DNA of 64,000 nt from assembly GCF_900635155.1 (NCBI RefSeq), contig NZ_LR134002.1, positions 248,001 to 312,000 of the forward strand, read 5' to 3'. This DNA comes from Streptococcus sanguinis. GTDB lineage: Bacteria > Bacillota > Bacilli > Lactobacillales > Streptococcaceae. The translations under genes and the position numbers were made by a program. Each line of letters opens with the position of its first letter. Within the stretch, counting starts at the first letter, position 1. Positions 1 to 64,000 of this stretch are shown piece after piece. The notes below the pieces were generated by a model. That model ran no database searches. It was not told the DNA's origin and saw only the letters and a program-made list of their open reading frames with translations.

Positions 1-557
1 TCGATATTATGGATGGTCATTTTGTACCCAATATCAGCTTTGGGGCTGGGGTTGTTGCCAGTATGCGTCCTCACAGCAAGCTAGTCTTTGACTGCCATTT
101 GATGGTTTCCAATCCTGAACATCATATCGAAGAATTCGCTCGTGCCGGTGCAGATATTATCAGCATCCATGCCGAAGCGACACCTCATATCCACGGAGCG
201 CTGCAGAAGATTCGAGCAGCAGGAGTCAAGCCTAGTGTTGTGATTAATCCGGGAACACCAGTCGAAGCAGTCAAAAATGTCTTAAATCTGGTTGACCAAG
301 TCCTTGTGATGACAGTTAATCCAGGATTTGGCGGCCAGGCCTTTCTGCCAGAAACCATGGATAAGATTCGTGAACTGGTGGTTCTGCGCGAAGTCAATCA
401 GCTGAATTTTGATATTGAAGTGGATGGCGGTATTGACGATAAGACTATTGGGATTGCTAAAGAAGCTGGCGCCAATGTCTTCGTGGCTGGTAGCTATGTT
501 TTCAAGGGTGATGTCAATCATCAAGTTCAGACCTTACGGGATGCCCTGCATGACTAA
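1..557 (+). CDS. rpe: ribulose-phosphate 3-epimerase, 5' end missing
   Basis: This enzyme interconverts D-ribulose 5-phosphate and D-xylulose 5-phosphate in the cytoplasmic pentose phosphate pathway. The reading frame is open from base 3, so the gene starts before the window. The first visible residues (DIMDGHFVPNISFG) hold the conserved Asp and follow the usual TIM-barrel epimerase pattern. VNPGFGGQ (phosphate and metal region) and VDGGID follow in the expected order. About 30 to 40 N-terminal residues are missing by comparison with the family. The last codons overlap the start of thiN, so the two genes are translationally coupled. Confidence 0.95.
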   Translation, partial: DIMDGHFVPNISFGAGVVASMRPHSKLVFDCHLMVSNPEHHIEEFARAGADIISIHAEATPHIHGALQKIRAAGVKPSVVINPGTPVEAVKNVLNLVDQVLVMTVNPGFGGQAFLPETMDKIRELVVLREVNQLNFDIEVDGGIDDKTIGIAKEAGANVFVAGSYVFKGDVNHQVQTLRDALHD

Positions 558-1182
558 GGTTGCACTGTTTGCTGGTGGGAACTTGGAGCATTTTAGCTTG
601 GATTTTGATGTGTTGGTCGGAGTAGACCGCGGGAGCCTCTTTCTGCTTGAGCAAGGAGTTTGTCCGGATTTGGCTGTCGGGGATTTTGACTCTGTGAGCA
701 AGGAAGAATTGCTGCGCATAAAAGATAGAGCGAAGGAAGTCGTTCAGGCCCATCCTGAAAAGGATGATACGGACTTGGAGTTAGCTGTTCTGGCTTGTTT
801 TGAACGGTATCCAGATGCCCGTTTGACCATTTTCGGCGCCTTTGGGGGCCGTCTGGATCATGCCTTGGCCAATGTCTTCCTGCCCAGTAATGAAAAAATT
901 GCACCTTATATGGAGAAGATTTTTCTGGAAGATGAGCAGAATCTGCTGACCTATGTTCCCAAGGGGCGCCATGAAATCAAACCAGTACCTGGCATGCGCT
1001 ATCTGGCCTTTCTGCCATCGGATGACGTTGACCTAACGATTGAGGGCGCCAAATATCCGCTCAATAAAGATAACTTTTTTTTCAAAAAAGTATATGCTTC
1101 TAACGAATTTATAGATAGGCCCATTTATTTGGACTTTGATAGCGGATATACAGTCGTCATTTACAGCAAAGACAGGAGCTGA
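550..1182 (+). CDS. thiN: thiamine pyrophosphokinase
   Basis: The 210-residue protein transfers pyrophosphate from ATP to thiamine to give thiamine diphosphate, the cofactor used by transketolase (tkt is further along this window). The start at MTKVALFAGG overlaps the rpe stop by 8 bases and gives the normal family length; an upstream in-frame ATG would add about 47 unrelated residues. Family motifs are GVDRGS, PEKDDTDLELA (acidic metal and ATP region) and FGAFGGRLDH. The stop is one base before the rmuC start, so rpe-thiN-rmuC reads as one operon. Confidence 0.93.
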   Translation: MTKVALFAGGNLEHFSLDFDVLVGVDRGSLFLLEQGVCPDLAVGDFDSVSKEELLRIKDRAKEVVQAHPEKDDTDLELAVLACFERYPDARLTIFGAFGGRLDHALANVFLPSNEKIAPYMEKIFLEDEQNLLTYVPKGRHEIKPVPGMRYLAFLPSDDVDLTIEGAKYPLNKDNFFFKKVYASNEFIDRPIYLDFDSGYTVVIYSKDRS

Positions 1183-1183
1183 T

Positions 1184-2440
1184 ATGGAGTTTATAATTAT
1201 CCTCATTCTTTTGGGAAACCTAGTGCTGACCTTTCTCCTATGGCAAAAGCTTAGTCAGCAGACCGAGACGCTAAAGCAAGTCTTGGAAAATCAGGCAGAT
1301 CATCTATCGGATCAGTTGGACTATCGCTTGGAGCAAGAAAGCCAGAAAAAGCAAACGGCTCAGAAAGAGCTGGAATTAGCTCTGGGAGACCGTTTGAGCG
1401 AGGTCAGGACAGATTTGCACCGCAACTTGACAGAGCTGCGCTTGGAAATCAGTGACAACCTGACCAAGAATCGGGATAAAACTGACGAGCGTATGCGGCA
1501 GATCCAAGAGTCCAATGAAACCCGTTTAGAACAGATGCGGCAGACCGTGGAAGAAAAACTGGAGAAAACACTTCAGACTCGTCTTCAGACTTCTTTTGAG
1601 ACCGTTTCTAAGCAGTTGGAGTCTGTCAATCGCGGTCTGGGAGAAATGCAGAGTGTTGCTCGAGATGTCGGCACGCTGAACAAGGTTCTTTCCAACACCA
1701 AGACCCGAGGGATTCTAGGGGAGCTGCAGCTTGGTCAGATTATCGAGGACATCATGACGGCCAGTCAGTATGAGCGAGAGTTTGTGACGGTGGCCGGTTC
1801 CAGTGAGCGTGTCGAATATGCTATTAAACTGCCGGGACAGACAGAGCATGAATATGTCTATCTGCCTATTGATTCTAAGTTTCCTCTGGCTGATTACTAC
1901 CGTTTGGAAGATGCTTATGAGTCTGGTAGCAAGGAAGAGATTGAGCTCTATCGCAAGTCTCTCTTAGCAAGTGTTAAACGCTTTGCCAAGGATATTAAGA
2001 GTAAATATCTGGCACCACCAGCTACGACCAATTTTGGAATTATGTTTCTGCCAACGGAAGGTCTCTATTCGGAAGTTGTCCGCAATCCAGCCTTTTTTGA
2101 CAGTTTGCGACGTGAGGAGCAGATTGTGGTAGCGGGACCATCAACCCTATCTGCCTTGCTCAATTCACTGTCTGTCGGTTTTAAAACGCTCAATATCCAA
2201 AAAAGTGCGGACGACATCAGTAAGGTTCTGGGTTCTGTCAAATCCGAGTTTAATAAGTTCGGTGGCATTCTTACCAAGGCGCAGAAACATTTGCAGCATG
2301 CTTCGGGCAATATTGATGAACTCTTAACCCGTAGGACAGGAGCTATCGAAAGAACCTTACGCCATATTGAGCTGTCTGACCAAGACCTCGATTTGACCTT
2401 ACTTGATTTTTCAGAAGAAAGGGAAAACAATGAAGATTAA
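1184..2440 (+). CDS. rmuC: DNA recombination protein RmuC
   Basis: RmuC-family proteins limit DNA inversions and recombination and carry a restriction-endonuclease-like core. This 418-residue copy starts with a hydrophobic segment (IIILILLGNLVLTFLLW), which predicts membrane anchoring. A long Gln/Glu/Leu-rich coiled coil follows to about residue 170. The conserved RmuC core includes KTRGILGELQLGQI and the PIDSKFP motif. The start was set at MEFIII because it has a GGAG ribosome-binding site and lies just after the thiN stop. The 3' end overlaps yhaM by 11 bases. Confidence 0.9.
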   Translation: MEFIIILILLGNLVLTFLLWQKLSQQTETLKQVLENQADHLSDQLDYRLEQESQKKQTAQKELELALGDRLSEVRTDLHRNLTELRLEISDNLTKNRDKTDERMRQIQESNETRLEQMRQTVEEKLEKTLQTRLQTSFETVSKQLESVNRGLGEMQSVARDVGTLNKVLSNTKTRGILGELQLGQIIEDIMTASQYEREFVTVAGSSERVEYAIKLPGQTEHEYVYLPIDSKFPLADYYRLEDAYESGSKEEIELYRKSLLASVKRFAKDIKSKYLAPPATTNFGIMFLPTEGLYSEVVRNPAFFDSLRREEQIVVAGPSTLSALLNSLSVGFKTLNIQKSADDISKVLGSVKSEFNKFGGILTKAQKHLQHASGNIDELLTRRTGAIERTLRHIELSDQDLDLTLLDFSEERENNED

Positions 2441-3374
2441 TCAAATGAAAAAAGATGAACTGTTTGAAGGTTTCTATCTGATCAAGTCAGCAGAAGTCCG
2501 TCAGACAAGGGCTGGGAAAAATTATCTGGCTTTTACCTTCCAAGACGATACTGGAGTGATCGAGGGTAAACTTTGGGATGCTCAGCCACATAATGTTGAA
2601 GAATTCACTGCTGGCAAGGTTGTGCACATGCAAGGCCGACGGGAAGTTTACAATAACACGCCCCAAGTCAATCAACTTACCCTGCGCCTTCCTAAGGCTG
2701 GAGAGCCCAATGACCCAGCAGATTTCAAGGAAAAACCGCCAGTAGACCAGAAAGAAATCCGAGACTATTTATCTCAGATGATTTTCAAGATTGAGAATTC
2801 GGTCTGGCAGCGCGTGGTGCGCTCGCTTTATAGCAAGTATGACAAGGAGTTTTATTCTTATCCAGCTGCTAAGACCAATCACCATGCTTTTGAGTCGGGT
2901 CTGGCCTTTCATACCGCTACTATGGTCAAGCTGGCAGATGCTATCGGAGACATTTATCCTCAGCTTAATAAAAGCTTGTTATTCGCAGGGATCATGCTTC
3001 ATGACTTGGCCAAGGTTATTGAGCTCAGCGGTCCGGAAAATACCGAGTATACTGTGCGAGGCAATCTGATTGGTCACATTGCTTTGATTGATGAAGAATT
3101 GACCAAGACCCTGATGGAGCTGAAAATTGATGACAGCAAAGAAGAAGTAATCGTCCTGCGGCATGTGCTTCTCAGCCACCACGGTCTCTTGGAATATGGC
3201 AGTCCTGTACGACCTAAGATTATGGAGGCAGAAATTCTGCACATGATTGATAATCTGGATGCGGAAATGATGATGATGACTGCTGCCTTGGGACTTGTTG
3301 ATCCAGGTCAAATGAGCAATAAAATATTCGCTCTTGAAGGTCGTTCCTTCTACAAACCAAAACTTGAACAGTAA
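2430..3374 (+). CDS. yhaM: 3'-5' exoribonuclease YhaM
   Basis: YhaM is a cytoplasmic 3'-5' exoribonuclease that trims RNA ends in Firmicutes. The 314-residue protein has an N-terminal OB-fold (about residues 10-95, with the run FTFQDDTGVIEGKLWD) and a C-terminal HD phosphohydrolase domain. The metal ligands are visible as HHAFESGLAFH, then LHDLAK (H191-D192) and HVLLSHHG. The start MKINQMKKDEL overlaps the end of rmuC and has an AGGG-type ribosome-binding site; the earlier in-frame ATG lies well inside rmuC. It is the last gene of the rpe-thiN-rmuC-yhaM run. Confidence 0.92.
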   Translation: MKINQMKKDELFEGFYLIKSAEVRQTRAGKNYLAFTFQDDTGVIEGKLWDAQPHNVEEFTAGKVVHMQGRREVYNNTPQVNQLTLRLPKAGEPNDPADFKEKPPVDQKEIRDYLSQMIFKIENSVWQRVVRSLYSKYDKEFYSYPAAKTNHHAFESGLAFHTATMVKLADAIGDIYPQLNKSLLFAGIMLHDLAKVIELSGPENTEYTVRGNLIGHIALIDEELTKTLMELKIDDSKEEVIVLRHVLLSHHGLLEYGSPVRPKIMEAEILHMIDNLDAEMMMMTAALGLVDPGQMSNKIFALEGRSFYKPKLEQ

Positions 3375-3404
3375 AATACGAAAAATGGACATTACTTGGA
3401 AAAG

Positions 3405-3413
3405 AATGTTCGT
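3405..3413 (-). promoter_or_regulatory. PurBox-like site upstream of purR
   Basis: Read on the minus strand, this is AACGAACATTC within AT-rich flanks, matching the CGAAC core of the PurR box known from Gram-positive pur operons. A poorer second CGAA motif lies at about 3379. The site overlaps the predicted -35 position of the purR promoter, which suggests autoregulation. A functional PurBox normally comes as an inverted pair, and the second half here is weak. Confidence 0.4.
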
Positions 3414-3429
3414 TTTTTTGTTTCTGTTA

Positions 3430-3438
3430 TGGTATAAT
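3430..3438 (+). promoter_or_regulatory. purR promoter, extended -10
   Basis: TGGTATAAT is a perfect extended -10 element (TGn plus TATAAT) 29 bases before the purR start. No good -35 hexamer is present 17 bases upstream, as is usual for extended -10 promoters. Confidence 0.65.
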
Positions 3439-3466
3439 GAATAAAATAACTTTAATTGGTGAAAAA

Positions 3467-4282
3467 ATGAAATTAAGAAGAAGTGAGCGTATGGTGGTTA
3501 TTTCTAATTATTTGATTAACCATCCTTATGAATTAACGAGCTTAAATACATTTGCAGAAAAATATGAATCTGCCAAATCTTCTATTTCAGAAGATATTGT
3601 CATTATTAAGCGAGCCTTTGAAGAGATTGAAATTGGGACCATTGAAACGATTACTGGTGCCGGTGGAGGAGTCATTTTCAGCCCGTCTATCTCAGATGCA
3701 GAAGCTAAGACCATTGTGCAAGGTCTTTGTGATCAGCTGTCTGAAAGTAATCGGATTCTTCCGGGGGGCTACATTTACCTATCGGACCTGCTCAGTACTC
3801 CATCCATTTTGAATAATATCGGACGGATCATTGCCAAAAGCTTTAAAGATCAACAGATTGATGCTGTCATGACGGTTGCGACTAAGGGGGTTCCTTTGGC
3901 CAATGCCGTAGCCAACGTACTTAATGTACCTTTTGTCATCGTTCGTCGGGATTTAAAGATTACAGAAGGATCGACGGTCAGTGTCAACTACGTATCGGGC
4001 TCCAGCGGAGATCGTATTGAAAAGATGTTCTTGTCCAAGCGCAGTCTCAAGGCTGGCAGTCGCGTCTTGATTGTGGATGACTTCCTCAAAGGTGGGGGAA
4101 CCATTACAGGGATGATTAGCCTCTTATCTGAGTTTGACTCTGAGTTGGCAGGTGTAGCTGTCTTTGCGGACAATGCGCAGGCCAATCGCGATTATCTAGA
4201 CTATAAATCGCTCTTGAAAGTAACCAATATTGATGTCAAGGCGAATACCATTGATGTGGAAATTGGAAATATATTTGATTAG
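3467..4282 (+). CDS. purR: pur operon repressor / regulator PurR
   Basis: PurR of Gram-positive bacteria is a DNA-binding regulator of purine synthesis that senses PRPP through a phosphoribosyltransferase-like domain. The 271-residue protein has an N-terminal winged helix (about 1-75, beginning MKLRRSERMVVISNYLI) and a C-terminal PRTase fold with the PRPP loop VLIVDDFLKGGGT near residues 200-212. The start at MKLRRSER was chosen over the upstream ATG because it matches family length and the promoter -10 overlaps the upstream candidate. A PurBox-like site precedes the gene. Confidence 0.95.
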   Translation: MKLRRSERMVVISNYLINHPYELTSLNTFAEKYESAKSSISEDIVIIKRAFEEIEIGTIETITGAGGGVIFSPSISDAEAKTIVQGLCDQLSESNRILPGGYIYLSDLLSTPSILNNIGRIIAKSFKDQQIDAVMTVATKGVPLANAVANVLNVPFVIVRRDLKITEGSTVSVNYVSGSSGDRIEKMFLSKRSLKAGSRVLIVDDFLKGGGTITGMISLLSEFDSELAGVAVFADNAQANRDYLDYKSLLKVTNIDVKANTIDVEIGNIFD

Positions 4283-4303
4283 GGAAAAGGGCGGAGATTA
4301 TAG

Positions 4304-4768
4304 ATGAAAACAGTTTTAGAAAAGTTTGACCACAGTCCGCTGTGGATTCGTTTAGGAGTATTGTCGATTTTATTTGGGATTCTAATTACTGGCATGATTT
4401 TTGTGCAGGGACAGTCTAATTCCAACAGGAATTCTGTTAGTTCAGCTGCCAGCATCGCATCAAGCAGCTCTTCCTTACAACTGTCTTCTGCGCAAAAAGA
4501 AGCACAGGAAAAAGAAATTCAGGAAGAGGAGCAAGCAGTTCAGGACGGAGAAGCAGCAGTTAAACAGCTTGAAACCATGCAAACTTTGGAAGATTTGCAG
4601 CTAGCTAAGACTGCAGCAGAGAAGGTCAAGGATGCAGCTACTAAGGCTAGATTCCAAAGCCGTATTCATGCAATAGCTGTCCTGATTGACCCAGAAGGGG
4701 CTCAGGCTGGTGTTTATGAAAATCCAGCTGCTGCATCAGAAGAAGCAGTAGCTCAGCCGCAGCAATAA
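4304..4768 (+). CDS. conserved membrane-anchored protein of unknown function
   Basis: This 154-residue protein is not assigned a function. It has a short cytoplasmic start, one hydrophobic segment (IRLGVLSILFGILITGMIFV, about residues 15-35), then a Ser-rich stretch and a Glu/Gln/Ala-rich probable coiled coil to about residue 115. The tail is Ala/Pro/Gln-rich. The topology suggests a type II protein with an extracellular coiled-coil domain. The gene has a purine-rich ribosome-binding site (GGGCGGAG) and begins 22 bases after purR, so the two are probably co-transcribed. Confidence 0.75.
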   Translation: MKTVLEKFDHSPLWIRLGVLSILFGILITGMIFVQGQSNSNRNSVSSAASIASSSSSLQLSSAQKEAQEKEIQEEEQAVQDGEAAVKQLETMQTLEDLQLAKTAAEKVKDAATKARFQSRIHAIAVLIDPEGAQAGVYENPAAASEEAVAQPQQ

Positions 4769-4818
4769 GTTGGCAGCAATCTAATAAGCAGAGATAAGCT
4801 TAAAATAGAAAAAATGTA

Positions 4819-4847
4819 TTGACACAAAAGTATCGTCGTGCTATAAT
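4819..4847 (+). promoter_or_regulatory. strong sigma-70 promoter of the rpsL operon
   Basis: TTGACA (4819-4824) and TATAAT (4842-4847) are both perfect consensus hexamers with the ideal 17-base spacing. This fits a growth-rate-driven ribosomal protein promoter. Transcription would start near 4854, giving a leader of about 130 nucleotides before rpsL. Confidence 0.9.
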
Positions 4848-4854
4848 GATAGAC

Positions 4855-4983
4855 GGTACTTTTTACTTTTGGTCTCTCAAAAGTGTACAGAGACGTGCTG
4901 ACAAATGTTGCAAAAGTACACGCAGATGGTAGCTGTCACCAAGTGTATCATCACCAAAATTAAAAAAATACAGGAGAATGTAG
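4855..4983 (+). promoter_or_regulatory. structured 5' leader of rpsL
   Basis: The leader between the promoter and rpsL contains several pairable segments: CTTTTG and CAAAAG around a 6-base loop (about 4867-4884), GTGTAC with GTACAC (about 4885-4922), and TGGT/ACCA pairs further on. Long structured leaders of ribosomal protein operons often mediate feedback by a product of the operon. That role is an inference here. Confidence 0.35.
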
Positions 4984-5397
4984 ATGCCTACAATTAACCA
5001 ATTGGTTCGCAAACCGCGTAAATCAAAAGTAGAAAAATCTAAATCACCAGCTTTGAACGTTGGTTACAACAGCCATAAAAAAGTTCAAACAAACGTATCT
5101 TCACCACAAAAACGTGGAGTTGCAACTCGTGTCGGAACTATGACACCTAAAAAACCGAACTCTGCCCTTCGTAAGTTTGCCCGTGTACGTCTGAGCAACT
5201 TGATTGAAGTTACAGCTTACATCCCAGGTATCGGACACAACCTGCAAGAGCACAGCGTGGTGCTTCTTCGTGGTGGACGTGTAAAAGACCTTCCAGGGGT
5301 ACGTTACCATATCGTCCGCGGTGCACTTGATACAGCAGGTGTTACTGATCGTAAACAAGGCCGTTCTAAATACGGTACTAAAAAACCAAAAGCATAA
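4984..5397 (+). CDS. rpsL: 30S ribosomal protein S12
   Basis: S12 sits at the decoding centre of the small subunit and helps control tRNA selection accuracy. The 137-residue sequence is a standard bacterial S12: [13 protein letters not shown] at the start, then the conserved [11 protein letters not shown] and [13 protein letters not shown] segments that hold the lysines classically altered in streptomycin resistance. Both lysines are the wild-type residue here (K in TPKKPNS and in RVKDLPG). The gene is first in the rpsL-rpsG unit, with an AGGAG ribosome-binding site. Confidence 0.99.
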
Positions 5398-5416
5398 GGA
5401 AAGGGGAGAAAGATAA

Positions 5417-5887
5417 ATGAGTCGTAAAAACCAAGCGCCTAAGCGCGAAGTATTGCCAGATCCGCTTTACAATTCAAAATTAGTTACTCGTCTTATCAAC
5501 CGCGTTATGCTTGATGGTAAGCGTGGTACAGCGGCTTCTATCGTTTACGGAGCTTTTGACCAAATCAAAGAAGCAACTGGAAACGATGCGCTGGAAGTAT
5601 TTGAAACAGCTATGGAAAACATCATGCCTGTACTTGAAGTTCGTGCTCGCCGTGTCGGTGGTTCAAACTACCAAGTTCCGGTTGAAGTTCGTCCAGAACG
5701 TCGTACAACACTTGGACTTCGCTGGTTGGTAACTATTGCTCGTCAACGTGGTGAGCACACAATGGTTGACCGCCTTGCAAAAGAAATCTTGGATGCATCT
5801 AACAACACTGGTGCAGCTGTTAAGAAACGTGAAGACACTCACCGTATGGCAGAAGCTAACCGTGCCTTCGCACACTTCCGTTGGTAA
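5417..5887 (+). CDS. rpsG: 30S ribosomal protein S7
   Basis: S7 nucleates assembly of the 30S head by binding the 3' major domain of 16S rRNA and lines the exit tRNA site. The 156 residues match the family throughout, from [16 protein letters not shown] to the C-terminal [11 protein letters not shown]. It follows rpsL by 19 bases with a strong GGGGAG ribosome-binding site. A terminator and separate promoter follow before fusA. Confidence 0.99.
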
Positions 5888-6050
5888 GAATAAGATACTA
5901 AGGGCGTTAAAAAAGCGACTGAAAATTAGGAAAGTTTATCTATTTTCCGAGCTTTTAGCCCGAGTTCAATTGAGCTCAGTCAGCTCTTAGCTATAATTCA
6001 ACTGATTGTCTCACAAGTTGAGACCAACAAAAACAAGATAAGCATTGAGA

Positions 6051-6077
6051 ACGGGTAGGTCCTGCCTATCCGTTTTT
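6051..6077 (+). terminator. terminator between rpsG and fusA
   Basis: ACGGGTAGG pairs with CCTATCCGT (one G-U) around a 5-base loop and is followed by TTTTT. It separates rpsL-rpsG from fusA, although readthrough is possible because the fusA promoter lies directly after it. Confidence 0.7.
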
Positions 6078-6086
6078 GCTAAATAA

Positions 6087-6095
6087 TGTTATAAT
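6087..6095 (+). promoter_or_regulatory. fusA promoter, extended -10
   Basis: TGTTATAAT is a perfect extended -10 motif lying just after the rpsG terminator, 36 bases before the fusA start. The -35 region is weak. Confidence 0.6.
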
Positions 6096-6130
6096 AAACT
6101 GTAAAATAAATTAATAGGAGAAATAACCAA

Positions 6131-8212
6131 ATGGCTCGCGAATTTTCACTTGAAAAAACTCGTAATATCGGTATCATGGCCCACGTCGATGCTGGTAAAA
6201 CAACAACAACTGAGCGTATTCTTTACTACACTGGTAAAATCCACAAAATCGGTGAAACTCACGAAGGTGCGTCACAAATGGACTGGATGGAGCAAGAGCA
6301 AGAGCGTGGTATCACTATCACATCTGCTGCGACAACTGCTCAATGGAACAACCACCGTGTAAACATCATCGACACACCAGGACACGTGGACTTTACAATC
6401 GAAGTACAACGTTCTCTTCGTGTCTTGGATGGTGCGGTTACCGTTCTTGACTCACAATCAGGTGTTGAGCCTCAAACTGAAACAGTTTGGCGCCAAGCAA
6501 CTGAGTACGGAGTTCCTCGTATCGTATTTGCTAACAAGATGGACAAGATTGGTGCTGACTTCCTTTACTCAGTAAGCACTTTGCATGATCGTCTTCAAGC
6601 AAATGCTCATCCAATCCAATTGCCAATTGGTTCAGAAGATGACTTCCGCGGAATTATCGACTTGATCAAGATGAAGGCTGAAATCTATACTAACGACCTT
6701 GGTACAGATATTTTGGAAGAAGATATCCCAGCTGAATACCTTGAGCAAGCTCAAGAATACCGTGAAAAATTGGTGGAAGCAGTTGCGGAAACTGATGAAG
6801 ACTTGATGATGAAATACCTTGAAGGTGAAGAAATCACTAACGAAGAATTGAAAGCTGGTATCCGTAAAGCGACTATCAACGTTGAATTCTTCCCAGTATT
6901 GTGTGGTTCAGCCTTCAAGAACAAAGGTGTTCAATTGATGCTTGATGCAGTTATTGACTACTTGCCAAGCCCACTTGACATCCCAGCAATCAAAGGTATC
7001 AACCCAGACACTGAAGAAGAAGAAACTCGTCCTGCATCTGATGAAGAGCCATTTGCAGCTCTTGCCTTCAAGATTATGACTGACCCATTCGTAGGTCGTT
7101 TGACTTTCTTCCGTGTTTACTCAGGTGTCTTGAACAGCGGTTCATACGTATTGAACACTTCTAAAGGTAAACGTGAGCGTATCGGACGTATCCTGCAAAT
7201 GCATGCCAACAGCCGTAACGAAATCGAAACAGTATACGCTGGTGATATCGCTGCTGCCGTAGGTTTGAAAGATACAACTACTGGTGACTCACTGACTGAT
7301 GAAAAAGCTAAAATCATCCTTGAGTCTATCAACGTTCCAGAACCAGTTATCCAATTGATGGTTGAGCCTAAGTCTAAGGCTGACCAAGACAAGATGGGTA
7401 TTGCCCTGCAAAAACTGGCTGAAGAAGATCCAACTTTCCGCGTTGAAACAAACGTTGAAACTGGTGAAACAGTTATCTCTGGTATGGGTGAACTTCACTT
7501 GGATGTCCTTGTTGACCGTATGCGTCGTGAGTTCAAGGTTGAAGCAAACGTAGGTGCTCCTCAAGTATCTTACCGTGAAACTTTCCGTGCTTCTACTCAA
7601 GCTCGTGGATTCTTCAAACGCCAATCTGGTGGTAAAGGTCAATTCGGTGACGTATGGATCGAGTTTACACCAAACGAAGAAGGAAAAGGCTTCGAGTTTG
7701 AAAATGCTATCGTCGGTGGTGTGGTTCCACGTGAATTCATTCCAGCGGTAGAAAAAGGTTTGGTTGAGTCAATGGCTAATGGTGTCCTTGCTGGTTACCC
7801 AATCGTTGACGTGAAAGCTAAACTTTACGATGGTTCATACCACGATGTTGACTCATCTGAAACAGCCTTCAAGGTTGCGGCTTCACTTGCATTGAAAGAA
7901 GCTGCTAAGACTGCTCAGCCTGCTATCCTTGAGCCAATGATGTTGGTAACAATCACTGTTCCTGAAGAAAACCTTGGTGACGTTATGGGGCACGTAACAG
8001 CTCGTCGTGGACGTGTTGATGGTATGGAAGCGCATGGTAACAGCCAAATCGTTCGTGCTTATGTTCCACTTGCTGAAATGTTCGGTTATGCAACAGTTCT
8101 TCGTTCAGCATCACAAGGACGCGGTACCTTCATGATGGTATTTGACCACTACGAAGATGTACCTAAGTCAGTACAAGAAGAAATCATTAAGAAAAACAAA
8201 GGTGAAGCTTAA
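6131..8212 (+). CDS. fusA: translation elongation factor G
   Basis: EF-G is the GTPase that drives translocation of tRNA and mRNA on the ribosome and, with RRF, helps recycle ribosomes. The 693-residue protein has the G1 loop [12 protein letters not shown] near residue 18, the RGITI switch I region, DTPGHVDF (G3) and NKMD (G4). EF-G domains II to V follow in full length. Codon use is strongly biased to the preferred codons of highly expressed genes, unlike the accessory genes later in the window. It has its own promoter and terminator. Confidence 0.99.
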
Positions 8213-8229
8213 GCTTTGAGCAAACCTTG

Positions 8230-8254
8230 GCACTCGCGTTTGCGGGTGCTTTTT
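8230..8254 (+). terminator. fusA terminator
   Basis: GCACTCGC pairs with GCGGGTGC (one G-U) around a GTTT loop and is followed by TTTTT, 18 bases after the fusA stop. Confidence 0.85.
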
Positions 8255-8417
8255 CTATTTTGGAAAACTCGCGCTTTAATAAAAAGGGGAATCATCTATC
8301 TTGTAAGTTCTATTTCTACATTTTCAAAAGATACTGCTTTGCTTTTTCAAATCAATGAAAGTCGAAATGAAAGTTAGTGAAAGAATTCGTAATACTTGTT
8401 AATAACAATGAAATCAG
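8255..8417. other. fusA-gapA intergenic region with a short palindrome
   Basis: No gene is seen here. The AT-rich stretch ends with TTGTTAATAACAA (8396-8408), a perfect inverted repeat centred on one base, placed 10 bases upstream of the gapA -35 element. The position is suitable for a regulator of gapA, but the binding protein is unknown. Confidence 0.4.
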
Positions 8418-8446
8418 TTGCATTTTACCTCAATTAAGTATATAAT
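8418..8446 (+). promoter_or_regulatory. gapA promoter
   Basis: TTGCAT (-35) and TATAAT (-10) are separated by 17 bases. The predicted leader is about 80 nucleotides and ends with the strong ribosome-binding site AAGGAGGAAA. Confidence 0.85.
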
Positions 8447-8531
8447 AGAAATGTTGAAAGGTGATTTGTAGCAACTCAAGTTACTCTTTTCACATAAAAA
8501 TTTTTTGATTTTCATAAGGAGGAAATCACGA

Positions 8532-9539
8532 ATGGTAGTTAAAGTTGGTATTAACGGTTTCGGTCGTATCGGTCGTCTTGCTTTCCGTCGTATCCAAAAC
8601 GTAGAAGGTGTTGAAGTTACTCGCATCAACGACCTTACAGATCCAGTAATGCTTGCACATCTGTTGAAATATGACACAACTCAAGGTCGTTTCGATGGTA
8701 CTGTTGAAGTTAAAGAAGGTGGATTCGAAGTTAACGGTAAATTCGTTAAAGTTTCTGCTGAACGTGACCCAGAACAAATTGACTGGGCTACTGACGGTGT
8801 AGAAATCGTTCTTGAAGCAACTGGTTTCTTTGCTAAGAAAGATGCTGCTGAAAAACACCTTAAAGGTGGTGCTAAGAAAGTTGTTATCACTGCTCCTGGT
8901 GGAAATGACGTTAAGACAGTTGTATTTAACACTAACCACGACGTTCTTGACGGTACTGAAACAGTTATCTCAGGTGCTTCATGTACTACAAACTGCTTGG
9001 CTCCAATGGCTAAAGCACTTCAAGACAACTTCGGTGTTGTTGAAGGATTGATGACTACTATCCACGCTTACACTGGTGACCAAATGATCCTTGACGGACC
9101 ACACCGTGGTGGTGACCTTCGTCGTGCTCGTGCTGGTGCTGCAAACATCGTTCCTAACTCAACTGGTGCTGCTAAAGCTATCGGTTTGGTTATCCCAGAA
9201 TTGAACGGTAAATTGGACGGATCTGCACAACGCGTTCCAACTCCAACTGGATCAGTTACTGAATTGGTTGCTGTTCTTGAAAAGAACGTAACAGTTGATG
9301 AAGTAAACGCAGCTATGAAAGCAGCAGCTAACGAATCATACGGTTACACAGAAGATCCAATCGTATCTTCAGATATCGTAGGTATGTCTTACGGTTCATT
9401 GTTCGACGCAACTCAAACTAAAGTTCTTGATGTTGACGGCAAACAATTGGTTAAAGTTGTATCATGGTACGACAACGAAATGTCATACACTGCACAACTT
9501 GTACGTACTCTTGAATACTTCGCGAAAATCGCTAAATAA
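8532..9539 (+). CDS. gapA: glyceraldehyde-3-phosphate dehydrogenase, NAD-dependent
   Basis: This glycolytic enzyme oxidises glyceraldehyde 3-phosphate to 1,3-bisphosphoglycerate with NAD+. The 335-residue protein has the Rossmann start [14 protein letters not shown], the catalytic SGASCTTNC motif with Cys at residue 151, and the C-terminal SWYDNEMSY. In oral and pathogenic streptococci the same protein is also found on the cell surface (Plr). Codon use is highly optimised. The start was set at MVVKVGIN, 10 bases after AGGAGG, rather than the longer in-frame start. Confidence 0.98.
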
Positions 9540-9555
9540 TTCAATGGTAAAAGAA

Positions 9556-9579
9556 AGAGGCTCATTTGAGTCTCTTTTT
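9556..9579 (+). terminator. gapA terminator
   Basis: AGAGGCTC pairs with GAGTCTCT (one G-U) around ATTT, followed by TTTTT, 16 bases after the gapA stop. Confidence 0.85.
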
Positions 9580-9704
9580 CTGTACCTTGCTTTGTGAGAA
9601 TCATCAAAGACAGGGCTGTGGTATGTTGTACTTCTATTTTCCAAATTTTTAGTCATATAGAAAGTCATTTTTACTACATCTGTCCATTTTTCTAAATGCT
9701 TCAA
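9576..9704 (-). pseudogene. possible gene remnant between gapA and glmS
   Basis: The minus strand carries about 43 codons of protein-like sequence (including KHLEKWTDVVKM, YMTKNLENRST and FDDSHKARYR) that then runs into the 3' end of gapA. There is no good ATG or ribosome-binding site, and an in-frame stop lies just upstream. It looks like a decayed fragment of an older gene, but this rests only on residue composition. Confidence 0.2.
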
Positions 9705-9753
9705 GGGAGCTGTTTAGTGAAGAGAGAATCTAAGCATACTTTCCTTAAAGAAA

Positions 9754-9766
9754 ACTATACCAATTT
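9754..9766 (+). promoter_or_regulatory. GntR/NagR-like half-site upstream of the glmS promoter
   Basis: ACTATACCAATTT occurs here and again, identically, at 9832-9844. The two copies flank the glmS promoter. CTATACCAAT is one half of the palindrome bound by NagR-type GntR regulators (core TGGTATAG on the other strand), which control glmS and nag genes in streptococci. The other half of each palindrome is not conserved, so the assignment is tentative. Confidence 0.4.
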
Positions 9767-9771
9767 CATGC

Positions 9772-9800
9772 TTGACAAAGTGAAAAACTGTGTGTATACT
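9772..9800 (+). promoter_or_regulatory. glmS promoter
   Basis: TTGACA (9772-9777) and TATACT (9795-9800) have a 17-base spacing. The predicted leader is about 85 nucleotides and contains the second half-site and a stem-loop. Confidence 0.8.
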
Positions 9801-9831
9801 AGCTTTGTTGGAGTTTTTAGATTCCAAGAAG

Positions 9832-9844
9832 ACTATACCAATTT
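9832..9844 (+). promoter_or_regulatory. second GntR/NagR-like half-site in the glmS leader
   Basis: This is an exact second copy of ACTATACCAATTT, 78 bases downstream of the first and on the same strand. It lies about 30 bases after the predicted transcription start, a position suited to repression by a roadblock or by looping. Confidence 0.4.
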
Positions 9845-9857
9845 TTAATAAGAAGGG

Positions 9858-9881
9858 CTGGTTTCTAAGGCTAGAAACCAG
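9858..9881 (+). promoter_or_regulatory. perfect stem-loop just upstream of glmS start
   Basis: CTGGTTTCTA pairs perfectly with TAGAAACCAG around the 4-base loop AGGC. The stem ends 10 bases before the glmS ATG and no U-run follows, so it is not a terminator. No convincing ribosome-binding site lies between it and the ATG, so the stem may affect initiation or mRNA stability. Confidence 0.5.
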
Positions 9882-9891
9882 AAGTAACATT

Positions 9892-11703
9892 ATGTGTGGA
9901 ATTGTCGGAGTTGTCGGAAATCGCAACGCAACAGATATTTTGATGCAGGGCTTGGAAAAGCTGGAATACCGAGGTTATGACTCAGCTGGAATTTTTGTAA
10001 CAACAGGGAAAACTTCTAGTCTGATCAAGTCGGTCGGTCGTATCGCTGACCTACATGCTAAAATTGGCATTGATGTTGCTGGGACTACTGGTATCGGACA
10101 TACTCGTTGGGCTACTCATGGAAAACCAAGTGAAAACAATGCCCATCCTCATACTTCACAGACCGGCCGTTTTGTCTTGGTTCATAATGGTGTGATTGAG
10201 AACTACCTTGATATTAAGAATACTTATCTAGCTGGTCATGACTTCAAGGGGCAGACAGATACAGAGATTGCAGTGCACTTGATTGGCAAATTTGCTGAAG
10301 AAGAAAGCTTGTCTCTTTTAGAAGCCTTTAAAAAAGCTCTTCACATTATACGTGGTTCTTATGCCTTTGCTTTGGTGGATTCAGAAGATGCAGATGTTAT
10401 CTATGTTGCTAAAAATAAATCTCCGCTTTTAGTCGGACTGGGTGAGGGCTACAATATGGTCTGCTCAGATGCTATGGCCATGATTCGCGAGACAAGTCAG
10501 TTTATGGAAATTCATGACCAAGAGCTGGTTATCGTCCGTAAAGACAGTGTGGAAGTGCAGGATTATGACGGGCATACTCTGGAGCGTGAAAGCTATACTG
10601 CTGAGCTAGATCTGTCCGATATCGGTAAGGGGACTTATCCATACTATATGCTCAAAGAAATCGATGAGCAGCCAACTGTGATGCGTAAGCTAATCAGCGC
10701 TTATACAGATGATAAGGGGCAAGTATCGGTTGATGCGGATATTGTCAAGGCTGTTCAGGAAGCTGACCGTATCTATATCCTTGCAGCTGGAACTTCTTAC
10801 CATGCTGGCTATGCTTCTAAGCGTATGCTGGAAGAGCTGACGGATACACCAGTTGAGCTGGGAATTGCCTCTGAGTGGGGCTATGCTATGCCGCTCCTTA
10901 GCAAGAAGCCTCTCTTTATCTTTATCAGCCAATCTGGTGAGACAGCTGATAGCCGCCAGGTTTTGGTGAAGGCGAATCAGATGGGTATTCCAAGTTTGAC
11001 CGTGACCAATGTTCCAGGTTCTACGCTTTCTCGGGAAGCCAATCATACCATGCTGCTACATGCAGGTCCTGAAATTGCGGTTGCTTCTACTAAGGCCTAT
11101 ACAGCTCAAATTGCAACCTTGGCTTTCTTGGCTAAAGCTGTTGGTGATGCCAATGCTTCTGAAAAAGCGGCAGCCTTTGACTTGGTTCACGAGCTGTCCT
11201 TAGTTGCGCAGTCTATTGAGTCCACTTTGTCAGAAAAAGAGTTGATTGACAATAAGGTCCGTGGCCTTCTGGAAACAACCCGCAATGCTTTCTATATCGG
11301 CCGTGGTCAAGACTACTATGTGGCGATGGAAGCCAGCCTGAAACTCAAAGAAATTTCTTATATTCAGTGTGAAGGCTTCGCGGCTGGTGAGCTCAAACAT
11401 GGTACAATCTCTCTGATTGAAGACGGGACACCAGTTTTGGCTCTGCTTTCTGATGAAGTCTTGGCTAGTCATACACGAGGCAATATTTCAGAAGTCGTAG
11501 CTCGGGGTGCCAAGGTGCTGACCATCGCTGAGGAAAATGTTACCAAAGAAGGTGACGATATCGTACTCAATCAGGTTCACCCATATCTGTCACCAATCTC
11601 TATGGTGGTACCGACACAGCTCATTGCTTACTTTGCAACCTTGCACCGTGGTCTGGATGTAGACAAACCGCGTAATCTGGCTAAGTCTGTCACTGTAGAG
11701 TAA
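9892..11703 (+). CDS. glmS: glutamine--fructose-6-phosphate aminotransferase (isomerizing)
   Basis: GlmS makes glucosamine 6-phosphate from fructose 6-phosphate and glutamine, the first step toward peptidoglycan amino sugars. The 603-residue protein begins MCGIVGVVGN; Cys2 is the N-terminal nucleophile of the glutaminase domain after Met removal. HTRWATHG and HNGVIENY follow, then two SIS domains from about residue 290 (including SQSGETADS). The start at MCGIV is fixed by this chemistry, so the 34-codon upstream extension is not coding. No glmS ribozyme core was recognised upstream. Confidence 0.97.
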   Translation: MCGIVGVVGNRNATDILMQGLEKLEYRGYDSAGIFVTTGKTSSLIKSVGRIADLHAKIGIDVAGTTGIGHTRWATHGKPSENNAHPHTSQTGRFVLVHNGVIENYLDIKNTYLAGHDFKGQTDTEIAVHLIGKFAEEESLSLLEAFKKALHIIRGSYAFALVDSEDADVIYVAKNKSPLLVGLGEGYNMVCSDAMAMIRETSQFMEIHDQELVIVRKDSVEVQDYDGHTLERESYTAELDLSDIGKGTYPYYMLKEIDEQPTVMRKLISAYTDDKGQVSVDADIVKAVQEADRIYILAAGTSYHAGYASKRMLEELTDTPVELGIASEWGYAMPLLSKKPLFIFISQSGETADSRQVLVKANQMGIPSLTVTNVPGSTLSREANHTMLLHAGPEIAVASTKAYTAQIATLAFLAKAVGDANASEKAAAFDLVHELSLVAQSIESTLSEKELIDNKVRGLLETTRNAFYIGRGQDYYVAMEASLKLKEISYIQCEGFAAGELKHGTISLIEDGTPVLALLSDEVLASHTRGNISEVVARGAKVLTIAEENVTKEGDDIVLNQVHPYLSPISMVVPTQLIAYFATLHRGLDVDKPRNLAKSVTVE

Positions 11704-11819
11704 GCGCAGCAGGGTTTACCTATAAAATTTACCTATCTCGTCTATAGAAAATATATATGGTCCTTATCTAAAAAGGGTACGAAAAATAAGGTTATTCAGC
11801 AGAGTCTGAAAAGCCTTGA

Positions 11820-11845
11820 AAAAGCTAGCTTAGTCTAGCTTTTTT
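11820..11845 (+). terminator. glmS terminator
   Basis: AAAAGCTAG pairs with CTAGCTTTT around a CTTAGT loop and continues into a T-run, 117 bases after the glmS stop. The gap before it (11704-11819) shows no gene. Confidence 0.75.
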
Positions 11846-11881
11846 ATTTTGCTTTGATAAATATTTTTAATCAGGCTGATA

Positions 11882-11898
11882 GGGAAAATATATTTCCC
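11882..11898. promoter_or_regulatory. inverted repeat upstream of the UroD-like operon
   Basis: GGGAAA and TTTCCC form a perfect inverted repeat separated by ATATA, about 54 bases before the start of the first UroD-like gene. It may be an operator. No clear -35/-10 pair was identified in the same interval. Confidence 0.3.
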
Positions 11899-11951
11899 AG
11901 GAGAAGGAGAGGATGGTAAGATATATTACAAATTCAAAGAAGGAGGAAGTA

Positions 11952-12959
11952 ATGGTCAGCAAGAAAGAATTAGTGCTGAGAGCTTTTCGGGGTGAAGAAG
12001 TTGACCGAGTGCCTGTTGGATTCTGGTTTCACTTTGTAAGCCAAGAGGAAAAGATGCTAGGCCTGGACAATCCAGTGATTTTCAATAAAAGTGTTGAGGG
12101 GCATACTGCTTATGTTCGAGCTGCACGGCCAGACTTTGTCAAGATTATGAGCGATGGCTTCTTTAAGTATCCCAGCACGCTTTATTCGGATTATGTTGAG
12201 TCCATTCGGGACTTGTCTGCTATTCAGTCTATCGGTGAGGAACATCCTTGGATTGAGCAGCAGATTGAGATGGTGAAGGCTGTGAAAGAAAGCTATCCGG
12301 AGAACCTCGCTTCCTTCTACAATATTTTTGCGCCGGTCTCCTATCTCAAGCGCTGGTTCCGCCGGGAAGGGTCGCGAGGAGATAGAGAAATTGCAGATTT
12401 TCTGGCAGAGGATTCCGAGCTGACAAGACATATTTTAGATGTCATTGCCGGTGATATTGCTATTTTGACTAGGCGGATCATTGAGGAAGCGGGCATTGAG
12501 GGGATTTATCTCAGTACCCAGCAAATCCAAGACGGTCGGGTCGATGGGGCCAGTTATCGTCGTTATATTGAGCCTAGTACGGTTAAGGTCCTGGAAGCGG
12601 CCAATGCGGCTGGCGGTCAGAATATTCTCCACATCTGCGGCTTTGAAGGGGCCAGCAATGATTTGGAGCTGTTCAAAGACTATCCAGCTCAAGTCTTTAA
12701 CTGGGCAACCCATCATGAGGGAGTCAGCTTAGCGGAAGGGCGCAGGCTCTTTGGCGGTCAGACTGTCCTGGGCGGCTTTGAAAATGGCAGAGCAGCTCTT
12801 CTAAATACGGGCAGTCGTGCAGAATTAGAGGCTGAGACCAAGCGGCTGCTGGCTGCAGCTGGCAACCAGGGAGTGATTCTAGGGGCCGACTGCACAGTAC
12901 CAGATGATTTCGAAATAGAAAGACTGGACTGGATCCGTCAGGCAGCTAGTCAATTCTGA
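11952..12959 (+). CDS. UroD/MtaA-like methyltransferase family protein, copy 1
   Basis: This 335-residue protein belongs to the uroporphyrinogen decarboxylase superfamily, which includes true UroD and the zinc-dependent thiol methyltransferases MtaA and CmuA. It carries H227-x-C229 (LHICGFEG) and C314 (GADCTVP), matching the H-x-C...C zinc site of the methyltransferase branch, so decarboxylation of haem precursors is unlikely. The substrate is unknown. A second ATG at 11913 also has a ribosome-binding site and would add 13 residues; 11952 was chosen because it matches the paralogue at 13303. The neighbouring amino-acid ABC transporter suggests an imported methylated substrate. Confidence 0.75.
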   Translation: MVSKKELVLRAFRGEEVDRVPVGFWFHFVSQEEKMLGLDNPVIFNKSVEGHTAYVRAARPDFVKIMSDGFFKYPSTLYSDYVESIRDLSAIQSIGEEHPWIEQQIEMVKAVKESYPENLASFYNIFAPVSYLKRWFRREGSRGDREIADFLAEDSELTRHILDVIAGDIAILTRRIIEEAGIEGIYLSTQQIQDGRVDGASYRRYIEPSTVKVLEAANAAGGQNILHICGFEGASNDLELFKDYPAQVFNWATHHEGVSLAEGRRLFGGQTVLGGFENGRAALLNTGSRAELEAETKRLLAAAGNQGVILGADCTVPDDFEIERLDWIRQAASQF

Positions 12960-13014
12960 CGGACTTGCTAAAGCCATAAAGGGTAATTTTCAACTCTTTC
13001 AAGGAGGAAGATAG

Positions 13015-13215
13015 ATGAATAGGTATCAAAAAAAGCTTGCTGCTCTTGCTCTGATATTCTTGATAATAGGAACCTTTCTGAGCATCAGTCAGATTTATGC
13101 TCATCAGTCTTCAGACAAAAAAGAAGATAATTTGCAGGTGCTCAAGAAACTGCCAGAGCAGTCAACTGGATTGATGCAGCCCAATGATATCGCGGCTCTG
13201 CTCTTGTCGGATTAG
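13015..13215 (+). CDS. small secreted or membrane-anchored protein
   Basis: This 66-residue protein lies between the two UroD-like paralogues with an AGGAGG ribosome-binding site. It starts with a basic tip (MNRYQKKLAA) and a hydrophobic segment (LALIFLIIGTFL), consistent with a signal anchor or an uncleaved signal peptide, followed by a polar tail of about 40 residues. It is not recognised as a member of a known family. Its position inside the operon suggests a role linked to the methyltransferases or the transporter. Confidence 0.6.
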   Translation: MNRYQKKLAALALIFLIIGTFLSISQIYAHQSSDKKEDNLQVLKKLPEQSTGLMQPNDIAALLLSD

Positions 13216-13302
13216 AATTTTTGCTTAAATTTTAGACTAACACAATGAGAAAGCTAAAAACAACTCATTGGCTAGATAGGAATAATAGAAAAAGGAGAGA
13301 AG

Positions 13303-14304
13303 ATGACTTCAAAAAGAGAATTAGTACTGAAAGCTTTCAGAGGAGAGCCCGTTGACCGAGTGCCAGTTGGTTTCTGGCATCATTTTACCAGCGAGGAGGA
13401 GTTGCTGGGTGGTTTTGGAAATCAGGCCATTATTGAGAAAAATCTGGCTGGTCATCAGGCTTTTCTGGCAGAAGTTGAGCCTGACTTTATCAAGCTGATG
13501 AGTGATGGTTATTTTGCCTATCCTAACGAGCGCTTGAAAAAAGTCCAATCTATCAAGGAGTTGGTAGATATTGAGCCGCTAGGTGCTGATCACCCTTGGA
13601 TTAGTGAGCAGGTGGAGCTGGTTCAGAAGATTAAGGCTAGCTTTACAGAGGATTTGGTCGCTATTTACAATATTTTTGCGCCAGTGACCTACTTCAAATG
13701 GTTGGTCGGCAAGGTTGCCGGTGGAGATGACATCATTGCAGATTTCCTGGCGGAGGATGCGGCACTCACGAAGCGGGTGCTGGATGTGATTGCTCAAGAT
13801 ATTGCGGTTCTGACAGAGCGAATTATCAAGGAAGCTGGTGCGGATGGAATTTACCTCAGCGTTCAGAGCATTCAGGATGCGCGGGTGTCGGCTGAAGACT
13901 ATAAGACTTTTATTGCTCCTAGTGAATTGTCGGTGCTGGAAGCAGCCAACGCGGCTGGCGGAGTAAATATCCTGCACATTTGCGGTTACGAAGGCGCGCG
14001 AAACGATGTTCATCTTTTCACAGATTATCCAGCTCAAGTCATCAACTGGGCAGTGGGGCCAGAAGGTATCAGCCTAGCGGAGGGACGAAAATTGTTTGGC
14101 GGTCGCACTGTTCTCGGTGGTTTTGAAAATGGCAAGGACGGCCTGCTATACACGGGCAGCCAAGTGGCTATTAAAGACGAGACCAAGCGGCTGATAGCAG
14201 AGGCTGGCAAGGAAGCTTTGATTATCGGGGCTGACTGTACTATTCCAAGTGATATTAAGGCAGAGCGGATTCAGTGGGTTCGCCAAGCAGCAAGGTTAGC
14301 ATAA
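13303..14304 (+). CDS. UroD/MtaA-like methyltransferase family protein, copy 2
   Basis: This 333-residue protein is a clear paralogue of the gene at 11952, alike along its length, and starts MTSKRELVLKAFRG. It keeps the putative zinc ligands H225-x-C227 (LHICGYEG) and C312 (GADCTIP). The retention of both copies with intact sites suggests different substrates or a heteromeric enzyme. It has an AGGAGAG ribosome-binding site and ends 15 bases before the ABC transporter binding protein. No corrinoid-binding protein, the usual methyl carrier for MtaA-type enzymes, is encoded nearby. Confidence 0.75.
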   Translation: MTSKRELVLKAFRGEPVDRVPVGFWHHFTSEEELLGGFGNQAIIEKNLAGHQAFLAEVEPDFIKLMSDGYFAYPNERLKKVQSIKELVDIEPLGADHPWISEQVELVQKIKASFTEDLVAIYNIFAPVTYFKWLVGKVAGGDDIIADFLAEDAALTKRVLDVIAQDIAVLTERIIKEAGADGIYLSVQSIQDARVSAEDYKTFIAPSELSVLEAANAAGGVNILHICGYEGARNDVHLFTDYPAQVINWAVGPEGISLAEGRKLFGGRTVLGGFENGKDGLLYTGSQVAIKDETKRLIAEAGKEALIIGADCTIPSDIKAERIQWVRQAARLA

Positions 14305-14319
14305 GAAGGAGACGAAAGA

Positions 14320-15204
14320 ATGAGCAAGAAAAAATGGATTATTGGTGGAGCAGCAGTGATTGCTATTGTAGCAGCGACTTATTTGGGTCGGACCTTGACA
14401 GGAGCTTCATCTAGCAAGACGAGCAGCTCTGCATCAGGCACTGGCAAGGTCACAACTTTGAAAGTAGCACATACACAGAACTATGTTCCTTATGACTTTG
14501 TGGATGAAAAGGGAGAATCAGATGGCTATGAGGTTGCTGTTCTCAAGGCTATTGATGAAAAGCTGCCAGACTATCAGTTTGAATATACTGGTACTAGTGA
14601 CGAGGATCTTTTAGTCGGTCTGGAATCTGGGAAATATGATATTGGAACCAAGGGAGCATGGTACACCGAAGAGCGGGCGAAGAAGTTCATCATTCCAGAA
14701 AGCCCAATCGGGGCCAGCATTATCGGTTTCACGATCCGCAAGGAAGACGCTGAAAAATTCAAGACCATTGATGATTTTGCCAAGGAAAAGGGTAAGCTGG
14801 TACCAATCTCTCCGCAGAATGCTCAATGGGCCGTTATCGAAGAGTATAACAAAAAGCATAGCGGTGCTCCTATTGATTTGACTGCAGCAGAGTCCTTCAA
14901 GGTAGCTGATGCTTATGCTTGGGTTCTGGAAGGGCGCTACGATGCTTTCTTTGACATCAAGCTGTCGTTTGAAAAAGCAGTGACGGACAAGGAAGGTTCT
15001 TACCATCAGTATGCGGATCAACTGACTTGGTTCCCTTACAAGGGGATTCCGACCTATCCCCTGCTTCATAAAAACGAAAAAAATGAAGAGTTTGCCAAGG
15101 CATACGAGAAGGCAATTAAGGAACTGGAAAAAGAAGGAACCTTGGCTAAACTATCTGAAAAGTATTTCGGAGAAGATGTCTTCTCTTATGTGGACAAGGA
15201 TTAG
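14320..15204 (+). CDS. polar amino-acid type ABC transporter substrate-binding protein
   Basis: This 294-residue protein is a family 3 extracellular solute-binding protein. The N-terminus (MSKKKWIIGGAAVIAIVAATYLG) is a basic tip plus hydrophobic segment without a lipobox Cys, so it should be held by an uncleaved signal anchor, followed by a Ser-rich linker. The mature domain has the usual pattern, including NYVPYDFVDEKGESDGYEV and SGKYDIG. It precedes two permeases and an ATPase of the same transporter class. The ligand is unknown; cystine-type and other sulfur amino-acid transporters have this gene layout. Confidence 0.85.
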   Translation: MSKKKWIIGGAAVIAIVAATYLGRTLTGASSSKTSSSASGTGKVTTLKVAHTQNYVPYDFVDEKGESDGYEVAVLKAIDEKLPDYQFEYTGTSDEDLLVGLESGKYDIGTKGAWYTEERAKKFIIPESPIGASIIGFTIRKEDAEKFKTIDDFAKEKGKLVPISPQNAQWAVIEEYNKKHSGAPIDLTAAESFKVADAYAWVLEGRYDAFFDIKLSFEKAVTDKEGSYHQYADQLTWFPYKGIPTYPLLHKNEKNEEFAKAYEKAIKELEKEGTLAKLSEKYFGEDVFSYVDKD

Positions 15205-15223
15205 TGGCTGTTGTCTGCTGATC

Positions 15224-15374
15224 ATGGAAAATCAAAGACTGACTGAGAAGCTAGCTGAATAAAGAGCTGGTGGCTTCTAAGCTGACCTTGATGCTGTGTG
15301 AAGGAATTTTAAAAGAGAGAGCAAGGCTGCTCCAATCTGAAAGTGCCCGTCTAAGAGAAGCTTATTCTATCTAA
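15224..15374 (+). pseudogene. possible frameshifted small gene
   Basis: The 194-base gap between the binding protein and the first permease contains two short open segments in different frames. One is MENQRLTEKLAE followed by a stop (15224-15262). The other runs KELVASKLTLML...LREAYSI from about 15261 to a stop at 15372-15374. Read together they resemble one small helical protein broken by a frameshift. There is no ribosome-binding site before 15224, so the call is weak. Confidence 0.2.
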
Positions 15375-15398
15375 TCACTGTCGAAGGAGAAGAAAATT

Positions 15399-16091
15399 AT
15401 GGTCTCGTATGACTTATCCCGTGTCTTTGGCCTGCTGCCTAGTCTGCTGCAGGCTCTGCCGACCACTTTATGGATTATGTTTGTGACAGCATTGATTGGC
15501 TCCTTGCTGGGTGGTCTGTTGGCTTGGGCTCAGATTGCTGAGGAGCAATCTTTTGCTGGTCTGGCTAGAGGATATATATTTATTCTTAGATGTACACCGC
15601 CTATTGTCTTACTTTTCTTGGTTTTTTATGGCATTCCAGAGTTTTTAGAATGGTGGCTGGGGCTGGATATCAATAATTGGTCGCGGACTGTTTTTGTTAT
15701 CATCACCATGATTCTGCTCTTTGCGGCTATGATTGCGGAAGTCTTCAAGGCAGCTTATCTTGCTGTTCCCAAGGGACAGACTGAGGCAGGTCTCAGTATT
15801 GGCTTGACACCGGTGCAGACTTTTCTGCGCATCGTCCTGCCACAGGCTTTTCGCATCGCCCTGCCCAATCTGACTACTGCCCTTCTTAATCTCATGCGGG
15901 ATGCTGCGCTGGCTTATACGATTGGGGCAGTTGATGTCATGGGAGCAGGACAAAATCTCATCAGCCGGAATCTGGGAAATTATTCCCTCGAAACCTATAC
16001 AGCGGTGGCCTTGATTTACTGGGGGATTGCCCTAGTGGTTTCGTTGGCTTCCCAGCTTCTGGAAAAAAGTCTGACAGTCAAGGAGAGGTGA
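15399..16091 (+). CDS. polar amino-acid ABC transporter permease 1
   Basis: This 230-residue membrane protein belongs to the His/Glu/Gln/Arg/opine permease family. It has about five hydrophobic segments and the cytoplasmic EAA loop (EAGLSIGLTPVQTFLRIV, then LPQAF) that docks onto the ATPase. It starts 7 bases after a GGAGAAG ribosome-binding site. It is followed after 3 bases by the second permease, and together they should form the heterodimeric membrane channel. Confidence 0.88.
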   Translation: MVSYDLSRVFGLLPSLLQALPTTLWIMFVTALIGSLLGGLLAWAQIAEEQSFAGLARGYIFILRCTPPIVLLFLVFYGIPEFLEWWLGLDINNWSRTVFVIITMILLFAAMIAEVFKAAYLAVPKGQTEAGLSIGLTPVQTFLRIVLPQAFRIALPNLTTALLNLMRDAALAYTIGAVDVMGAGQNLISRNLGNYSLETYTAVALIYWGIALVVSLASQLLEKSLTVKER

Positions 16092-16094
16092 AGC

Positions 16095-16781
16095 ATGGAT
16101 TTGAATTATATTGTAAATACCTTTCTGGTAACGTTGAAAGGCATACCGGTAACCTTAATCATTATGGCGGTGGCTATTCTGCTCAGCTTTATTCCGGCTC
16201 TGCTTCTAGCTCTGGGACAGATTTATAAAGTTCGGGGTGTTCGGACTTTTTCAGTGGTTTATCTGGCCTTTATTCGTGCAACGCCTCCTATTTTGCTCAT
16301 TCTCTTTTTCTATAGTCTTTTTCCAAGTTTACTGAATCAAATATTCAAAAGTCTGGGCAGTCAGGTAGACGTCTTTAAGTTCAATCCTCTTTACTATGCT
16401 TTCATTATTTATAGCCTGATGACAACAGGGAGTTTGTCGGAAATACTGCGCTCTGCCATTTTGACAGTGGATAAAGGTCAGTTGGAGGCGGCTCAAGCGA
16501 TTGGTTTAACGAATTTTCAAGCTTATCGGAGAATTGTTTTTCCTCAGGCTCTGCGCTCTGCCCTGCCCAATCTGGCCAATCTGGTTATCAATCTAGTCAA
16601 GGGAACCTCGCTGGTATTTGTCATGACGGTCAAGGATATCACAGCCCTGGCTAAAATAGAGGCATCCCACTCTTACCAGTATTCAGAGTCTTACTTGGTG
16701 ATTTTTGTTATTTATCTCATTATTTGTGGCTTGATTCAGTGGATATTTAGGGGCTTGGAAAAGCGCTACGCTCTTGCTTAG
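16095..16781 (+). CDS. polar amino-acid ABC transporter permease 2
   Basis: This 228-residue permease is the partner of the preceding gene, with the same family architecture. Its EAA loop is EAAQAIGLTNFQAYRRIVFP, followed by QALRSALPNL. Hydrophobic segments near the N-terminus, middle and C-terminus give about five transmembrane helices. It is translationally close-coupled to permease 1 (GAGAGG ribosome-binding site within the previous gene's end). Confidence 0.88.
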   Translation: MDLNYIVNTFLVTLKGIPVTLIIMAVAILLSFIPALLLALGQIYKVRGVRTFSVVYLAFIRATPPILLILFFYSLFPSLLNQIFKSLGSQVDVFKFNPLYYAFIIYSLMTTGSLSEILRSAILTVDKGQLEAAQAIGLTNFQAYRRIVFPQALRSALPNLANLVINLVKGTSLVFVMTVKDITALAKIEASHSYQYSESYLVIFVIYLIICGLIQWIFRGLEKRYALA

Positions 16782-16793
16782 GAAGGAAAGATT

Positions 16794-17558
16794 ATGTTAG
16801 AAGTAAAACATATCTCCAAACGATTTGGAGAGCACCAGGTGCTGGCAGATGTCAGTCTCAAGGTCAATCAAGGTGACGTTGTGGTTATTCTGGGACCCTC
16901 AGGCTCTGGGAAAACAACATTTCTACGCTGTCTGAATCACTTAGAAAAAGCGGATGGCGGCCAGCTGACTTTGTCTGGTAAGGACTATGATTTGGCTAAG
17001 CTTAGCAAAAAGGAGATTTTGGAAATTCGTAGAAAGACGGCCTTTGTCTTCCAGCATTATAATCTCTTTGCCAATAAAACTGCCCTTGAAAATATCTTAG
17101 AGGGCTTAGTGATAGCTCGTAAGATACCGAGGGAAGAAGCGCTTGAGATTGCGGAAGAGTCCTTGAAGCGCGTGGGACTCTTGGCCTACAAGGACTATTA
17201 TCCTTCGCAGCTATCAGGCGGCCAGCAGCAGCGGATTGGGATTGCCCGTGCCATTGCTGTCAAGCCAGATGTCATCCTGCTGGATGAACCAACTTCGGCT
17301 CTAGATCCGGAACTGGTCGGCGAAGTTCTCAGCGTCATGAAACAGCTGGCTCAGGAGGGAGTGACCATGGTCGTTGTGACCCATGAGATGAGCTTTGCCC
17401 GTGATGTGGCTAACCATGTCATCTTTATGGACGGAGGTCATATCGTCGAAGAAAATCCTCCTCAGGAATTCTTCTCTAGTCCGAAGGAAGAGCGGACCAA
17501 ACAGTTTCTGTCCCGCATTCTGTCAGATGCCAGCTATAGTGTAGAGTATATGATTTAA
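16794..17558 (+). CDS. polar amino-acid ABC transporter ATP-binding protein
   Basis: This 254-residue ATPase energises the transporter encoded just upstream. It has Walker [10 protein letters not shown] (residues 34-42), a Q-loop at FVFQHYNLF, the signature [14 protein letters not shown], Walker [13 protein letters not shown] and the switch His in VTHEM. It is the last gene of the operon that begins with the UroD-like genes and is closed by a terminator. Confidence 0.92.
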
Positions 17559-17584
17559 AAATCTGGATTATGTCCAGATTTTTT
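17557..17584 (+). terminator. terminator of the UroD-ABC operon
   Basis: AATCTGG pairs with CCAGATT around ATTATGT, with A and T runs on either side. It directly follows the ATPase stop. Confidence 0.8.
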
Positions 17585-17636
17585 ATTTTTGATAGATAGC
17601 TGTTATTCTTTGGCTCAATAATGAAAAAGATAGACA

Positions 17637-17674
17637 AAAAACTAGACCGAGATAAGCTTATCTCGGTCTAGTTT
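17637..17674 (-). terminator. terminator of the fucose regulator gene
   Basis: A perfect 32-base palindrome at 17641-17672 (arms ACTAGACCGAGATAAG and its complement, centre AAGCTT) is followed on the minus strand by TTTTTT. It ends the DeoR-type regulator gene and may also act as a backstop for the plus-strand operon. Confidence 0.85.
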
Positions 17675-17692
17675 GTGTTTTATAAAAGTTGC

Positions 17693-18445
17693 TTACCAGA
17701 GGATTTCGCACTGGCTCCCGACAGCATTTTGAAAGGATTCGACTGGTGGCTGGTCGGTGATAATGCAATCCAGACTAGAATAGTTGGAAAGTTTGAAATA
17801 ATGACTGGTGTTAAATTTAGAGTGATCAGCTAATAAAATGGCTTTATCGCTATTAGCAATCATTTCTCGCTTGATGTGAGCCTGATTGTGGTTGGCTTCG
17901 TAGGCAGCGTAGCGATCTAAGCCTCGGCAGCTAAAGAAGAGTAAGTCTGCATGGAAATTGTTGATGAAGTTGGCAGCAAAATCGCCCAGCGCAGAATTGG
18001 TCCCACAGCCAATGTGTCCGCCTGATAAGAAGAGGGTGACGTTTTCAAAGTTATTTAGCTGGCGGGCTGCTTCAATACCATTGGTTATGACACGTAGGTT
18101 CTGGAAAGGTGCCAAATGCGGAATGAGCATGGCTGCAGTCGTAGAGCTGTCAATGAAGATAGATTGGTTATGAGTGATAAAGGTTGAAGCAATTTCAGCA
18201 ATTTGCTGCTTGCTTTTTTCTTCTTCACGGGCGCGAGCAGAATACACATATTCTACATTATTGGCCGTAATCAGCATGACCTCACCATGAGAGCGGATGA
18301 TTTTCCCCTCTTTTTCTAGCTCAATCAAGTCCCGTCGAAGTGTTGATGTAGAACAGTACAAAAGTTCTTCAAGTTGGGCGGTTGCAATAATCTTTCGCTT
18401 GCTGAGAATGTCTATAATTCGACTCATTCGTTCCAAAGAAACCAT
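17693..18445 (-). CDS. fcsR: DeoR-family transcriptional regulator, probable fucose operon regulator
   Basis: This 250-residue regulator has an N-terminal DeoR winged helix (about 1-60, with STSTLRRDLIELEKEGKI) and a C-terminal sugar-phosphate sensor of the DeoR/ISOCOT type. The start MVSLERMSRI was chosen because GGAGG lies 7 bases upstream; the longer frame would add 28 residues across its own promoter. It is divergent from fucA and is the likely regulator of the fucose genes, by analogy with the DeoR-type FcsR of pneumococcus. The inducer is probably a phosphorylated fucose intermediate, which is inferred. Confidence 0.85.
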   Translation of the reverse strand: MVSLERMSRIIDILSKRKIIATAQLEELLYCSTSTLRRDLIELEKEGKIIRSHGEVMLITANNVEYVYSARAREEEKSKQQIAEIASTFITHNQSIFIDSSTTAAMLIPHLAPFQNLRVITNGIEAARQLNNFENVTLFLSGGHIGCGTNSALGDFAANFINNFHADLLFFSCRGLDRYAAYEANHNQAHIKREMIANSDKAILLADHSKFNTSHYFKLSNYSSLDCIITDQPPVESFQNAVGSQCEILW

Positions 18446-18460
18446 AGTGACCTCCACCGA

Positions 18461-18476
18461 TGAACAAAGCTGAACA
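18461..18476. promoter_or_regulatory. candidate FcsR operator, pair 1
   Basis: TGAACA occurs twice exactly 10 bases apart (18461 and 18471). The pair lies downstream of the -10 of the regulator gene, within its leader. A second pair with identical spacing is at 18535. Direct repeats one helical turn apart are a common form for DeoR-family operators. Confidence 0.45.
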
Positions 18477-18487
18477 TTTATGGTCAC

Positions 18488-18517
18488 ATTATAACACAAT
18501 AAACGAAAAAAAATCAA
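18488..18517 (-). promoter_or_regulatory. promoter of the DeoR-type regulator
   Basis: On the minus strand, TTGATT (18517-18512) and TATAAT (18493-18488) are spaced by 18 bases. Transcription would run through operator pair 1 into the regulator gene. Confidence 0.65.
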
Positions 18518-18534
18518 TATAGTAACCATTAGAT

Positions 18535-18550
18535 TGAACGATTATGAACA
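18535..18550. promoter_or_regulatory. candidate FcsR operator, pair 2
   Basis: TGAACG at 18535 and TGAACA at 18545 repeat the spacing of pair 1. This pair is upstream of the likely fucA extended -10 at 18564, near the -35 region. The two pairs are 74 bases apart, close to seven helical turns, which would permit looping. Confidence 0.45.
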
Positions 18551-18563
18551 GTTTTGGCTATAT

Positions 18564-18572
18564 TGTTATATA
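18564..18572 (+). promoter_or_regulatory. fucose operon promoter, extended -10
   Basis: TGTTATATA fits an extended -10 motif, 86 bases before the fucA start. A TTGAAC at 18534 is too far for ideal spacing, so the promoter may depend on an activator. Confidence 0.45.
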
Positions 18573-18607
18573 AAAGTTGGCTATTTATCAATTAGAGGTA
18601 TAGATAT

Positions 18608-18621
18608 TGAATGCGCTTACA
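18608..18621 (+). promoter_or_regulatory. cre-like site (CcpA) upstream of fucA
   Basis: TGAATGCGCTTACA matches the catabolite-responsive element consensus TGWNANCGNTNWCA at all but one position (T for A at position 5). It lies between the predicted transcription start and fucA, a repressing position. CcpA repression of a secondary sugar operon is expected. Confidence 0.6.
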
Positions 18622-18657
18622 AAAAATACTATGATGAATTCAGAAAGGAGTGAGATT

Positions 18658-19377
18658 ATGGATCATCAAGAAGAAATAATCCGCGAACAAATATGTGATG
18701 TATGCCACAAGATGTGGCAATTAGGCTGGGTAGCCGCTAATGACGGCAATGTCTCAGTCCGTCTAGACCAAGATACCATTATTGCAACGCCAACAGGTAT
18801 CAGTAAGAGCTTTATCACGCCTGAAAAACTCGTCAAGCTCAATCTAAAAGGGGAGATTATTGAGGCTCAGGACGGCTATCGTCCTTCCAGTGAAATCAAG
18901 ATGCACATTCGCTGCTATGAAGAACGGGAGGATGTGAATGCTGTCGTCCACGCGCATCCGCCAATTGCGACTGGCTTTGCACTGGCTCATATTCCGCTTG
19001 ATACCTATTCCTTGTTCGAGAGTGCCATTGTAGTAGGAGCCATTCCAATCACTCCATTTGGTGTGCCATCTACCATGGAAGTGCCAGATGCCATCACCCC
19101 ATACTTGCCAGAACATGATGTCATGTTACTTGAAAATCATGGCGCCTTGACTGTGGGAAGCGATGTAATCACAGCTTACTATCGGATGGAAACCTTGGAG
19201 CTGGTTGCTAAGACCACCTTCCACGGACGCATGTTGCTTTCCACTAAGGGAGTTGAGGAGGAAGAAATTTCTCGTCCAACCTTGGAACGCTTGTTTGCCA
19301 TGCGGGCCAATTATAAAGTCACAGGCCGTCACCCTGGTTATCGTAAATATAATGGTGACGGAAGCATCAAAGAATAA
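18658..19377 (+). CDS. fucA: L-fuculose-phosphate aldolase
   Basis: FucA cleaves L-fuculose 1-phosphate to dihydroxyacetone phosphate and L-lactaldehyde. This 239-residue class II aldolase has the N-terminal substrate region WQLGWVAANDGNVSVR, the zinc ligands in VHAHPP (H98, H100) and a further His in ENHGALTVG. The start MDHQEE follows AAAGGAG by 8 bases; the longer in-frame start at 18607 would overlap the cre-like site and lacks a ribosome-binding site. It is the first gene of the operon. Related sugar-phosphate aldolases share the fold, but fucI next to it fixes the assignment. Confidence 0.92.
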   Translation: MDHQEEIIREQICDVCHKMWQLGWVAANDGNVSVRLDQDTIIATPTGISKSFITPEKLVKLNLKGEIIEAQDGYRPSSEIKMHIRCYEEREDVNAVVHAHPPIATGFALAHIPLDTYSLFESAIVVGAIPITPFGVPSTMEVPDAITPYLPEHDVMLLENHGALTVGSDVITAYYRMETLELVAKTTFHGRMLLSTKGVEEEEISRPTLERLFAMRANYKVTGRHPGYRKYNGDGSIKE

Positions 19378-19398
19378 GAAACATCGGAGGAAATGATT

Positions 19399-21165
19399 AT
19401 GACTCAACATCCACGTATTGGGATTCGTCCAACCATTGACGGACGTCGCCAAGGTGTTCGGGAATCACTAGAAGTACAAACCATGAATATGGCTAAAAGT
19501 GTGGCTGACTTGATTAGCTCAACCTTGAAATATCCTGACGGTCAGCCTGTTGAATGTGTTATTTCGCCATCTACCATCGGTCGTGTACCTGAGGCAGCCG
19601 CGTCACATGAATTATTCAAAAAATCAAATGTTTGCGCGACTATCACAGTGACACCCTGCTGGTGCTATGGTAGTGAAACCATGGATATGTCGCCAGATAT
19701 TCCGCATGCTATCTGGGGCTTCAATGGCACTGAACGGCCAGGAGCTGTTTATCTCGCTGCAGTACTGGCTTCACATGCGCAAAAAGGAATTCCGGCTTTT
19801 GGTATTTATGGCAGGGATGTCCAGGAAGCCAGCGACACTGAAATTCCAGAAGATGTAAAAGAGAAAATTTTGCGTTATAGCCGGGCTGCTTTGGCAACAG
19901 GATTGATGCGGGACACAGCTTACTTGTCCATGGGCAGCGTCTCTATGGGAATCGGTGGCTCCATTGTCAATCCAGACTTTTTCCAAGAATACTTGGGTAT
20001 GCGCAATGAATCAGTTGATATGACGGAGTTTACTCGTCGGATTGACCGAGGCATTTATGACCACGAAGAGTTTGAACGGGCCATGGTTTGGGTCAAAGAG
20101 CACATCAAAGAGGGTGTGGATCGCAACCGTGAGGACTTGGTTCTTTCTCCAGAAGAAAAAGCAAAACAATGGGAATTTGTGGTCAAGATGTTCATGATTG
20201 GCCGGGACCTCATGCAAGGCAATCCTCGCTTGGCTGAGCTTGGCTTTGAGGAAGAAGCTATTGGGCATCATGCCTTGGTTGCTGGCTTCCAAGGTCAGCG
20301 TCAATGGACTGACCACTTCCCGAACGGGGACTTCATGGAAACCTTCCTCAATACTCAGTTTGATTGGAATGGTATCCGTAAACCTTATGTTTTTGCGACA
20401 GAAAATGACTCGCTCAACGGTGTGTCTATGCTCTTTAACTATCTCTTGACAAATACACCGCAAATCTTCGCAGATGTCCGGACTTATTGGAGTCCAGAAG
20501 CGGTAGAACGTGTGACAGGACACAAGTTAGAAGGCCAGGCAGCTGATGGCTTCTTGCACTTGATTAACTCTGGTTCTTGTACCCTGGATGGAACGGGGCA
20601 AGCCAGTCGAGATGGCAAGCCAGTCATCAAGCCATTCTGGGAATTGGAACAGAGTGAAGTGGATGCCATGCTTGAAAACACAGACTTCCCACCAGCCAAT
20701 CGCGAATACTTCCGTGGTGGTGGCTTCTCTACTCGATTCTTGACCAAGGGTCATATGCCTGTGACCATGGTGCGCTTGAATATCCTGAAAGGCGTAGGTC
20801 CAGTCTTACAAATCGCTGAAGGTTATACTTTGGAATTGCCAGAGGAAGTGCATCATACCTTGGATAATCGGACAGATCCAGGCTGGCCAACTACTTGGTT
20901 TGCACCGCGTTTGACAGGAAAAGGTGCCTTCAAGTCTGTCTATGATGTTATGAACAACTGGGGAGCAAACCACGGTGCCATTACCTATGGCCATATCGGA
21001 GCGGATTTGATTACGCTGGCTTCTATGCTGCGTATCCCAGTCAATATGCACAATGTACCGGAGGAAGACATCTTCCGTCCCAAGAACTGGTCACTGTTTG
21101 GCACAGAAGATTTGGAATCAGCCGACTACCGTGCTTGCCAATTATTAGGGCCAATTCATAAATAA
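19399..21165 (+). CDS. fucI: L-fucose isomerase
   Basis: FucI converts L-fucose to L-fuculose, the first step of the pathway, using Mn2+ in a hexameric enzyme. The 588 residues equal the usual family length, with the N-terminal [20 protein letters not shown] and the C-terminal domain ending in [14 protein letters not shown]. The start MTQHPR is placed 8 bases after CGGAGG; the ATG two codons earlier is too close to it. A stem-loop separates it from the PTS-like genes. Confidence 0.96.
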
Positions 21166-21170
21166 AGATT

Positions 21171-21211
21171 TTGGGTGGGCGTGCCTCTTTCTAGGCACGC
21201 AGCCTACCCAA
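21171..21211 (+). promoter_or_regulatory. intercistronic stem-loop between fucI and the IIB gene
   Basis: TTGGGT pairs with ACCCAA and GCGTGCCT with AGGCACGC, giving a long stem with a CTTTCT loop. No U-run follows, so it is better read as an mRNA processing or stability element than as a terminator. It divides the catabolic enzymes from the IIB/IIA and transport genes. Confidence 0.6.
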
Positions 21212-21230
21212 TAGAAAGAGAGTAGCTTAG

Positions 21231-21527
21231 ATGACCAAGACAATTATTCTAGCCTGCGTAGGTGGCTTAACAACCAGCATGTTGGTAGAGCGAATCAATG
21301 AAGTTATTCATCGTGACCAATTGGATTATTCCTTTTATTCCATTGGGATTACGGGTATGAATAACTTGAAGAATATCGATGTCTTATTGCTCAGTCCGCA
21401 ATTAGCCTATTTAGAAGAAAAGGCTAAAGCAAGCCTACAGGTGCCGGTCGCAGTCATTAGTGATGAAGATTTCGAGTTGATGAGAGGCGAAGAAGTGCTT
21501 CGTCAGGCTGAAGTATTGATGGACTAG
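21231..21527 (+). CDS. orphan PTS lactose/cellobiose-type IIB domain protein
   Basis: This 98-residue protein resembles stand-alone IIB proteins of the lactose/cellobiose PTS class. The phosphocysteine loop is ILACVGGLTTSM with Cys9, comparable to the CxxGxSTS loop of the family, and the length is normal. IIB proteins take phosphate from IIA and pass it to a sugar through a IIC membrane protein. No IIC gene is present in the operon, and the sugar import genes are of ABC type, so a regulatory role is more likely than transport. That role is inferred. Confidence 0.7.
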   Translation: MTKTIILACVGGLTTSMLVERINEVIHRDQLDYSFYSIGITGMNNLKNIDVLLLSPQLAYLEEKAKASLQVPVAVISDEDFELMRGEEVLRQAEVLMD

Positions 21528-21531
21528 GCCT

Positions 21532-21894
21532 ATGGCAGGACAAGACAAAGGCTCAAGCCAAGAGCTGATGCGACTGATTATCAAGAGTAGTAAAGTGACT
21601 GCGCAAGTCATGCAGAGTTTGGAGTTGGCTCAGTCAGGTCAGAAGGAAGAAGCAAATACTGAGTTGGAACAAGCGAGAAAACTCAGCGTGGAGGCTCACA
21701 ACTTACAGACCAGCCTTATCCAGTCTGAACTGAGTGGCAAAGCCAATCCTCCAAGTCTGCTGGCGGTCCATGCTCAGGACCATTTTATGAATAGCCATTT
21801 ATTACTCGAATTAGCCGCCGTATTTCTCAATCAAATAGAAGAAATCGAAGATTTAAAAGCAAGAATTGCAAAACTGGAACAGGTAGGTGAGTAG
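21532..21894 (+). CDS. orphan PTS lactose/cellobiose-type IIA domain protein
   Basis: This 120-residue, mostly helical protein has the IIA-lactose family hallmark VHAQDHFM with His80 as the expected phosphorylation site. The C-terminal part is predicted to form the trimer helix (LELAAVFLNQIEEIEDLKARI, split around residue 100). It starts 4 bases after the IIB stop and ends one base before the ABC ATPase start, so all three are tightly coupled. IIA and IIB without IIC in an ABC-fed operon is unusual. Confidence 0.75.
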   Translation: MAGQDKGSSQELMRLIIKSSKVTAQVMQSLELAQSGQKEEANTELEQARKLSVEAHNLQTSLIQSELSGKANPPSLLAVHAQDHFMNSHLLLELAAVFLNQIEEIEDLKARIAKLEQVGE

Positions 21895-21895
21895 C

Positions 21896-23392
21896 ATGGA
21901 TCATCCTGTCATATTAGAAATGAAGGGCATTGTTAAAAGCTTCGGTCCAGTCCGAGCCTTAAAGGGAGTCAATTTTGACTTGCGGGCTGGTGAAGTGCAT
22001 GCTCTAATGGGTGAAAATGGGGCTGGTAAATCCACTTTGATGAAGGTCTTGACTGGTATCTACGGAGCAAATGAGGGTACTATTCATTACAATCAAGAAG
22101 AGGTGGTCTATTCCAAGCCCAAGGAAGCAATGGATGCAGGAATCGTTATCGTTCACCAAGAATTGAATATGATGAACCATCTAACAGTGGCTCAAAATAT
22201 CTTTATTGGACGGGAAGAAGTCCAAGGCAGCTTCTTCATTAACGATGCATCCAGTATTAAAAAAGCAAAAGAACTCTTTAGTCTCTTAAAACTAGACATC
22301 AACCCAACTGAAAAAGTAGGAAATCTGACAGTTGGGAAACAACAAATGGTCGAAATTGCCAAGGCCCTCTCAATGGATGCCAAGGTGATTGTCTTTGACG
22401 AACCGACAGCAGCTCTGACTGAATCGGAAATCAATGAGCTCTTTGTCATCATTGACGACCTGCGTGCAAAAGGTGTCGGTATTATCTACATCTCCCACCG
22501 GATGGATGAGATTGCCCGAATCACAGACCGCGTGACTGTTATGCGGGACGGTGAGTATGTAGGCACGGTCAATACCAAAGACACCACCAAGGATGAAATC
22601 ATCTCCATGATGGTTGGACGGACGATTTATGAAGATCCTAAGGCTGCGTCAACAGTAGCAGAAGATGCTCCTGTAGTGCTGGAGGTGAAAAACCTCTGTG
22701 CAGGAACAGCCGTTAAAGATGTGAGTTTCAAACTTCATAAGGGTGAAATTCTAGGTTTCTCAGGATTGATGGGAGCCGGTCGGACAGAAGTTGCCCGTTT
22801 GCTGTTTGGTGCAGACAAAAAAGAAAGCGGTTCCATTTTCATAAATGGGAAAGAAGTAAGCATCAATTCTCCCCAAGATGCCATCCGGGAAGGGATTGGT
22901 TACTTATCTGAAGACCGCAAGCGCTTTGGCTGTATCGTGGACATGACTATTGCCAACAATACGGTCATAACCAATCTTGATAAGTATATCAAGGCTGGCT
23001 TGATTGATGATGGTGCTATTGTCAAGGCAAGTGATCAGTTTGTTCAATCTTTACATACCAAGACACCGTCATCCAAACAGCTAGTTCGCAATCTTTCAGG
23101 AGGAAACCAGCAGAAAGTGGTCATTGCCAAATGGCTGGAACAAAATAGTGATATTTTAATCTTTGATGAGCCGACACGAGGGATTGATGTCGGAGCAAAA
23201 AGTGAAATATACACACTGATGAATGATCTGGTTGCTCAAGGCAAATCCATTATCATGATTTCGTCAGAACTGACAGAAATCTTACGGATGAGCGATCGAA
23301 TCGTAGTCATGTGTGAAGGTAGAAAAACGGGTGAGCTGGATATTAGCCAAGCAACACAAGAGAGAATCTTGGCGCTAGCGACTGACCGTTAA
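21896..23392 (+). CDS. ribose-type sugar ABC transporter, tandem ATP-binding protein
   Basis: This 498-residue protein has two fused ABC domains as in RbsA. The first has GENGAGKST and the second GLMGAGRTE, the usual degenerate Walker A of the second half, with LSGGNQQKVVIAKW and IFDEPTRGIDVG near the end. The start at MDHPVILEM is one base after the IIA stop; a GTG three codons earlier is less likely. With the following permease and binding protein it forms a carbohydrate uptake transporter of the CUT2 class, by context for L-fucose. Confidence 0.9.
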   Translation: MDHPVILEMKGIVKSFGPVRALKGVNFDLRAGEVHALMGENGAGKSTLMKVLTGIYGANEGTIHYNQEEVVYSKPKEAMDAGIVIVHQELNMMNHLTVAQNIFIGREEVQGSFFINDASSIKKAKELFSLLKLDINPTEKVGNLTVGKQQMVEIAKALSMDAKVIVFDEPTAALTESEINELFVIIDDLRAKGVGIIYISHRMDEIARITDRVTVMRDGEYVGTVNTKDTTKDEIISMMVGRTIYEDPKAASTVAEDAPVVLEVKNLCAGTAVKDVSFKLHKGEILGFSGLMGAGRTEVARLLFGADKKESGSIFINGKEVSINSPQDAIREGIGYLSEDRKRFGCIVDMTIANNTVITNLDKYIKAGLIDDGAIVKASDQFVQSLHTKTPSSKQLVRNLSGGNQQKVVIAKWLEQNSDILIFDEPTRGIDVGAKSEIYTLMNDLVAQGKSIIMISSELTEILRMSDRIVVMCEGRKTGELDISQATQERILALATDR

Positions 23393-23416
23393 AAGTGAAA
23401 ACAGAGGTGTTTACGT

Positions 23417-24400
23417 ATGGAAGAGAAACAATCCTTATGGATGAAATTAGAAAAAACAGTTGGTTTACAAAAGCTGATTGCCTTGATTGCCTTGGTGGTA
23501 ATCTTTGCCTTCTTTGCCATCTCCAGCGAATCATTTCGTTCGTTTGATACGGTAGTCAGTATCTTAGATGCGTCATATTATATTGGTTTCCTTGCCATTG
23601 GGGTCACATTTGTCATCATTACAGGTGGTATTGACCTCTCTATTGGTACGGTGATGATGTGCTCGGCTATTATCGGGGGTGTCCTTCACACCAAGATGGG
23701 CTGGCCGCTCTGGCTGTCTTTGCTGGCCATTCTAGTCATTGGAGGATTATTCGGCCTGCTCAATGGAATCATGGTCGCAAAATTCGGTTTGCCGCCTTTT
23801 ATCGCGACGCTGGGTACGATGATGATTTCCCGCGGTCTGAGCTCCATTGTCTCAAACGTCCAAAGTGTAACCTTCCCTCTTCGTGGAACAGGTGAAGGTT
23901 GGTACAAAGATTTATTCCGAACCCAGGATAATTTCCCGACAGGCTTGATTGTGCTGGTGCTTGTGGCTGTCCTTGCTGCGGTAGTATTGAACAAGACAAA
24001 AATTGGCCGCTATATCTTCGCGATTGGCTCCAATAAAGAAGCTACTCGTCTGTCTGGGGTCAATGTTGTCAAATGGGAAGGCATGGCCTATGTCATAGGC
24101 GGTCTGTCAGCAGGGCTTGCTGCCGTTGCTTATGCGGCCACCTACTCTACGATTCTGCCAGGTACTGGTAACGGTATGGAGCTGGATGCGATTGCCGGTG
24201 TCGTAGTAGGGGGAACTTCTCTAGCTGGTGGTGTCGGATCTGTTATTGGTACCATTATCGGGGTCTTCATCATGTCAGTCCTGAAAATTGGTTTGCCTTA
24301 TATCGACCTACAGCCCCACTATCAACTCTTTATTACTGGTTTCGTTGTTATCGTCGCTGTTTACTTTGATATTTTTATTCGCAAGAATAAGAAAAAATAA
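23417..24400 (+). CDS. ribose-type sugar ABC transporter permease
   Basis: This 327-residue membrane protein matches RbsC-type permeases, with about eight to ten hydrophobic segments. Family motifs are TGGIDLSIG, the cytoplasmic AIGSNKEATRLSGVNV and GVVVGGTSLAGGVGSVIGT. It lies between the tandem ATPase and the binding protein. CUT2 permeases form homodimers, which agrees with a single permease gene. Confidence 0.92.
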   Translation: MEEKQSLWMKLEKTVGLQKLIALIALVVIFAFFAISSESFRSFDTVVSILDASYYIGFLAIGVTFVIITGGIDLSIGTVMMCSAIIGGVLHTKMGWPLWLSLLAILVIGGLFGLLNGIMVAKFGLPPFIATLGTMMISRGLSSIVSNVQSVTFPLRGTGEGWYKDLFRTQDNFPTGLIVLVLVAVLAAVVLNKTKIGRYIFAIGSNKEATRLSGVNVVKWEGMAYVIGGLSAGLAAVAYAATYSTILPGTGNGMELDAIAGVVVGGTSLAGGVGSVIGTIIGVFIMSVLKIGLPYIDLQPHYQLFITGFVVIVAVYFDIFIRKNKKK

Positions 24401-24456
24401 GTACAGCCCTCGCTATCATATATATGAGTGTATAAAACATAATAGGAGCTTTTATC

Positions 24457-25539
24457 ATGAGAAAATCATTTAAATTTGCTACTGCGGCACTTCTTGCTGC
24501 TGCTGCGATTGGACTAGTTGCTTGTTCTTCTTCTAAAAAAGACAATAAAACTGCGGATAGCAAGGGTGGAGACTACCGGGTAGAAGTAATTGCCAAAGGA
24601 TTCCAACACGATTTCTGGAAAGCCGTTAATAAGGGTGCTGAACAAGCTGCAGATGAATTTGGCGCTAAGATTACTTTTGTCGGCCCTCAAAATGAAACCG
24701 CTATCGCAGAACAATTGGAACAGTTAAATAATGCCATTAACAAAAATCCAGATGCGATTGCCCTAGCAGCACTTGATACCGAATCAGAGCTAGATGCTAT
24801 TAAACAAGCCCAAGCCAAGAATATCCCGCTGATTGGTTTTGACTCAGGGGTTCCAGGTGCCCCAGACGGAGCAATCAAAGCAACAGCCTCTACAGACAAC
24901 CATGCTGCTGGTGCCAATGCAGCAGAACACTTGTTCCCATTGTTAGAAAAGAAATTGGGCGACAAGCCGGTTCGTATCGGGGTGGTTTCCCAAGAAGCAA
25001 ACTCACTTTCTATCACACAACGGACTTCCGGTTTCATTGATAAGATGGTTGAGTTGCTAGAAAAGAAAGGCATCAAAACGGCTGTTGTTGGTCATGATAA
25101 ATTCAAAAACAATGTCTCTGAATCAGATGCCAAAGCGATCATTGAAGTTCGTGTACCAGCACAAGTAGACGATGCAGCAGGTAAGACAGAAGCATCCACT
25201 GTGCTTGAAAAATCAGATACAGTCGCTATTTACGGTTCAAATGAATTTGCAGCTAAAGCTATTATCAACGCAAATGGCAGTTTCAAGGAATCTAAGCTCG
25301 GTGCAGATAAGATTTTGGCTGTCGGTTTTGACTCAGGTGCCTTGCAGCAAGATGCGATTCGCAATGGTCTCTTTGTAGGATCTGTTACGCAAGACCCGAT
25401 TCAAATCGGCTATCAATCTGTAAAATTAGCTATTGAAGCGGCCCAAGGGAAAGAAGTCAAAGATGTAGACACAGGATCAAAATGGTATGATGCCAAGAAC
25501 ATCGACTCTGATGAAATCAAACCATTGCTTTACCAATAA
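24457..25539 (+). CDS. ribose-type sugar ABC transporter substrate-binding lipoprotein
   Basis: This 360-residue protein has a lipoprotein signal peptide ending in the lipobox LVAC (Cys at about residue 23) and a Ser/Lys linker. The periplasmic-binding-protein fold follows, with the type I (RbsB) pattern such as AKGFQHDFWKAVNKGAEQAA and LIGFDSG. Context points to L-fucose as the ligand. It has an AGGAG ribosome-binding site and is followed by fucK. Confidence 0.92.
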   Translation: MRKSFKFATAALLAAAAIGLVACSSSKKDNKTADSKGGDYRVEVIAKGFQHDFWKAVNKGAEQAADEFGAKITFVGPQNETAIAEQLEQLNNAINKNPDAIALAALDTESELDAIKQAQAKNIPLIGFDSGVPGAPDGAIKATASTDNHAAGANAAEHLFPLLEKKLGDKPVRIGVVSQEANSLSITQRTSGFIDKMVELLEKKGIKTAVVGHDKFKNNVSESDAKAIIEVRVPAQVDDAAGKTEASTVLEKSDTVAIYGSNEFAAKAIINANGSFKESKLGADKILAVGFDSGALQQDAIRNGLFVGSVTQDPIQIGYQSVKLAIEAAQGKEVKDVDTGSKWYDAKNIDSDEIKPLLYQ

Positions 25540-25581
25540 TCAAAATTGTTTGTAAAGATTGGTGTATTGGAGGAGATGAGA

Positions 25582-27066
25582 ATGACATTGATGAAATTAC
25601 TGGCCATTGACCTAGGTGCTAGTTCAGGTCGTGTCATGCAAGCAATTTACAATGGCCATAGTATCCAGCTATCAGAAGTTCATCGCTTCAAAAACGAGCC
25701 GATGAACGTGAATGACGGTCTTTATTGGAATATTTTGCATTTATTTGGAGAAATCAAGATTGGGATTAAGAAAGCTTCAGCAGATGGGATTCCTATTCAA
25801 TCCATATCCGTTGATACATGGGGAGTGGATTATGCCTATCTAGACCAAAACGGAGATCTGCTCTACCAGCCGCATTGTTATCGTGACAATCGTATGGGCC
25901 AATACGAAGAAACTTTTTATAAGAAAATCAGCAAAGAGGCGCTTTTTGAGGAGACAGGTGTACAGCCTGCCTGCATTAACACTGTCCTGCAACTATTCGC
26001 TGATTTGCAGGAAAAGCCCCATTTGGCAAGAGTTGCAGAGCGCGTGCTCTTCATGCCAGATTTGATTAACTATCTTTTGTCAGGTGTTTTATCCAGCGAG
26101 TATACCATTGCCAGCAGCAGTGGTTTGCTCAATATCAATTCTCAGACATGGTCTGACAGCGTTTTTGAGACGCTAGGGATTCCTAAAAAGTGGTTTGGTG
26201 AGGTGACACAGGGAGGAAAAGTCCTGAGAAGCCTGTCGCCACGGATCACACAAGAGCTGAAAATTGAGCCTTTTGATGTCATTGCTGGGGCTGGTCATGA
26301 TACAGCGGCAGCTGTTCTGGCTATTCCTTATGCGAGTGAGCAGCCAACAGCCTTTATCTCTTGCGGTACTTGGTCTCTAGTCGGTCTAGAATCTCAGAAT
26401 CCTGTAACCAGCCAGGAAGGTTTAGCGGCCAATCTGACCAATGAAGGCTGCTTTGACGGTCGCTATCGGATTTTGAAGAATACGACAGGGCTCTGGATTA
26501 TCCAAGAACTGCAGCGGGACTGGCGCTTGCAAGGTCAGGACATCAGCTTTGCTGAAATGGTGAATCTGGCAAGAGACGTCACGAATAATCGCTCTTGGCT
26601 CAATCCCAATGACCCTATTTTTGCAGCCCCAGGAGACATGGAGGCTAAGGTCAAGGAGCGTTGTCATATGACCAACCAGCCTGTCCCTCAAAGCAAAGGA
26701 GAGGTTGTCCGAGTGGTCTTGGAAAGTCTCGCTTTTGCCTACCGTCAAACCGTGGAGCAAATTGAGAGCTTGACCGGTCAGAAAATCAAGCAGATTCACA
26801 TGGTCGGCGGCGGTATCCAAAATGAACTGCTCTGCCAGCTGACAGCTGATGTAAGCCAGAAACCAGTCCTAACAGGGCCGATTGAAGCCAGTGCTTTGGG
26901 AAATATCTTGGCACAGCTTTTGACCTTAGGTGAGATTCAAGATCGGCAGACTGCCCAAAAGCTCATCAAGGATTCAGAAAAGACCAAGCAATACCAGCCT
27001 CAAGAAGGCTCAGACTTGGCTCAATCCTATCAAGAATTTCAAGCAAGTATGAAAGTAGGAAGCTAG
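25582..27066 (+). CDS. fucK: L-fuculokinase (FGGY/rhamnulokinase-like)
   Basis: This 494-residue FGGY-family sugar kinase phosphorylates a ketose at position 1. It has the N-terminal phosphate loop LLAIDLGASSGRVM, the substrate segment SVDTWGVDYAYLD, and the C-terminal ATP motif HMVGGGIQNELLCQ. The sequence itself resembles rhamnulokinases; fuculose as substrate is inferred from fucA, fucI and fucU in the operon. The start MTLMKLL was chosen 8 bases after TTGGAGG. The stop abuts the fucU start with no gap. Confidence 0.85.
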   Translation: MTLMKLLAIDLGASSGRVMQAIYNGHSIQLSEVHRFKNEPMNVNDGLYWNILHLFGEIKIGIKKASADGIPIQSISVDTWGVDYAYLDQNGDLLYQPHCYRDNRMGQYEETFYKKISKEALFEETGVQPACINTVLQLFADLQEKPHLARVAERVLFMPDLINYLLSGVLSSEYTIASSSGLLNINSQTWSDSVFETLGIPKKWFGEVTQGGKVLRSLSPRITQELKIEPFDVIAGAGHDTAAAVLAIPYASEQPTAFISCGTWSLVGLESQNPVTSQEGLAANLTNEGCFDGRYRILKNTTGLWIIQELQRDWRLQGQDISFAEMVNLARDVTNNRSWLNPNDPIFAAPGDMEAKVKERCHMTNQPVPQSKGEVVRVVLESLAFAYRQTVEQIESLTGQKIKQIHMVGGGIQNELLCQLTADVSQKPVLTGPIEASALGNILAQLLTLGEIQDRQTAQKLIKDSEKTKQYQPQEGSDLAQSYQEFQASMKVGS

Positions 27067-27495
27067 ATGTTAAAGCATATTCCAACTATTTTAAGTCCAG
27101 AATTGGTCAAGTATCTGATGGAGATGGGGCATGGAGACGAAGTGGTCATTGCCGATGCAAACTTCCCTGCCCATCGGATTGGTCAGCGGGTTGTTCGCTG
27201 TGACGGGCACGGAGTTCCAGCGCTGCTGGATGCTATCTTGACTGTGCTGCCCTTGGATACTTATAGCGACTACCAAGCAGGTCTTATGCAGGTAGTGCCG
27301 GGAGATCCAACCGTACCAGTCATCTGGGATGACTACAAGGCTTTGTTAGAAGAGCACTATCCAGGTACAGCCATCAAAGAATTTGAACGCTTTGCTTTCT
27401 ATGAACAGGCGGAAAAAGCTTATTTGATCATCCAAACGGGCGAAGGAGCTCTATACGGCAATATCATTTTGAAAAAAGGTGTCATTGCCAGCTAA
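27067..27495 (+). CDS. fucU: L-fucose mutarotase
   Basis: FucU, of the RbsD/FucU family, interconverts the alpha and beta anomers of L-fucose so that fucose isomerase gets its preferred form. The 142-residue protein shows MLKHIPTILSPELVKYL at the start, the catalytic His region MGHGDEVVIADANFP, and the C-terminal GEGALYGNIILKKGV. It begins immediately after the fucK stop, so translation is coupled. It is the last gene before the intergenic gap that leads to fucO. Confidence 0.93.
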   Translation: MLKHIPTILSPELVKYLMEMGHGDEVVIADANFPAHRIGQRVVRCDGHGVPALLDAILTVLPLDTYSDYQAGLMQVVPGDPTVPVIWDDYKALLEEHYPGTAIKEFERFAFYEQAEKAYLIIQTGEGALYGNIILKKGVIAS

Positions 27496-27595
27496 TGAAA
27501 AAACAGGTAAGAGGTGGACAAGGTTGCTTCTGGAAAGGAATGCCCTTGTTCCTCATCCTTATCTGGGACTTTCTTTGCTTTTTTTATCAATTAAC

Positions 27596-27613
27596 TTGTT
27601 AAAAAAATCACAA
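27596..27613. promoter_or_regulatory. Rex-like operator upstream of fucO
   Basis: TTGTTAAAAAAATCACAA matches the Rex consensus TTGTGA-N6-TCACAA with one mismatch. Rex represses fermentative alcohol dehydrogenases and related genes until NADH rises. The site lies 69 bases before the fucO start and close to the likely promoter. An imperfect inverted repeat at 27507-27563 may be a weak fucU terminator. Confidence 0.55.
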
Positions 27614-27681
27614 AAATCTTGCAAAAAGCAAAATTTTGCAGTATCGTTATATTAACAACATAAATTAAAAGGAGAAAATAT

Positions 27682-28833
27682 ATGTCTACATTTTACGTAC
27701 CCGCTGTCAATCTTATTGGCAAAGGTGTTGTCAAGGAAGTTGGGCCTTATGTTAAGGAGCTGGGTTATAGCAAGGCCTTGCTAGTGACGGATAAATTTAT
27801 CAAAGGCAGTGATATCCTGCCCCAAATCCTAGCACCACTAGATGTGGAAGGCATCCAGTATGTGGTCTTCAGCGATGTTGAGCCAAACCCAACTTGTAAG
27901 AACGTCATGGATGGTGTGGGTGCTCTAAAAGAACACAACTGTGACTTCATCATCAGTGTTGGCGGAGGTTCACCGCAGGATGCGGCTAGCTGTATTTCAG
28001 TTATTGCGACAAATGGTGGCAAACCACAAGACTACGAAGGTTTGCACAAGTCTGCTAAGAAAGGTCTGCCGGTGGTGGCTATCAATACTACAGCGGGGAC
28101 TTCAGCTGAAATTACCATTAACTATGTCATCACAGATGAGGAACGCAAGGTTAAGATGGTTATGGTGGACAAGAATAGCTTGGCCCTGATCTCGGTCAAT
28201 GACCCTGAACTCATGGTATCCAAACCAGCTGCCCTCACAGCAGCAACAGGGATGGATGCTTTGACTCACGCGGTCGAAGCTCTCGTCACACCAGGAGCCT
28301 ACGGTGTAACCAAGAAATTATCTATCGGAGCTATTGAACTTATCAAGGAATACCTTCCTCGTGCGGTTGCAAATGGCCATGATATTGAAGCGCGTGAAGG
28401 CATGGTGAATGCCATCTTCCTTGGCGGTATGTCCTTTAACAATGCTGGTCTAGGTTATGTTCACTCTATGGCTCACCAGCTTGGGGCAGTTTACAATCTG
28501 CCGCACGGTGTCTGCTGTGCCATGCTCCTGCCAGTTGTAGAGCGTGAAAATGCTAAACGGGTACCAGAAGCTTTCCGCAATGTTGCCAAAGCTCTTGGTC
28601 TGCAAATCGAAGGCAAGACTGACGAAGAATGCGCTAGTTATGCTATTTCTGAAATCGAAAAACTGTCTGAAACGGTTGGTATTCCGAAGAAACTCACTGA
28701 ACTTGGTATCGAAGAAAAAGACTTTGACTTTGACTACCTATCTAGAAACGCTTTGATTGATGCTTGTGCGCCAGGCAATCCATTCATGCCAACTCTAGAA
28801 GAAACGATTGCATTTTATAAAGAACTCTTCTAA
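27682..28833 (+). CDS. fucO: iron-containing alcohol dehydrogenase, probable lactaldehyde reductase
   Basis: This 383-residue protein is a group III iron-dependent alcohol dehydrogenase. It has the NAD-binding GGGSPQDAA and TTAGTSAE segments, and the metal-binding pattern GMDALTHAVEAL with HSMAHQLGAVYNLPHG. In the fucose pathway it would reduce L-lactaldehyde to 1,2-propanediol and regenerate NAD+. 1,3-propanediol dehydrogenases have the same architecture, so the substrate is inferred from location. The separate Rex-like site and gap suggest redox control independent of the main operon. Confidence 0.85.
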   Translation: MSTFYVPAVNLIGKGVVKEVGPYVKELGYSKALLVTDKFIKGSDILPQILAPLDVEGIQYVVFSDVEPNPTCKNVMDGVGALKEHNCDFIISVGGGSPQDAASCISVIATNGGKPQDYEGLHKSAKKGLPVVAINTTAGTSAEITINYVITDEERKVKMVMVDKNSLALISVNDPELMVSKPAALTAATGMDALTHAVEALVTPGAYGVTKKLSIGAIELIKEYLPRAVANGHDIEAREGMVNAIFLGGMSFNNAGLGYVHSMAHQLGAVYNLPHGVCCAMLLPVVERENAKRVPEAFRNVAKALGLQIEGKTDEECASYAISEIEKLSETVGIPKKLTELGIEEKDFDFDYLSRNALIDACAPGNPFMPTLEETIAFYKELF

Positions 28834-28860
28834 GAACGAAAAAATTCTGCTGAAACAAAT

Positions 28861-28897
28861 AAGGCTCTGCATGACTCTAACTTGCAGGGCTTTTTTT
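28861..28897 (+). terminator. fucO terminator
   Basis: GCTCTGCA pairs with TGCAGGGC (one G-U) around a 10-base loop, followed by seven T residues. Confidence 0.85.
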
Positions 28898-28958
28898 ATA
28901 GGAAAGAAAAGGACCTAAACGACAATTTCGATTACATTCGTAAATTTATTTTAAAAAA

Positions 28959-29282
28959 TTATGTAAAATCTATTGACAAATAAATTCTGTCATGATAAAA
29001 TTACAACTGTAAACAAAAAAGTTTACGTAAATTTAATCAGAAGGTATGAATACAGCCGGAAGGCAATTATTTTTGGGAGGATTATAAATTATGTAAAATT
29101 ATCTTCGTCTGAAAGAGATTTGATTCACTCATAAAAGTAGAGACTGACTCAGTCTTGATTTTTGGGAATCGAATAAGTTATGTAAAATAATAGATTGGAG
29201 AAGATCTCCCAAATGAATATTTATAGTGGATAAGGAAGAGATTTCTTATCTGAAATTTTGGTAAAAATAAAAATTATGTAAA
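28959..29282 (+). repeat. spaced TTATGTAAA motifs in the clpL control region and leader
   Basis: TTATGTAAA occurs at 28959, 29089, 29178 and 29274, with a near copy TTACGTAAA at 29023. Spacings are 64, 66, 89 and 96 bases. Each exact copy contains ATGTAA, a start codon followed at once by a stop; the copy at 29089 follows GGGAGG by 10 bases. The copies have little similarity outside the motif. They could be protein-binding sites or minimal start-stop elements in the clpL leader. Confidence 0.5.
28973..29001 (+). promoter_or_regulatory. clpL promoter
   Basis: TTGACA (28973-28978) and TAAAAT (28996-29001) are spaced by 17 bases, with a TG two bases before the -10. This would start a leader of about 300 nucleotides before clpL. 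A hairpin GTAAAC/GTTTAC lies at about 29009-29026. No CtsR or CIRCE heat-shock operator was found. Confidence 0.7.
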
Positions 29283-29312
29283 GCGAAAAATGAAGAAAAG
29301 TGAGGCAATGCT

Positions 29313-31451
29313 ATGAACAACAACTACAACAATTTTAACAATATGGACGACCTTTTCAACCAACTCATGGGGCGCATGGGCGGCTACAACAGCGAACACC
29401 GGCGCTACTTGATTAATGGTAGAGAGGTCACACCGGAAGAGTTTGCTCAGTACCGGGCTACTGGCAAGCTCCCTGGTCAAGGAGCGGGTGAGCAGACTAG
29501 CCAAACTGCTGGTCATGGACCTAAGCAGGATGGCATCTTGGCCAAGCTGGGTCGTAATCTGACTCAGGAAGCGCGTGATGGTAAGTTAGATCCAGTCATT
29601 GGGCGCAATAAGGAAATCCAAGAAACTGCCGAAATCCTTTCCCGCCGGACTAAGAATAATCCTGTATTGGTTGGAGATGCCGGAGTTGGTAAGACAGCTG
29701 TCGTAGAAGGATTGGCTCAGGCTATCGTCAATGGTGACGTGCCAGCGGCCATCAAGAACAAGGAAATTATCTCTGTTGATATTTCTGGTCTGGAAGCTGG
29801 TACTCAATATCGCGGTAGCTTTGAAGAAAATATTCAAAACTTAGTCAATGAAGTTAAGGAAGCCGGCAACATTATCCTCTTCTTTGATGAAATCCATCAA
29901 ATCCTAGGAGCAGGATCTATCGGTGGAGACAGCGGTTCTAAGGGACTAGCGGATATTCTCAAACCAGCACTTTCTCGTGGAGAGTTGACCGTTATCGGGG
30001 CAACTACTCAGGACGAGTACCGTAACACCATTCTCAAAAATGCAGCTCTGGCTCGCCGGTTCAATGAAGTCAAGGTCAATGCACCGTCTGCTGAGGATAC
30101 TTATCAGATTCTTCGAGGCATTCGGGACCTGTATGAAAAGCACCACAATGTCATCCTGCCGGATGAAGTGCTGAAAGCGGCTGTGGACTACTCTGTTCAG
30201 TATATTCCACAGCGGAGCTTGCCAGACAAGGCCATTGACCTAGTCGATGTGACTGCTGCTCATTTGGCAGCCCAACATCCAGTAACCGATGTTCATGCGG
30301 TTGAACATGAGATTGCTGAGCAAAAAGACAAGCAGGAAGCAGCTGTTGAAAAAGAAGATTATGAAGCAGCTCTGAATGCCAAGACCCGCATTGAAGAGCT
30401 GGAAAAGAAAATTCAAAACCACACCGAGGATATGAAGGTGACTGCTACGGTCAACGATGTAGCAGAGTCTGTTGAGCGGATGACAGGAGTGCCTGTCTCA
30501 CAGATGGGTGCCAGCGACATTGAGCGCCTCAAGGGCATGAATGACCGTCTCAAAGCCAAGGTTATTGGTCAAGACAAGGCTGTAGAAGCTGTGGCTAGGG
30601 CTATCCGCCGTAACCGTGCAGGCTTTGATGAAGGCAACCGTCCAATCGGAAGCTTCCTCTTTGTTGGTCCGACAGGTGTCGGCAAGACTGAGCTGGCTAA
30701 GCAATTAGCTTTGGATATGTTCGGTACCAAGGAAGCCATCATCCGTCTGGATATGTCAGAATACTCCGACCGGACTGCCGTTTCCAAGTTGATTGGTACC
30801 ACTGCGGGCTATGTCGGCTATGATGATAACAGCAATACCTTGACCGAGCGTGTGCGCCGCAATCCTTACTCTATCATCCTCTTGGATGAGATTGAAAAGG
30901 CGGATCCACAGGTGATTACCCTTCTCCTTCAAGTTCTGGATGACGGTCGTTTGACGGACGGTCAAGGGAATACAGTCAACTTCAAGAACACGGTTATCAT
31001 TGCGACTTCCAATGCTGGCTTTGGCTATGAAGCAGGCTTGGAAGAGGATGCAGAAAAGCCTGATCTGATGGATCGACTCAAAGCTTATTTCCGTCCAGAG
31101 TTTCTCAATCGTTTTAACGCGGTTATTGAGTTCTCTCATCTCAAGAAAGAAGATTTGATGGAGATTGTGAATCTCATGCTGATCGAAGTAAATCAAACCT
31201 TGAGCAAGAAAGAAATTGATCTGGCTGTATCTGATGCAGCTAAGGAATTCCTGCGCGATGCTGGTTATGACCAAGTCATGGGTGTTCGTCCGCTCCGTCG
31301 TGTCATCGAGCAGCAAATTCGTGACAAGGTGACTGACTTCCACTTGGATAATCTAGATGCTAAGCACTTGACGGCCGATTTGGAAGATGGTGTCTTGGTT
31401 ATCCGGGAAAAAGGCGCTGCCGCATCTGAAGAAGACAAGCAGGCAGAATAA
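29313..31451 (+). CDS. clpL: Clp ATPase chaperone ClpL
   Basis: ClpL is a stress-induced HSP100 disaggregase of streptococci and relatives that does not need ClpP. The 712-residue protein begins with the Asn-rich [20 protein letters not shown] typical of ClpL. The first AAA+ domain has Walker A GDAGVGKT at residues 121-128. A short coiled-coil middle region lies near residues 330-370 and the second AAA+ domain has GPTGVGKT at 452-459. Both Walker B motifs (LFFDEIHQ and ILLDEIEKA) are intact. It has its own promoter and terminator. Confidence 0.96.
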
Positions 31452-31476
31452 ATCTTACTAAGTTAATTAAGTTTTT

Positions 31477-31513
31477 AAAGACCTCCTTCTTAGATGAAGG
31501 TAGGTCTTTTTTT
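31477..31513 (+). terminator. clpL terminator
   Basis: AAAGACC and CTTC pair with GAAG and GGTCTTT around a short loop, followed by a T-run. Confidence 0.8.
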
Positions 31514-31630
31514 GTTGAGTAGGAATTCCAAATAAATCCCCTTTCTGGAAATTAATTAGCATTTATCCCAAAATCTCAACTTAATCCTTCTTGACAACAC
31601 CTAAAAGAAATGTTGCTATTAGGTATATAA

Positions 31631-31748
31631 AAATTGGAATCTGATGCTGATGAAAAGCCAGAATTGATTAAGAAGTATCGGTAAAATGAAACAAAGTTTT
31701 GATATTGCCGAAGCAGTCAATGACTCGAATCAACCTAGCTTTTCTTAA
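31631..31748 (+). pseudogene. possible gene remnants upstream of the serine hydrolase
   Basis: The 366-base gap after clpL holds two short protein-like runs: KLESDADEKPELIKKYR then stop (31631-31684), and MKQSFDIAEAVNDSNQPSFS then stop (31686-31748). Neither is long enough to be a clear gene, and the first has no start codon. They may be pieces of decayed genes. A TTGACA at 31591 and an ACCTAA/TTAGGT inverted repeat lie just upstream. Confidence 0.2.
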
Positions 31749-31817
31749 ATAAGAGATTAGGCTCGCATGCTGTAGGATTTTCAAGGAAAAATTTAGACAA
31801 TTTGGAGGAAGGCAGCA

Positions 31818-32822
31818 ATGACAACTTTTCTAAAAAGCAGGCAACTTTATGAAGCCAGTATATTAGCCTATCAGGGGGAACAACTCTATTTGGAAGAAAA
31901 CAAGGGACAGATGACGAGTGACACGCCTTTTGCCATTGCCAGTATTTCCAAGTTATATACTGATGCGATTGTTTTTCAGCTGATTGACCAAGGAAAGCTG
32001 ACCTATGATACAAGCTTGACGGATATTTTACCGCCAGAAGTGACCAAGCATTTGCCTCAAGCTGAGCAGGTCACTGTACGGCATCTGCTGGATCAAATAT
32101 CTGGCTTTCCGAATTATGAAATGGACCGTCAAACTAGTGGAAAGATTTTGATAGAAGACTTGTACAAAGCCGATCGGCGGGTAGCTTTTGAGGAAGCGCT
32201 GGGAATCTTGGCAGAATTGCCAGCTAGATCATGTCTGGATGGAGATAAAGCCTACTACGCTGATATCAATGCTATGCTCTTAGGAAAAATGGCTGAAACA
32301 GTGACCGGGCAGACTGCTGAGCAACTCTTAGAACACATCATTTGCCAGCCGCTTCAGCTTAGTCAGACCCATTGGGCGACAGGCCATGAGAAACTTGCTC
32401 CCCTATACAATGGCCAGCAGTCTATAGCTTTTCAAGCCTATCTTTCCAGTCAAGTCTACCAAGGCGGTATTGTGGCGACTAACAGGGAGTTAATGACCTT
32501 TATCCGTGCTTTCTTTACTGGCAGATTGTTTGCAAAGTCCCATATTCAGCAGCCGGCTTTTCGCCCTATTCAATTCCGCCCTCTCAAGTATGGCAGCGGT
32601 ATGATGCAGCTGACAATCAGCTCCTTCATGTCTCTTTTTTTCGGTGGCGCGCATGAAATTCGCGGCCATAGTGGGATAACAGGAAGTTTCGCCTTTTATT
32701 GTCCAGAAAAGGATGTCTTTGTCACAGGTACCTTCAACCAGACAAAAAAACGTCCCTACCCTACCATTTTTCGGGCTATTGAGGCCGGTGTCAAGAGACA
32801 GAAGGATTTAAAACAAGAGTGA
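31818..32822 (+). CDS. beta-lactamase family serine hydrolase
   Basis: This 334-residue protein belongs to the class C beta-lactamase / DD-peptidase fold family (Pfam Beta-lactamase). It has the S42-I-S-K45 nucleophile motif, a Y-A-D triad at about 147-149 where Y-x-N is usual, and H284-S-G286 as the third motif. There is no signal peptide, so it is predicted to be cytoplasmic. Members act as esterases, peptidases or transpeptidase-like enzymes, and the substrate cannot be read from the sequence. It has a GGAGGAAG ribosome-binding site. Confidence 0.8.
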   Translation: MTTFLKSRQLYEASILAYQGEQLYLEENKGQMTSDTPFAIASISKLYTDAIVFQLIDQGKLTYDTSLTDILPPEVTKHLPQAEQVTVRHLLDQISGFPNYEMDRQTSGKILIEDLYKADRRVAFEEALGILAELPARSCLDGDKAYYADINAMLLGKMAETVTGQTAEQLLEHIICQPLQLSQTHWATGHEKLAPLYNGQQSIAFQAYLSSQVYQGGIVATNRELMTFIRAFFTGRLFAKSHIQQPAFRPIQFRPLKYGSGMMQLTISSFMSLFFGGAHEIRGHSGITGSFAFYCPEKDVFVTGTFNQTKKRPYPTIFRAIEAGVKRQKDLKQE

Positions 32823-32852
32823 TGAATAATTTTTTGACAAAAGGAGACTGCT

Positions 32853-33731
32853 ATGAAACAGTCCATAACTACAATTAAGCGCAATATCATTATCTTTGCA
32901 TTCTTCAGCACCCTATGTGGTTGGATTGGTTATGTTGTTGATAAAGTAACCGGCCAAGCTCATTACGAAAATATCGGAACAGAGATAGGAAGCGGCTCTT
33001 TAGGGATGCTGATTTGGCTGGTAACTCCCTTAATCTGTACCATCTTTCTTCGAAGCTTTGGCGGAGACGGCTGGAAAGAGGCAGGTTTTTCCATTAATTT
33101 TAATAATAACAAAAAATTATACCTTGTTAGTTTTTTAGTCTACCCTCTTGTTACGATGATAGTGATATTCTTGGGATTGATGACACAAGGCATCAGAGTG
33201 ACAGATGTGAAGGTTGAGTTCACGGCCTATCTTGGAATCTTGTTAACACAGATAGGAACTCAATTCATAAAAAATATTTTTGAAGAATCTGTTTGGAGGG
33301 CATATCTTACCAATCAATTAATCAAATTAAAATTATCCGACTTAAAACTATATCTACTTGTTGGCTTTATCTGGTGGATTTGGCATCTGCCTTACATTAT
33401 GAAGTTTCTATCTGAGAGAGAAATCCAAAATACCTTGCCGGTTGGAAGGTTTACATTCTTCCTTATCGGGATGATAACTGTTGCATGTTGGACGGTCATG
33501 TATACAGAGATTTTTAGAATTACCAAGTCTGTTTGGCCTCTAGTTATTATGCACACTATGGAGGATGCGGTTATAAATCCTTTACTATTACTAGGATTTG
33601 TCTCAGTAGAAAAAAATCAGGCTTTCATCTTCTCGCTTTCAGTGGGGATGATTCCGACTATTCTTTATTTAACAGTTGGTCTAGCTATACGAAAATGGAG
33701 GAAAAAACAGGAGTATGGAAAGGCGAGCTAA
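32853..33731 (+). CDS. CPBP-family intramembrane metalloprotease
   Basis: This 292-residue membrane protein has about seven hydrophobic segments and the CPBP (Abi/CAAX protease-like) motifs. EESVWR (E144, E145, R149) is followed by IWWIWHLPYI with the second His motif and MHTMEDAV with the third. In Gram-positive bacteria such proteins are linked to bacteriocin immunity or to prenyl-type processing, but no bacteriocin gene is seen here. Codon use is more AT-rich than in the core genes. Confidence 0.78.
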   Translation: MKQSITTIKRNIIIFAFFSTLCGWIGYVVDKVTGQAHYENIGTEIGSGSLGMLIWLVTPLICTIFLRSFGGDGWKEAGFSINFNNNKKLYLVSFLVYPLVTMIVIFLGLMTQGIRVTDVKVEFTAYLGILLTQIGTQFIKNIFEESVWRAYLTNQLIKLKLSDLKLYLLVGFIWWIWHLPYIMKFLSEREIQNTLPVGRFTFFLIGMITVACWTVMYTEIFRITKSVWPLVIMHTMEDAVINPLLLLGFVSVEKNQAFIFSLSVGMIPTILYLTVGLAIRKWRKKQEYGKAS

Positions 33732-33939
33732 CAAAGTAAGAAAAGAAGATAATATTAATTCTTTTTTTCTATCTTAATAGAGGCAAAAGGCTCTCATAAG
33801 TCTATAAAAGTGGGAAAAGTTGACATTTTAATGAGTTATGTTCTAATTTTTTTGTACATTTTCAAGTTTTTATATATGTAAATGTCAGAAAAAAGTGTAT
33901 AATGGATTAGTAAATTAAATTTTAGGAGAGGATTTAATT

Positions 33940-34197
33940 ATGAAAAAGTTGGATATTACAACCATGCCTGACTATAGGAAAGTCGAGGCTGTTGTTCAGT
34001 TGTTAGTTAATGGAACCTTAACTAGTTATCGAATTGCGACGGATGCAAACATCAGCAAGATGAGTATCCTGACCTTAACTAAAGGGACCAGTAAGATTAA
34101 GAACATTACTTATCAAACTGCGATGGCCTTAATTAATTGGTATGAAGAAAACCATGAAAAATACGGCATCACCATTCATCAAAAGGCCGCAGGATAG
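33940..34197 (+). CDS. small helix-turn-helix protein
   Basis: This 85-residue protein looks like a compact DNA-binding domain. The segment LVNGTLTSYRIATDANISKMSILTLTKG (split around residue 32-47) reads as a helix-turn-helix with a Ser/Thr-rich recognition helix. No effector domain is present. A TATAAT -10 lies at 33898-33903 and AGGAGAGG serves as ribosome-binding site. It stands alone and is followed by a terminator. Its target is unknown. Confidence 0.65.
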   Translation: MKKLDITTMPDYRKVEAVVQLLVNGTLTSYRIATDANISKMSILTLTKGTSKIKNITYQTAMALINWYEENHEKYGITIHQKAAG

Positions 34198-34224
34198 TCT
34201 AAAACTATGATGTAGCTCAACCCT

Positions 34225-34257
34225 AACCCAGCTAACCATTTGGATAGATGGGTTTTT
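34225..34257 (+). terminator. terminator of the small HTH gene
   Basis: AACCCA pairs with TGGGTT, with inner pairs CTA/TAG and CC/GG, and five T residues follow. Confidence 0.7.
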
Positions 34258-34271
34258 CTATGCCTCTTAAT

Positions 34272-34344
34272 GAGACAAGCCGTGGGCGCAGTCGAATTTA
34301 GAGGCATTGATGCAGACTGAGCGTAAGCGAAGTCTACGTTCCGC
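34272..34344 (+). repeat. intergenic structured repeat, unit 1
   Basis: The unit has an A part (GAGACAAGCC, then GCGCAGTCGAATTTAG) and a B part (GGCATTGATGC, then AGACT-GAGCGTAAGCGA-AGTCT and GTTCCGC). The B part folds as a hairpin with AGACT paired to AGTCT. The same A and B modules recur at 34386-34432 and 34444-34486. It does not encode protein. Confidence 0.6.
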
Positions 34345-34385
34345 TAATTTTTTAGCGATTGCTGGCTCATAGAGTCAATAAGAGC

Positions 34386-34432
34386 TTAGAGGCATAGATG
34401 CAGTTTGAGCGTTAGCGAAAACTAGGTTCCGC
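34386..34432 (+). repeat. intergenic structured repeat, unit 2 (B part)
   Basis: This copy reads TTAGAGGCATAGATGC, then AGTTT-GAGCGTTAGCGA-AAACT and GGTTCCGC. Compared with unit 1 both arms of the hairpin have changed but pairing is kept (AGACT/AGTCT against AGTTT/AAACT). This compensatory change is evidence for a conserved RNA or cruciform structure. Confidence 0.6.
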
Positions 34433-34443
34433 AAAAACTTCAT

Positions 34444-34486
34444 GAGACAAGCCACATGCGCAGTCGAATTTAGGAGCAGCGATGCT
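34444..34486 (+). repeat. intergenic structured repeat, unit 3 (A part)
   Basis: This copy repeats the A part: GAGACAAGCC, then a 4-base variable segment and GCGCAGTCGAATTTAG. It ends in a hairpin GAGCA-GCGA-TGCTC with a GNRA tetraloop in place of the B part. The order A-B, B, A suggests rearranged or nested insertions of one element. Confidence 0.55.
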
Positions 34487-34504
34487 CACTTTCTTACTTT
34501 TTTT

Positions 34505-34528
34505 CTGTCCTTATGGGCAGATTTTTTT
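34505..34528 (+). terminator. terminator-like hairpin after the repeats
   Basis: CTGTCC pairs with GGGCAG (one G-U) around TTAT and is followed by ATTTTTTT. Confidence 0.6.
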
Positions 34529-34534
34529 GACAGT

Positions 34535-34574
34535 CCAAGAGTGAACAGTCACCTGTGTAATTCTTGGTCTTTTT
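34535..34574 (+). terminator. second terminator-like hairpin upstream of tkt
   Basis: CCAAGA pairs with TCTTGG across a 21-base partly paired loop and is followed by TCTTTTT. It abuts the cre site that begins at 34574. Confidence 0.4.
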
Positions 34575-34587
34575 GTTACCGCTTTCA
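34574..34587 (+). promoter_or_regulatory. cre site (CcpA) upstream of tkt
   Basis: TGTTACCGCTTTCA matches the consensus TGWNANCGNTNWCA at every defined position. It lies just upstream of a TATAAT at 34593-34598, over the expected -35 region, so CcpA binding should affect that promoter. Confidence 0.7.
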
Positions 34588-34592
34588 AGATT

Positions 34593-34598
34593 TATAAT
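34593..34598 (+). promoter_or_regulatory. upstream -10 element of tkt
   Basis: TATAAT lies 5 bases after the cre site. No good -35 is at the right spacing. Transcripts from here would pass through the hairpin at 34618-34647, which could then act as an attenuator. Confidence 0.4.
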
Positions 34599-34617
34599 AA
34601 ATCTATAAAAAGATGAG

Positions 34618-34650
34618 ATTATCCCTATCTTGCGATATAGGGATAATTTT
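34618..34650 (+). terminator. hairpin upstream of tkt, attenuator-like
   Basis: ATTATCCCTAT pairs perfectly with ATAGGGATAAT (11 pairs) around the 8-base loop CTTGCGAT and is followed by TTTTCTT. It lies between the upstream -10 and the tkt gene. Its loop contains the -35 hexamer of the downstream promoter. Confidence 0.55.
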
Positions 34651-34658
34651 CTTATAAT
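34630..34658 (+). promoter_or_regulatory. proximal tkt promoter
   Basis: TTGCGA (34630-34635) and TATAAT (34653-34658) are spaced by 17 bases, 90 bases before tkt. The -35 is in the loop of the hairpin at 34618-34647. Confidence 0.6.
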
Positions 34659-34747
34659 AGATATGAGACAATTTTTATCGTTTCTACGACCATTGTTTAT
34701 CCTGTTCTGATGTCAGGACAGATTTTAGTAAAAATAAGGAGAATCCA

Positions 34748-36724
34748 ATGTCACAATTATCAGTTAATGCCATTCGCTTTTTAGGGATTGACGCGATTGA
34801 AAAGTCTAAGTCAGGTCACCCTGGTGTAGTCATGGGCGCTGCGCCGATGGCTTACGACTTGTTTACTAAACAACTTCGTATCAATCCAGAAGAGCCAAAC
34901 TGGATTAACCGCGATCGCTTCGTCCTATCTGCAGGACATGGCTCTATGCTGCTTTATGCCCTGCTTCATCTGTCTGGCTTTAAAGATGTCAGCATGGACG
35001 AAATCAAAAACTTCCGCCAATGGGGCTCTAAGACACCAGGTCACCCAGAGTTTGGGCACACAGCTGGTGTGGATGCCACTACTGGCCCACTGGGACAGGG
35101 TATTTCTACAGCTACTGGATTTGCTCAGGCAGAGCGTTTCTTGGCTGCTAAGTATAACCGTGAAGGCTACCCAATTTTCGACCATTACACTTATGTCATC
35201 TGTGGTGATGGTGATTTGATGGAGGGTGTTTCAGCTGAAGCTGCTTCTTATGCTGGCCTGCAAAAGCTGGACAAGTTGGTTGTTCTCTATGATTCAAATG
35301 ATATCAACCTAGATGGAGAGACTAAGGATTCCTTTACAGAAGATGTTCGTGCCCGCTATAAAGCCTACGGTTGGCATACTGCCTTGGTGGAAGACGGAAC
35401 AGACCTTGCAGCGATTGATGCAGCCATCAATGAAGCTAAGGCTTCCGGCAAACCATCTTTGATTGAAGTTAAGACCGTTATCGGTTACGGTTCTCCAAAC
35501 AAGCAAGGAACTAATGCAGTTCACGGTGCGCCTCTTGGAGCAGAAGAAGCAGAAGCTACTCGTAAAGCCTTGGGCTGGGACTATGCGCCATTTGAGATTC
35601 CTGAGGAAGTCTATGCTGACTACCGTCAAAATGTGGCGGAGCGTGGTGCAGCAGCTTACGATGCTTGGAAACAGCTAGTAGAGGACTACAAGCAAGCCCA
35701 TCCAGAATTGGCGGCAGAAGTAACAGCTATCATCGCTGGTCAAGATCCAGTAGAAATCAAACCAGAAGATTTCCCAGTACTTGAAAATGGCTTCTCTCAA
35801 GCGACTCGTAATTCTAGTCAGGATGCCCTCAATGCAGCAGCTAAGGTGCTTCCGACTTTCCTCGGCGGTTCTGCTGACTTGGCTCACTCCAATATGACCT
35901 ACATCAAGGAAGACGGCTTGCAGGATGATGCCCACCGTCTCAACCGCAATATCCAATTTGGTGTGCGCGAGTTTGCTATGGGAACAATTCTAAACGGTAT
36001 GGCACTTCATGGTGGTCTTCGCGTTTACGGTGGTACCTTCTTCGTCTTCTCAGACTATGTCAAGGCAGCTGTCCGTTTGTCTGCCCTTCAAGGTTTGCCA
36101 GTGACTTATGTCTTCACACACGATTCTATTGCAGTTGGTGAAGATGGCCCAACTCATGAGCCGATTGAGCACTTGGCTGGTCTGCGTGCCATTCCAAACC
36201 TGACTGTTTTCCGCCCAGCAGATGCGCGTGAAACTCAGGCAGCTTGGTACTTGGCCCTTAAGAGCCAATCCACTCCGACTGCTCTGGTCTTGACCCGTCA
36301 AAATCTAACAGTTGAAGAAGGAACAAACTTTGACAAGGTAGCTAAAGGTGCTTATGTGGTCTACGAAACAGGAGCAGATTTCGATACCATCTTGCTGGCT
36401 TCTGGTTCTGAGGTTAATTTGGCTGTTGCAGCTGCTAAAGCACTTGCAGCAGAAGGTGCTAAAATCCGCGTGGTTAGCGTGCCATCAACAGAGCTTTTTG
36501 ATGCTCAAGATGCAGCCTACAAAGAAGAAATTCTGCCAAATGCAGTTCGTCGCCGTGTAGCGATTGAGATGGCAGCTAGCCAGCCTTGGTACAAGTATGT
36601 CGGTCTGGACGGTGCAGTTATCGGAATCGACCAGTTTGGTGCATCTGCTCCAGCAGGTAAGGTGCTGGAAGAATACGGCTTTACAGTTGAACACGTAGCA
36701 AAAGTTGTTAAAAATCTTAAATAA
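34748..36724 (+). CDS. tkt: transketolase
   Basis: Transketolase moves two-carbon units between pentose and triose/tetrose phosphates with thiamine diphosphate. The 658-residue protein has the usual three domains. Visible motifs are [14 protein letters not shown] near the N-terminus, the cofactor motif CGDGDLMEG with a downstream NDI, and the pyrimidine-domain segment [17 protein letters not shown]. It stands alone with two promoters, a perfect cre site and its own terminator. With rpe and thiN in the same window it represents pentose phosphate metabolism and its cofactor supply. Confidence 0.97.
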
Positions 36725-36733
36725 AAAGACATA

Positions 36734-36761
36734 AAATCAGGGTGCCGGTCACCCTGATTTT
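36734..36761 (+). terminator. tkt terminator
   Basis: ATCAGGGTG pairs perfectly with CACCCTGAT around CCGGT, followed by TTTT. Confidence 0.9.
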
Positions 36762-36840
36762 TGCTTTTAAAAAAATGTCGTTAGGTTAATCATGCTTCAT
36801 CCGACTTGAGACGGACTTTGCTTGAAAAGTCAGAATCGTC

Positions 36841-36869
36841 TTGTAAAAATAAGGGAAATCTGCTATAGT
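36841..36869 (+). promoter_or_regulatory. yajC promoter
   Basis: TTGTAA and TATAGT are spaced by 17 bases, with TGC before the -10 making it an extended -10 promoter. Confidence 0.7.
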
Positions 36870-36901
36870 AGTTCATATATGACATTCGAAGGAGAAAAGA
36901 T

Positions 36902-37237
36902 ATGAATCCAACTATGCTTATTGTATTTGCGGTTGTACTGGTAGGGATGACCTATTTCCAAATGCGTACTCAAAAGAAACAGGCTCAGCAGCGTATGGAA
37001 AGTCTTAACAAGCTGCAAAAGGGTTATGAAGTCATTACCATTGGCGGTTTATACGGAACAGTAGATGAAGTGGACACAGACAAGAAAACAGTTGTTCTGG
37101 ATGTGGACGGTGTTTACCTGACCTTTGAACTGACAGCTATTAAAACTGTACTGCCATTGACTGAGGGCACTCCCGCTATTGCTGGCGGTGAAGGAAGTGT
37201 TGATGTTCCCGAGGAAGAATCAGCGATTGAAGAGTAA
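36902..37237 (+). CDS. yajC: preprotein translocase subunit YajC
   Basis: YajC is a small membrane protein associated with the Sec translocon and YidC. The 111-residue protein has one N-terminal transmembrane segment (MLIVFAVVLVGMTYFQM), the conserved RTQKKQAQQR turn and the GYEVITIGGLYGTV domain. The acidic C-terminal tail is longer than in many homologues. It is monocistronic between its promoter and a terminator and has the ribosome-binding site AAGGAG. Confidence 0.93.
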   Translation: MNPTMLIVFAVVLVGMTYFQMRTQKKQAQQRMESLNKLQKGYEVITIGGLYGTVDEVDTDKKTVVLDVDGVYLTFELTAIKTVLPLTEGTPAIAGGEGSVDVPEEESAIEE

Positions 37238-37244
37238 AGAAATA

Positions 37245-37268
37245 AACAGCTTGCGGGCTGTTTTTTTT
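37245..37268 (+). terminator. yajC terminator
   Basis: AACAGC pairs with GCTGTT around TTGCGG and runs into eight T residues. Confidence 0.85.
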
Positions 37269-37427
37269 GTTTTGACTCATGTGGCTAGGAGGTGTCTAGT
37301 TTCAAGCCTATTCGCCTCGCAGTTTGGACAGGCTGGGTGAGTTTGGATTCTCTGGTTGACATTCTGTCCTTATTTTATATCCTCGGGTTTGAAAAAGCGG
37401 ATGAATTGCCCACATTCCAAGGATTTA

Positions 37428-37436
37428 TGATATAAT
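37428..37436 (+). promoter_or_regulatory. uppS operon promoter, extended -10
   Basis: TGATATAAT is a perfect extended -10 motif, 33 bases before uppS. TTGCCC upstream has a 19-base spacing. Confidence 0.65.
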
Positions 37437-37468
37437 GAACTGACAAAACTTTAAATAGGATAAAAAGT

Positions 37469-38218
37469 ATGTTTAGTTTTAAGAAAAAAGAAAAGCTGAA
37501 CGCACCGCTGAATGTTCCAAAACACATTGCTGTCATTATGGACGGCAATGGCCGTTGGGCAAAAAAAAGGATGCAGCCGCGCGTGTTCGGCCATAAGGCT
37601 GGCATGGAAACCCTGCAAAAGGTGACGATTGCTGCCAAGGAAATGGGTGTTCAGGTCTTGACTGTCTATGCCTTTTCAACGGAAAATTGGTCTCGGCCGG
37701 AAAAGGAAGTTTCCTTTATCATGAATCTGCCGGTTGAATTTTACGACCGCTATGTGCCGGAGCTGCACAAGAACAATGTAAAAATCCAGATGATTGGTGA
37801 TACGGCTAAGCTTCCTAAGCCGACATTTGAAGCTATGGAAAAGGCTGAAAGTCTGACCAAGCTCAATACAGGTTTGATTCTCAACTTTGCCCTAAACTAC
37901 GGTGGTCGATATGAGATCAATCAGGCTGTTAAAGAGATTGCTCAGGATGTTCTGGATGCCAAACTCAGTCCTGGCGACATTACTGAGGAAGTCATTGGCA
38001 ACTACCTCTATACCAGCAATTTGCCTAAGATGCTGCGCGATCCGGATCTGGTGATTCGGACCAGTGGAGAGCTGCGTCTCAGCAATTTTCTGCCTTGGCA
38101 GTCAGCCTACAGTGAGCTGTATTTTACGGATGTTCTCTGGCCTGACTTTGATGAGAAGGCTTTGAAGGCTGCAATTGCAGAATACAGCCGTCGGAATCGA
38201 CGTTTTGGCGGTGTTTAA
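37469..38218 (+). CDS. uppS: undecaprenyl diphosphate synthase
   Basis: UppS condenses isopentenyl diphosphate units onto farnesyl diphosphate to make the C55 lipid carrier for cell wall polymers. The 249-residue protein has HIAVIMDGNGRWAKKR with the catalytic Asp, FSTENWSRP, and the C-terminal DLVIRTSGELRLSNFLPWQ segment. It is the first of four genes (uppS-cdsA-rseP-proS) in the order usual for Firmicutes. Confidence 0.97.
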   Translation: MFSFKKKEKLNAPLNVPKHIAVIMDGNGRWAKKRMQPRVFGHKAGMETLQKVTIAAKEMGVQVLTVYAFSTENWSRPEKEVSFIMNLPVEFYDRYVPELHKNNVKIQMIGDTAKLPKPTFEAMEKAESLTKLNTGLILNFALNYGGRYEINQAVKEIAQDVLDAKLSPGDITEEVIGNYLYTSNLPKMLRDPDLVIRTSGELRLSNFLPWQSAYSELYFTDVLWPDFDEKALKAAIAEYSRRNRRFGGV

Positions 38219-38236
38219 GGGAGAAAGTAAAAAAGT

Positions 38237-39040
38237 ATGAGTAAAAATTTACAAAAACGTCTAATCTTTGGAGGAATCGCTCTTGCTATTTTTATTCCTC
38301 TGGTATTGACTGGAGGAGTTATCTTTCAGATTTTTGTAGGGCTGTTGGCTATGCTGGCGGTGCATGAATTTCTCCAAATGAAAGGCCTGCCAACAGCGAC
38401 CATCGAAGGTGTCTTGGCCATGCTGGCAGCCTTTGTCCTGACCCTGCCCTTGGAGAACTATCTGAAGTTTCTGCCAGTGGATGGCAATGTCGTGGCCTAT
38501 GGCTTGGTCGTCTTCCTTCTGCTGATCTCGACTGTCCTAGGTTCCAACTACACTTTTGAAGATGCGGCTTATCCGATTACAGCGAGTTTTTATGTCGGTC
38601 TTGGCTTTAATGCCTTGATTGATGCCCGCTTGATGAATATTGACAAGGTCCTGCTAGCTCTCTTTATCGTCTGGGCCACTGACAGTGGAGCTTATCTGGC
38701 CGGAGTGCGTTTTGGTAAAAGAAAGCTGGCGCCGAGAGTTTCTCCTAATAAGACTATTGAAGGAAGCCTAGGCGGCATTCTATCAGCTGTTCTAGTGACT
38801 GGAATCTTTATGTTGGTTCGACCGCAAGTGTACGCTACTTATAATGCCCTCGTCTTTTTGATTCTGGCAGTGCTCTTTAGTATTGCAGGCCAGCTGGGTG
38901 ATTTGGTCGAAAGCTCAATCAAGCGCCATTTCGGGGTCAAGGATTCTGGTAAATTCATTCCTGGTCACGGCGGTGTCTTGGATCGCTTTGACAGCCTTCT
39001 CTTCGTCTTTCCGCTGATGCATTTTTTCGGCTTGTTCTAA
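38237..39040 (+). CDS. cdsA: phosphatidate cytidylyltransferase
   Basis: CdsA makes CDP-diacylglycerol from phosphatidic acid and CTP at the membrane, the branch point to anionic phospholipids. The 267-residue protein has about seven to eight transmembrane segments and the family signature near the C-terminus (GQLGDLVESSIKRHFGVKDS, then IPGHGGVLDRFDS). It follows uppS by 18 bases. A 226-base gap with an inverted-repeat element separates it from rseP. Confidence 0.95.
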   Translation: MSKNLQKRLIFGGIALAIFIPLVLTGGVIFQIFVGLLAMLAVHEFLQMKGLPTATIEGVLAMLAAFVLTLPLENYLKFLPVDGNVVAYGLVVFLLLISTVLGSNYTFEDAAYPITASFYVGLGFNALIDARLMNIDKVLLALFIVWATDSGAYLAGVRFGKRKLAPRVSPNKTIEGSLGGILSAVLVTGIFMLVRPQVYATYNALVFLILAVLFSIAGQLGDLVESSIKRHFGVKDSGKFIPGHGGVLDRFDSLLFVFPLMHFFGLF

Positions 39041-39049
39041 GACAGTCGA

Positions 39050-39173
39050 GCATAGCTGAAAGTAAGGGACGGTAGGTTTGTCCAAAGACCGCACAATCTG
39101 AGAAGGAACTAGGATTTAGAGCTCAAAATTTTGAGTTGAGCTTGTAACCTATTTTCAAAAGTGTCAGCTATGC
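39050..39173. repeat. 124-base inverted-repeat element between cdsA and rseP
   Basis: The ends GCATAGCTG (39050-39058) and CAGCTATGC (39165-39173) are perfect inverted repeats. Inside is a second foldback centred on the palindrome CTCAAAATTTTGAG (about 39122-39135). No reading frame fits. The structure resembles streptococcal miniature intergenic elements such as BOX or RUP, but I could not match it to a known one. Confidence 0.5.
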
Positions 39174-39266
39174 AGGGGCGGAAAGCTCGGTATTTGGCCG
39201 TTTTCTGCTCCTTCTTTGATTTAAAGAAAAAATATGATTTCTAGGAAAGGTAAAATATAGAAGTCC

Positions 39267-40523
39267 ATGCAGTTTATAACCTTTATTATTATTTTTGGGA
39301 TCATTGTGGTGGTCCATGAGTTCGGACACTTCTACTTTGCGAAGAAGTCCGGCATTTTGGTCAGAGAGTTCGCTATCGGTATGGGACCCAAGATTTTCTC
39401 CCATATTGGCAAGGATGGGACGGCCTATACGATTCGGATTTTACCCTTGGGGGGCTATGTGCGCATGGCCGGCTGGGGGGAAGATTCCACTGACATTAAG
39501 GTGGGGACACCGGCTAGTCTGACCTTGGATGCAGAGGGCAAGGTGGTTCGCATCAATCTCTCTGGCAAAAAGGTTGACCAGACAGCTCTGCCCATGAATG
39601 TGACTGGCTTTGACTTTGAGGAAAAGCTGGAAATCACAGGTCTAGTCCTTGACGAGCTCAAGACTTATGCAGTAGATCATGATGCAACGATTGTTGAAGA
39701 AGACGGCACTGAGGTGCGGATTGCACCGCTGGATGTTCAGTATCAGAATGCTAGTATCTGGGGTCGTCTCATTACCAACTTTGCTGGGCCTATGAATAAC
39801 TTCATCCTGAGCGTGCTGGTATTTATGCTACTAGCCTTTGTTCAGGGCGGCGTTCGTGATGAGAACAGCAATCATTTTCAAGTCATGGATGGTAGTGCTA
39901 TAGCAGCTGCTGGGGTTCAAAATAAGGACCAAATCCTTAAAATTAATGACTATAAGATTAGCAACTGGGCGGATCTAACCAGCGCTCTGGCGAAAATCAC
40001 AGCCAAGAGCAAGGAAGCGCCGACCTTGTCTGTTACCTACAAACACGGCAGCGAAACGAAAGAGATTACCGTACAGCCTAAAAAAGACGGCAATCGCTAT
40101 CTTCTGGGTGTATCCCCAACAGTCAAGACAGGCTTTTGGGACAAGGTCATTGGCGGCTTTACTGCAGCTTGGTCTACCACGGTTCGCATTTTGTCAGCTC
40201 TGAAAGATATCATCTTCAACTTCAATATCAATAAGCTGGGCGGTCCGGTCGCTATTTACAATTTCAGTAGCCAGGCAGCCGAGCAAGGTTTGCCAGCAGT
40301 CCTTAGTCTTTTGGCCATGCTGTCGCTCAATATCGGTATTTTCAACCTGATTCCCATTCCAGCCTTGGACGGCGGAAAAATCGTCCTCAATATTCTGGAG
40401 GCTATCCGCAGAAAACCTCTGAAAAGAGAAACTGAGACCTATATCACTCTGTCTGGAGTGGCTATTATGGTCATCCTAATGATTGCCGTTACCTGGAACG
40501 ATATTATGAAATTATTCTTCTAA
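39267..40523 (+). CDS. rseP: RseP-family site-2 intramembrane metalloprotease
   Basis: RseP (Eep in streptococci and enterococci) cleaves membrane-anchored peptides and anti-sigma factors within the bilayer, including precursors of peptide pheromones. The 418-residue protein has the zinc motif H17-E-F-G-H21 in its first transmembrane segment, a PDZ domain around residues 190-280, and the C-terminal PALDGGKIV motif with the third ligand. The ribosome-binding site is poor (TAGAAG). proS follows after 65 bases. Confidence 0.93.
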
Positions 40524-40567
40524 GAGCCCGAAGCTCATAGAGCTATGAAAAAGAAATTATTCAATGA

Positions 40568-42439
<1,872 letters not shown>

Positions 42440-42443
42440 AACA

Positions 42444-42470
42444 AACTGCCAGTTTTGTCTGGCAGTTTTC
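42444..42470 (+). terminator. proS terminator
   Basis: AACTGCCAG pairs with CTGGCAGTT around TTTTGT, followed by TTC and further T residues. Confidence 0.85.
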
Positions 42471-42472
42471 TT

Positions 42473-42501
42473 TTGCTTATTGGTCTTGAAAATGCTATAG
42501 T
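42473..42501 (+). promoter_or_regulatory. promoter of the PH-like protein gene
   Basis: TTGCTT and TATAGT are spaced by 17 bases with TGC before the -10. It starts directly after the proS terminator. Confidence 0.65.
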
Positions 42502-42529
42502 AGGAAAAAATAGATTGGAGGACCGAATG

Positions 42530-42910
42530 ATGGGATTATTCAGCGGTTTATTAGGCAATGCCTCTCAGAAAGATATTGAAAAAACGGAAAGACAATTGGA
42601 GGATATTCTGACATCAACAGAGAATGTGGAACTAGCTTTTAGCCTCATTCGTGACTTGATTGTCTTCACAGATAAGCGCTTAATCTTGGTCGACAAGCAG
42701 GGAATGACTGGCAAAAAGACTTCTTATAAGTCTTTTCCTTATCGCTCGATCAGTCGCTTCTCAGTAGAAACAGCCGGGCATTTCGACTTAGATGCCGAGC
42801 TGAAAATCTGGGTTTCCAGCGCTCAAGAGCCGGCAGAAGTCCTGCAATTTACCAGCGATCGCAGCGTCATCGCCATTCAAAAAGCCTTAGCGGAAGCAGT
42901 GTTAAGATAG
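42530..42910 (+). CDS. bacterial PH-like domain protein
   Basis: This 126-residue protein has the pattern of short bacterial pleckstrin-homology-like proteins (bPH family): IRDLIVFTDKRLILVDKQG, then SYKSFPYRSISRFSVETAG and a C-terminal helix. No catalytic residues are expected and the ligand is unknown. The start MGLFSGLL was chosen 8 bases after GGAGG; an ATG one codon earlier is also possible. It is monocistronic. Confidence 0.78.
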   Translation: MGLFSGLLGNASQKDIEKTERQLEDILTSTENVELAFSLIRDLIVFTDKRLILVDKQGMTGKKTSYKSFPYRSISRFSVETAGHFDLDAELKIWVSSAQEPAEVLQFTSDRSVIAIQKALAEAVLR

Positions 42911-42914
42911 ACAG

Positions 42915-42967
42915 AAAAAGCCTTCTGAGTATTAACTGGAAAGTTAAATCACTCAGAAAGCTTTTTT
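42915..42967. terminator. bidirectional terminator
   Basis: AAAAAGC-CTTCTGAGT pairs with ACTCAGAA-GCTTTTTT around a 20-base loop. T-runs on both strands let it serve the PH-like gene and the convergent lipoprotein gene. Confidence 0.8.
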
Positions 42968-43505
42968 ATTCTTCTGTGAATCCTTGAGATAGCAGATAAG
43001 AGAAGAAATCTTCGGGCTTTTCCTTAAGCTTTTTGAACAGATTGTCTTCAGATGTTTCTCCTAAAGCAGCCATCACTTGTTTTTCATTTGCTTTGCTGAG
43101 GTCAAAGTGGGCAATTTGTTCAACAGTTTTCCTGTCTGCTGAAACTTTGACTTCAACTGTGACTCCGTCTAACTTGCTAAATTTATCATAAAAATCACCA
43201 GTTTTCAATTCTTCTTGATAAATGTTGTTGATTTCTTCAGTACTCTTGTTTTGCTCGTCCTCTTGTGTTGGTTTACCAGCCATAAAATCGAAGGCTAGAA
43301 TCTTATTTTTCTGATAATAAACAACAATTTTATTACTGTAACCGTTAGGAATATTGTAAGAAAAAGTCTTTCTTTCAGTCTTTTCTTCTTTAGCTTTGTT
43401 TTGACTCTGATTTTGTTTGGGTTTGTTTTCTTGCTTATTCTGATTAGGCATACTGCAGGCAGTCAGGGTCAGCAGACAAGCACAGGCTAAGAGAATTTTC
43501 TTCAC
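42966..43505 (-). CDS. putative lipoprotein, DUF1307/YehR-like
   Basis: This 179-residue protein has a lipoprotein signal peptide (MKKILLACACLLTLTACS) with Cys at residue 17 in LTAC. A Gln/Asn/Lys/Glu-rich linker follows and then a domain resembling the YehR/DUF1307 lipoproteins. Such proteins are surface-anchored and of unknown function. The ribosome-binding site is GGAG at 7 bases. It converges on the PH-like gene and is divergent from polC. Confidence 0.75.
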   Translation of the reverse strand: MKKILLACACLLTLTACSMPNQNKQENKPKQNQSQNKAKEEKTERKTFSYNIPNGYSNKIVVYYQKNKILAFDFMAGKPTQEDEQNKSTEEINNIYQEELKTGDFYDKFSKLDGVTVEVKVSADRKTVEQIAHFDLSKANEKQVMAALGETSEDNLFKKLKEKPEDFFSYLLSQGFTEE

Positions 43506-43635
43506 AATTAAGACTCCTTTTGATAAATGTTTTTTCTATTATATCATAACTTAGCACCATGAAAAACGATTTGATAATCGTGTTGAGACTCGCGTTTTGT
43601 CCTATTCTTTTTCTGTCGAAAAAAGTGCTGATTTA

Positions 43636-43644
43636 TGGTAAAAT
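43636..43644 (+). promoter_or_regulatory. polC promoter, extended -10
   Basis: TGGTAAAAT fits an extended -10 motif, 28 bases before polC. Confidence 0.55.
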
Positions 43645-43671
43645 AGGGTCACTACTGTACGAGGAAATATC

Positions 43672-46600
43672 ATGTCAAACAAGTTTGAAATTTTAATGCA
43701 TCAGCTGGATATGCCACTGGAAATGAGAAATTCAGAGGCCTTTTTGAATGCAGAAATTGAGAAGGTTCTGGTCCACAAGGTCAGTCGGGTCTGGGAGTTT
43801 CATTTTTCTTTTAAGAATATTCTGCCCATTGAGATTTTTCGGGAATTGCAGAAGCGCCTAGCTCAAGAGTTTTCTAAGACGGGCAATCAAGCTGTTTTTG
43901 AAATTCACTGTGAGGCCCCTCAGGTATCGGATGAACTCTTGCAGGCTTATTACCAGCTGGCCTTTGAGGAGGGGCCTTGTGCCAGTCATGGCTTCAAGAG
44001 CCTGTATCAGGATTTGCGGGTTCATTTGGATGGAGACAAGCTGCTGATTGAGGGGGCTTCGACCATTGATACGGAGCATTTTCGCAAGAATCACCTGCCC
44101 AATCTCAGCCAGCAGCTGGTCAAGTACGGTTTTCCTCAACTGACCTGTCTGGTTCAGCACAGCGATGAGCTGACCCAGCAGCAAGCAGAGAATTTCCAGG
44201 CGGAGAATGACAAGATTGTTCAGGCGGCTAATGAAGAAGCGCTCAAAGCCATGGAATCCCTGCAGCAGATGGCACCGCCGCCAGAGGAAAAGCCAGCCTA
44301 TGACTTCCAAGCTCGCAAGGCTGCGGCTAAACCAAAGCTGGACAAGGCAGAGATTACCCCGATGATTGAAGTTCAGACTGAGGAAAACCGTCTGGTCTTT
44401 GAGGGAATGGTCTTTGATCTGGAACAGAAAGTTACTCGGACTGGCCGGGTCTTGCTCAATTTCAAAATGACAGACTACACTTCCAGCTTCTCCTTGCAGA
44501 AATGGATGAAAAACGAAGAAGAAGCCAAGAAGTTTGACATGATTAAGAAAGGCGCCTGGCTGCGCGTGCGGGGAAATGTGGAGATGAACAATTTCACCCG
44601 CGACCTGACCATGAATGTGCAGGATGTGCAGGCCGTCACCCACTATGAGCGCAAGGACTTGATGCCTGAGGGCCAGAAGCGGGTTGAATTTCATGCCCAT
44701 ACCAATATGTCTACGATGGACGCCCTGCCTGAGGTAGAGGAAATCGTTGCAACGGCAGCCAAGTGGGGCCACAAGGCTGTCGCCATTACTGACCATGGCA
44801 ATGTGCAGAGCTTTCCCCATGGCTACAAGGCTGCCAAGAAAGCTGGTATCCAGCTGATTTACGGTATGGAGGCCAATATTGTAGAAGATCGAGTGCCTAT
44901 TGTTTATAATGAAGTGGACATGGCGCTGGGCGATGCGACCTATGTAGTCTTTGACGTGGAGACGACGGGACTTTCAGCTGTTTACAATGACTTGATTCAG
45001 GTCGCAGCCAGTAAGATGCACAAGGGCAATATCATCGCTGAGTTTGATGAGTTTATCAATCCGGGTCATCCTCTGTCGGCCTTTACGACGGATCTGACCG
45101 GGATTACAGATGAGCATGTCCGCAATGCCAAACCGCTAGAGCAGGTGCTGAAAGAATTTCAGGAATTTTGCCAGGACAGTGTCCTCGTTGCCCATAATGC
45201 CACCTTTGACGTGGGTTTTATGAATGTCAACTATGAGCGTCATAATTTGCCGAAAATTACTCAGCCGGTCATTGACACATTAGAATTTGCCCGCAACCTC
45301 TATCCAGAGTACAAGCGCCATGGTCTGGGGCCTTTGACCAAGCGTTTCCAGATTGCTCTGGAGCACCACCACATGGCCAACTATGACGCGGAAGCGACGG
45401 GCCGTCTCCTCTTTATCTTTATCAAGGATGTGGCTGAAAAGCATGGTGTGACCAATCTCAAGGATCTCAATACGGATCTGGTCGATGAGAATTCCTATAA
45501 GAAAGCTCGGGTCAAGCATGCGACTATTTATGTGAAAAATCAGACGGGACTAAAAAATATTTTCAAGTTAGTCAGTCTGTCTAATACCAAATATTTTGAA
45601 GGCGTACCGCGGATTCCACGGACCGTGCTGGATACCCATCGTGAAGGCTTGATTCTAGGTTCAGCATGTTCAGAAGGCGAAGTCTATGATGCTGTTGTCT
45701 CTCAGGGAGTGGATGCGGCTGTCGAAGTAGCCAAGTATTATGACTTTATCGAGGTCATGCCGCCGGCTATCTATGAGCCACTGATTGCCAAGGAGCAAAT
45801 CAAAGACCAGGAAGAACTGCAGACTATTATTCGCAATCTGATTGAGGTCGGAGACCGCTTGGGCAAGCCTGTCCTTGCGACGGGGAACGTCCACTATATC
45901 GAGCCGGAAGAAGAGATCTACCGTGAGATTATCGTCCGGAGTCTCGGTCAGGGAGCCATGATTAACCGGACTATTGGTCACGGTGAAAATGCCCAGCCGG
46001 CTCCTCTTCCTAAGGCTCACTTCCGGACCACCAATGAGATGCTGGACGAGTTTGCCTTTTTGGGTGAGGACTTGGCTAAGAAACTGGTCATTACCAATCC
46101 GAATCAGCTGGCGGAAACCTTTGAGCCGGTAGAAGTGGTCAAGGGCGACCTCTATACACCTTTCATTGACAAGGCTGAGGAGACGGTTGCCGAGTTGACC
46201 TATCAAAAGGCCTTTGAGATTTATGGCAATCCGCTGCCTGATATCGTGGACTTGCGGATTGAAAAAGAGTTGACCTCCATCTTGGGGAATGGCTTTGCCG
46301 TGATTTATCTGGCTTCGCAGATGCTAGTGCAACGATCCAATGAGCGGGGCTATCTGGTAGGTTCACGGGGGTCAGTTGGATCCAGCTTTGTCGCGACCAT
46401 GATTGGGATTACCGAGGTTAATCCTCTGTCGCCTCACTATGTCTGTGGCAAATGCCAATACAGCGAGTTCATCACAGACGGCTCCTATGGTTCTGGCTTT
46501 GATATGCCTGATAAGGACTGTCCAGAGTGCGGCCACAAGCTGAGCAAGAACGGTCAGGATATTCCATTTGAGACCTTCCTTGGATTTGACGGGGACAAGG

Positions 46601-48060
46601 TACCCGATATTGACTTGAACTTCTCCGGAGAGGATCAGCCGAGCGCCCATTTGGACGTGCGGGATATCTTTGGTGCGGAGTATGCCTTTCGGGCTGGAAC
46701 CGTTGGTACCGTTGCGGCTAAGACGGCCTATGGATTTGTCAAGGGCTATGAGCGCGACTACGGGAAGTTCTATCGGGACGCCGAAGTTGAGCGTCTGGCG
46801 CAGGGAGCTGCCGGAGTCAAGCGGACGACTGGACAACACCCGGGCGGAATCGTTGTTATCCCTAACTACATGGATGTTTATGACTTTACACCGGTCCAAT
46901 ATCCAGCTGATGATGTGACGGCTGAGTGGCAGACCACCCACTTCAACTTCCACGATATCGATGAAAATGTCCTCAAGCTAGACGTTCTGGGACACGATGA
47001 TCCGACCATGATTCGGAAGCTTCAAGACTTGTCTGGCATTGATCCAAATGATATTCCTATGGATGATGCTGGCGTCATGGCCCTCTTTTCTGGGACAGAC
47101 ATTCTGGGTGTGACTCAGGAGCAAATCGGCACGCCGACTGGTATGCTGGGGATTCCGGAGTTTGGGACCAATTTTGTACGAGGTATGGTTGATGAGACCC
47201 ATCCGACGACATTTGCCGAGCTCTTACAGCTATCTGGTCTCTCTCATGGTACGGACGTTTGGCTAGGCAATGCTCAGGACTTGATCAAGCAAGGGATTGC
47301 CGACCTGTCCACCGTTATCGGTTGTCGGGACGACATCATGGTTTACCTCATGCACAAGGGCTTGGATCCTAAGATGGCCTTTACGATTATGGAGCGCGTG
47401 CGGAAGGGCCTTTGGCTGAAAATTTCTGAAGAAGAGCGCAATGGCTACATCGCAGCCATGAAGGAAAACAATGTGCCAGAATGGTACATCGAGTCCTGTG
47501 GAAAAATCAAGTACATGTTCCCCAAGGCCCATGCGGCAGCCTATGTTATGATGGCCCTGCGAGTGGCCTACTTCAAGGTGCATCATCCGATATATTACTA
47601 CTGTGCTTATTTCTCCATCCGGGCTAAGGCCTTTGATATCAAGACCATGAGTGGCGGACTTGATGTCGTCAAACGCCGGATGAACGAAATCGCTGAGAAG
47701 CGTAAGAACAACGAAGCCTCCAATGTAGAAATTGACCTTTATACGACTCTGGAAATCGTCAATGAAATGCTGGAGCGGGGCTTCAAGTTCGGGAAGCTAG
47801 ATCTCTACAAGAGCCACGCGACTGAGTTTCTCATCGAAGGGGACACCCTTATCCCACCATTCTCTGCTATGGACGGTCTGGGTGACAACGTTGCCCGCCA
47901 AGTGGTCAGAGCGCGGGAAGAAGGCGAATTCCTCTCTAAGACAGAGCTCCGCAAACGTGGCGGCCTATCTAGCACCCTAGTCGAAAAAATGGACGACATG
48001 GGTATTCTAGGAAATATGCCCGAGGATAACCAGTTGAGTCTGTTTGATGAGTTTTTTTAA
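43672..48060 (+). CDS. polC: DNA polymerase III PolC-type alpha subunit
   Basis: PolC is the essential leading-strand replicase of low-GC Gram-positive bacteria. The 1462-residue protein has all expected parts in order. These are an N-terminal domain, an OB-fold near 235-330, a PHP domain beginning at H341-A-H343, and a DEDD proofreading exonuclease inserted in it (FDVETTGL, D428 and E430). The zinc-binding cysteines [14 protein letters not shown] follow, then the polymerase active site PDIDLNF (D979, D981). The C-terminus ends [10 protein letters not shown], a beta-clamp-binding motif (QLSLFD). Confidence 0.98.
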
Positions 48061-48077
48061 AATAATTCAAAAAAGTT

Positions 48078-48108
48078 AAAAGATGGACGAATTTTGTCCA
48101 TCTTTTTT
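48078..48108 (+). terminator. polC terminator
   Basis: AAAAGATGGAC pairs with GTCCATCTTTT around GAATTTT, followed by further T residues. It marks the left edge of the AT-rich accessory island. Confidence 0.88.
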
Positions 48109-48146
48109 GCTATCTTTATTTTAGTAAATAGTGGATGGGGGAAAAG

Positions 48147-50045
48147 ATGTTTTTTTATCAAATAGAATTTAGAAAAATGAATAAAAATATTAAAGAAGCA
48201 GATGAGAATTTTATCCAAGATAATCAATGGTTTTATTGTTTTAAAAGCAAGACATGTCTTTACGTTGTTGGAGTAACAGAACCTACTAAAGAGGATTTGT
48301 TTGATAAGCTAAAAACTTTGGGGATTAATGATGAAGAACGCACTGATTTTAAAGTTAAATCTATCAGTAAAATAGAATATTTAAAGGAGGTGGGGAACAA
48401 GTATTCAGCTCAAATAGGTCAGCTTTTTCTTTATTCAGATGAAAAAGAGTTTTCAAATTCTGATGGCTTTGCTTTTACTGATTTAGAATGCGAAGACTTA
48501 AATATTATAGGTTTAAATGAATTTCAAGAGTATGTTTTAAAACTAAAAATGTTTTTAAATAATCAAAAGGAAAGAAGGCGAAAAAATGAAAAGGTGCTTG
48601 TTGAAAATCAGTTTTTAATTTTCAAAGGTTCTTTAGGAACTGGTAAAAAATTTGCTATAAAATATTTGATGAGGTTGTTAAATGTCAAGTGTAAGACTAT
48701 TTTGAAAGATGGATTTTCAGCTAATTTTGAGTCAGAACAGCGTTTAGTGATAATAAAGGACTATTCAACTATGCATCCTAGAAGAAAAGAGGAATTAAAA
48801 AATAATATTTTAGAAACAAGGGGAGGAAGAATATATATTTTTTTGGCAGAATCAGATAGCATAGCTTATGAAATATCTAGAGAATTTCTTCCTCTATTTT
48901 ATGTCGTTTATGAATTGAATTTTCCTCCCTACTCATATAACGAACTTGTTAATATTATAAAGTTTCGCTTAGGGGATTATGGTTATCATTTAAAAGAAGA
49001 TCAAATAAAATTACTTTCAAATCACAATTGTCTTACAAATAGTTACGATAGTTGTTATTTTGCTCAAAAGATTATTGAATATAATGTAATAGAAAGTAAT
49101 TTGAGTATTGGGAAACAAAGTTTTTCTTTGCCGTTGGATCTGTTTTGTATGAAAGGTTGCAACAATCAATTAGCCACAAATTCAGATACTTTGAAGGAGC
49201 TAGACCGTTTGGTAGGCTTATCTACTGTTAAAAATCTGATTCATAGAATTTTAGCTTATTTTTCTATATCGCAAAGAAGACTTAAAATAAATTCTTCACT
49301 CGTTCGACCTTCTATGCACTTTATGTTTTCTGGAGCATCTGGAACTGGAAAAACAATCGTTGCTAGATTGTTGGCAAAAATTTTTTATGAACATGGTATT
49401 ATTCAATCAAACGTTTTGATTGAAGTAGGTCGCTCAGATCTAATAGGTGAATATGTTGGCCAAACAGCTCCAAAGGTTAAAAGATTATTTGATAATGCAA
49501 AAGGAGGCATTTTGTTTATTGATGAGGCCTATAGTCTAATTCCACAAGGAGAGCGTGATTTTGCTAATGAAGCTATTCCTACAATTATCCAGGAGATGGA
49601 AAATAATAGAAATGATGTCATTGTGATTTTCGCTGGTTATACAGAAATGATGGAGGAGTTTTTAAACACCAATCCAGGTTTAGCTTCTAGAATTAGTAGA
49701 AAAATTCATTTTGAGAATTATAACAAGTATGAACTGTATGACATATTGACTCTAATGGCTGATCAACAAGGTTATATAATAGATAAGAAATGCAAAACTA
49801 TCCTCCTGACTCATTTTGAAAAATGTCTTTGCTCAGAAAGTTTTGGTAATGCTCGCTATGTCAGAAAACTATTTGAGTTAGTTTTATATATTCAGGCGGA
49901 GCGACTGATGAAAAAAGAGAGAGTATCAGCCCTAACTGATGCAGAATTGAGCTATTTGTCTTACAGAGATTTTGAAAAAGCAATACACAATTTAGATAAA
50001 AAAGAAAATAACTCAAAAATAATAGGATTCGGAGCAGATGTATAG
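48147..50045 (+). CDS. CbxX-type AAA+ ATPase with an additional degenerate ATPase domain
   Basis: This 632-residue protein ends in a canonical CbxX/SpoVK-type AAA+ domain: Walker A GASGTGKT (396-403), Walker B GGILFIDEAYS (D459, E460), sensor 1 in VIVIFAGYTEM, arginine finger in NPGLASR (R515) and sensor 2 in GNARYVRKLFE. Before it lies a second P-loop-like segment, GSLGTGKK (161-168), followed by LVIIKDYS (about 200-207), where the Walker B Glu is absent. That module is probably a non-hydrolysing ATPase relic. The first 120 residues match nothing I know. The start is placed after GGGGGAAAAG. The gene is very AT-rich, and the small DNA-related neighbours suggest a defence or remodelling role. 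Confidence 0.75.
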   Translation: MFFYQIEFRKMNKNIKEADENFIQDNQWFYCFKSKTCLYVVGVTEPTKEDLFDKLKTLGINDEERTDFKVKSISKIEYLKEVGNKYSAQIGQLFLYSDEKEFSNSDGFAFTDLECEDLNIIGLNEFQEYVLKLKMFLNNQKERRRKNEKVLVENQFLIFKGSLGTGKKFAIKYLMRLLNVKCKTILKDGFSANFESEQRLVIIKDYSTMHPRRKEELKNNILETRGGRIYIFLAESDSIAYEISREFLPLFYVVYELNFPPYSYNELVNIIKFRLGDYGYHLKEDQIKLLSNHNCLTNSYDSCYFAQKIIEYNVIESNLSIGKQSFSLPLDLFCMKGCNNQLATNSDTLKELDRLVGLSTVKNLIHRILAYFSISQRRLKINSSLVRPSMHFMFSGASGTGKTIVARLLAKIFYEHGIIQSNVLIEVGRSDLIGEYVGQTAPKVKRLFDNAKGGILFIDEAYSLIPQGERDFANEAIPTIIQEMENNRNDVIVIFAGYTEMMEEFLNTNPGLASRISRKIHFENYNKYELYDILTLMADQQGYIIDKKCKTILLTHFEKCLCSESFGNARYVRKLFELVLYIQAERLMKKERVSALTDAELSYLSYRDFEKAIHNLDKKENNSKIIGFGADV

Positions 50046-50053
50046 GATATTCA

Positions 50054-50062
50054 TGTTATAAT
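50054..50062 (+). promoter_or_regulatory. promoter of the WYL regulator gene, extended -10
   Basis: TGTTATAAT is a perfect extended -10 motif in the 37-base gap after the ATPase gene. The regulator can therefore be made independently of the ATPase. Confidence 0.6.
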
Positions 50063-50082
50063 ATAGGGAAAGAGGAAGTTTT

Positions 50083-51030
50083 ATGAACGATCAAGAACGT
50101 ATTTTATCCATTTTGTTACGTTTGCAATCAGGAGCTCATCTATCAAAAAATCAATTAAGTGATGAGTTTGAGGTTAGTGCAAAAACGATTCAGAGAGATT
50201 TCTCTTTATTAGGTGATTTTTTAATGACTCAGCCCATGATTGCAGCTGAATTGGCTTACGATTCAAAACATCATACAAGATATTTAAAAGGAAAATCACT
50301 CTTTAATAAAAAAGATATTTTAATTATTTCTAAAATTTTACTGGAAAATAGAGCTTTAAACAAATTAGAGAATGAGGATTTGTTAAAAAGTTTGTTGAGG
50401 CTTGTTTCAAAAGAGGAACAAAAAGAAATAGAAATGATTATCAACAGCGAAAGACTGAACTACGCCCCAATTACAGACGAGCAAAGTCGTATTCAAAAGA
50501 TTTGGGAATGGTCAGAAATGATTCGCAAGGAGAAGGTGCTAGAAATTGTCTACAAGAGTCCATATCAAGATAAAAAAGAACATTTAATTTTTCCAGTTTC
50601 TCTGTATTATGACATTCATTATTTCTATATTGTAGCTTACAATCTTAAGAATGAGCATTACATGACCTTGCGTTTGGACAGAATACACACTTGGAAGGCC
50701 ACAAAGGAATCTAAACCCAACATCTCTTATGGCAGAAAATTCAGAGATGGAGATATTCGTAATCAGCGAGTAGACGCTTTTCTAGGAAGAAAAATCACAG
50801 TTGAATTGGAATTCCGTTATGATCCAACTATTATTTTAGACCAATTTCCTAATGCACAGCGCTTATCAGCTGACGAAGGATGGACACGATTTAAATTTGA
50901 GAGTCAATATACACCGGGTCTTAAACGTTGGCTGCTCGGTCAAGGAGAAGCAGTTAGAATTTTGTCGCCACAGTCTTTGGTTGATGATATTCAGAAGACG
51001 ATGAAAGAAATTTTAGGTTACTATCAATAA
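50083..51030 (+). CDS. WYL-domain transcriptional regulator
   Basis: This 315-residue protein has an N-terminal winged helix of the HTH_11 type (LSKNQLSDEFEVSAKTIQRD, about residues 19-38). A central WYL-like ligand domain follows, with FPVSLYYDIHYFYIVAYN and the RLDRI segment, and a C-terminal WCX-like extension. WYL regulators of this build (BrxR, CapW) often control phage-defence loci and sense nucleic acids or nucleotides. Here the Trp-Tyr-Leu triad is not literally present, so ligand binding may differ. The gene sits between the ATPase and the DUF262 pair. Confidence 0.82.
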   Translation: MNDQERILSILLRLQSGAHLSKNQLSDEFEVSAKTIQRDFSLLGDFLMTQPMIAAELAYDSKHHTRYLKGKSLFNKKDILIISKILLENRALNKLENEDLLKSLLRLVSKEEQKEIEMIINSERLNYAPITDEQSRIQKIWEWSEMIRKEKVLEIVYKSPYQDKKEHLIFPVSLYYDIHYFYIVAYNLKNEHYMTLRLDRIHTWKATKESKPNISYGRKFRDGDIRNQRVDAFLGRKITVELEFRYDPTIILDQFPNAQRLSADEGWTRFKFESQYTPGLKRWLLGQGEAVRILSPQSLVDDIQKTMKEILGYYQ

Positions 51031-51053
51031 ATATTTTCGATAATTGAACCCGG

Positions 51054-51072
51054 GTGGACAAAAAATATCCAC
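51054..51072. promoter_or_regulatory. inverted repeat upstream of the 40-residue protein gene
   Basis: GTGGA and TCCAC are separated by 9 AT-rich bases, just after the WYL gene and 45 bases before the small gene. It could be the operator of the WYL regulator for the downstream genes. A TAGAAT at 51082-51087 is a possible -10. Confidence 0.35.
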
Positions 51073-51116
51073 TGAAAGGTGTAGAATTTTTATATTGAGA
51101 AATAAAGGATGGAAAA

Positions 51117-51239
51117 ATGATTGAATGGATTGTTGTAGATTGGTTTGGTAATCAAATTGCAGGACCATATTTTGATAAAATAGTAGCAGAAAACGTTGCA
51201 AAAGCAATTCCTAATGCTACTATTATTCCAAAGCATTAA
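51117..51239 (+). CDS. small 40-residue protein in the DUF262 cassette
   Basis: The reading frame starts MIEWIVVDWFGNQ and ends NATIIPKH, with AAAGGATGG serving as ribosome-binding site. It has three aromatic residues in the first ten and no membrane segment. It is placed between the WYL regulator and the two DUF262 genes in the same orientation. No family is recognised. Its composition is protein-like, and its size would suit an inhibitor, adaptor or trigger of the neighbouring proteins, which is speculation. Confidence 0.5.
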   Translation: MIEWIVVDWFGNQIAGPYFDKIVAENVAKAIPNATIIPKH

Positions 51240-51282
51240 TCGACCAAAGATTCTATGCTGATAAGATTTTTAGGAGATAATG

Positions 51283-52608
51283 ATGAATGTCAATGAAAAA
51301 GAAATAGGGTTTGAAAGTAAAAAAGTATCAGAAATATTGAAATGGGATAGGCTAAGAATACCAAATTATCAAAGACCTTATAAATGGAACAGAAAGCATA
51401 TTCGTAATCTTTTTTATGATTTACGAGATACTATTTTAAAAAAGGAATATCAAATTGGCTCTGTTATCTTGCATGAGAATGATGGATGCCTAGATATTGT
51501 AGATGGCCAGCAACGATTGGTTTCTATTTCGCTATTTCTTTGTGCTTTGGAAAGATATGATGAATTTAAAGGAGCAAAATATTTACTTGAAGCTGACTTT
51601 GGAGAACTGTCTTGCTATAATGCTTACGAAAATTTTAATGAATGGAAGAATTTAATCCAACTCGTAGGCGAAAAAGAAGCTGAACAGGTGTGTAGTTTTC
51701 TACTTGAAAATTGTTCTATCTCGGTGATTACTATGCCACAGGAACGATTATCAGAGGCCTTTCAGCTGTTTGATTCTCAAAATAATCGTGGAAAATCTTT
51801 AGAGCCTCATGATTTGCTCAAAGCTTATCATCTTCGTAAGCAAGATTCAGAAGATGAAAAGATTGTTGAAAAATGGGAGCAGTTTGTGGAAGACAAAGAT
51901 TTAAGTCTCAAAGAGCTATTTGATAGGCATCTTTTTCGTATGAGACGTTGGTCTCGAGGAGAAACTGGATTAACAAATAAGCGTTATGGCTCTTATCTAC
52001 GTTTTACAGAGGATTTCATTGATGATTTTAAAGGTGTTGATTTAAATCAGAACTTTCCATACCTAGAATTATATCGTCATATTGAAGAGTTCCCTATGTC
52101 AATTACCGTGCCTATTATTGATGGAAAAAAATTTTTTGAGTATATTGAATCGGCCCATGAAACTATTAAAGATCATAAAGATTTTTTAAATGAAAAGTTA
52201 GGATTTTCTGATGAGCCTGAGGGGGAAGAAAAAAACTTAACTTACCCAGAAGGTATGGTTAAAATATATAATAGTTCAAAGGGACGTTATCTCAAGTGCC
52301 AAAATATGTTTCTGAATATTTGCTCGCTTTTTGCAGAGAGATTTGGAAAAGAAAAGCTATCAAAGGAAATAGTAGAGACCTTATTTATTTGGTCTTACTA
52401 CCCCCGTGTTAAATCTCGAGCGATATATGATGCAACTGTTGGAAACTATGCTGGTGGTGGAAGGTTCAGACAAAAAGATGTTCAAAAACTATTCCAACTT
52501 TTAGCCCATGCTGTAACTCCAAATGATTTCATGGTCAAGATAGATCGAGAATTATTTGAAAATTATACTGTGGAGCAAATTATAGAGGAGGAAAAAGGGA
52601 AATGGTAG
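51283..52608 (+). CDS. DUF262 domain protein, first of a pair
   Basis: This 441-residue protein has the DUF262 (ParB/Srx-like NTPase) motifs: IPNYQRPYKW (26-35), VDGQQR (D74-R78) and NNRG...DLLKAY (from residue 167). These match the GmrS half of the GmrSD restriction systems and related SspE and BrxU proteins, which couple nucleotide hydrolysis to cutting of modified DNA. No DUF1524 nuclease motif was found in its C-terminal half. Its stop overlaps the start of the second DUF262 gene, which implies a fixed ratio of the two products. An ATG one codon upstream is an alternative start. Confidence 0.82.
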   Translation: MNVNEKEIGFESKKVSEILKWDRLRIPNYQRPYKWNRKHIRNLFYDLRDTILKKEYQIGSVILHENDGCLDIVDGQQRLVSISLFLCALERYDEFKGAKYLLEADFGELSCYNAYENFNEWKNLIQLVGEKEAEQVCSFLLENCSISVITMPQERLSEAFQLFDSQNNRGKSLEPHDLLKAYHLRKQDSEDEKIVEKWEQFVEDKDLSLKELFDRHLFRMRRWSRGETGLTNKRYGSYLRFTEDFIDDFKGVDLNQNFPYLELYRHIEEFPMSITVPIIDGKKFFEYIESAHETIKDHKDFLNEKLGFSDEPEGEEKNLTYPEGMVKIYNSSKGRYLKCQNMFLNICSLFAERFGKEKLSKEIVETLFIWSYYPRVKSRAIYDATVGNYAGGGRFRQKDVQKLFQLLAHAVTPNDFMVKIDRELFENYTVEQIIEEEKGKW

Positions 52609-54458
52609 AAACACATATAAGCTTATCAGTTAATCGTTTGTTAAATGAAGATAGCTATGCTATTCCTCTTTACCAGAGAAATTTTGCCTGGACTTATGAT
52701 GAAATTGAGCAATTATTGAACGATGTAGCAGATGCTTGTCAAGAACAAAGAGAAAATTACTATATTGGAACATTAGTCGTTAATGAAGAGAATGGTCTTT
52801 TCAAAATCATAGATGGGCAACAGCGGACAACTGCCTTTAATTTGATTGCCTTAGCTTTGAAAAATGAGATTGGTTTTGATAGATTGAAAGCTATCAATCT
52901 TACTTTCCCAGCTAGGAAGAAGTCAAATGAGAACATTCAAAAGCTATTTACCAAGCAAAAAATTTCTGAGGACGATGAAAATGAGCTGACTAGAGGTTAC
53001 GGACATGCTAAAGACGCCTTGAAAAAAGTGCTAGAGGAGCGACAATTTGACTCTCAATCTTTCTTTGAATATCTATTTGATAATGTCATTATTTTTCGTA
53101 GTATTTTGCCTAATGATTTAGATTTGAATCTCTATTTCGAACGTTTCAACTCTCGAGGAGAGCAACTAGAGGCCCATGAAATTCTTAAAGCACAAATGAT
53201 GGCTAAGTTTGGTGAAGATCAAGAAATGGCACATAAATTTGCGAGAATCTGGGATGCCTGCGCAGAGTTTGATAAGCCGGTGTTAAAAGCTTTTCAAATC
53301 CGAAGTAGACCAAACAATCCTGATGAAGAGGGGGAGAAAATTTTTGGAAAAGAATATGCTGATTTCAAATTGCTAGATGTATTTGATAAGATAGAAGTTG
53401 AAAAGTTAGAGAAAAAAAGTTTACTAGAGGTTATTTCTGGGAACAAATCTGAGAGGGGAATAGCAGTAAGTAAAGAGTCAGATATTTCAAACTATACAAC
53501 TGTAATTGATTTTCCAACGTTTTTGCTTCAAGTGTTTTTCATCATGGAAGGAAGTAATGAAACTACATTTGATGATAAAAAATTATTGAAAATTTTTGAA
53601 ATTGAACGACGAGATAGAGAATGGGTCCAACAATTTGGGCAACTACTTCTGACTATGAAGCATATATTTGATACGCTTATTGTAAAAAATGTCCAATTAG
53701 AAAATGAAACAGAATGGCAAATCAAACGAGGTAAGTACGAAACATACCAGCAAAATCAAAACGGTGGATGGAGATATGTTCGAATTAATTTTCAAAAAAA
53801 CACTTTTTACAATTTAAACAAAAACATTATCCTCCTCCAATCCATGTTTGCTGTAACCTTTACTGCCAATCGAGATAGTCGTTGGTTATATGAAATCTTG
53901 CAATTTCTCTTTAACCATATTGAAGAGTTAAATCAAGCAGAATTTGCTAGTCAGTTTAAGGATTTTCTTGAAAAAATGGCAGTGAGATATGCAGAAGAAA
54001 GATTGTTTACCGAGGATGGAAGTATAAAGAAATACGGGGATATTCCTGTTTATGCATTTAACTTTGTGGATTATGTTTTATGGGAAAATCGTGCCGAATT
54101 AGAGAAAGAGTACGAGAATATTAAATTTGATAATTTCAAATTTGCATATCGCCGTTCCATAGAGCATTGGCATCCTCAGAATCCCAATAGTGATGAAAGA
54201 ATTGAGAAAATGGATGATGAATTTTTGCACTCCTTTGGGAACCTTTGTATCATTACAGATAGCCAGAATTCCAAGTTTGGAAATTTGGATCCGAGTGCAA
54301 AATATAAACAGTGGGAAGGAATTTTTAGTCGTCAGAGTCTAAAATTGCAAATAATGGCTGCCATAACGGAAAAGACTAAATGGAAATCAGATCAGATTGT
54401 AGGACTGGAAAACGAGATTTTACCTATGGTTAACGAATTTATAGGAAGTAAAAAGTAA
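52602..54458 (+). CDS. DUF262-DUF1524 (GmrSD-like) protein, second of the pair
   Basis: This 618-residue protein has an N-terminal DUF262 domain: IPLYQRNFAW (21-30), IDGQQR (D71-R75) and NSRGEQLEAHEILKAQ (from 183). A C-terminal DUF1524-type HNH-like nuclease motif follows: SIEHWHP (H522, H524) and GNLCIITDSQNSK (N547, N556). GmrSD-type enzymes cleave phage DNA carrying modified cytosines, and SspE acts with phosphorothioation. Which, if either, applies here is unknown. The ATG lies inside the end of the preceding gene, and the ribosome-binding site GGAGGAAAAAGGG is also within it. Confidence 0.85.
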   Translation: MVETHISLSVNRLLNEDSYAIPLYQRNFAWTYDEIEQLLNDVADACQEQRENYYIGTLVVNEENGLFKIIDGQQRTTAFNLIALALKNEIGFDRLKAINLTFPARKKSNENIQKLFTKQKISEDDENELTRGYGHAKDALKKVLEERQFDSQSFFEYLFDNVIIFRSILPNDLDLNLYFERFNSRGEQLEAHEILKAQMMAKFGEDQEMAHKFARIWDACAEFDKPVLKAFQIRSRPNNPDEEGEKIFGKEYADFKLLDVFDKIEVEKLEKKSLLEVISGNKSERGIAVSKESDISNYTTVIDFPTFLLQVFFIMEGSNETTFDDKKLLKIFEIERRDREWVQQFGQLLLTMKHIFDTLIVKNVQLENETEWQIKRGKYETYQQNQNGGWRYVRINFQKNTFYNLNKNIILLQSMFAVTFTANRDSRWLYEILQFLFNHIEELNQAEFASQFKDFLEKMAVRYAEERLFTEDGSIKKYGDIPVYAFNFVDYVLWENRAELEKEYENIKFDNFKFAYRRSIEHWHPQNPNSDERIEKMDDEFLHSFGNLCIITDSQNSKFGNLDPSAKYKQWEGIFSRQSLKLQIMAAITEKTKWKSDQIVGLENEILPMVNEFIGSKK

Positions 54459-54491
54459 GTTATAAGATTTATCATATATAGGAAATTTGAG

Positions 54492-54534
54492 AAGCCGATG
54501 TATATCTAATAGATTTACATCGGCTTTCTTTTTT
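54492..54534 (+). terminator. terminator of the DUF262 operon
   Basis: GCCGATGTA pairs with TACATCGGC around a partly paired loop and is followed by TTTCTTTTTT. It marks the right end of the cassette. Confidence 0.85.
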
Positions 54535-54542
54535 GTTAAAAT
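54534..54542 (+). promoter_or_regulatory. promoter of the toxin-antitoxin operon, extended -10
   Basis: TGTTAAAAT fits an extended -10 motif and overlaps the T-run of the preceding terminator. It gives a short leader with ribosome-binding site GAAGGTGAG. Confidence 0.5.
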
Positions 54543-54566
54543 AGTCTATAGAAAGAAGGTGAGAGT

Positions 54567-54830
54567 ATGTCAAAGACTAGTATGAGCATCCGCTTGGACA
54601 GTGAGATCAAGGAGCAGGCTCAGCAGGTTTTCAACAGCTTGGGAATGGATATGACAACGGCTATCAATATTTTTCTTCGTCAGGCTATTCAATACCAAGG
54701 GCTACCCTTTGATGTCAGACTGGATGAAAGTCGGAAGCTAGTGGAAGTATTGGCAGATTTAGATCAAAATCGGAATATGAGTCAGTCTTTTGTAAGTGTC
54801 TCAGACTTGATGGAGGATTTGCGTGCTTAA
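54567..54830 (+). CDS. RelB/DinJ-family antitoxin
   Basis: This 87-residue protein starts with the ribbon-helix-helix pattern of RelB/DinJ antitoxins (SMSIRLDSEIKEQAQQVF, then MDMTTAINIFLRQAI) and has a flexible C-terminal half that would wrap the toxin. It binds DNA to repress its own operon and neutralises the adjacent RelE-like toxin. The reading frame overlaps the toxin gene by 8 bases. Confidence 0.9.
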   Translation: MSKTSMSIRLDSEIKEQAQQVFNSLGMDMTTAINIFLRQAIQYQGLPFDVRLDESRKLVEVLADLDQNRNMSQSFVSVSDLMEDLRA

Positions 54831-55101
54831 GATTCGTTATCATAAACAGTTTAAAAAAGATTTTAAGTTGGCTATGAAGCGTGGACTTAAGGCAAACTTG
54901 TTAGAAGAAGTATTGGAGTTTTTGATTCAGGAAAAGGAACTTCCTGCCAAATATCGAGATCATCAACTGACAGCATCCAAGCACTTTAAAGGAGTGCGTG
55001 AATGCCATATCCAGCCGGATTGGCTCCTGGTCTATAAAGTAGACAAGGAAGAATTGATTTTAAACTTGCTTAGGACAGGCAGTCATAGTGATTTGTTTTA
55101 A
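54823..55101 (+). CDS. YafQ/RelE-family toxin
   Basis: This 92-residue protein is a YafQ-type mRNA interferase that would cleave mRNA on the ribosome. It has the family pattern DHQLTASKHFKGVRECHIQP, then DWLLVYKV and a C-terminal TGSHSDLF that keeps the catalytic His. The start is GTG at 54823, 6 bases after GGAGG within the antitoxin gene; no ATG is available. Both genes appear intact. Confidence 0.9.
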   Translation: MLKIRYHKQFKKDFKLAMKRGLKANLLEEVLEFLIQEKELPAKYRDHQLTASKHFKGVRECHIQPDWLLVYKVDKEELILNLLRTGSHSDLF

Positions 55102-55181
55102 TCTATTAATTGAGGATTCTGAAGACTCCAGCACGATTAGAAATTTATACCTTAGAATTATGTTTTAGAAAGGACTTGCTC

Positions 55182-55334
55182 ATGAAGCTTACCATTTCCG
55201 CTCAGGATAAGCCAGCGCAAAAAGTGTTGGATTACCAGCTGGATCTTGATCCAGATACGATTTTGAAAATGACCGCTTTGATTTGCGGCACTGTGGCAGC
55301 GGTTAGCCTACTGTCCCTGTTTAAAGAGAAATAA
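55182..55334 (+). CDS. small membrane protein of unknown function
   Basis: This 50-residue protein starts MKLTISAQDKPAQKV and has one C-terminal hydrophobic segment (MTALICGTVAAVSLLSLF). The start was chosen after an AAAGGA ribosome-binding site; the frame is open upstream but lacks one. It sits 21 bases before pepS in the same direction. The family is not recognised. Confidence 0.6.
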   Translation: MKLTISAQDKPAQKVLDYQLDLDPDTILKMTALICGTVAAVSLLSLFKEK

Positions 55335-55355
55335 CAAAAGAAAAGGAGAAGCAGA

Positions 55356-56597
55356 ATGGTTCTGCCAAATTTTAAAGAAAACTTAGAAAAATACGCTAAA
55401 CTATTGGTTGCCATTGGTATTAATGTGCAGCCGGGTCACACGGTAGCGCTCAATATTGATGTGGAGCAGCGTGAGCTGGCTCACTTGATTGTCAAGGAGG
55501 CCTATGCTCTGGGAGCTCACGAGGTCATCGTCCAGTGGGTGGATGATTTGAGTACGCGGGAAAAATTCCTCCATGCACCGATGGGGCGCTTGGACAATGT
55601 CCCAGACTATAAGGTGGCTGAGATGAACTATCTCCTCGAAAAGAAAGCCAGTCGCTTGGGTGTTCGTTCATCTGACCCAGGAGCTTTAAATGGCGTGGAT
55701 GCTGAGAAATTATCGGCTTCTGCTAAGGCTATGGGGATAGCCATGAAGCCGATGCGAATCGCAACCCAATCCAATAAAGTCAGCTGGACAGTCGCTGCAG
55801 CAGCGGGTACAGAGTGGGCTAAGAAGGTCTTTCCAAATGCAGCCAGCGATGAGGAAGCAGTAGATCTTCTATGGGATCAGATTTTCAAAACCTGTCGTGT
55901 CTATGAGGATGACCCAGTAGCCGCTTGGAAAGCTCATGAAGAAAAACTTAGCTCAAAAGCGAAGGTTTTAAATGAAGAGCAATTCACTGCTCTCCACTAC
56001 ACAGCTCCTGGAACAGACTTGACACTGGGCTTGCCCAAGAACCACCACTGGGAATCAGCTGGTAGTCTAAATGCTCAGGGCGAGTATTTCATTGCCAACA
56101 TGCCGACAGAAGAGGTCTTTACAGCACCGGACTTCCGCCGAGCAGATGGTTATGTAACCAGTACCAAGCCTCTTAGCTATAATGGCAACATCATTGAGGG
56201 CATCAAGGTGACCTTCAAGGATGGCCAGATTGTGGATGTTACCGCTGAAAAGGGCGATCAGGTTATGAAGGATCTTGTCTTTGAAAATGCTGGCGCGCGT
56301 GCTTTAGGTGAGTGTGCCTTGGTTCCAGATCCGAGTCCGATTTCTCAGTCAGGTATTACTTTCTTCAATACCCTCTTTGATGAAAATGCCTCTAACCACT
56401 TGGCTATCGGTGCAGCTTATGCGACTAGTGTGGTCGGTGGAGAGAATTTCTCCGAAGAAGAGCTAGAAGCAGCGGGTCTCAACCGCTCGGATGTCCATGT
56501 GGACTTTATGATTGGTTCTAACCAGATGGATATTGACGGTATCCGCGAAGACGGCAGCCGTGTGCCAATCTTCCGCAATGGAGACTGGGTGATTTAA
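55356..56597 (+). CDS. pepS: M29-family aminopeptidase PepS
   Basis: PepS is a cytoplasmic metallo-aminopeptidase with a preference for arginine and aromatic N-termini in streptococci and lactococci. The 413-residue length is normal. Family features are VQPGHTVALNIDVEQRELA at the start and the metal-site segments GECALVPDPSPIS, NHLAIGAAY and HVDFMIGSNQMDIDGI. The ribosome-binding site is AAGGAGAAG. It marks the return of core-genome codon use after the AT-rich island. Confidence 0.93.
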   Translation: MVLPNFKENLEKYAKLLVAIGINVQPGHTVALNIDVEQRELAHLIVKEAYALGAHEVIVQWVDDLSTREKFLHAPMGRLDNVPDYKVAEMNYLLEKKASRLGVRSSDPGALNGVDAEKLSASAKAMGIAMKPMRIATQSNKVSWTVAAAAGTEWAKKVFPNAASDEEAVDLLWDQIFKTCRVYEDDPVAAWKAHEEKLSSKAKVLNEEQFTALHYTAPGTDLTLGLPKNHHWESAGSLNAQGEYFIANMPTEEVFTAPDFRRADGYVTSTKPLSYNGNIIEGIKVTFKDGQIVDVTAEKGDQVMKDLVFENAGARALGECALVPDPSPISQSGITFFNTLFDENASNHLAIGAAYATSVVGGENFSEEELEAAGLNRSDVHVDFMIGSNQMDIDGIREDGSRVPIFRNGDWVI

Positions 56598-56691
56598 GAT
56601 TTTGAGCTGCCTTGAATGGCGCATTCCATAATGACGGCTTCCACTTGCTTCTTGAGAAGCCTTGCTAGAAATATAGAAAGAAGGGGAATAT

Positions 56692-56922
56692 ATGATTGGT
56701 AGTATGTTTGTCGGTTTTATCATCGGTCTTATCGCCGGGGCTATTACTAGCCGTGGGGAGCGCATGGGCTGTATCGGAAAGATCCTCTTGGGTTGGTTTG
56801 GTTCCTTGATTGGTCAATTTCTCTTTGGCCATTGGGGACCAATGCTTGCTGATACAGCTATTGTTCCATCAGTGCTAGGAGCAGTTATCCTCTTGGCTAT
56901 TTTCTGGAGACGGGATAGTTAG
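56692..56922 (+). CDS. GlsB/YeaQ/YmgE family membrane protein
   Basis: This 76-residue, Gly-rich protein has three hydrophobic segments, as in the transglycosylase-associated (GlsB/YeaQ) family: MFVGFIIGLIAGAITS, then KILLGWFGSLIGQFLFG and a last segment ending in FWRRDS. In Gram-positive bacteria such genes are often induced by general or membrane stress. It has an AAGGGGAA ribosome-binding site and is followed by a shared terminator. Confidence 0.85.
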   Translation: MIGSMFVGFIIGLIAGAITSRGERMGCIGKILLGWFGSLIGQFLFGHWGPMLADTAIVPSVLGAVILLAIFWRRDS

Positions 56923-56927
56923 AATAG

Positions 56928-56962
56928 AAAAATACCTAGATAGTTTCTATCTAGGTATTTTT
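56928..56962. terminator. bidirectional terminator between the GlsB-like gene and def
   Basis: AAAAATACCTAGATA pairs perfectly with TATCTAGGTATTTTT around GTTTC, with T-runs on both strands. It serves two convergent genes. Confidence 0.9.
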
Positions 56963-56982
56963 GATAATGATATGCAAGTTGT

Positions 56983-57615
56983 TTACTCAATCACCAACAT
57001 GCCGTCTTTGACTGCAAATGGGTCTTTTTCATTGATGCGGTCGTAAAACATGATGCCGTTAATATGGTCGATTTCATGTTGAACAACAATTGCGTTATAG
57101 CCCTTGAGCTTGATACGATGCTTTTGACCGTCTTTGTCAAAGTAATCCACGGTCACTCGCGCATGCCGAACCACGTAGCCCGGTACTTCTCGATCGACTG
57201 ACAGACAGCCTTCACCATCAGCTAAAGCTGCATCCTGAACGGAGTGAGCTACAATCTTAGGATTGTACATCAGCGTTTGCAGACTATAAGCTTCCTTAGG
57301 CGGATTGCCCTCTTCGTCCTCAGGATTTGGGACCAAAACAGCAATTAAGCGTTTGGAAATGTCCAGCTGGGGAGCAGCTAGACCAACACCGCCGCGAAGC
57401 CCCATTTTTTCTGCCATGACTGGATCCTGGGAATGCTTGAGAAATTGCATCATCTTCTCGCCCAGAATGATGTCCTGATCAGACAGAGGGAAGCTGACTT
57501 CCTCAGCGACAGCGCGCAGGGTCGGATTGCCCTCGCGGATAATGTCCTTCATATCAATTAAATGGGCTGGTTTGGTTAATCTTTCAATAACAGATGTTTT
57601 TTCACTCACAGACAT
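56983..57615 (-). CDS. def: peptide deformylase
   Basis: Def removes the formyl group from the N-terminal Met of new proteins. The 210-residue protein is a class II (Gram-positive type) enzyme with [17 protein letters not shown] (metal-binding Cys) and [12 protein letters not shown] (the two metal-binding His). The start has an AGGAGAG ribosome-binding site. The N-terminus is a few residues longer than in close relatives as I recall them. Confidence 0.96.
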
Positions 57616-57748
57616 GATTCTCTCCTTTTTCTATCCTTCATCATAACATAAAACCTGCAAGAAATAAAGGCGGGAGCGGTTTTGACTGGCTGGCGGTGCC
57701 TGATTTTGAATGGAGCGACAGCGACCCATAATATTCCTGACAAAGAAA

Positions 57749-57777
57749 TTGCGTCTTGACCCAAAAAACTGTATGAT
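57749..57777 (+). promoter_or_regulatory. promoter of the MFS transporter gene
   Basis: TTGCGT and TATGAT are spaced by 17 bases, 32 bases before the MFS gene. Confidence 0.5.
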
Positions 57778-57808
57778 AGAGGTAGTGTGAATTTTAAAGG
57801 AAAATAGA

Positions 57809-58978
57809 ATGAAAAAATTGATGGAAAAGGTGAGTATCCTCTCGCTTTCTTTGATTCTGACGACGGCTTTTTCGATTTCCAGTGCCCAGTCGGCCATGTT
57901 TGCTTTTTATAAGGGGATTCCAGAAAGTTGGGTAGAACTTCTAGTTTCTTTGCCTTCGGCTGGGATTATGCTGATGTTGCTGTTTAATAGGGTCATTGAA
58001 AAATACCTGACAGAGCGTCAGATGATTGTGAGCGGGCTTCTGATCTTTTCACTTTGCGGACTTCTTCCTCTTCTTAATCAGTCTTACTGGCTTATGTTTG
58101 TATCTCGGCTTGTCTTTGGGATGGGAATTGGTCTGCTCAATGCCAAGGCGATTTCGATTGTGAGCGAGCGCTACAAGGGGCAGGAACGCGTTCGGCTTTT
58201 AGGACTGAGGGGATCAGCAGAAGTAGTCGGGACAGCCCTCTTGACTTTTGGCGTCAGTCGGCTTCTTCCTCTCGGTTGGCAGGCTGCCTTTCTCGTCTAT
58301 AGCTTCGGACTGGTGGTCTTGGTGCTATATCTGCTTTTTGTCCCTTATAACAAGGTCTCTGAAAAGCAGCAAGAACAGTTTGAATCGACTCCCAAGCTAA
58401 GCAGTCAGAATTGGCAGCTGAGTCTAGCTTTTGCCTTTGTGGCGGGGGTTATTGTGCTGACCTATATTGCCATCAATGTGCGGGTGCCGGGGATTGTAGA
58501 GAAGTCTGGCATGGGGACAGCCCAAACTGCAGGCGTGATTCTTTCCTTAATGCAGTTGATTGGGATTGCAGCGGGCATCAGCTTTGCTAGTTTGACCCGT
58601 CTTTTTAGAGATAAACTGCTGATGCTTTCTGGTCTGGTTTTTGGACTGAGTCAGATTATCATTGGCTTCTCACCTAATCTCTTGTCACTCAGCATGGCTA
58701 CTATTAGCGCCGGCTTTGTCTATAGTGTCGGTCTGACGACCATTTTTTACACCCTGTCCGAGCGCATTTCCGCCCACCTCCTCAATCAAGCCACTTCTAT
58801 CGTGATTTTAGGTTGCAGTATTGGAGCAACGGCCACTACATTTGTCCTCAGTTTCATTGGGAGATTCTCTAACGCCCCAGCCTTTATCTTCAGCGTTTTG
58901 GGGCTGGCTATGATTTTGACCTCGCTCTTTGTGCTAAGATTTAGCAAAGAAAAGAGCGGAATGGCTTCAGAAAGTTAG
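57809..58978 (+). CDS. major facilitator superfamily transporter
   Basis: This 389-residue protein has about twelve hydrophobic segments and the MFS loop motif after the second helix in degenerate form. SRLVFGMGIGLLNAKAISIV marks helix 4, and a central polar loop lies near residues 185-205. The substrate is not evident; drug efflux is common for proteins of this size. It stops 11 bases before rsuA and is probably co-transcribed with it. Confidence 0.85.
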   Translation: MKKLMEKVSILSLSLILTTAFSISSAQSAMFAFYKGIPESWVELLVSLPSAGIMLMLLFNRVIEKYLTERQMIVSGLLIFSLCGLLPLLNQSYWLMFVSRLVFGMGIGLLNAKAISIVSERYKGQERVRLLGLRGSAEVVGTALLTFGVSRLLPLGWQAAFLVYSFGLVVLVLYLLFVPYNKVSEKQQEQFESTPKLSSQNWQLSLAFAFVAGVIVLTYIAINVRVPGIVEKSGMGTAQTAGVILSLMQLIGIAAGISFASLTRLFRDKLLMLSGLVFGLSQIIIGFSPNLLSLSMATISAGFVYSVGLTTIFYTLSERISAHLLNQATSIVILGCSIGATATTFVLSFIGRFSNAPAFIFSVLGLAMILTSLFVLRFSKEKSGMASES

Positions 58979-58989
58979 GAGGTTATACG

Positions 58990-59718
58990 ATGCGTCTGGA
59001 TAAATTTTTAGCAGAAAATGGTCTGGGCTCACGCGCTCAGGTCAAGCAGCTTCTAAAGAAAGGGCTGGTTTTGGTCAATGGCAGAGTAGAGAAATCACCT
59101 AAGACCCAGATTGATGAGACAGCAGATGAGATTGTCGTTTCTGGCCAAAGGTTGACCTATGAAAAATTCGTTTACTACCTTCTCAACAAGCCGCAGGGAG
59201 TCATTTCGGCGACAGAGGATGACCGTCATAAGACAGTTCTGGACTTGCTAGACGAGACTGCCCGTCAGAAAGAAGTTTTTCCTGTCGGCCGTTTGGATAT
59301 TGATACCCACGGCCTTCTCCTTCTGACCAATAATGGCAAGCTAGCCCATGCCATGCTGTCACCCAAAAAGCACGTCGAAAAAATCTACCGAGCTCAAGTG
59401 GCAGGCCTGATGAACCAAGCAGATGTAGAGCGCTTTGCTGCAGGAATAGAACTGAAAGACTTCACCTGTCAGCCAGCTCAGCTCAAGATTTTAGAGCTGG
59501 ACGAGGCAAAAGAGACTTCTCTCGTAGAAATTACTCTAGCTGAAGGAAAATTTCACCAGGTCAAGCGCATGGTGGCTGCCTGCGGAAAAGAAGTTACGGA
59601 TCTTCAGCGTCTCACGATGGGGCCCCTACAGTTGGATCCCGCACTAGCTCTTGGAGAATGGCGGAGGCTGACCGAGATAGAAATGCTTTCTTTAGAAATC
59701 TTTGGGGTTGAATTGTAA
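58990..59718 (+). CDS. rsuA: 16S rRNA pseudouridine synthase RsuA
   Basis: RsuA-type enzymes convert a uridine of 16S rRNA (U516 in E. coli) to pseudouridine. The 242-residue protein has an N-terminal S4 RNA-binding domain (MRLDKFLAENGLGSRAQVKQ) and the catalytic motif GRLDIDTHGLLLLTN with Asp103. The C-terminal FHQVKRMVAACGKEV is typical of the family. Close relatives RluB, RluE and RluF share this architecture, so the exact target base is inferred. Confidence 0.88.
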   Translation: MRLDKFLAENGLGSRAQVKQLLKKGLVLVNGRVEKSPKTQIDETADEIVVSGQRLTYEKFVYYLLNKPQGVISATEDDRHKTVLDLLDETARQKEVFPVGRLDIDTHGLLLLTNNGKLAHAMLSPKKHVEKIYRAQVAGLMNQADVERFAAGIELKDFTCQPAQLKILELDEAKETSLVEITLAEGKFHQVKRMVAACGKEVTDLQRLTMGPLQLDPALALGEWRRLTEIEMLSLEIFGVEL

Positions 59719-59765
59719 ATGAAAGAGCCTGAATTCCTCATACAAAAGATTTGAAACAGAATCAT

Positions 59766-59794
59766 TTGACAAAGGTAGCCCTTCTTGGTAGAAT
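59766..59794 (+). promoter_or_regulatory. rpsO promoter
   Basis: TTGACA (59766-59771) and TAGAAT (59789-59794) are spaced by 17 bases. The leader is about 85 nucleotides. Confidence 0.85.
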
Positions 59795-59799
59795 AAGTA

Positions 59800-59884
59800 T
59801 GTCGTAAAGACAAATAACTTCTTCTTGGTTGCAGGACATGCCAAACCTGCCACTCGGATGAAGCGTAAAGAAAAGGAGTATATC
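59800..59884 (+). promoter_or_regulatory. rpsO leader, possible S15 autoregulatory RNA
   Basis: The leader contains a hairpin with GCAGG (59831-59835) paired to CCTGC (59846-59850) followed by an A-rich stretch and AAAGGAG. S15 represses its own mRNA through structured leaders in several bacteria, including Bacillus relatives. Whether this leader has that fold cannot be settled by eye. Confidence 0.35.
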
Positions 59885-60154
59885 ATGGCAATCTCAAAAG
59901 AGAAAAAAAATGAAATCATTGCACAATACGCACGTCACGAAGGTGACACTGGTTCAGTAGAGGTACAAGTTGCTGTCCTTACTTGGGAAATCAACCACCT
60001 CAACGACCACATCAAACAACACAAAAAAGACCACGCTACTTACCGTGGCTTGATGAAGAAAATCGGTCGCCGTCGTAACCTCTTGGCTTACCTTCGTAAG
60101 AACGACGTTAACCGTTACCGTGAGTTGATCAACTCTCTTGGACTTCGTCGCTAA
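59885..60154 (+). CDS. rpsO: 30S ribosomal protein S15
   Basis: S15 binds the central domain of 16S rRNA early in 30S assembly and makes a bridge to the 50S subunit. The 89-residue sequence is standard, with [16 protein letters not shown] and the C-terminal [18 protein letters not shown]. The start MAISKEKK follows AAAGGAG; the longer frame at 59825 is within the leader. Codon use is strongly optimised. Confidence 0.99.
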
Positions 60155-60186
60155 TCTGCTTTATTTTCCACTTACATTGCCTTGTC

Positions 60187-60263
60187 ACCTTACCTCGATA
60201 TACTCAAGTATTATCTTCATACTCAAGTATTATCTTCGGGTACGGTTCCTAGCACTGTAAGGT
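60187..60263. repeat. inverted-repeat element with a tandem duplication after rpsO
   Basis: ACCTTAC (60187-60193) and GTAAGGT (60257-60263) form the ends. Between them is an exact tandem duplication of 19 bases, ATACTCAAGTATTATCTTC, at 60200-60218 and 60219-60237. Each unit contains the near palindrome ATACTCAAGTAT. No gene is present. Tandem units of this kind change copy number by slippage. Confidence 0.55.
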
Positions 60264-60279
60264 AAAATAAACCAGAATG

Positions 60280-60304
60280 ATCTCCCTTCGGGGAGATTTT
60301 TTTG
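60280..60304 (+). terminator. rpsO terminator
   Basis: ATCTCCC pairs with GGGAGAT around the stable TTCG tetraloop, followed by seven T residues. It lies 125 bases after the stop, beyond the inverted-repeat element. Confidence 0.92.
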
Positions 60305-60451
60305 TTTTCACTAGGATCTTAGTCCGATCTCAAATCAGCTCTCTGGATTCAGAGGGCTTTTCCTTAGTCTTGATTCTAACTCAGTCAGACTCTTTTTGTG
60401 GTCCAAAAAAGCCCTTCTATTATTTTAGAAGAACTTTTTATATCAGAAATT

Positions 60452-61378
60452 TTACTCTTTCAAGAATTTTTGGATGGCAGGAGCGGCAGTGATAGCAAAT
60501 CTTTCGTCGATACGGTGCTCTCCACCTTCTACTGTGACCAGCTCTGCATTTGGAATAGTCTGACTCGCTTGAACAGCATACTGGTAGGGCACGACTGCAT
60601 CATCAGTTCCGTGGATAATGAGGGTTGGAGCTGTGATGTTGGCCTGCTCTGCTTGGATGTCAATGTCTAAGGCATCGATTAGGTAAATCTTGCCCAGAGT
60701 GGTATTGTGGTGTGTCAGGCTGTCTGGAAGTTGATCGAAGTCGGGACTTCCAAGCTCGCGGTAGGTTTCCTTGGCATCGTCAAAAAGAACGAAAGCTGGA
60801 AAGATGAGCAAGAGTTTGTGTACGCGGTCCGGATAAGTAGCAGCATAGAGACTGGCAACGACACCACCTTGGCTAGCACCGAATAAGCTCATTTTGCTCT
60901 TATCTACAAAGGTCTCAGAACTCAGCTTTTCCATGACTTGAGTCAAGTCTGTGAGTTCGGTCTTGACCGACATATTAAGCATGTCTTGTCCACCGCTTTT
61001 CGATTGGCGACTGCCGCCGTAGAAATCAAAGCTGTAAACCAGATAACCTTGCTTTGCCAGCAGCTGGCTGTACATTTCATATTGCTCAAGGGTGTTGTTC
61101 AATCCATGCGCGATAACAATAGTCGGCAATTTTTTACTCTTGTAGTCACGAGAAGCAGTAATCTTTCCGTAGAGTTGCTTGTCATCGTATGAAATACTGT
61201 ACTCTTCAGACACGATGTCTTCTGTCGGAGTTGGTTGCTTGTCGCTCTTCTCGCTAGAACTTGTCTGAGTGGTTTCTGGCGTAGAAGGGGTAGGATTTGG
61301 TTTGGTCTGGGAGTGCCAGAAGAAAAGACCTAGTCCAGCCAAGCACAAGGCTGCTAAGAAAACCCAAATATACTTCAT
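60452..61378 (-). CDS. membrane-anchored alpha/beta hydrolase
   Basis: This 308-residue protein has an N-terminal signal anchor (VFLAALCLAGLGLFFW, no lipobox Cys) and a Ser/Thr/Pro linker to about residue 55. An alpha/beta hydrolase domain follows with the oxyanion HGLNN, nucleophile S169 in GASQGG, Asp near 259-260 in HGTDD and His288 in GGEHRI. Esterase or lipase-like activity on the outer face of the membrane is likely; the substrate is unknown. The ribosome-binding site is AAGGAGAG. Confidence 0.85.
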   Translation of the reverse strand: MKYIWVFLAALCLAGLGLFFWHSQTKPNPTPSTPETTQTSSSEKSDKQPTPTEDIVSEEYSISYDDKQLYGKITASRDYKSKKLPTIVIAHGLNNTLEQYEMYSQLLAKQGYLVYSFDFYGGSRQSKSGGQDMLNMSVKTELTDLTQVMEKLSSETFVDKSKMSLFGASQGGVVASLYAATYPDRVHKLLLIFPAFVLFDDAKETYRELGSPDFDQLPDSLTHHNTTLGKIYLIDALDIDIQAEQANITAPTLIIHGTDDAVVPYQYAVQASQTIPNAELVTVEGGEHRIDERFAITAAPAIQKFLKE

Positions 61379-61535
61379 AGTTCTCTCCTTTCAGTATTTG
61401 TAGTATTATAGCGGAAATGAAACTGTTTTACAAGGAGAGAGATTTCTTGTTTTTGATTTTTCTGGATTTCATACAAGAAAATCTAATTCAGTCATCTAAG
61501 CGAGATTCCGATAACCTTGAGTTTTTTAGAAAATC

Positions 61536-61564
61536 TTGCTAAACTGTAGCTACTAAGATAAAAA
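61536..61564 (+). promoter_or_regulatory. yjdF promoter
   Basis: TTGCTA and TAAAAA are spaced by 17 bases. A transcript starting near 61571 would have a leader of about 95 nucleotides. Confidence 0.5.
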
Positions 61565-61570
61565 CACAGT

Positions 61571-61665
61571 TCTGGTTGGTAGTCCAGACGCAAAAAATCC
61601 ATTTTTTGTCAGTAACCTTCCTCCTTGGTTGTCCATTCTTAGGAATTTTTAAAGGAGGGGCTGTC
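61571..61665 (+). ncRNA. candidate yjdF riboswitch leader
   Basis: CCTCCTT (61620-61626) is an exact complement of AAGGAGG (61652-61658), the ribosome-binding site of yjdF. The leader can therefore hide the site in a stem of seven pairs. Upstream are the hairpins CTGG/CCAG (about 61573-61588) and AAAAAA-TCC-TTTTTT (about 61592-61607). The yjdF riboswitch, which responds to azaaromatic compounds, is found ahead of yjdF genes in Firmicutes. The location and the anti-Shine-Dalgarno pairing fit, but I could not check the conserved core. Confidence 0.5.
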
Positions 61666-62079
61666 ATGGATAAGATTTCAATGACGCTGACAGTTTATTT
61701 TGAAGAGGGATTTTGGCACGGTCTTTTCGAGCAGGAACATGCTCAATCTTATAGAGTTTGCCGAGTCACCTTTGGTGCAGAGCCTAGTACGCAGGAATTG
61801 TTGGATTTTCTAAACCGTTATTATCATCGGTTGCAGTTTAGTCCTAGCATCAGGGTGAAGGAGAAGACGAAGTCGGTCAGTCCTAAACGCCTGCAGAGAC
61901 AGGCTAAAAAGGAGCAGATGGCTTCACGTTCTTCAAAGTCTCAGGAAGCGCTGAGTCTGCAATTAGAAGAGCAAAAAAAAATCGCTCGAGTCAAGCGCAA
62001 GCAGCAGAAAGAACTGGCTAAGCAAAGGAAATTCGAACTCAAACAGCAAAAACGATTGGAAAAGCACAAGGGGCATTGA
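61666..62079 (+). CDS. yjdF: YjdF family protein (DUF2992)
   Basis: This 137-residue protein has an N-terminal domain with the YjdF pattern (MTLTVYFEEGFWHGLFE, then YRVCRVTFGAEPS) and a highly basic helical C-terminus rich in Lys, Gln and Arg from about residue 75. The basic tail suggests RNA or DNA contact. Its biochemical role is unknown. The start MDKISM follows AAAGGAGG; the upstream extension is the leader RNA. It is the named gene of the yjdF riboswitch class. Confidence 0.82.
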   Translation: MDKISMTLTVYFEEGFWHGLFEQEHAQSYRVCRVTFGAEPSTQELLDFLNRYYHRLQFSPSIRVKEKTKSVSPKRLQRQAKKEQMASRSSKSQEALSLQLEEQKKIARVKRKQQKELAKQRKFELKQQKRLEKHKGH

Positions 62080-62267
62080 GCCTGGTTTTTCTTATTTATA
62101 TGGGAAAGTCTTCCGTAGGGAGGCTTTTTCATTTGTCAGGCAATCGGTGAGTGGCTTGAAAAGTGAATTGATTTCTCCAAGTCGTTTTATTTGACAGATG
62201 TAACAAAAGTTATTACAATATAATCATAAAATAAAAATTACAAGAGTAGTTTTAAAAAGGAGAGTTT

Positions 62268-62489
62268 ATGATTGAAATTACATATTTGGATGCTGTCAAG
62301 CAAGAGCGGAAGATGACCTTTGAGTCTTATCAGGAGTTTGAGCAGTCCCAGCAAGCCTGCTTGATTGGAGTGGCAGATTATTACCCAGTTAAAAAATTGA
62401 CTTATAAAGGCCATGATTTGAACTATCAGGGTACTTACGGCGACGTCTTCTTTTTCCTGATGAAGCAGGATTTGACAAAGTTTGACTAA
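62268..62489 (+). CDS. small conserved streptococcal protein, DUF4649-like
   Basis: This 73-residue protein (MIEITYLDAVKQERKMTFES... ending LMKQDLTKFD) resembles the short DUF4649 family common in streptococci. It has no membrane segment and no known function. It starts after AAAGGAG. A TATAAT -10 lies at 62219-62224. It ends 18 bases before trxA and is likely co-transcribed with it. Confidence 0.7.
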   Translation: MIEITYLDAVKQERKMTFESYQEFEQSQQACLIGVADYYPVKKLTYKGHDLNYQGTYGDVFFFLMKQDLTKFD

Positions 62490-62507
62490 GAATAAAGGAG
62501 AAAAATA

Positions 62508-62822
62508 ATGGTAAAAGCAATCACAGATGCAACATTTGAGCAAGAAACAAAAGACGGATTGGTGCTCATTGACTTTTGGGCGACTTGGTGCGGACCTTGT
62601 CGGATGCAGGGGCCAATCCTTGACAAACTCTCAGAGGAACTTTCCGAAGATGAGCTCAAGATTGTCAAGATGGATGTGGATGAAAATCCAGCTACAGCAC
62701 GCGCCTTTGGTATCATGTCTATCCCAACCTTGCTCTTTAAAAAAGACGGTCAAGTCGTCAAGCAGCTAGCGGGTGTCCATACAGCCCAGCAGATTAAAGC
62801 GATTGTGGCAGACTTGGGATAA
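62508..62822 (+). CDS. trxA: thioredoxin
   Basis: Thioredoxin reduces protein disulfides in the cytoplasm. The 104-residue protein has the active site W27-C28-G29-P30-C31 in FWATWCGPCRM, the buried Asp in LIDFW, and the cis-Pro loop MSIPTLLFKKDGQ. Length and motifs are standard. The ribosome-binding site is AAAGGAG. Confidence 0.95.
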   Translation: MVKAITDATFEQETKDGLVLIDFWATWCGPCRMQGPILDKLSEELSEDELKIVKMDVDENPATARAFGIMSIPTLLFKKDGQVVKQLAGVHTAQQIKAIVADLG

Positions 62823-62978
62823 GGTGAGTGGAAGATTAAATTAGACCTATTTAAAATTGAGGCTGCTCTGGTTATAGAGTGGTCTTTTTTATTGCGATTG
62901 TAACAATAAGAAGTCAATTTAAAAAATTTGTTCGAAAATTCACATTTTAAGGTATAATAAGTAGAAGTATTTTTTCCA

Positions 62979-63389
62979 ATGGGTCTCGTTAGGGAGTCGG
63001 GTTATTTAAAACATGATGGGAATGTGGTAATGTTAATGATTGAGTTGCTAAAACATCTTTTATTTGTTTTTATGATTTTTACACCATTTGTTGCCCCAGC
63101 TGTTTTTTGTTTCTTTGTGGGGTGGATGATTCCTAGAGAGCAGATAACGCAAAAAAGAATCATACTAGTACTAGCCTTGTTGATTCCAATTTTGCTTTTG
63201 ATTTCCTATTGTGCTCCTCAGATTTTAGGACTGGTTTTTTGGAGTCTGATTTGGTTTTTCATCGGGCTGCTGCGAATGAAGAATTATACTAAGTCACAGT
63301 ACTGGACAAGATGGCTTATATTTATCGCTTGTTTTAGTGCCTATATTTTACTTTATCTCCGCTTTTTTGGATCGCTTTATTTTTATTAA
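62979..63389 (+). CDS. small integral membrane protein of unknown function
   Basis: This protein of up to 136 residues has about four hydrophobic segments (from HLLFVFMIFTPFVAPAVFCF onward) and no recognised domain. The start is uncertain: 62979 gives 136 residues, 63030 (MLMIELL) gives 119 and removes a polar N-terminus; neither has a strong ribosome-binding site. A TATAAT at 62953-62958 would start transcription just before the first candidate. Confidence 0.55.
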   Translation: MGLVRESGYLKHDGNVVMLMIELLKHLLFVFMIFTPFVAPAVFCFFVGWMIPREQITQKRIILVLALLIPILLLISYCAPQILGLVFWSLIWFFIGLLRMKNYTKSQYWTRWLIFIACFSAYILLYLRFFGSLYFY

Positions 63390-63394
63390 ACTTA

Positions 63395-63430
63395 AAAATC
63401 AGCTTGAAGATTTGCTTCAAGCTGATTTTG
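63395..63430. terminator. bidirectional terminator before pepF
   Basis: AAAATCAGCTTGAAG pairs perfectly with CTTCAAGCTGATTTT around ATTTG. It serves the membrane protein gene and the convergent pepF. Confidence 0.88.
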
Positions 63431-63438
63431 TTTATTCT

Positions 63439-64000
63439 TTATTCCCCCAACTCCTCGCTGTATGCAATAATCTGATCAACTGTGTCAGACAAGAATTGGA
63501 TGGTATCACGGAGTGGTTTGTCTGTTGAGATATCCGCTCCGATAATCATAGCTGACTCAAGCGGAGTCTTGCTGCCGCCAGATTTGAGTAGTTCCAGCCA
63601 GTCACGGGCACCATTTTCGTCATTTTTCAAATGTAGGTAGCCAGCAGTAGAGATGACTAAGCCTGCTGAGTAAGTGTAGCTGTAAAGCCCCATGTAGTAG
63701 TGGGCTTGACGCATCCAGGTCAGGGCAGCATCGTCGTCAATCTCAACGGCATCCCCCCAGAACTCTGTCAAGACTTCTTTCATGATAGCGTTGAGTTTGC
63801 TTGCGCCAAAGGTTCCGCCTTCTTCAATCAAAGTATAGACCTTGCGTTGGAAGGCAGCTTCCAGCAAGTGAGTAATGAAGTTGTGGAAGTAAGTATCCGT
63901 CAGACGGTGAGCCAGGGCAAAGCGTTTCTGGCGTGGGTTATCAAATTGGCGCTCCAGATAATCACTGAGCAGGAGCTCATTAAAGGTAGATGGTGCTTCC
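63439..64000 (-). CDS. pepF: oligoendopeptidase F, C-terminal part
   Basis: PepF is a cytoplasmic M3-family metallopeptidase that degrades peptides of about 7 to 17 residues. The visible 187 residues run off the window end in an open frame. The segment EAPSTFNELLLSDYL, at the window edge, lies just downstream of the HExxH zinc site in this family and contains the third metal ligand. The C-terminal part (RQAHYYMGLYSYTYSAGLVIS) matches the M3B family. The HExxH itself is outside the window. Confidence 0.92.
   Translation of the reverse strand, partial: EAPSTFNELLLSDYLERQFDNPRQKRFALAHRLTDTYFHNFITHLLEAAFQRKVYTLIEEGGTFGASKLNAIMKEVLTEFWGDAVEIDDDAALTWMRQAHYYMGLYSYTYSAGLVISTAGYLHLKNDENGARDWLELLKSGGSKTPLESAMIIGADISTDKPLRDTIQFLSDTVDQIIAYSEELGE

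What the first reader, a model, noticed from the sequence alone, without database searches (positions are those of the whole stretch)
48147..54458. Candidate undescribed defence-type cassette: AAA+ ATPase, WYL regulator, 40-residue protein and a DUF262 pair
Five same-strand genes form an AT-rich block between polC and a toxin-antitoxin module, closed by terminators on both sides. DUF262-DUF1524 proteins are known restriction-type effectors (GmrSD, SspE, BrxU). WYL regulators control several phage-defence loci, and AAA+ ATPases are frequent partners. I know of no named system with this exact set: CbxX-type ATPase carrying a degenerate second ATPase domain, WYL, a tiny protein, DUF262 alone, and DUF262-DUF1524.
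Basis: partly seen in the sequence, partly recalled or inferred. Interest (0 to 1): 0.8.

Follow-up and report, generated by a model that had tools for sequence, protein, structure and literature searches.

The report
WYL-switched phage-restriction cassette beside polC
In a Streptococcus sanguinis-like genome, a strain-variable insert next to polC looks like a phage-DNA-cutting gene pair under its own genetic switch; related streptococci carry the same switch with other cutting genes and, strikingly, with small copies of the cell's own DNA-replication proteins, which may be how it senses phages.

Summary
The five genes are real (48147-54458). They form two operons under one predicted switch, not a fixed five-gene system. 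A 19-bp palindrome, RTGGACA-N5-TGTCCAY, nine bases before a -10 box, precedes ATPase-WYL (48083-48101) and the 40-aa gene plus DUF262 pair (51054-51072). With up to two mismatches it lies near WYL in 59 of 62 related loci.

The pair has the gene order and domains of the known two-gene type IV restriction system TgvAB. Of 29 ATPase-WYL loci read, 18 carry this pair and 11 carry R297/R302 or Nmad2-Nmad3 proteins. Close relatives lacking WYL have only 0.2-0.9 kb there in nine of ten readable cases.

The surprise lies in relatives. Beside WYL, the ATPase is replaced or joined by truncated or degenerate copies of host replication proteins: DnaA core, DnaB core, and a PolC exonuclease domain with lost catalytic residues. 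Searches of an open-access library found no description.

Best reading: phage-inducible, modification-dependent restriction. Boldest: replisome decoys arm it. No function was tested.

The parts
48083..48101 (+). P1 operator candidate ATGGACGAATTTTGTCCAT, in front of ATPase-WYL
   Evidence: may double as polC terminator
48111..48116 (+). P1 -10 box candidate TATCTT, nine bases after the operator
48147..50045 (+). AAA+ ATPase: N-terminal domain, degenerate first AAA unit, active-looking CbbX/SpoVK-type second AAA unit
50083..51030 (+). HTH-WYL-WCX transcription regulator
51054..51072 (+). P2 operator candidate GTGGACAAAAAATATCCAC, in front of the effector operon
51082..51087 (+). P2 -10 box candidate TAGAAT
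51117..51239 (+). 40-aa protein (SM40), predicted beta-beta-alpha-beta fold
51280..52608 (+). DUF262 (GmrSD_N) + DUF7834 protein, TgvA-like
52602..54458 (+). DUF262 + DUF1524 (GmrSD_N + GmrSD_C) protein, TgvB-like nuclease
54492..54535 (+). terminator hairpin and T-run closing the effector operon

Best explanation
A horizontally acquired, WYL-regulated, modification-dependent (type IV-like) restriction cassette in a variable polC-pepS site. SHOWN by sequence: two operons, each behind the same palindrome placed nine bases before a -10 box; P1 leads ATPase and WYL, P2 leads the 40-aa gene and the DUF262 pair; the pair has the order, domains and motifs of TgvAB. INFERRED: a WYL dimer binds both palindromes and either holds both operons low (as reported for BrxR and CapW) or switches them on with a ligand such as ssDNA (as reported for DriD and PafBC; the palindrome covers the -35 region and I see no -35 box). 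A signal of infection flips the switch; the two DUF262 proteins recognise modified phage DNA using NTP and the DUF1524 domain cuts it. The CbbX-like ATPase most likely remodels a protein partner and couples the signal to WYL or effector; the 40-aa protein probably binds or controls the effector.
For: Operators at fixed places in 59 of 62 WYL loci, 79 sites in about 369 kb near WYL against 18 in about 745 kb elsewhere, with the -10 at constant spacing; 48 of 57 genus-wide operator-promoter sites lie in cassettes, reversed control 2 (maps in 36 and 87). 26 of 28 full-length ATPases are followed by WYL. Pair architecture identical to a type I-embedded pair in Vibrio aerogenes and to the TgvAB description. 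Other effectors in the slot: PDC-S02 match 5e-52 and Nmad3 8e-61. Short gaps in relatives. Purifying selection: median dN/dS 0.11-0.31 for WYL, ATPase, pair, 40-aa gene. A streptococcal phage with modified DNA exists (Dp-1, dPreQ1; PMC6884629 passages).
Against: No experiment. The motif was read from the same loci it is counted in, many of them near-copies at one spot. In the own genome the strict pattern occurs at one place, but so does the reversed control pattern, so the strict count alone is no better than chance; it is position that counts. Nine of 57 genus-wide sites lie outside cassettes. The 40-aa gene is missing from 9 of 29 ATPase loci and from 16 of 19 DnaA1/DnaA3 loci, so it is not essential to the architecture. 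The pair often occurs without the ATPase. No substrate, ligand or phage is known.
Confidence: 0.7

Rival explanations
1. A fixed new five-gene defence system whose five products act as one complex.
For: All five genes together in the window and in G047, G145 and G182; similar sets with the pair at 29-56% identity in other species.
Against: 11 of 29 ATPase-WYL loci have other effectors; the pair occurs at the same spot without the ATPase in many species; the pair alone is a known kind.
Confidence: 0.1
2. Chance accretion in an insertion hotspot: ATPase-WYL and the DUF262 pair are unrelated neighbours.
For: The polC-pepS site holds different things in different strains: RelB-YafQ, a 230-aa gene, an 8.3-kb block.
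Against: The same order and the same two operators in other genomic places.
Confidence: 0.05
3. Not primarily defence: a mobile-element module that tunes host or element replication, with the DnaA-, DnaB- and PolC-derived proteins acting on the replisome and the nucleases as passengers.
For: Replication-derived genes beside WYL; modules on an S. suis phage record and an IMG/VR contig.
Against: Every effector type I could name is restriction-like; the copies lack DNA-binding or catalytic parts; the window itself has none of them.
Confidence: 0.1
4. The DnaA/DnaB/PolC-like genes are decaying captured fragments without function.
For: Several are degenerate (DnaA3 and X187 without P-loop); one cassette is decayed (G160).
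Against: Median dN/dS 0.10-0.33 for X187, DnaA2, DnaA1 with no pair over 1 (DnaA3 gave only one usable pair, 0.45); fixed place behind an operator in unrelated loci.
Confidence: 0.05

Closest known systems
TgvAB of Vibrio cholerae VPI-2 (two-gene GmrSD-type, type IV restriction; PMC11411939, passages read)
   Same: Adjacent DUF262 protein and DUF262-DUF1524 protein; DGQQR and His-Me nuclease motifs; V. aerogenes pair inside a type I operon has the same Pfam architecture and its first protein is 31% identical over 98%
   Different: Here not inside a type I operon but behind a WYL-type operator with a 40-aa gene, next to ATPase-WYL; substrate unknown
BrxR and CapW, WYL repressors of defence loci (PMC9122601, PMC9122588, passages read)
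   Same: WYL regulator encoded in the locus; palindromic sites, two boxes in the BrxR island; association with type IV restriction is reported for BrxR homologues (37 of 210)
   Different: No sequence match of this WYL to any solved chain; palindrome covers the -35 region, whereas CapW sites overlap the -10 and the BrxR box lies downstream of it
CbbX / SpoVK AAA+ proteins
   Same: Second AAA unit, 38% identical to CbbX in the fold match; NCBIfam SpoVK 2e-82 but below its cut-off
   Different: Extra N-terminal domain and degenerate first AAA unit
HEC-06 (PADLOC candidate, single GmrSD-like protein)
   Same: Best PADLOC match of both DUF262 proteins
   Different: Described as acting alone; here a conserved pair
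DriD / PafBC WYL activators (abstract starts seen in listings)
   Same: WYL regulators that respond to ssDNA; a possible model for a WYL activator on promoters without a -35 box
   Different: Regulate DNA-damage genes in other phyla; no relation tested

Membership tests
TgvAB-type restriction | Two adjacent genes, DUF262 alone and DUF262-DUF1524 | tested here: met
TgvAB-type restriction | QR, DGQQR and FxxxN motifs in both DUF262 domains; His and Asn of the His-Me nuclease | tested here: met
   Read by eye in the translations against the motif list; not measured
TgvAB-type restriction | Both proteins required; acts on hypermodified phage DNA | not testable with these tools
   Needs phage assays
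TgvAB-type restriction | Type I-embedded location (as in the name) | tested here: not met
   Not in an hsd operon here; the paper also reports 1,341 tgvAB hits outside that arrangement
GmrSD superfamily | GmrSD_N and GmrSD_C over their Pfam cut-offs | tested here: met
   99.9 and 49.8 bits (cut-offs 33.2, 23) in the second protein
BrxR/CapW WYL repressors | HTH-WYL-WCX order | tested here: met
   HTH_11 6e-5 lies just under its cut-off
BrxR/CapW WYL repressors | Sequence kinship to solved BrxR/CapW | tested here: inconclusive
   No solved chain at E<=0.01 by single-sequence search
BrxR/CapW WYL repressors | Represses through a palindrome at its promoter | tested here: inconclusive
   Palindromes found; binding and sign of control not testable here
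CbbX/SpoVK equivalogs | Score over the NCBIfam cut-off | tested here: not met
   275.9 against 422.95 (SpoVK), 242 against 459.25 (CbbX)
Named multi-gene system in PADLOC-DB 2023 | Genes matching models of one named system | tested here: not met
   IetA/DolB weakly, CRISPR-associated WYL models, HEC-06/Orf5/SspE; no common system. DefenseFinder not available

The most novel reading that the evidence does not exclude
A new class of modular defence in streptococci: a WYL switch armed by decoys of the host replisome (DnaA AAA+ core, DnaB core, catalytically broken PolC exonuclease domain, or an AAA+ stand-in such as the window's ATPase), so that phage capture or inhibition of replication, rather than phage DNA itself, turns on interchangeable modification-dependent nucleases.
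Probability: 0.3. Interest if true: 0.9.

Novelty: new variant of a known kind. Interest (0 to 1): 0.72.

Why it matters
What WYL switches on defence loci sense is open: in the BrxR and CapW passages read here the ligand is proposed, not identified. A WYL-operator unit with swappable effectors and with pieces of DnaA, DnaB and PolC beside it makes a concrete, testable proposal: replication itself is watched. It also gives a sequence tag (palindrome plus -10) and a 40-aa marker for finding such cassettes and new type IV-like nucleases in lactic acid bacteria. If the decoy reading fails, a defined regulon for a TgvAB-like system in Gram-positive bacteria remains.

Tried and rejected

Considered and rejected: hotspot accretion; the 5' hairpin as only polC's terminator (missing from the five printed empty junctions; P2 has no T-run); the DnaA-like proteins as helicase loaders (Bac_DnaA 2e-46 and about half identical to host DnaA).

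Counting notes. My ORF map drops frames that contain N, so L082 (G182) lost its ATPase and first DUF262 gene; searches show both, hence 29 rather than 28 ATPase-WYL loci and 11 rather than 12 without a slot gene. Two of the 29 hold only ATPase remnants (L055, L100). L074 (ATPase piece of G014, about 30 kb from its WYL) and L122 (WYL frame broken) are not in the 29. One of the ten R297/R302 loci (L094) has only a 53-residue piece. The 62 loci include near-copies at one spot and are not independent. The DnaA search used an alignment 12 rows of which come from the 18 loci it returned first; only six of the 18 were new to the query. Its list is cut near 3e-44. The eleven relatives were chosen because one search found no WYL there, so absence is by choice; what is learnt is the short gap. 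One of them (G257) could not be read, its contig ends.
Full report
OBSERVATION. The window is G000:C1:248001-312000 of a 2.36-Mb genome; the one close named match found is Streptococcus sanguinis BCC04 (ATPase 92% identical). The ATPase has an N-terminal domain, a first AAA unit whose P-loop lost its Ser/Thr, and an intact second unit of CbbX/SpoVK type. The 3' hairpin is a good terminator candidate.

AN INSERTION. Eleven close relatives in which one search found no WYL gene (polC 3' end 93-96% identical) were looked at; ten could be read. The polC-pepS gap is 192-193 bp in five, 887-891 bp in four, 8.3 kb of other genes in one; in the window 7295 bp. The block is a strain-variable insertion.

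TWO OPERATORS. Both operons start behind a palindrome RTGGACA-N5-TGTCCAY that ends nine bases before a -10 box. In the window P1 is 48083-48101 (-10 at 48111-48116), P2 51054-51072 (-10 at 51082-51087). In the window the pattern RTGGACN7RTCCAY has an expectation of 0.01. In the whole own genome the strict form RTGGACN7GTCCAY occurs at one place, P1, but the reversed control pattern also occurs at one: rarity alone proves nothing, position does. With up to two mismatches 59 of 62 WYL loci have a site near WYL: 79 sites in about 369 kb near, 18 in the other 745 kb or so. With its -10 the pattern gives 57 distinct sites in 48 of 279 Streptococcus genomes: 44 within 4.5 kb of a WYL-clade gene, four in broken or interrupted cassettes (G054 twice, G160, G014), nine elsewhere; the reversed control gives 2. 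The motif was read from these loci, so this is confirmation and not an independent test. The palindrome covers the -35 region and I see no -35 box; repression or WYL-assisted activation both fit. BrxR and CapW repress through palindromes (passages); DriD binds ssDNA and PafBC is triggered by ssDNA (title and abstract starts in listings).

HEAD AND EFFECTOR ARE SEPARABLE. In 197 Streptococcus genomes there are 21 ATPase homologues covering 538 residues or more, in 20 genomes. In 325 Lactobacillales genomes of 77 genera, at E<=1e-70, the full length was met only in Streptococcus; matches in other genera start at residue 242 or later. Of 28 full-length copies in the loci read, 26 are followed by WYL; the others are an interrupted copy (L074) and one with a broken WYL frame (L122). 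Of 29 ATPase-WYL loci (28 plus L082; two with ATPase remnants only), 18 carry the DUF262 pair, 10 carry R297 or R302 proteins (the L092 copy matches PADLOC candidate PDC-S02 at 5e-52) and one Nmad2 plus Nmad3. The 40-aa gene is present in 20 of the 29 but only 3 of 19 DnaA1/DnaA3 loci (L082). It also precedes DUF262 genes in Enterococcus faecium plasmids (54-56% identity, E 2e-3 to 3e-3) and a DUF262 pair in a genome of another family (frame flagged with one stop). Among 5.77 billion clustered proteins it has 74 relatives at E<=0.01; those with species names are Streptococcus, Lactococcus, Pseudolactococcus and Pilibacter. It is predicted as a compact beta-beta-alpha-beta protein (pLDDT 92).

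THE EFFECTOR. The pair equals TgvAB in order, domains and motifs (for TgvAB; here). A pair with the same Pfam architecture sits behind hsdR-hsdM-hsdS in V. aerogenes. The TgvAB paper reports that both proteins are needed and that Tevenvirinae are targeted (passages). Modified DNA occurs in a streptococcal phage: Dp-1 carries dPreQ1 (passages of PMC6884629). That the window's pair acts on modified DNA is inference.

REPLICATION-PROTEIN COPIES IN RELATIVES. Upstream of WYL (corrected for L082): ATPase 29 (12 with a further 182-187-aa gene, X187, and one with DnaB1), DnaA1 10, DnaA3 9, DnaB1 alone 2, none of these 11. ATPase and DnaA1/DnaA3 never occur together there; most DnaA1/DnaA3 loci share the polC spot, so they are not independent. 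DnaA1 is the AAA+ core of DnaA alone (Bac_DnaA 2e-46), 44-53% identical to host DnaA of several streptococci, L070 37-47% and the outlier L126 26-32%. DnaA2, between WYL and the 40-aa gene, is 30-37% identical (L071 weaker). DnaA3 is a degenerate core without P-loop (hhalign 97.6%, 5e-12); X187 is probably another (82%, 1e-5 over 66 columns). DnaB1 is the DnaB C-terminal domain, 53% identical to the host's. The PolC-exonuclease-like copies are 41% identical to PolC; read by eye, each of the four copies printed lacks at least one catalytic residue: DnaQ1 of L099 and L103 (Glu of DxE to Ala, and more), DnaQ2 of L070 (His to Arg) and L135 (Asp to Glu, and more). Which residues are catalytic (DEDDh) is recalled, not taken from a call. 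The 18 best stand-alone DnaA cores in 279 genomes all lie in these cassettes (G020's contig shows no WYL), but 12 of them are rows of the query and the list is cut near 3e-44. Median dN/dS is 0.33 for DnaA1, 0.24 for DnaA2, 0.10 for X187. In the WYL tree (49 rows) the 30 ATPase/DnaB1 rows and the 19 DnaA1/DnaA3 rows fall on two sides of a 100/99 branch, while DnaA1 and DnaA3 are interleaved, well-supported branches forcing at least two changes for DnaA1: two very different DnaA-derived alleles exchanged in one slot. The module rides on mobile DNA: S. suis record phi-SsuFJZZ32_rum has DnaB1-WYL-DnaA2-SM40-DnaQ1-DUF262, and an IMG/VR contig has ATPase-WYL-DnaA2-SM40 and then the same 229- and 269-aa genes as L101.

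MECHANISM. Shown: anatomy, operators, modularity, selection. Inferred: WYL flips both operons on an infection signal and the pair cuts modified DNA; the ATPase remodels a partner. The bolder step, that the slot proteins are replisome decoys, rests on truncation, lost catalysis and allele exchange. The window's own head has an AAA+ ATPase there instead, so for the window this is analogy.

LITERATURE. Searches of the held open-access library found no description of this cassette, of its operator, or of DnaA/DnaB/PolC copies with a WYL regulator; they were term searches, and subscription papers were not covered. One search looked for PDC-S02 and gave only listings. Read in passages only: PMC11411939, PMC10952713, PMC9122601, PMC9122588, PMC6884629, PMC12839542. 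The last proposes dead nuclease domains as decoys in BREX-related systems, a precedent for the idea.

Noticed in passing
window 54567-55101: RelB-YafQ toxin-antitoxin pair directly behind the cassette; present or absent behind the DUF262 pair in other streptococci.
   Followed up: partly
L066, L067, L109, L110, L111: A different, 950-980-aa CbxX-type ATPase stands between the DUF262 pair (without WYL) and pepS, a second link of CbxX-type ATPases with this pair.
   Followed up: no
L088, oriented 6776-7142: An orphan 99-aa copy of the ATPase N-terminal domain with its own perfect palindrome 67 bp upstream.
   Followed up: no
L133, L134, L136: WYL relatives (52-54%) followed by a large ClpA/B-looking ATPase (781-958 aa; looks so by eye) and a 176-179-aa gene, with the palindrome or a two-mismatch form near WYL.
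   Followed up: no
L105, L116, L121, L125: A GIY-YIG-like protein (Pfam 0.003, under cut-off, L105 copy) beside the 40-aa gene next to a leucyl-tRNA-synthetase-looking gene (L105, L116) or beside a broken WYL and a PolC-like piece (L125).
   Followed up: partly
L170 (MN270266.1): Records annotate the DnaB and PolC pieces as 'replicative DNA helicase' and 'polC-type DNA polymerase III', which hides that they are fragments.
   Followed up: yes
L055 (G035): ATPase reduced to a C-terminal remnant beside a 142-aa frame that looks like an IS200-type transposase (by eye), with WYL, 40-aa gene and pair intact: a natural ATPase-minus strain for tests.
   Followed up: no
G000:C1:753030 (L003): The genome has a further DUF262-domain gene elsewhere, 35% identical over 88 residues.
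   Followed up: no
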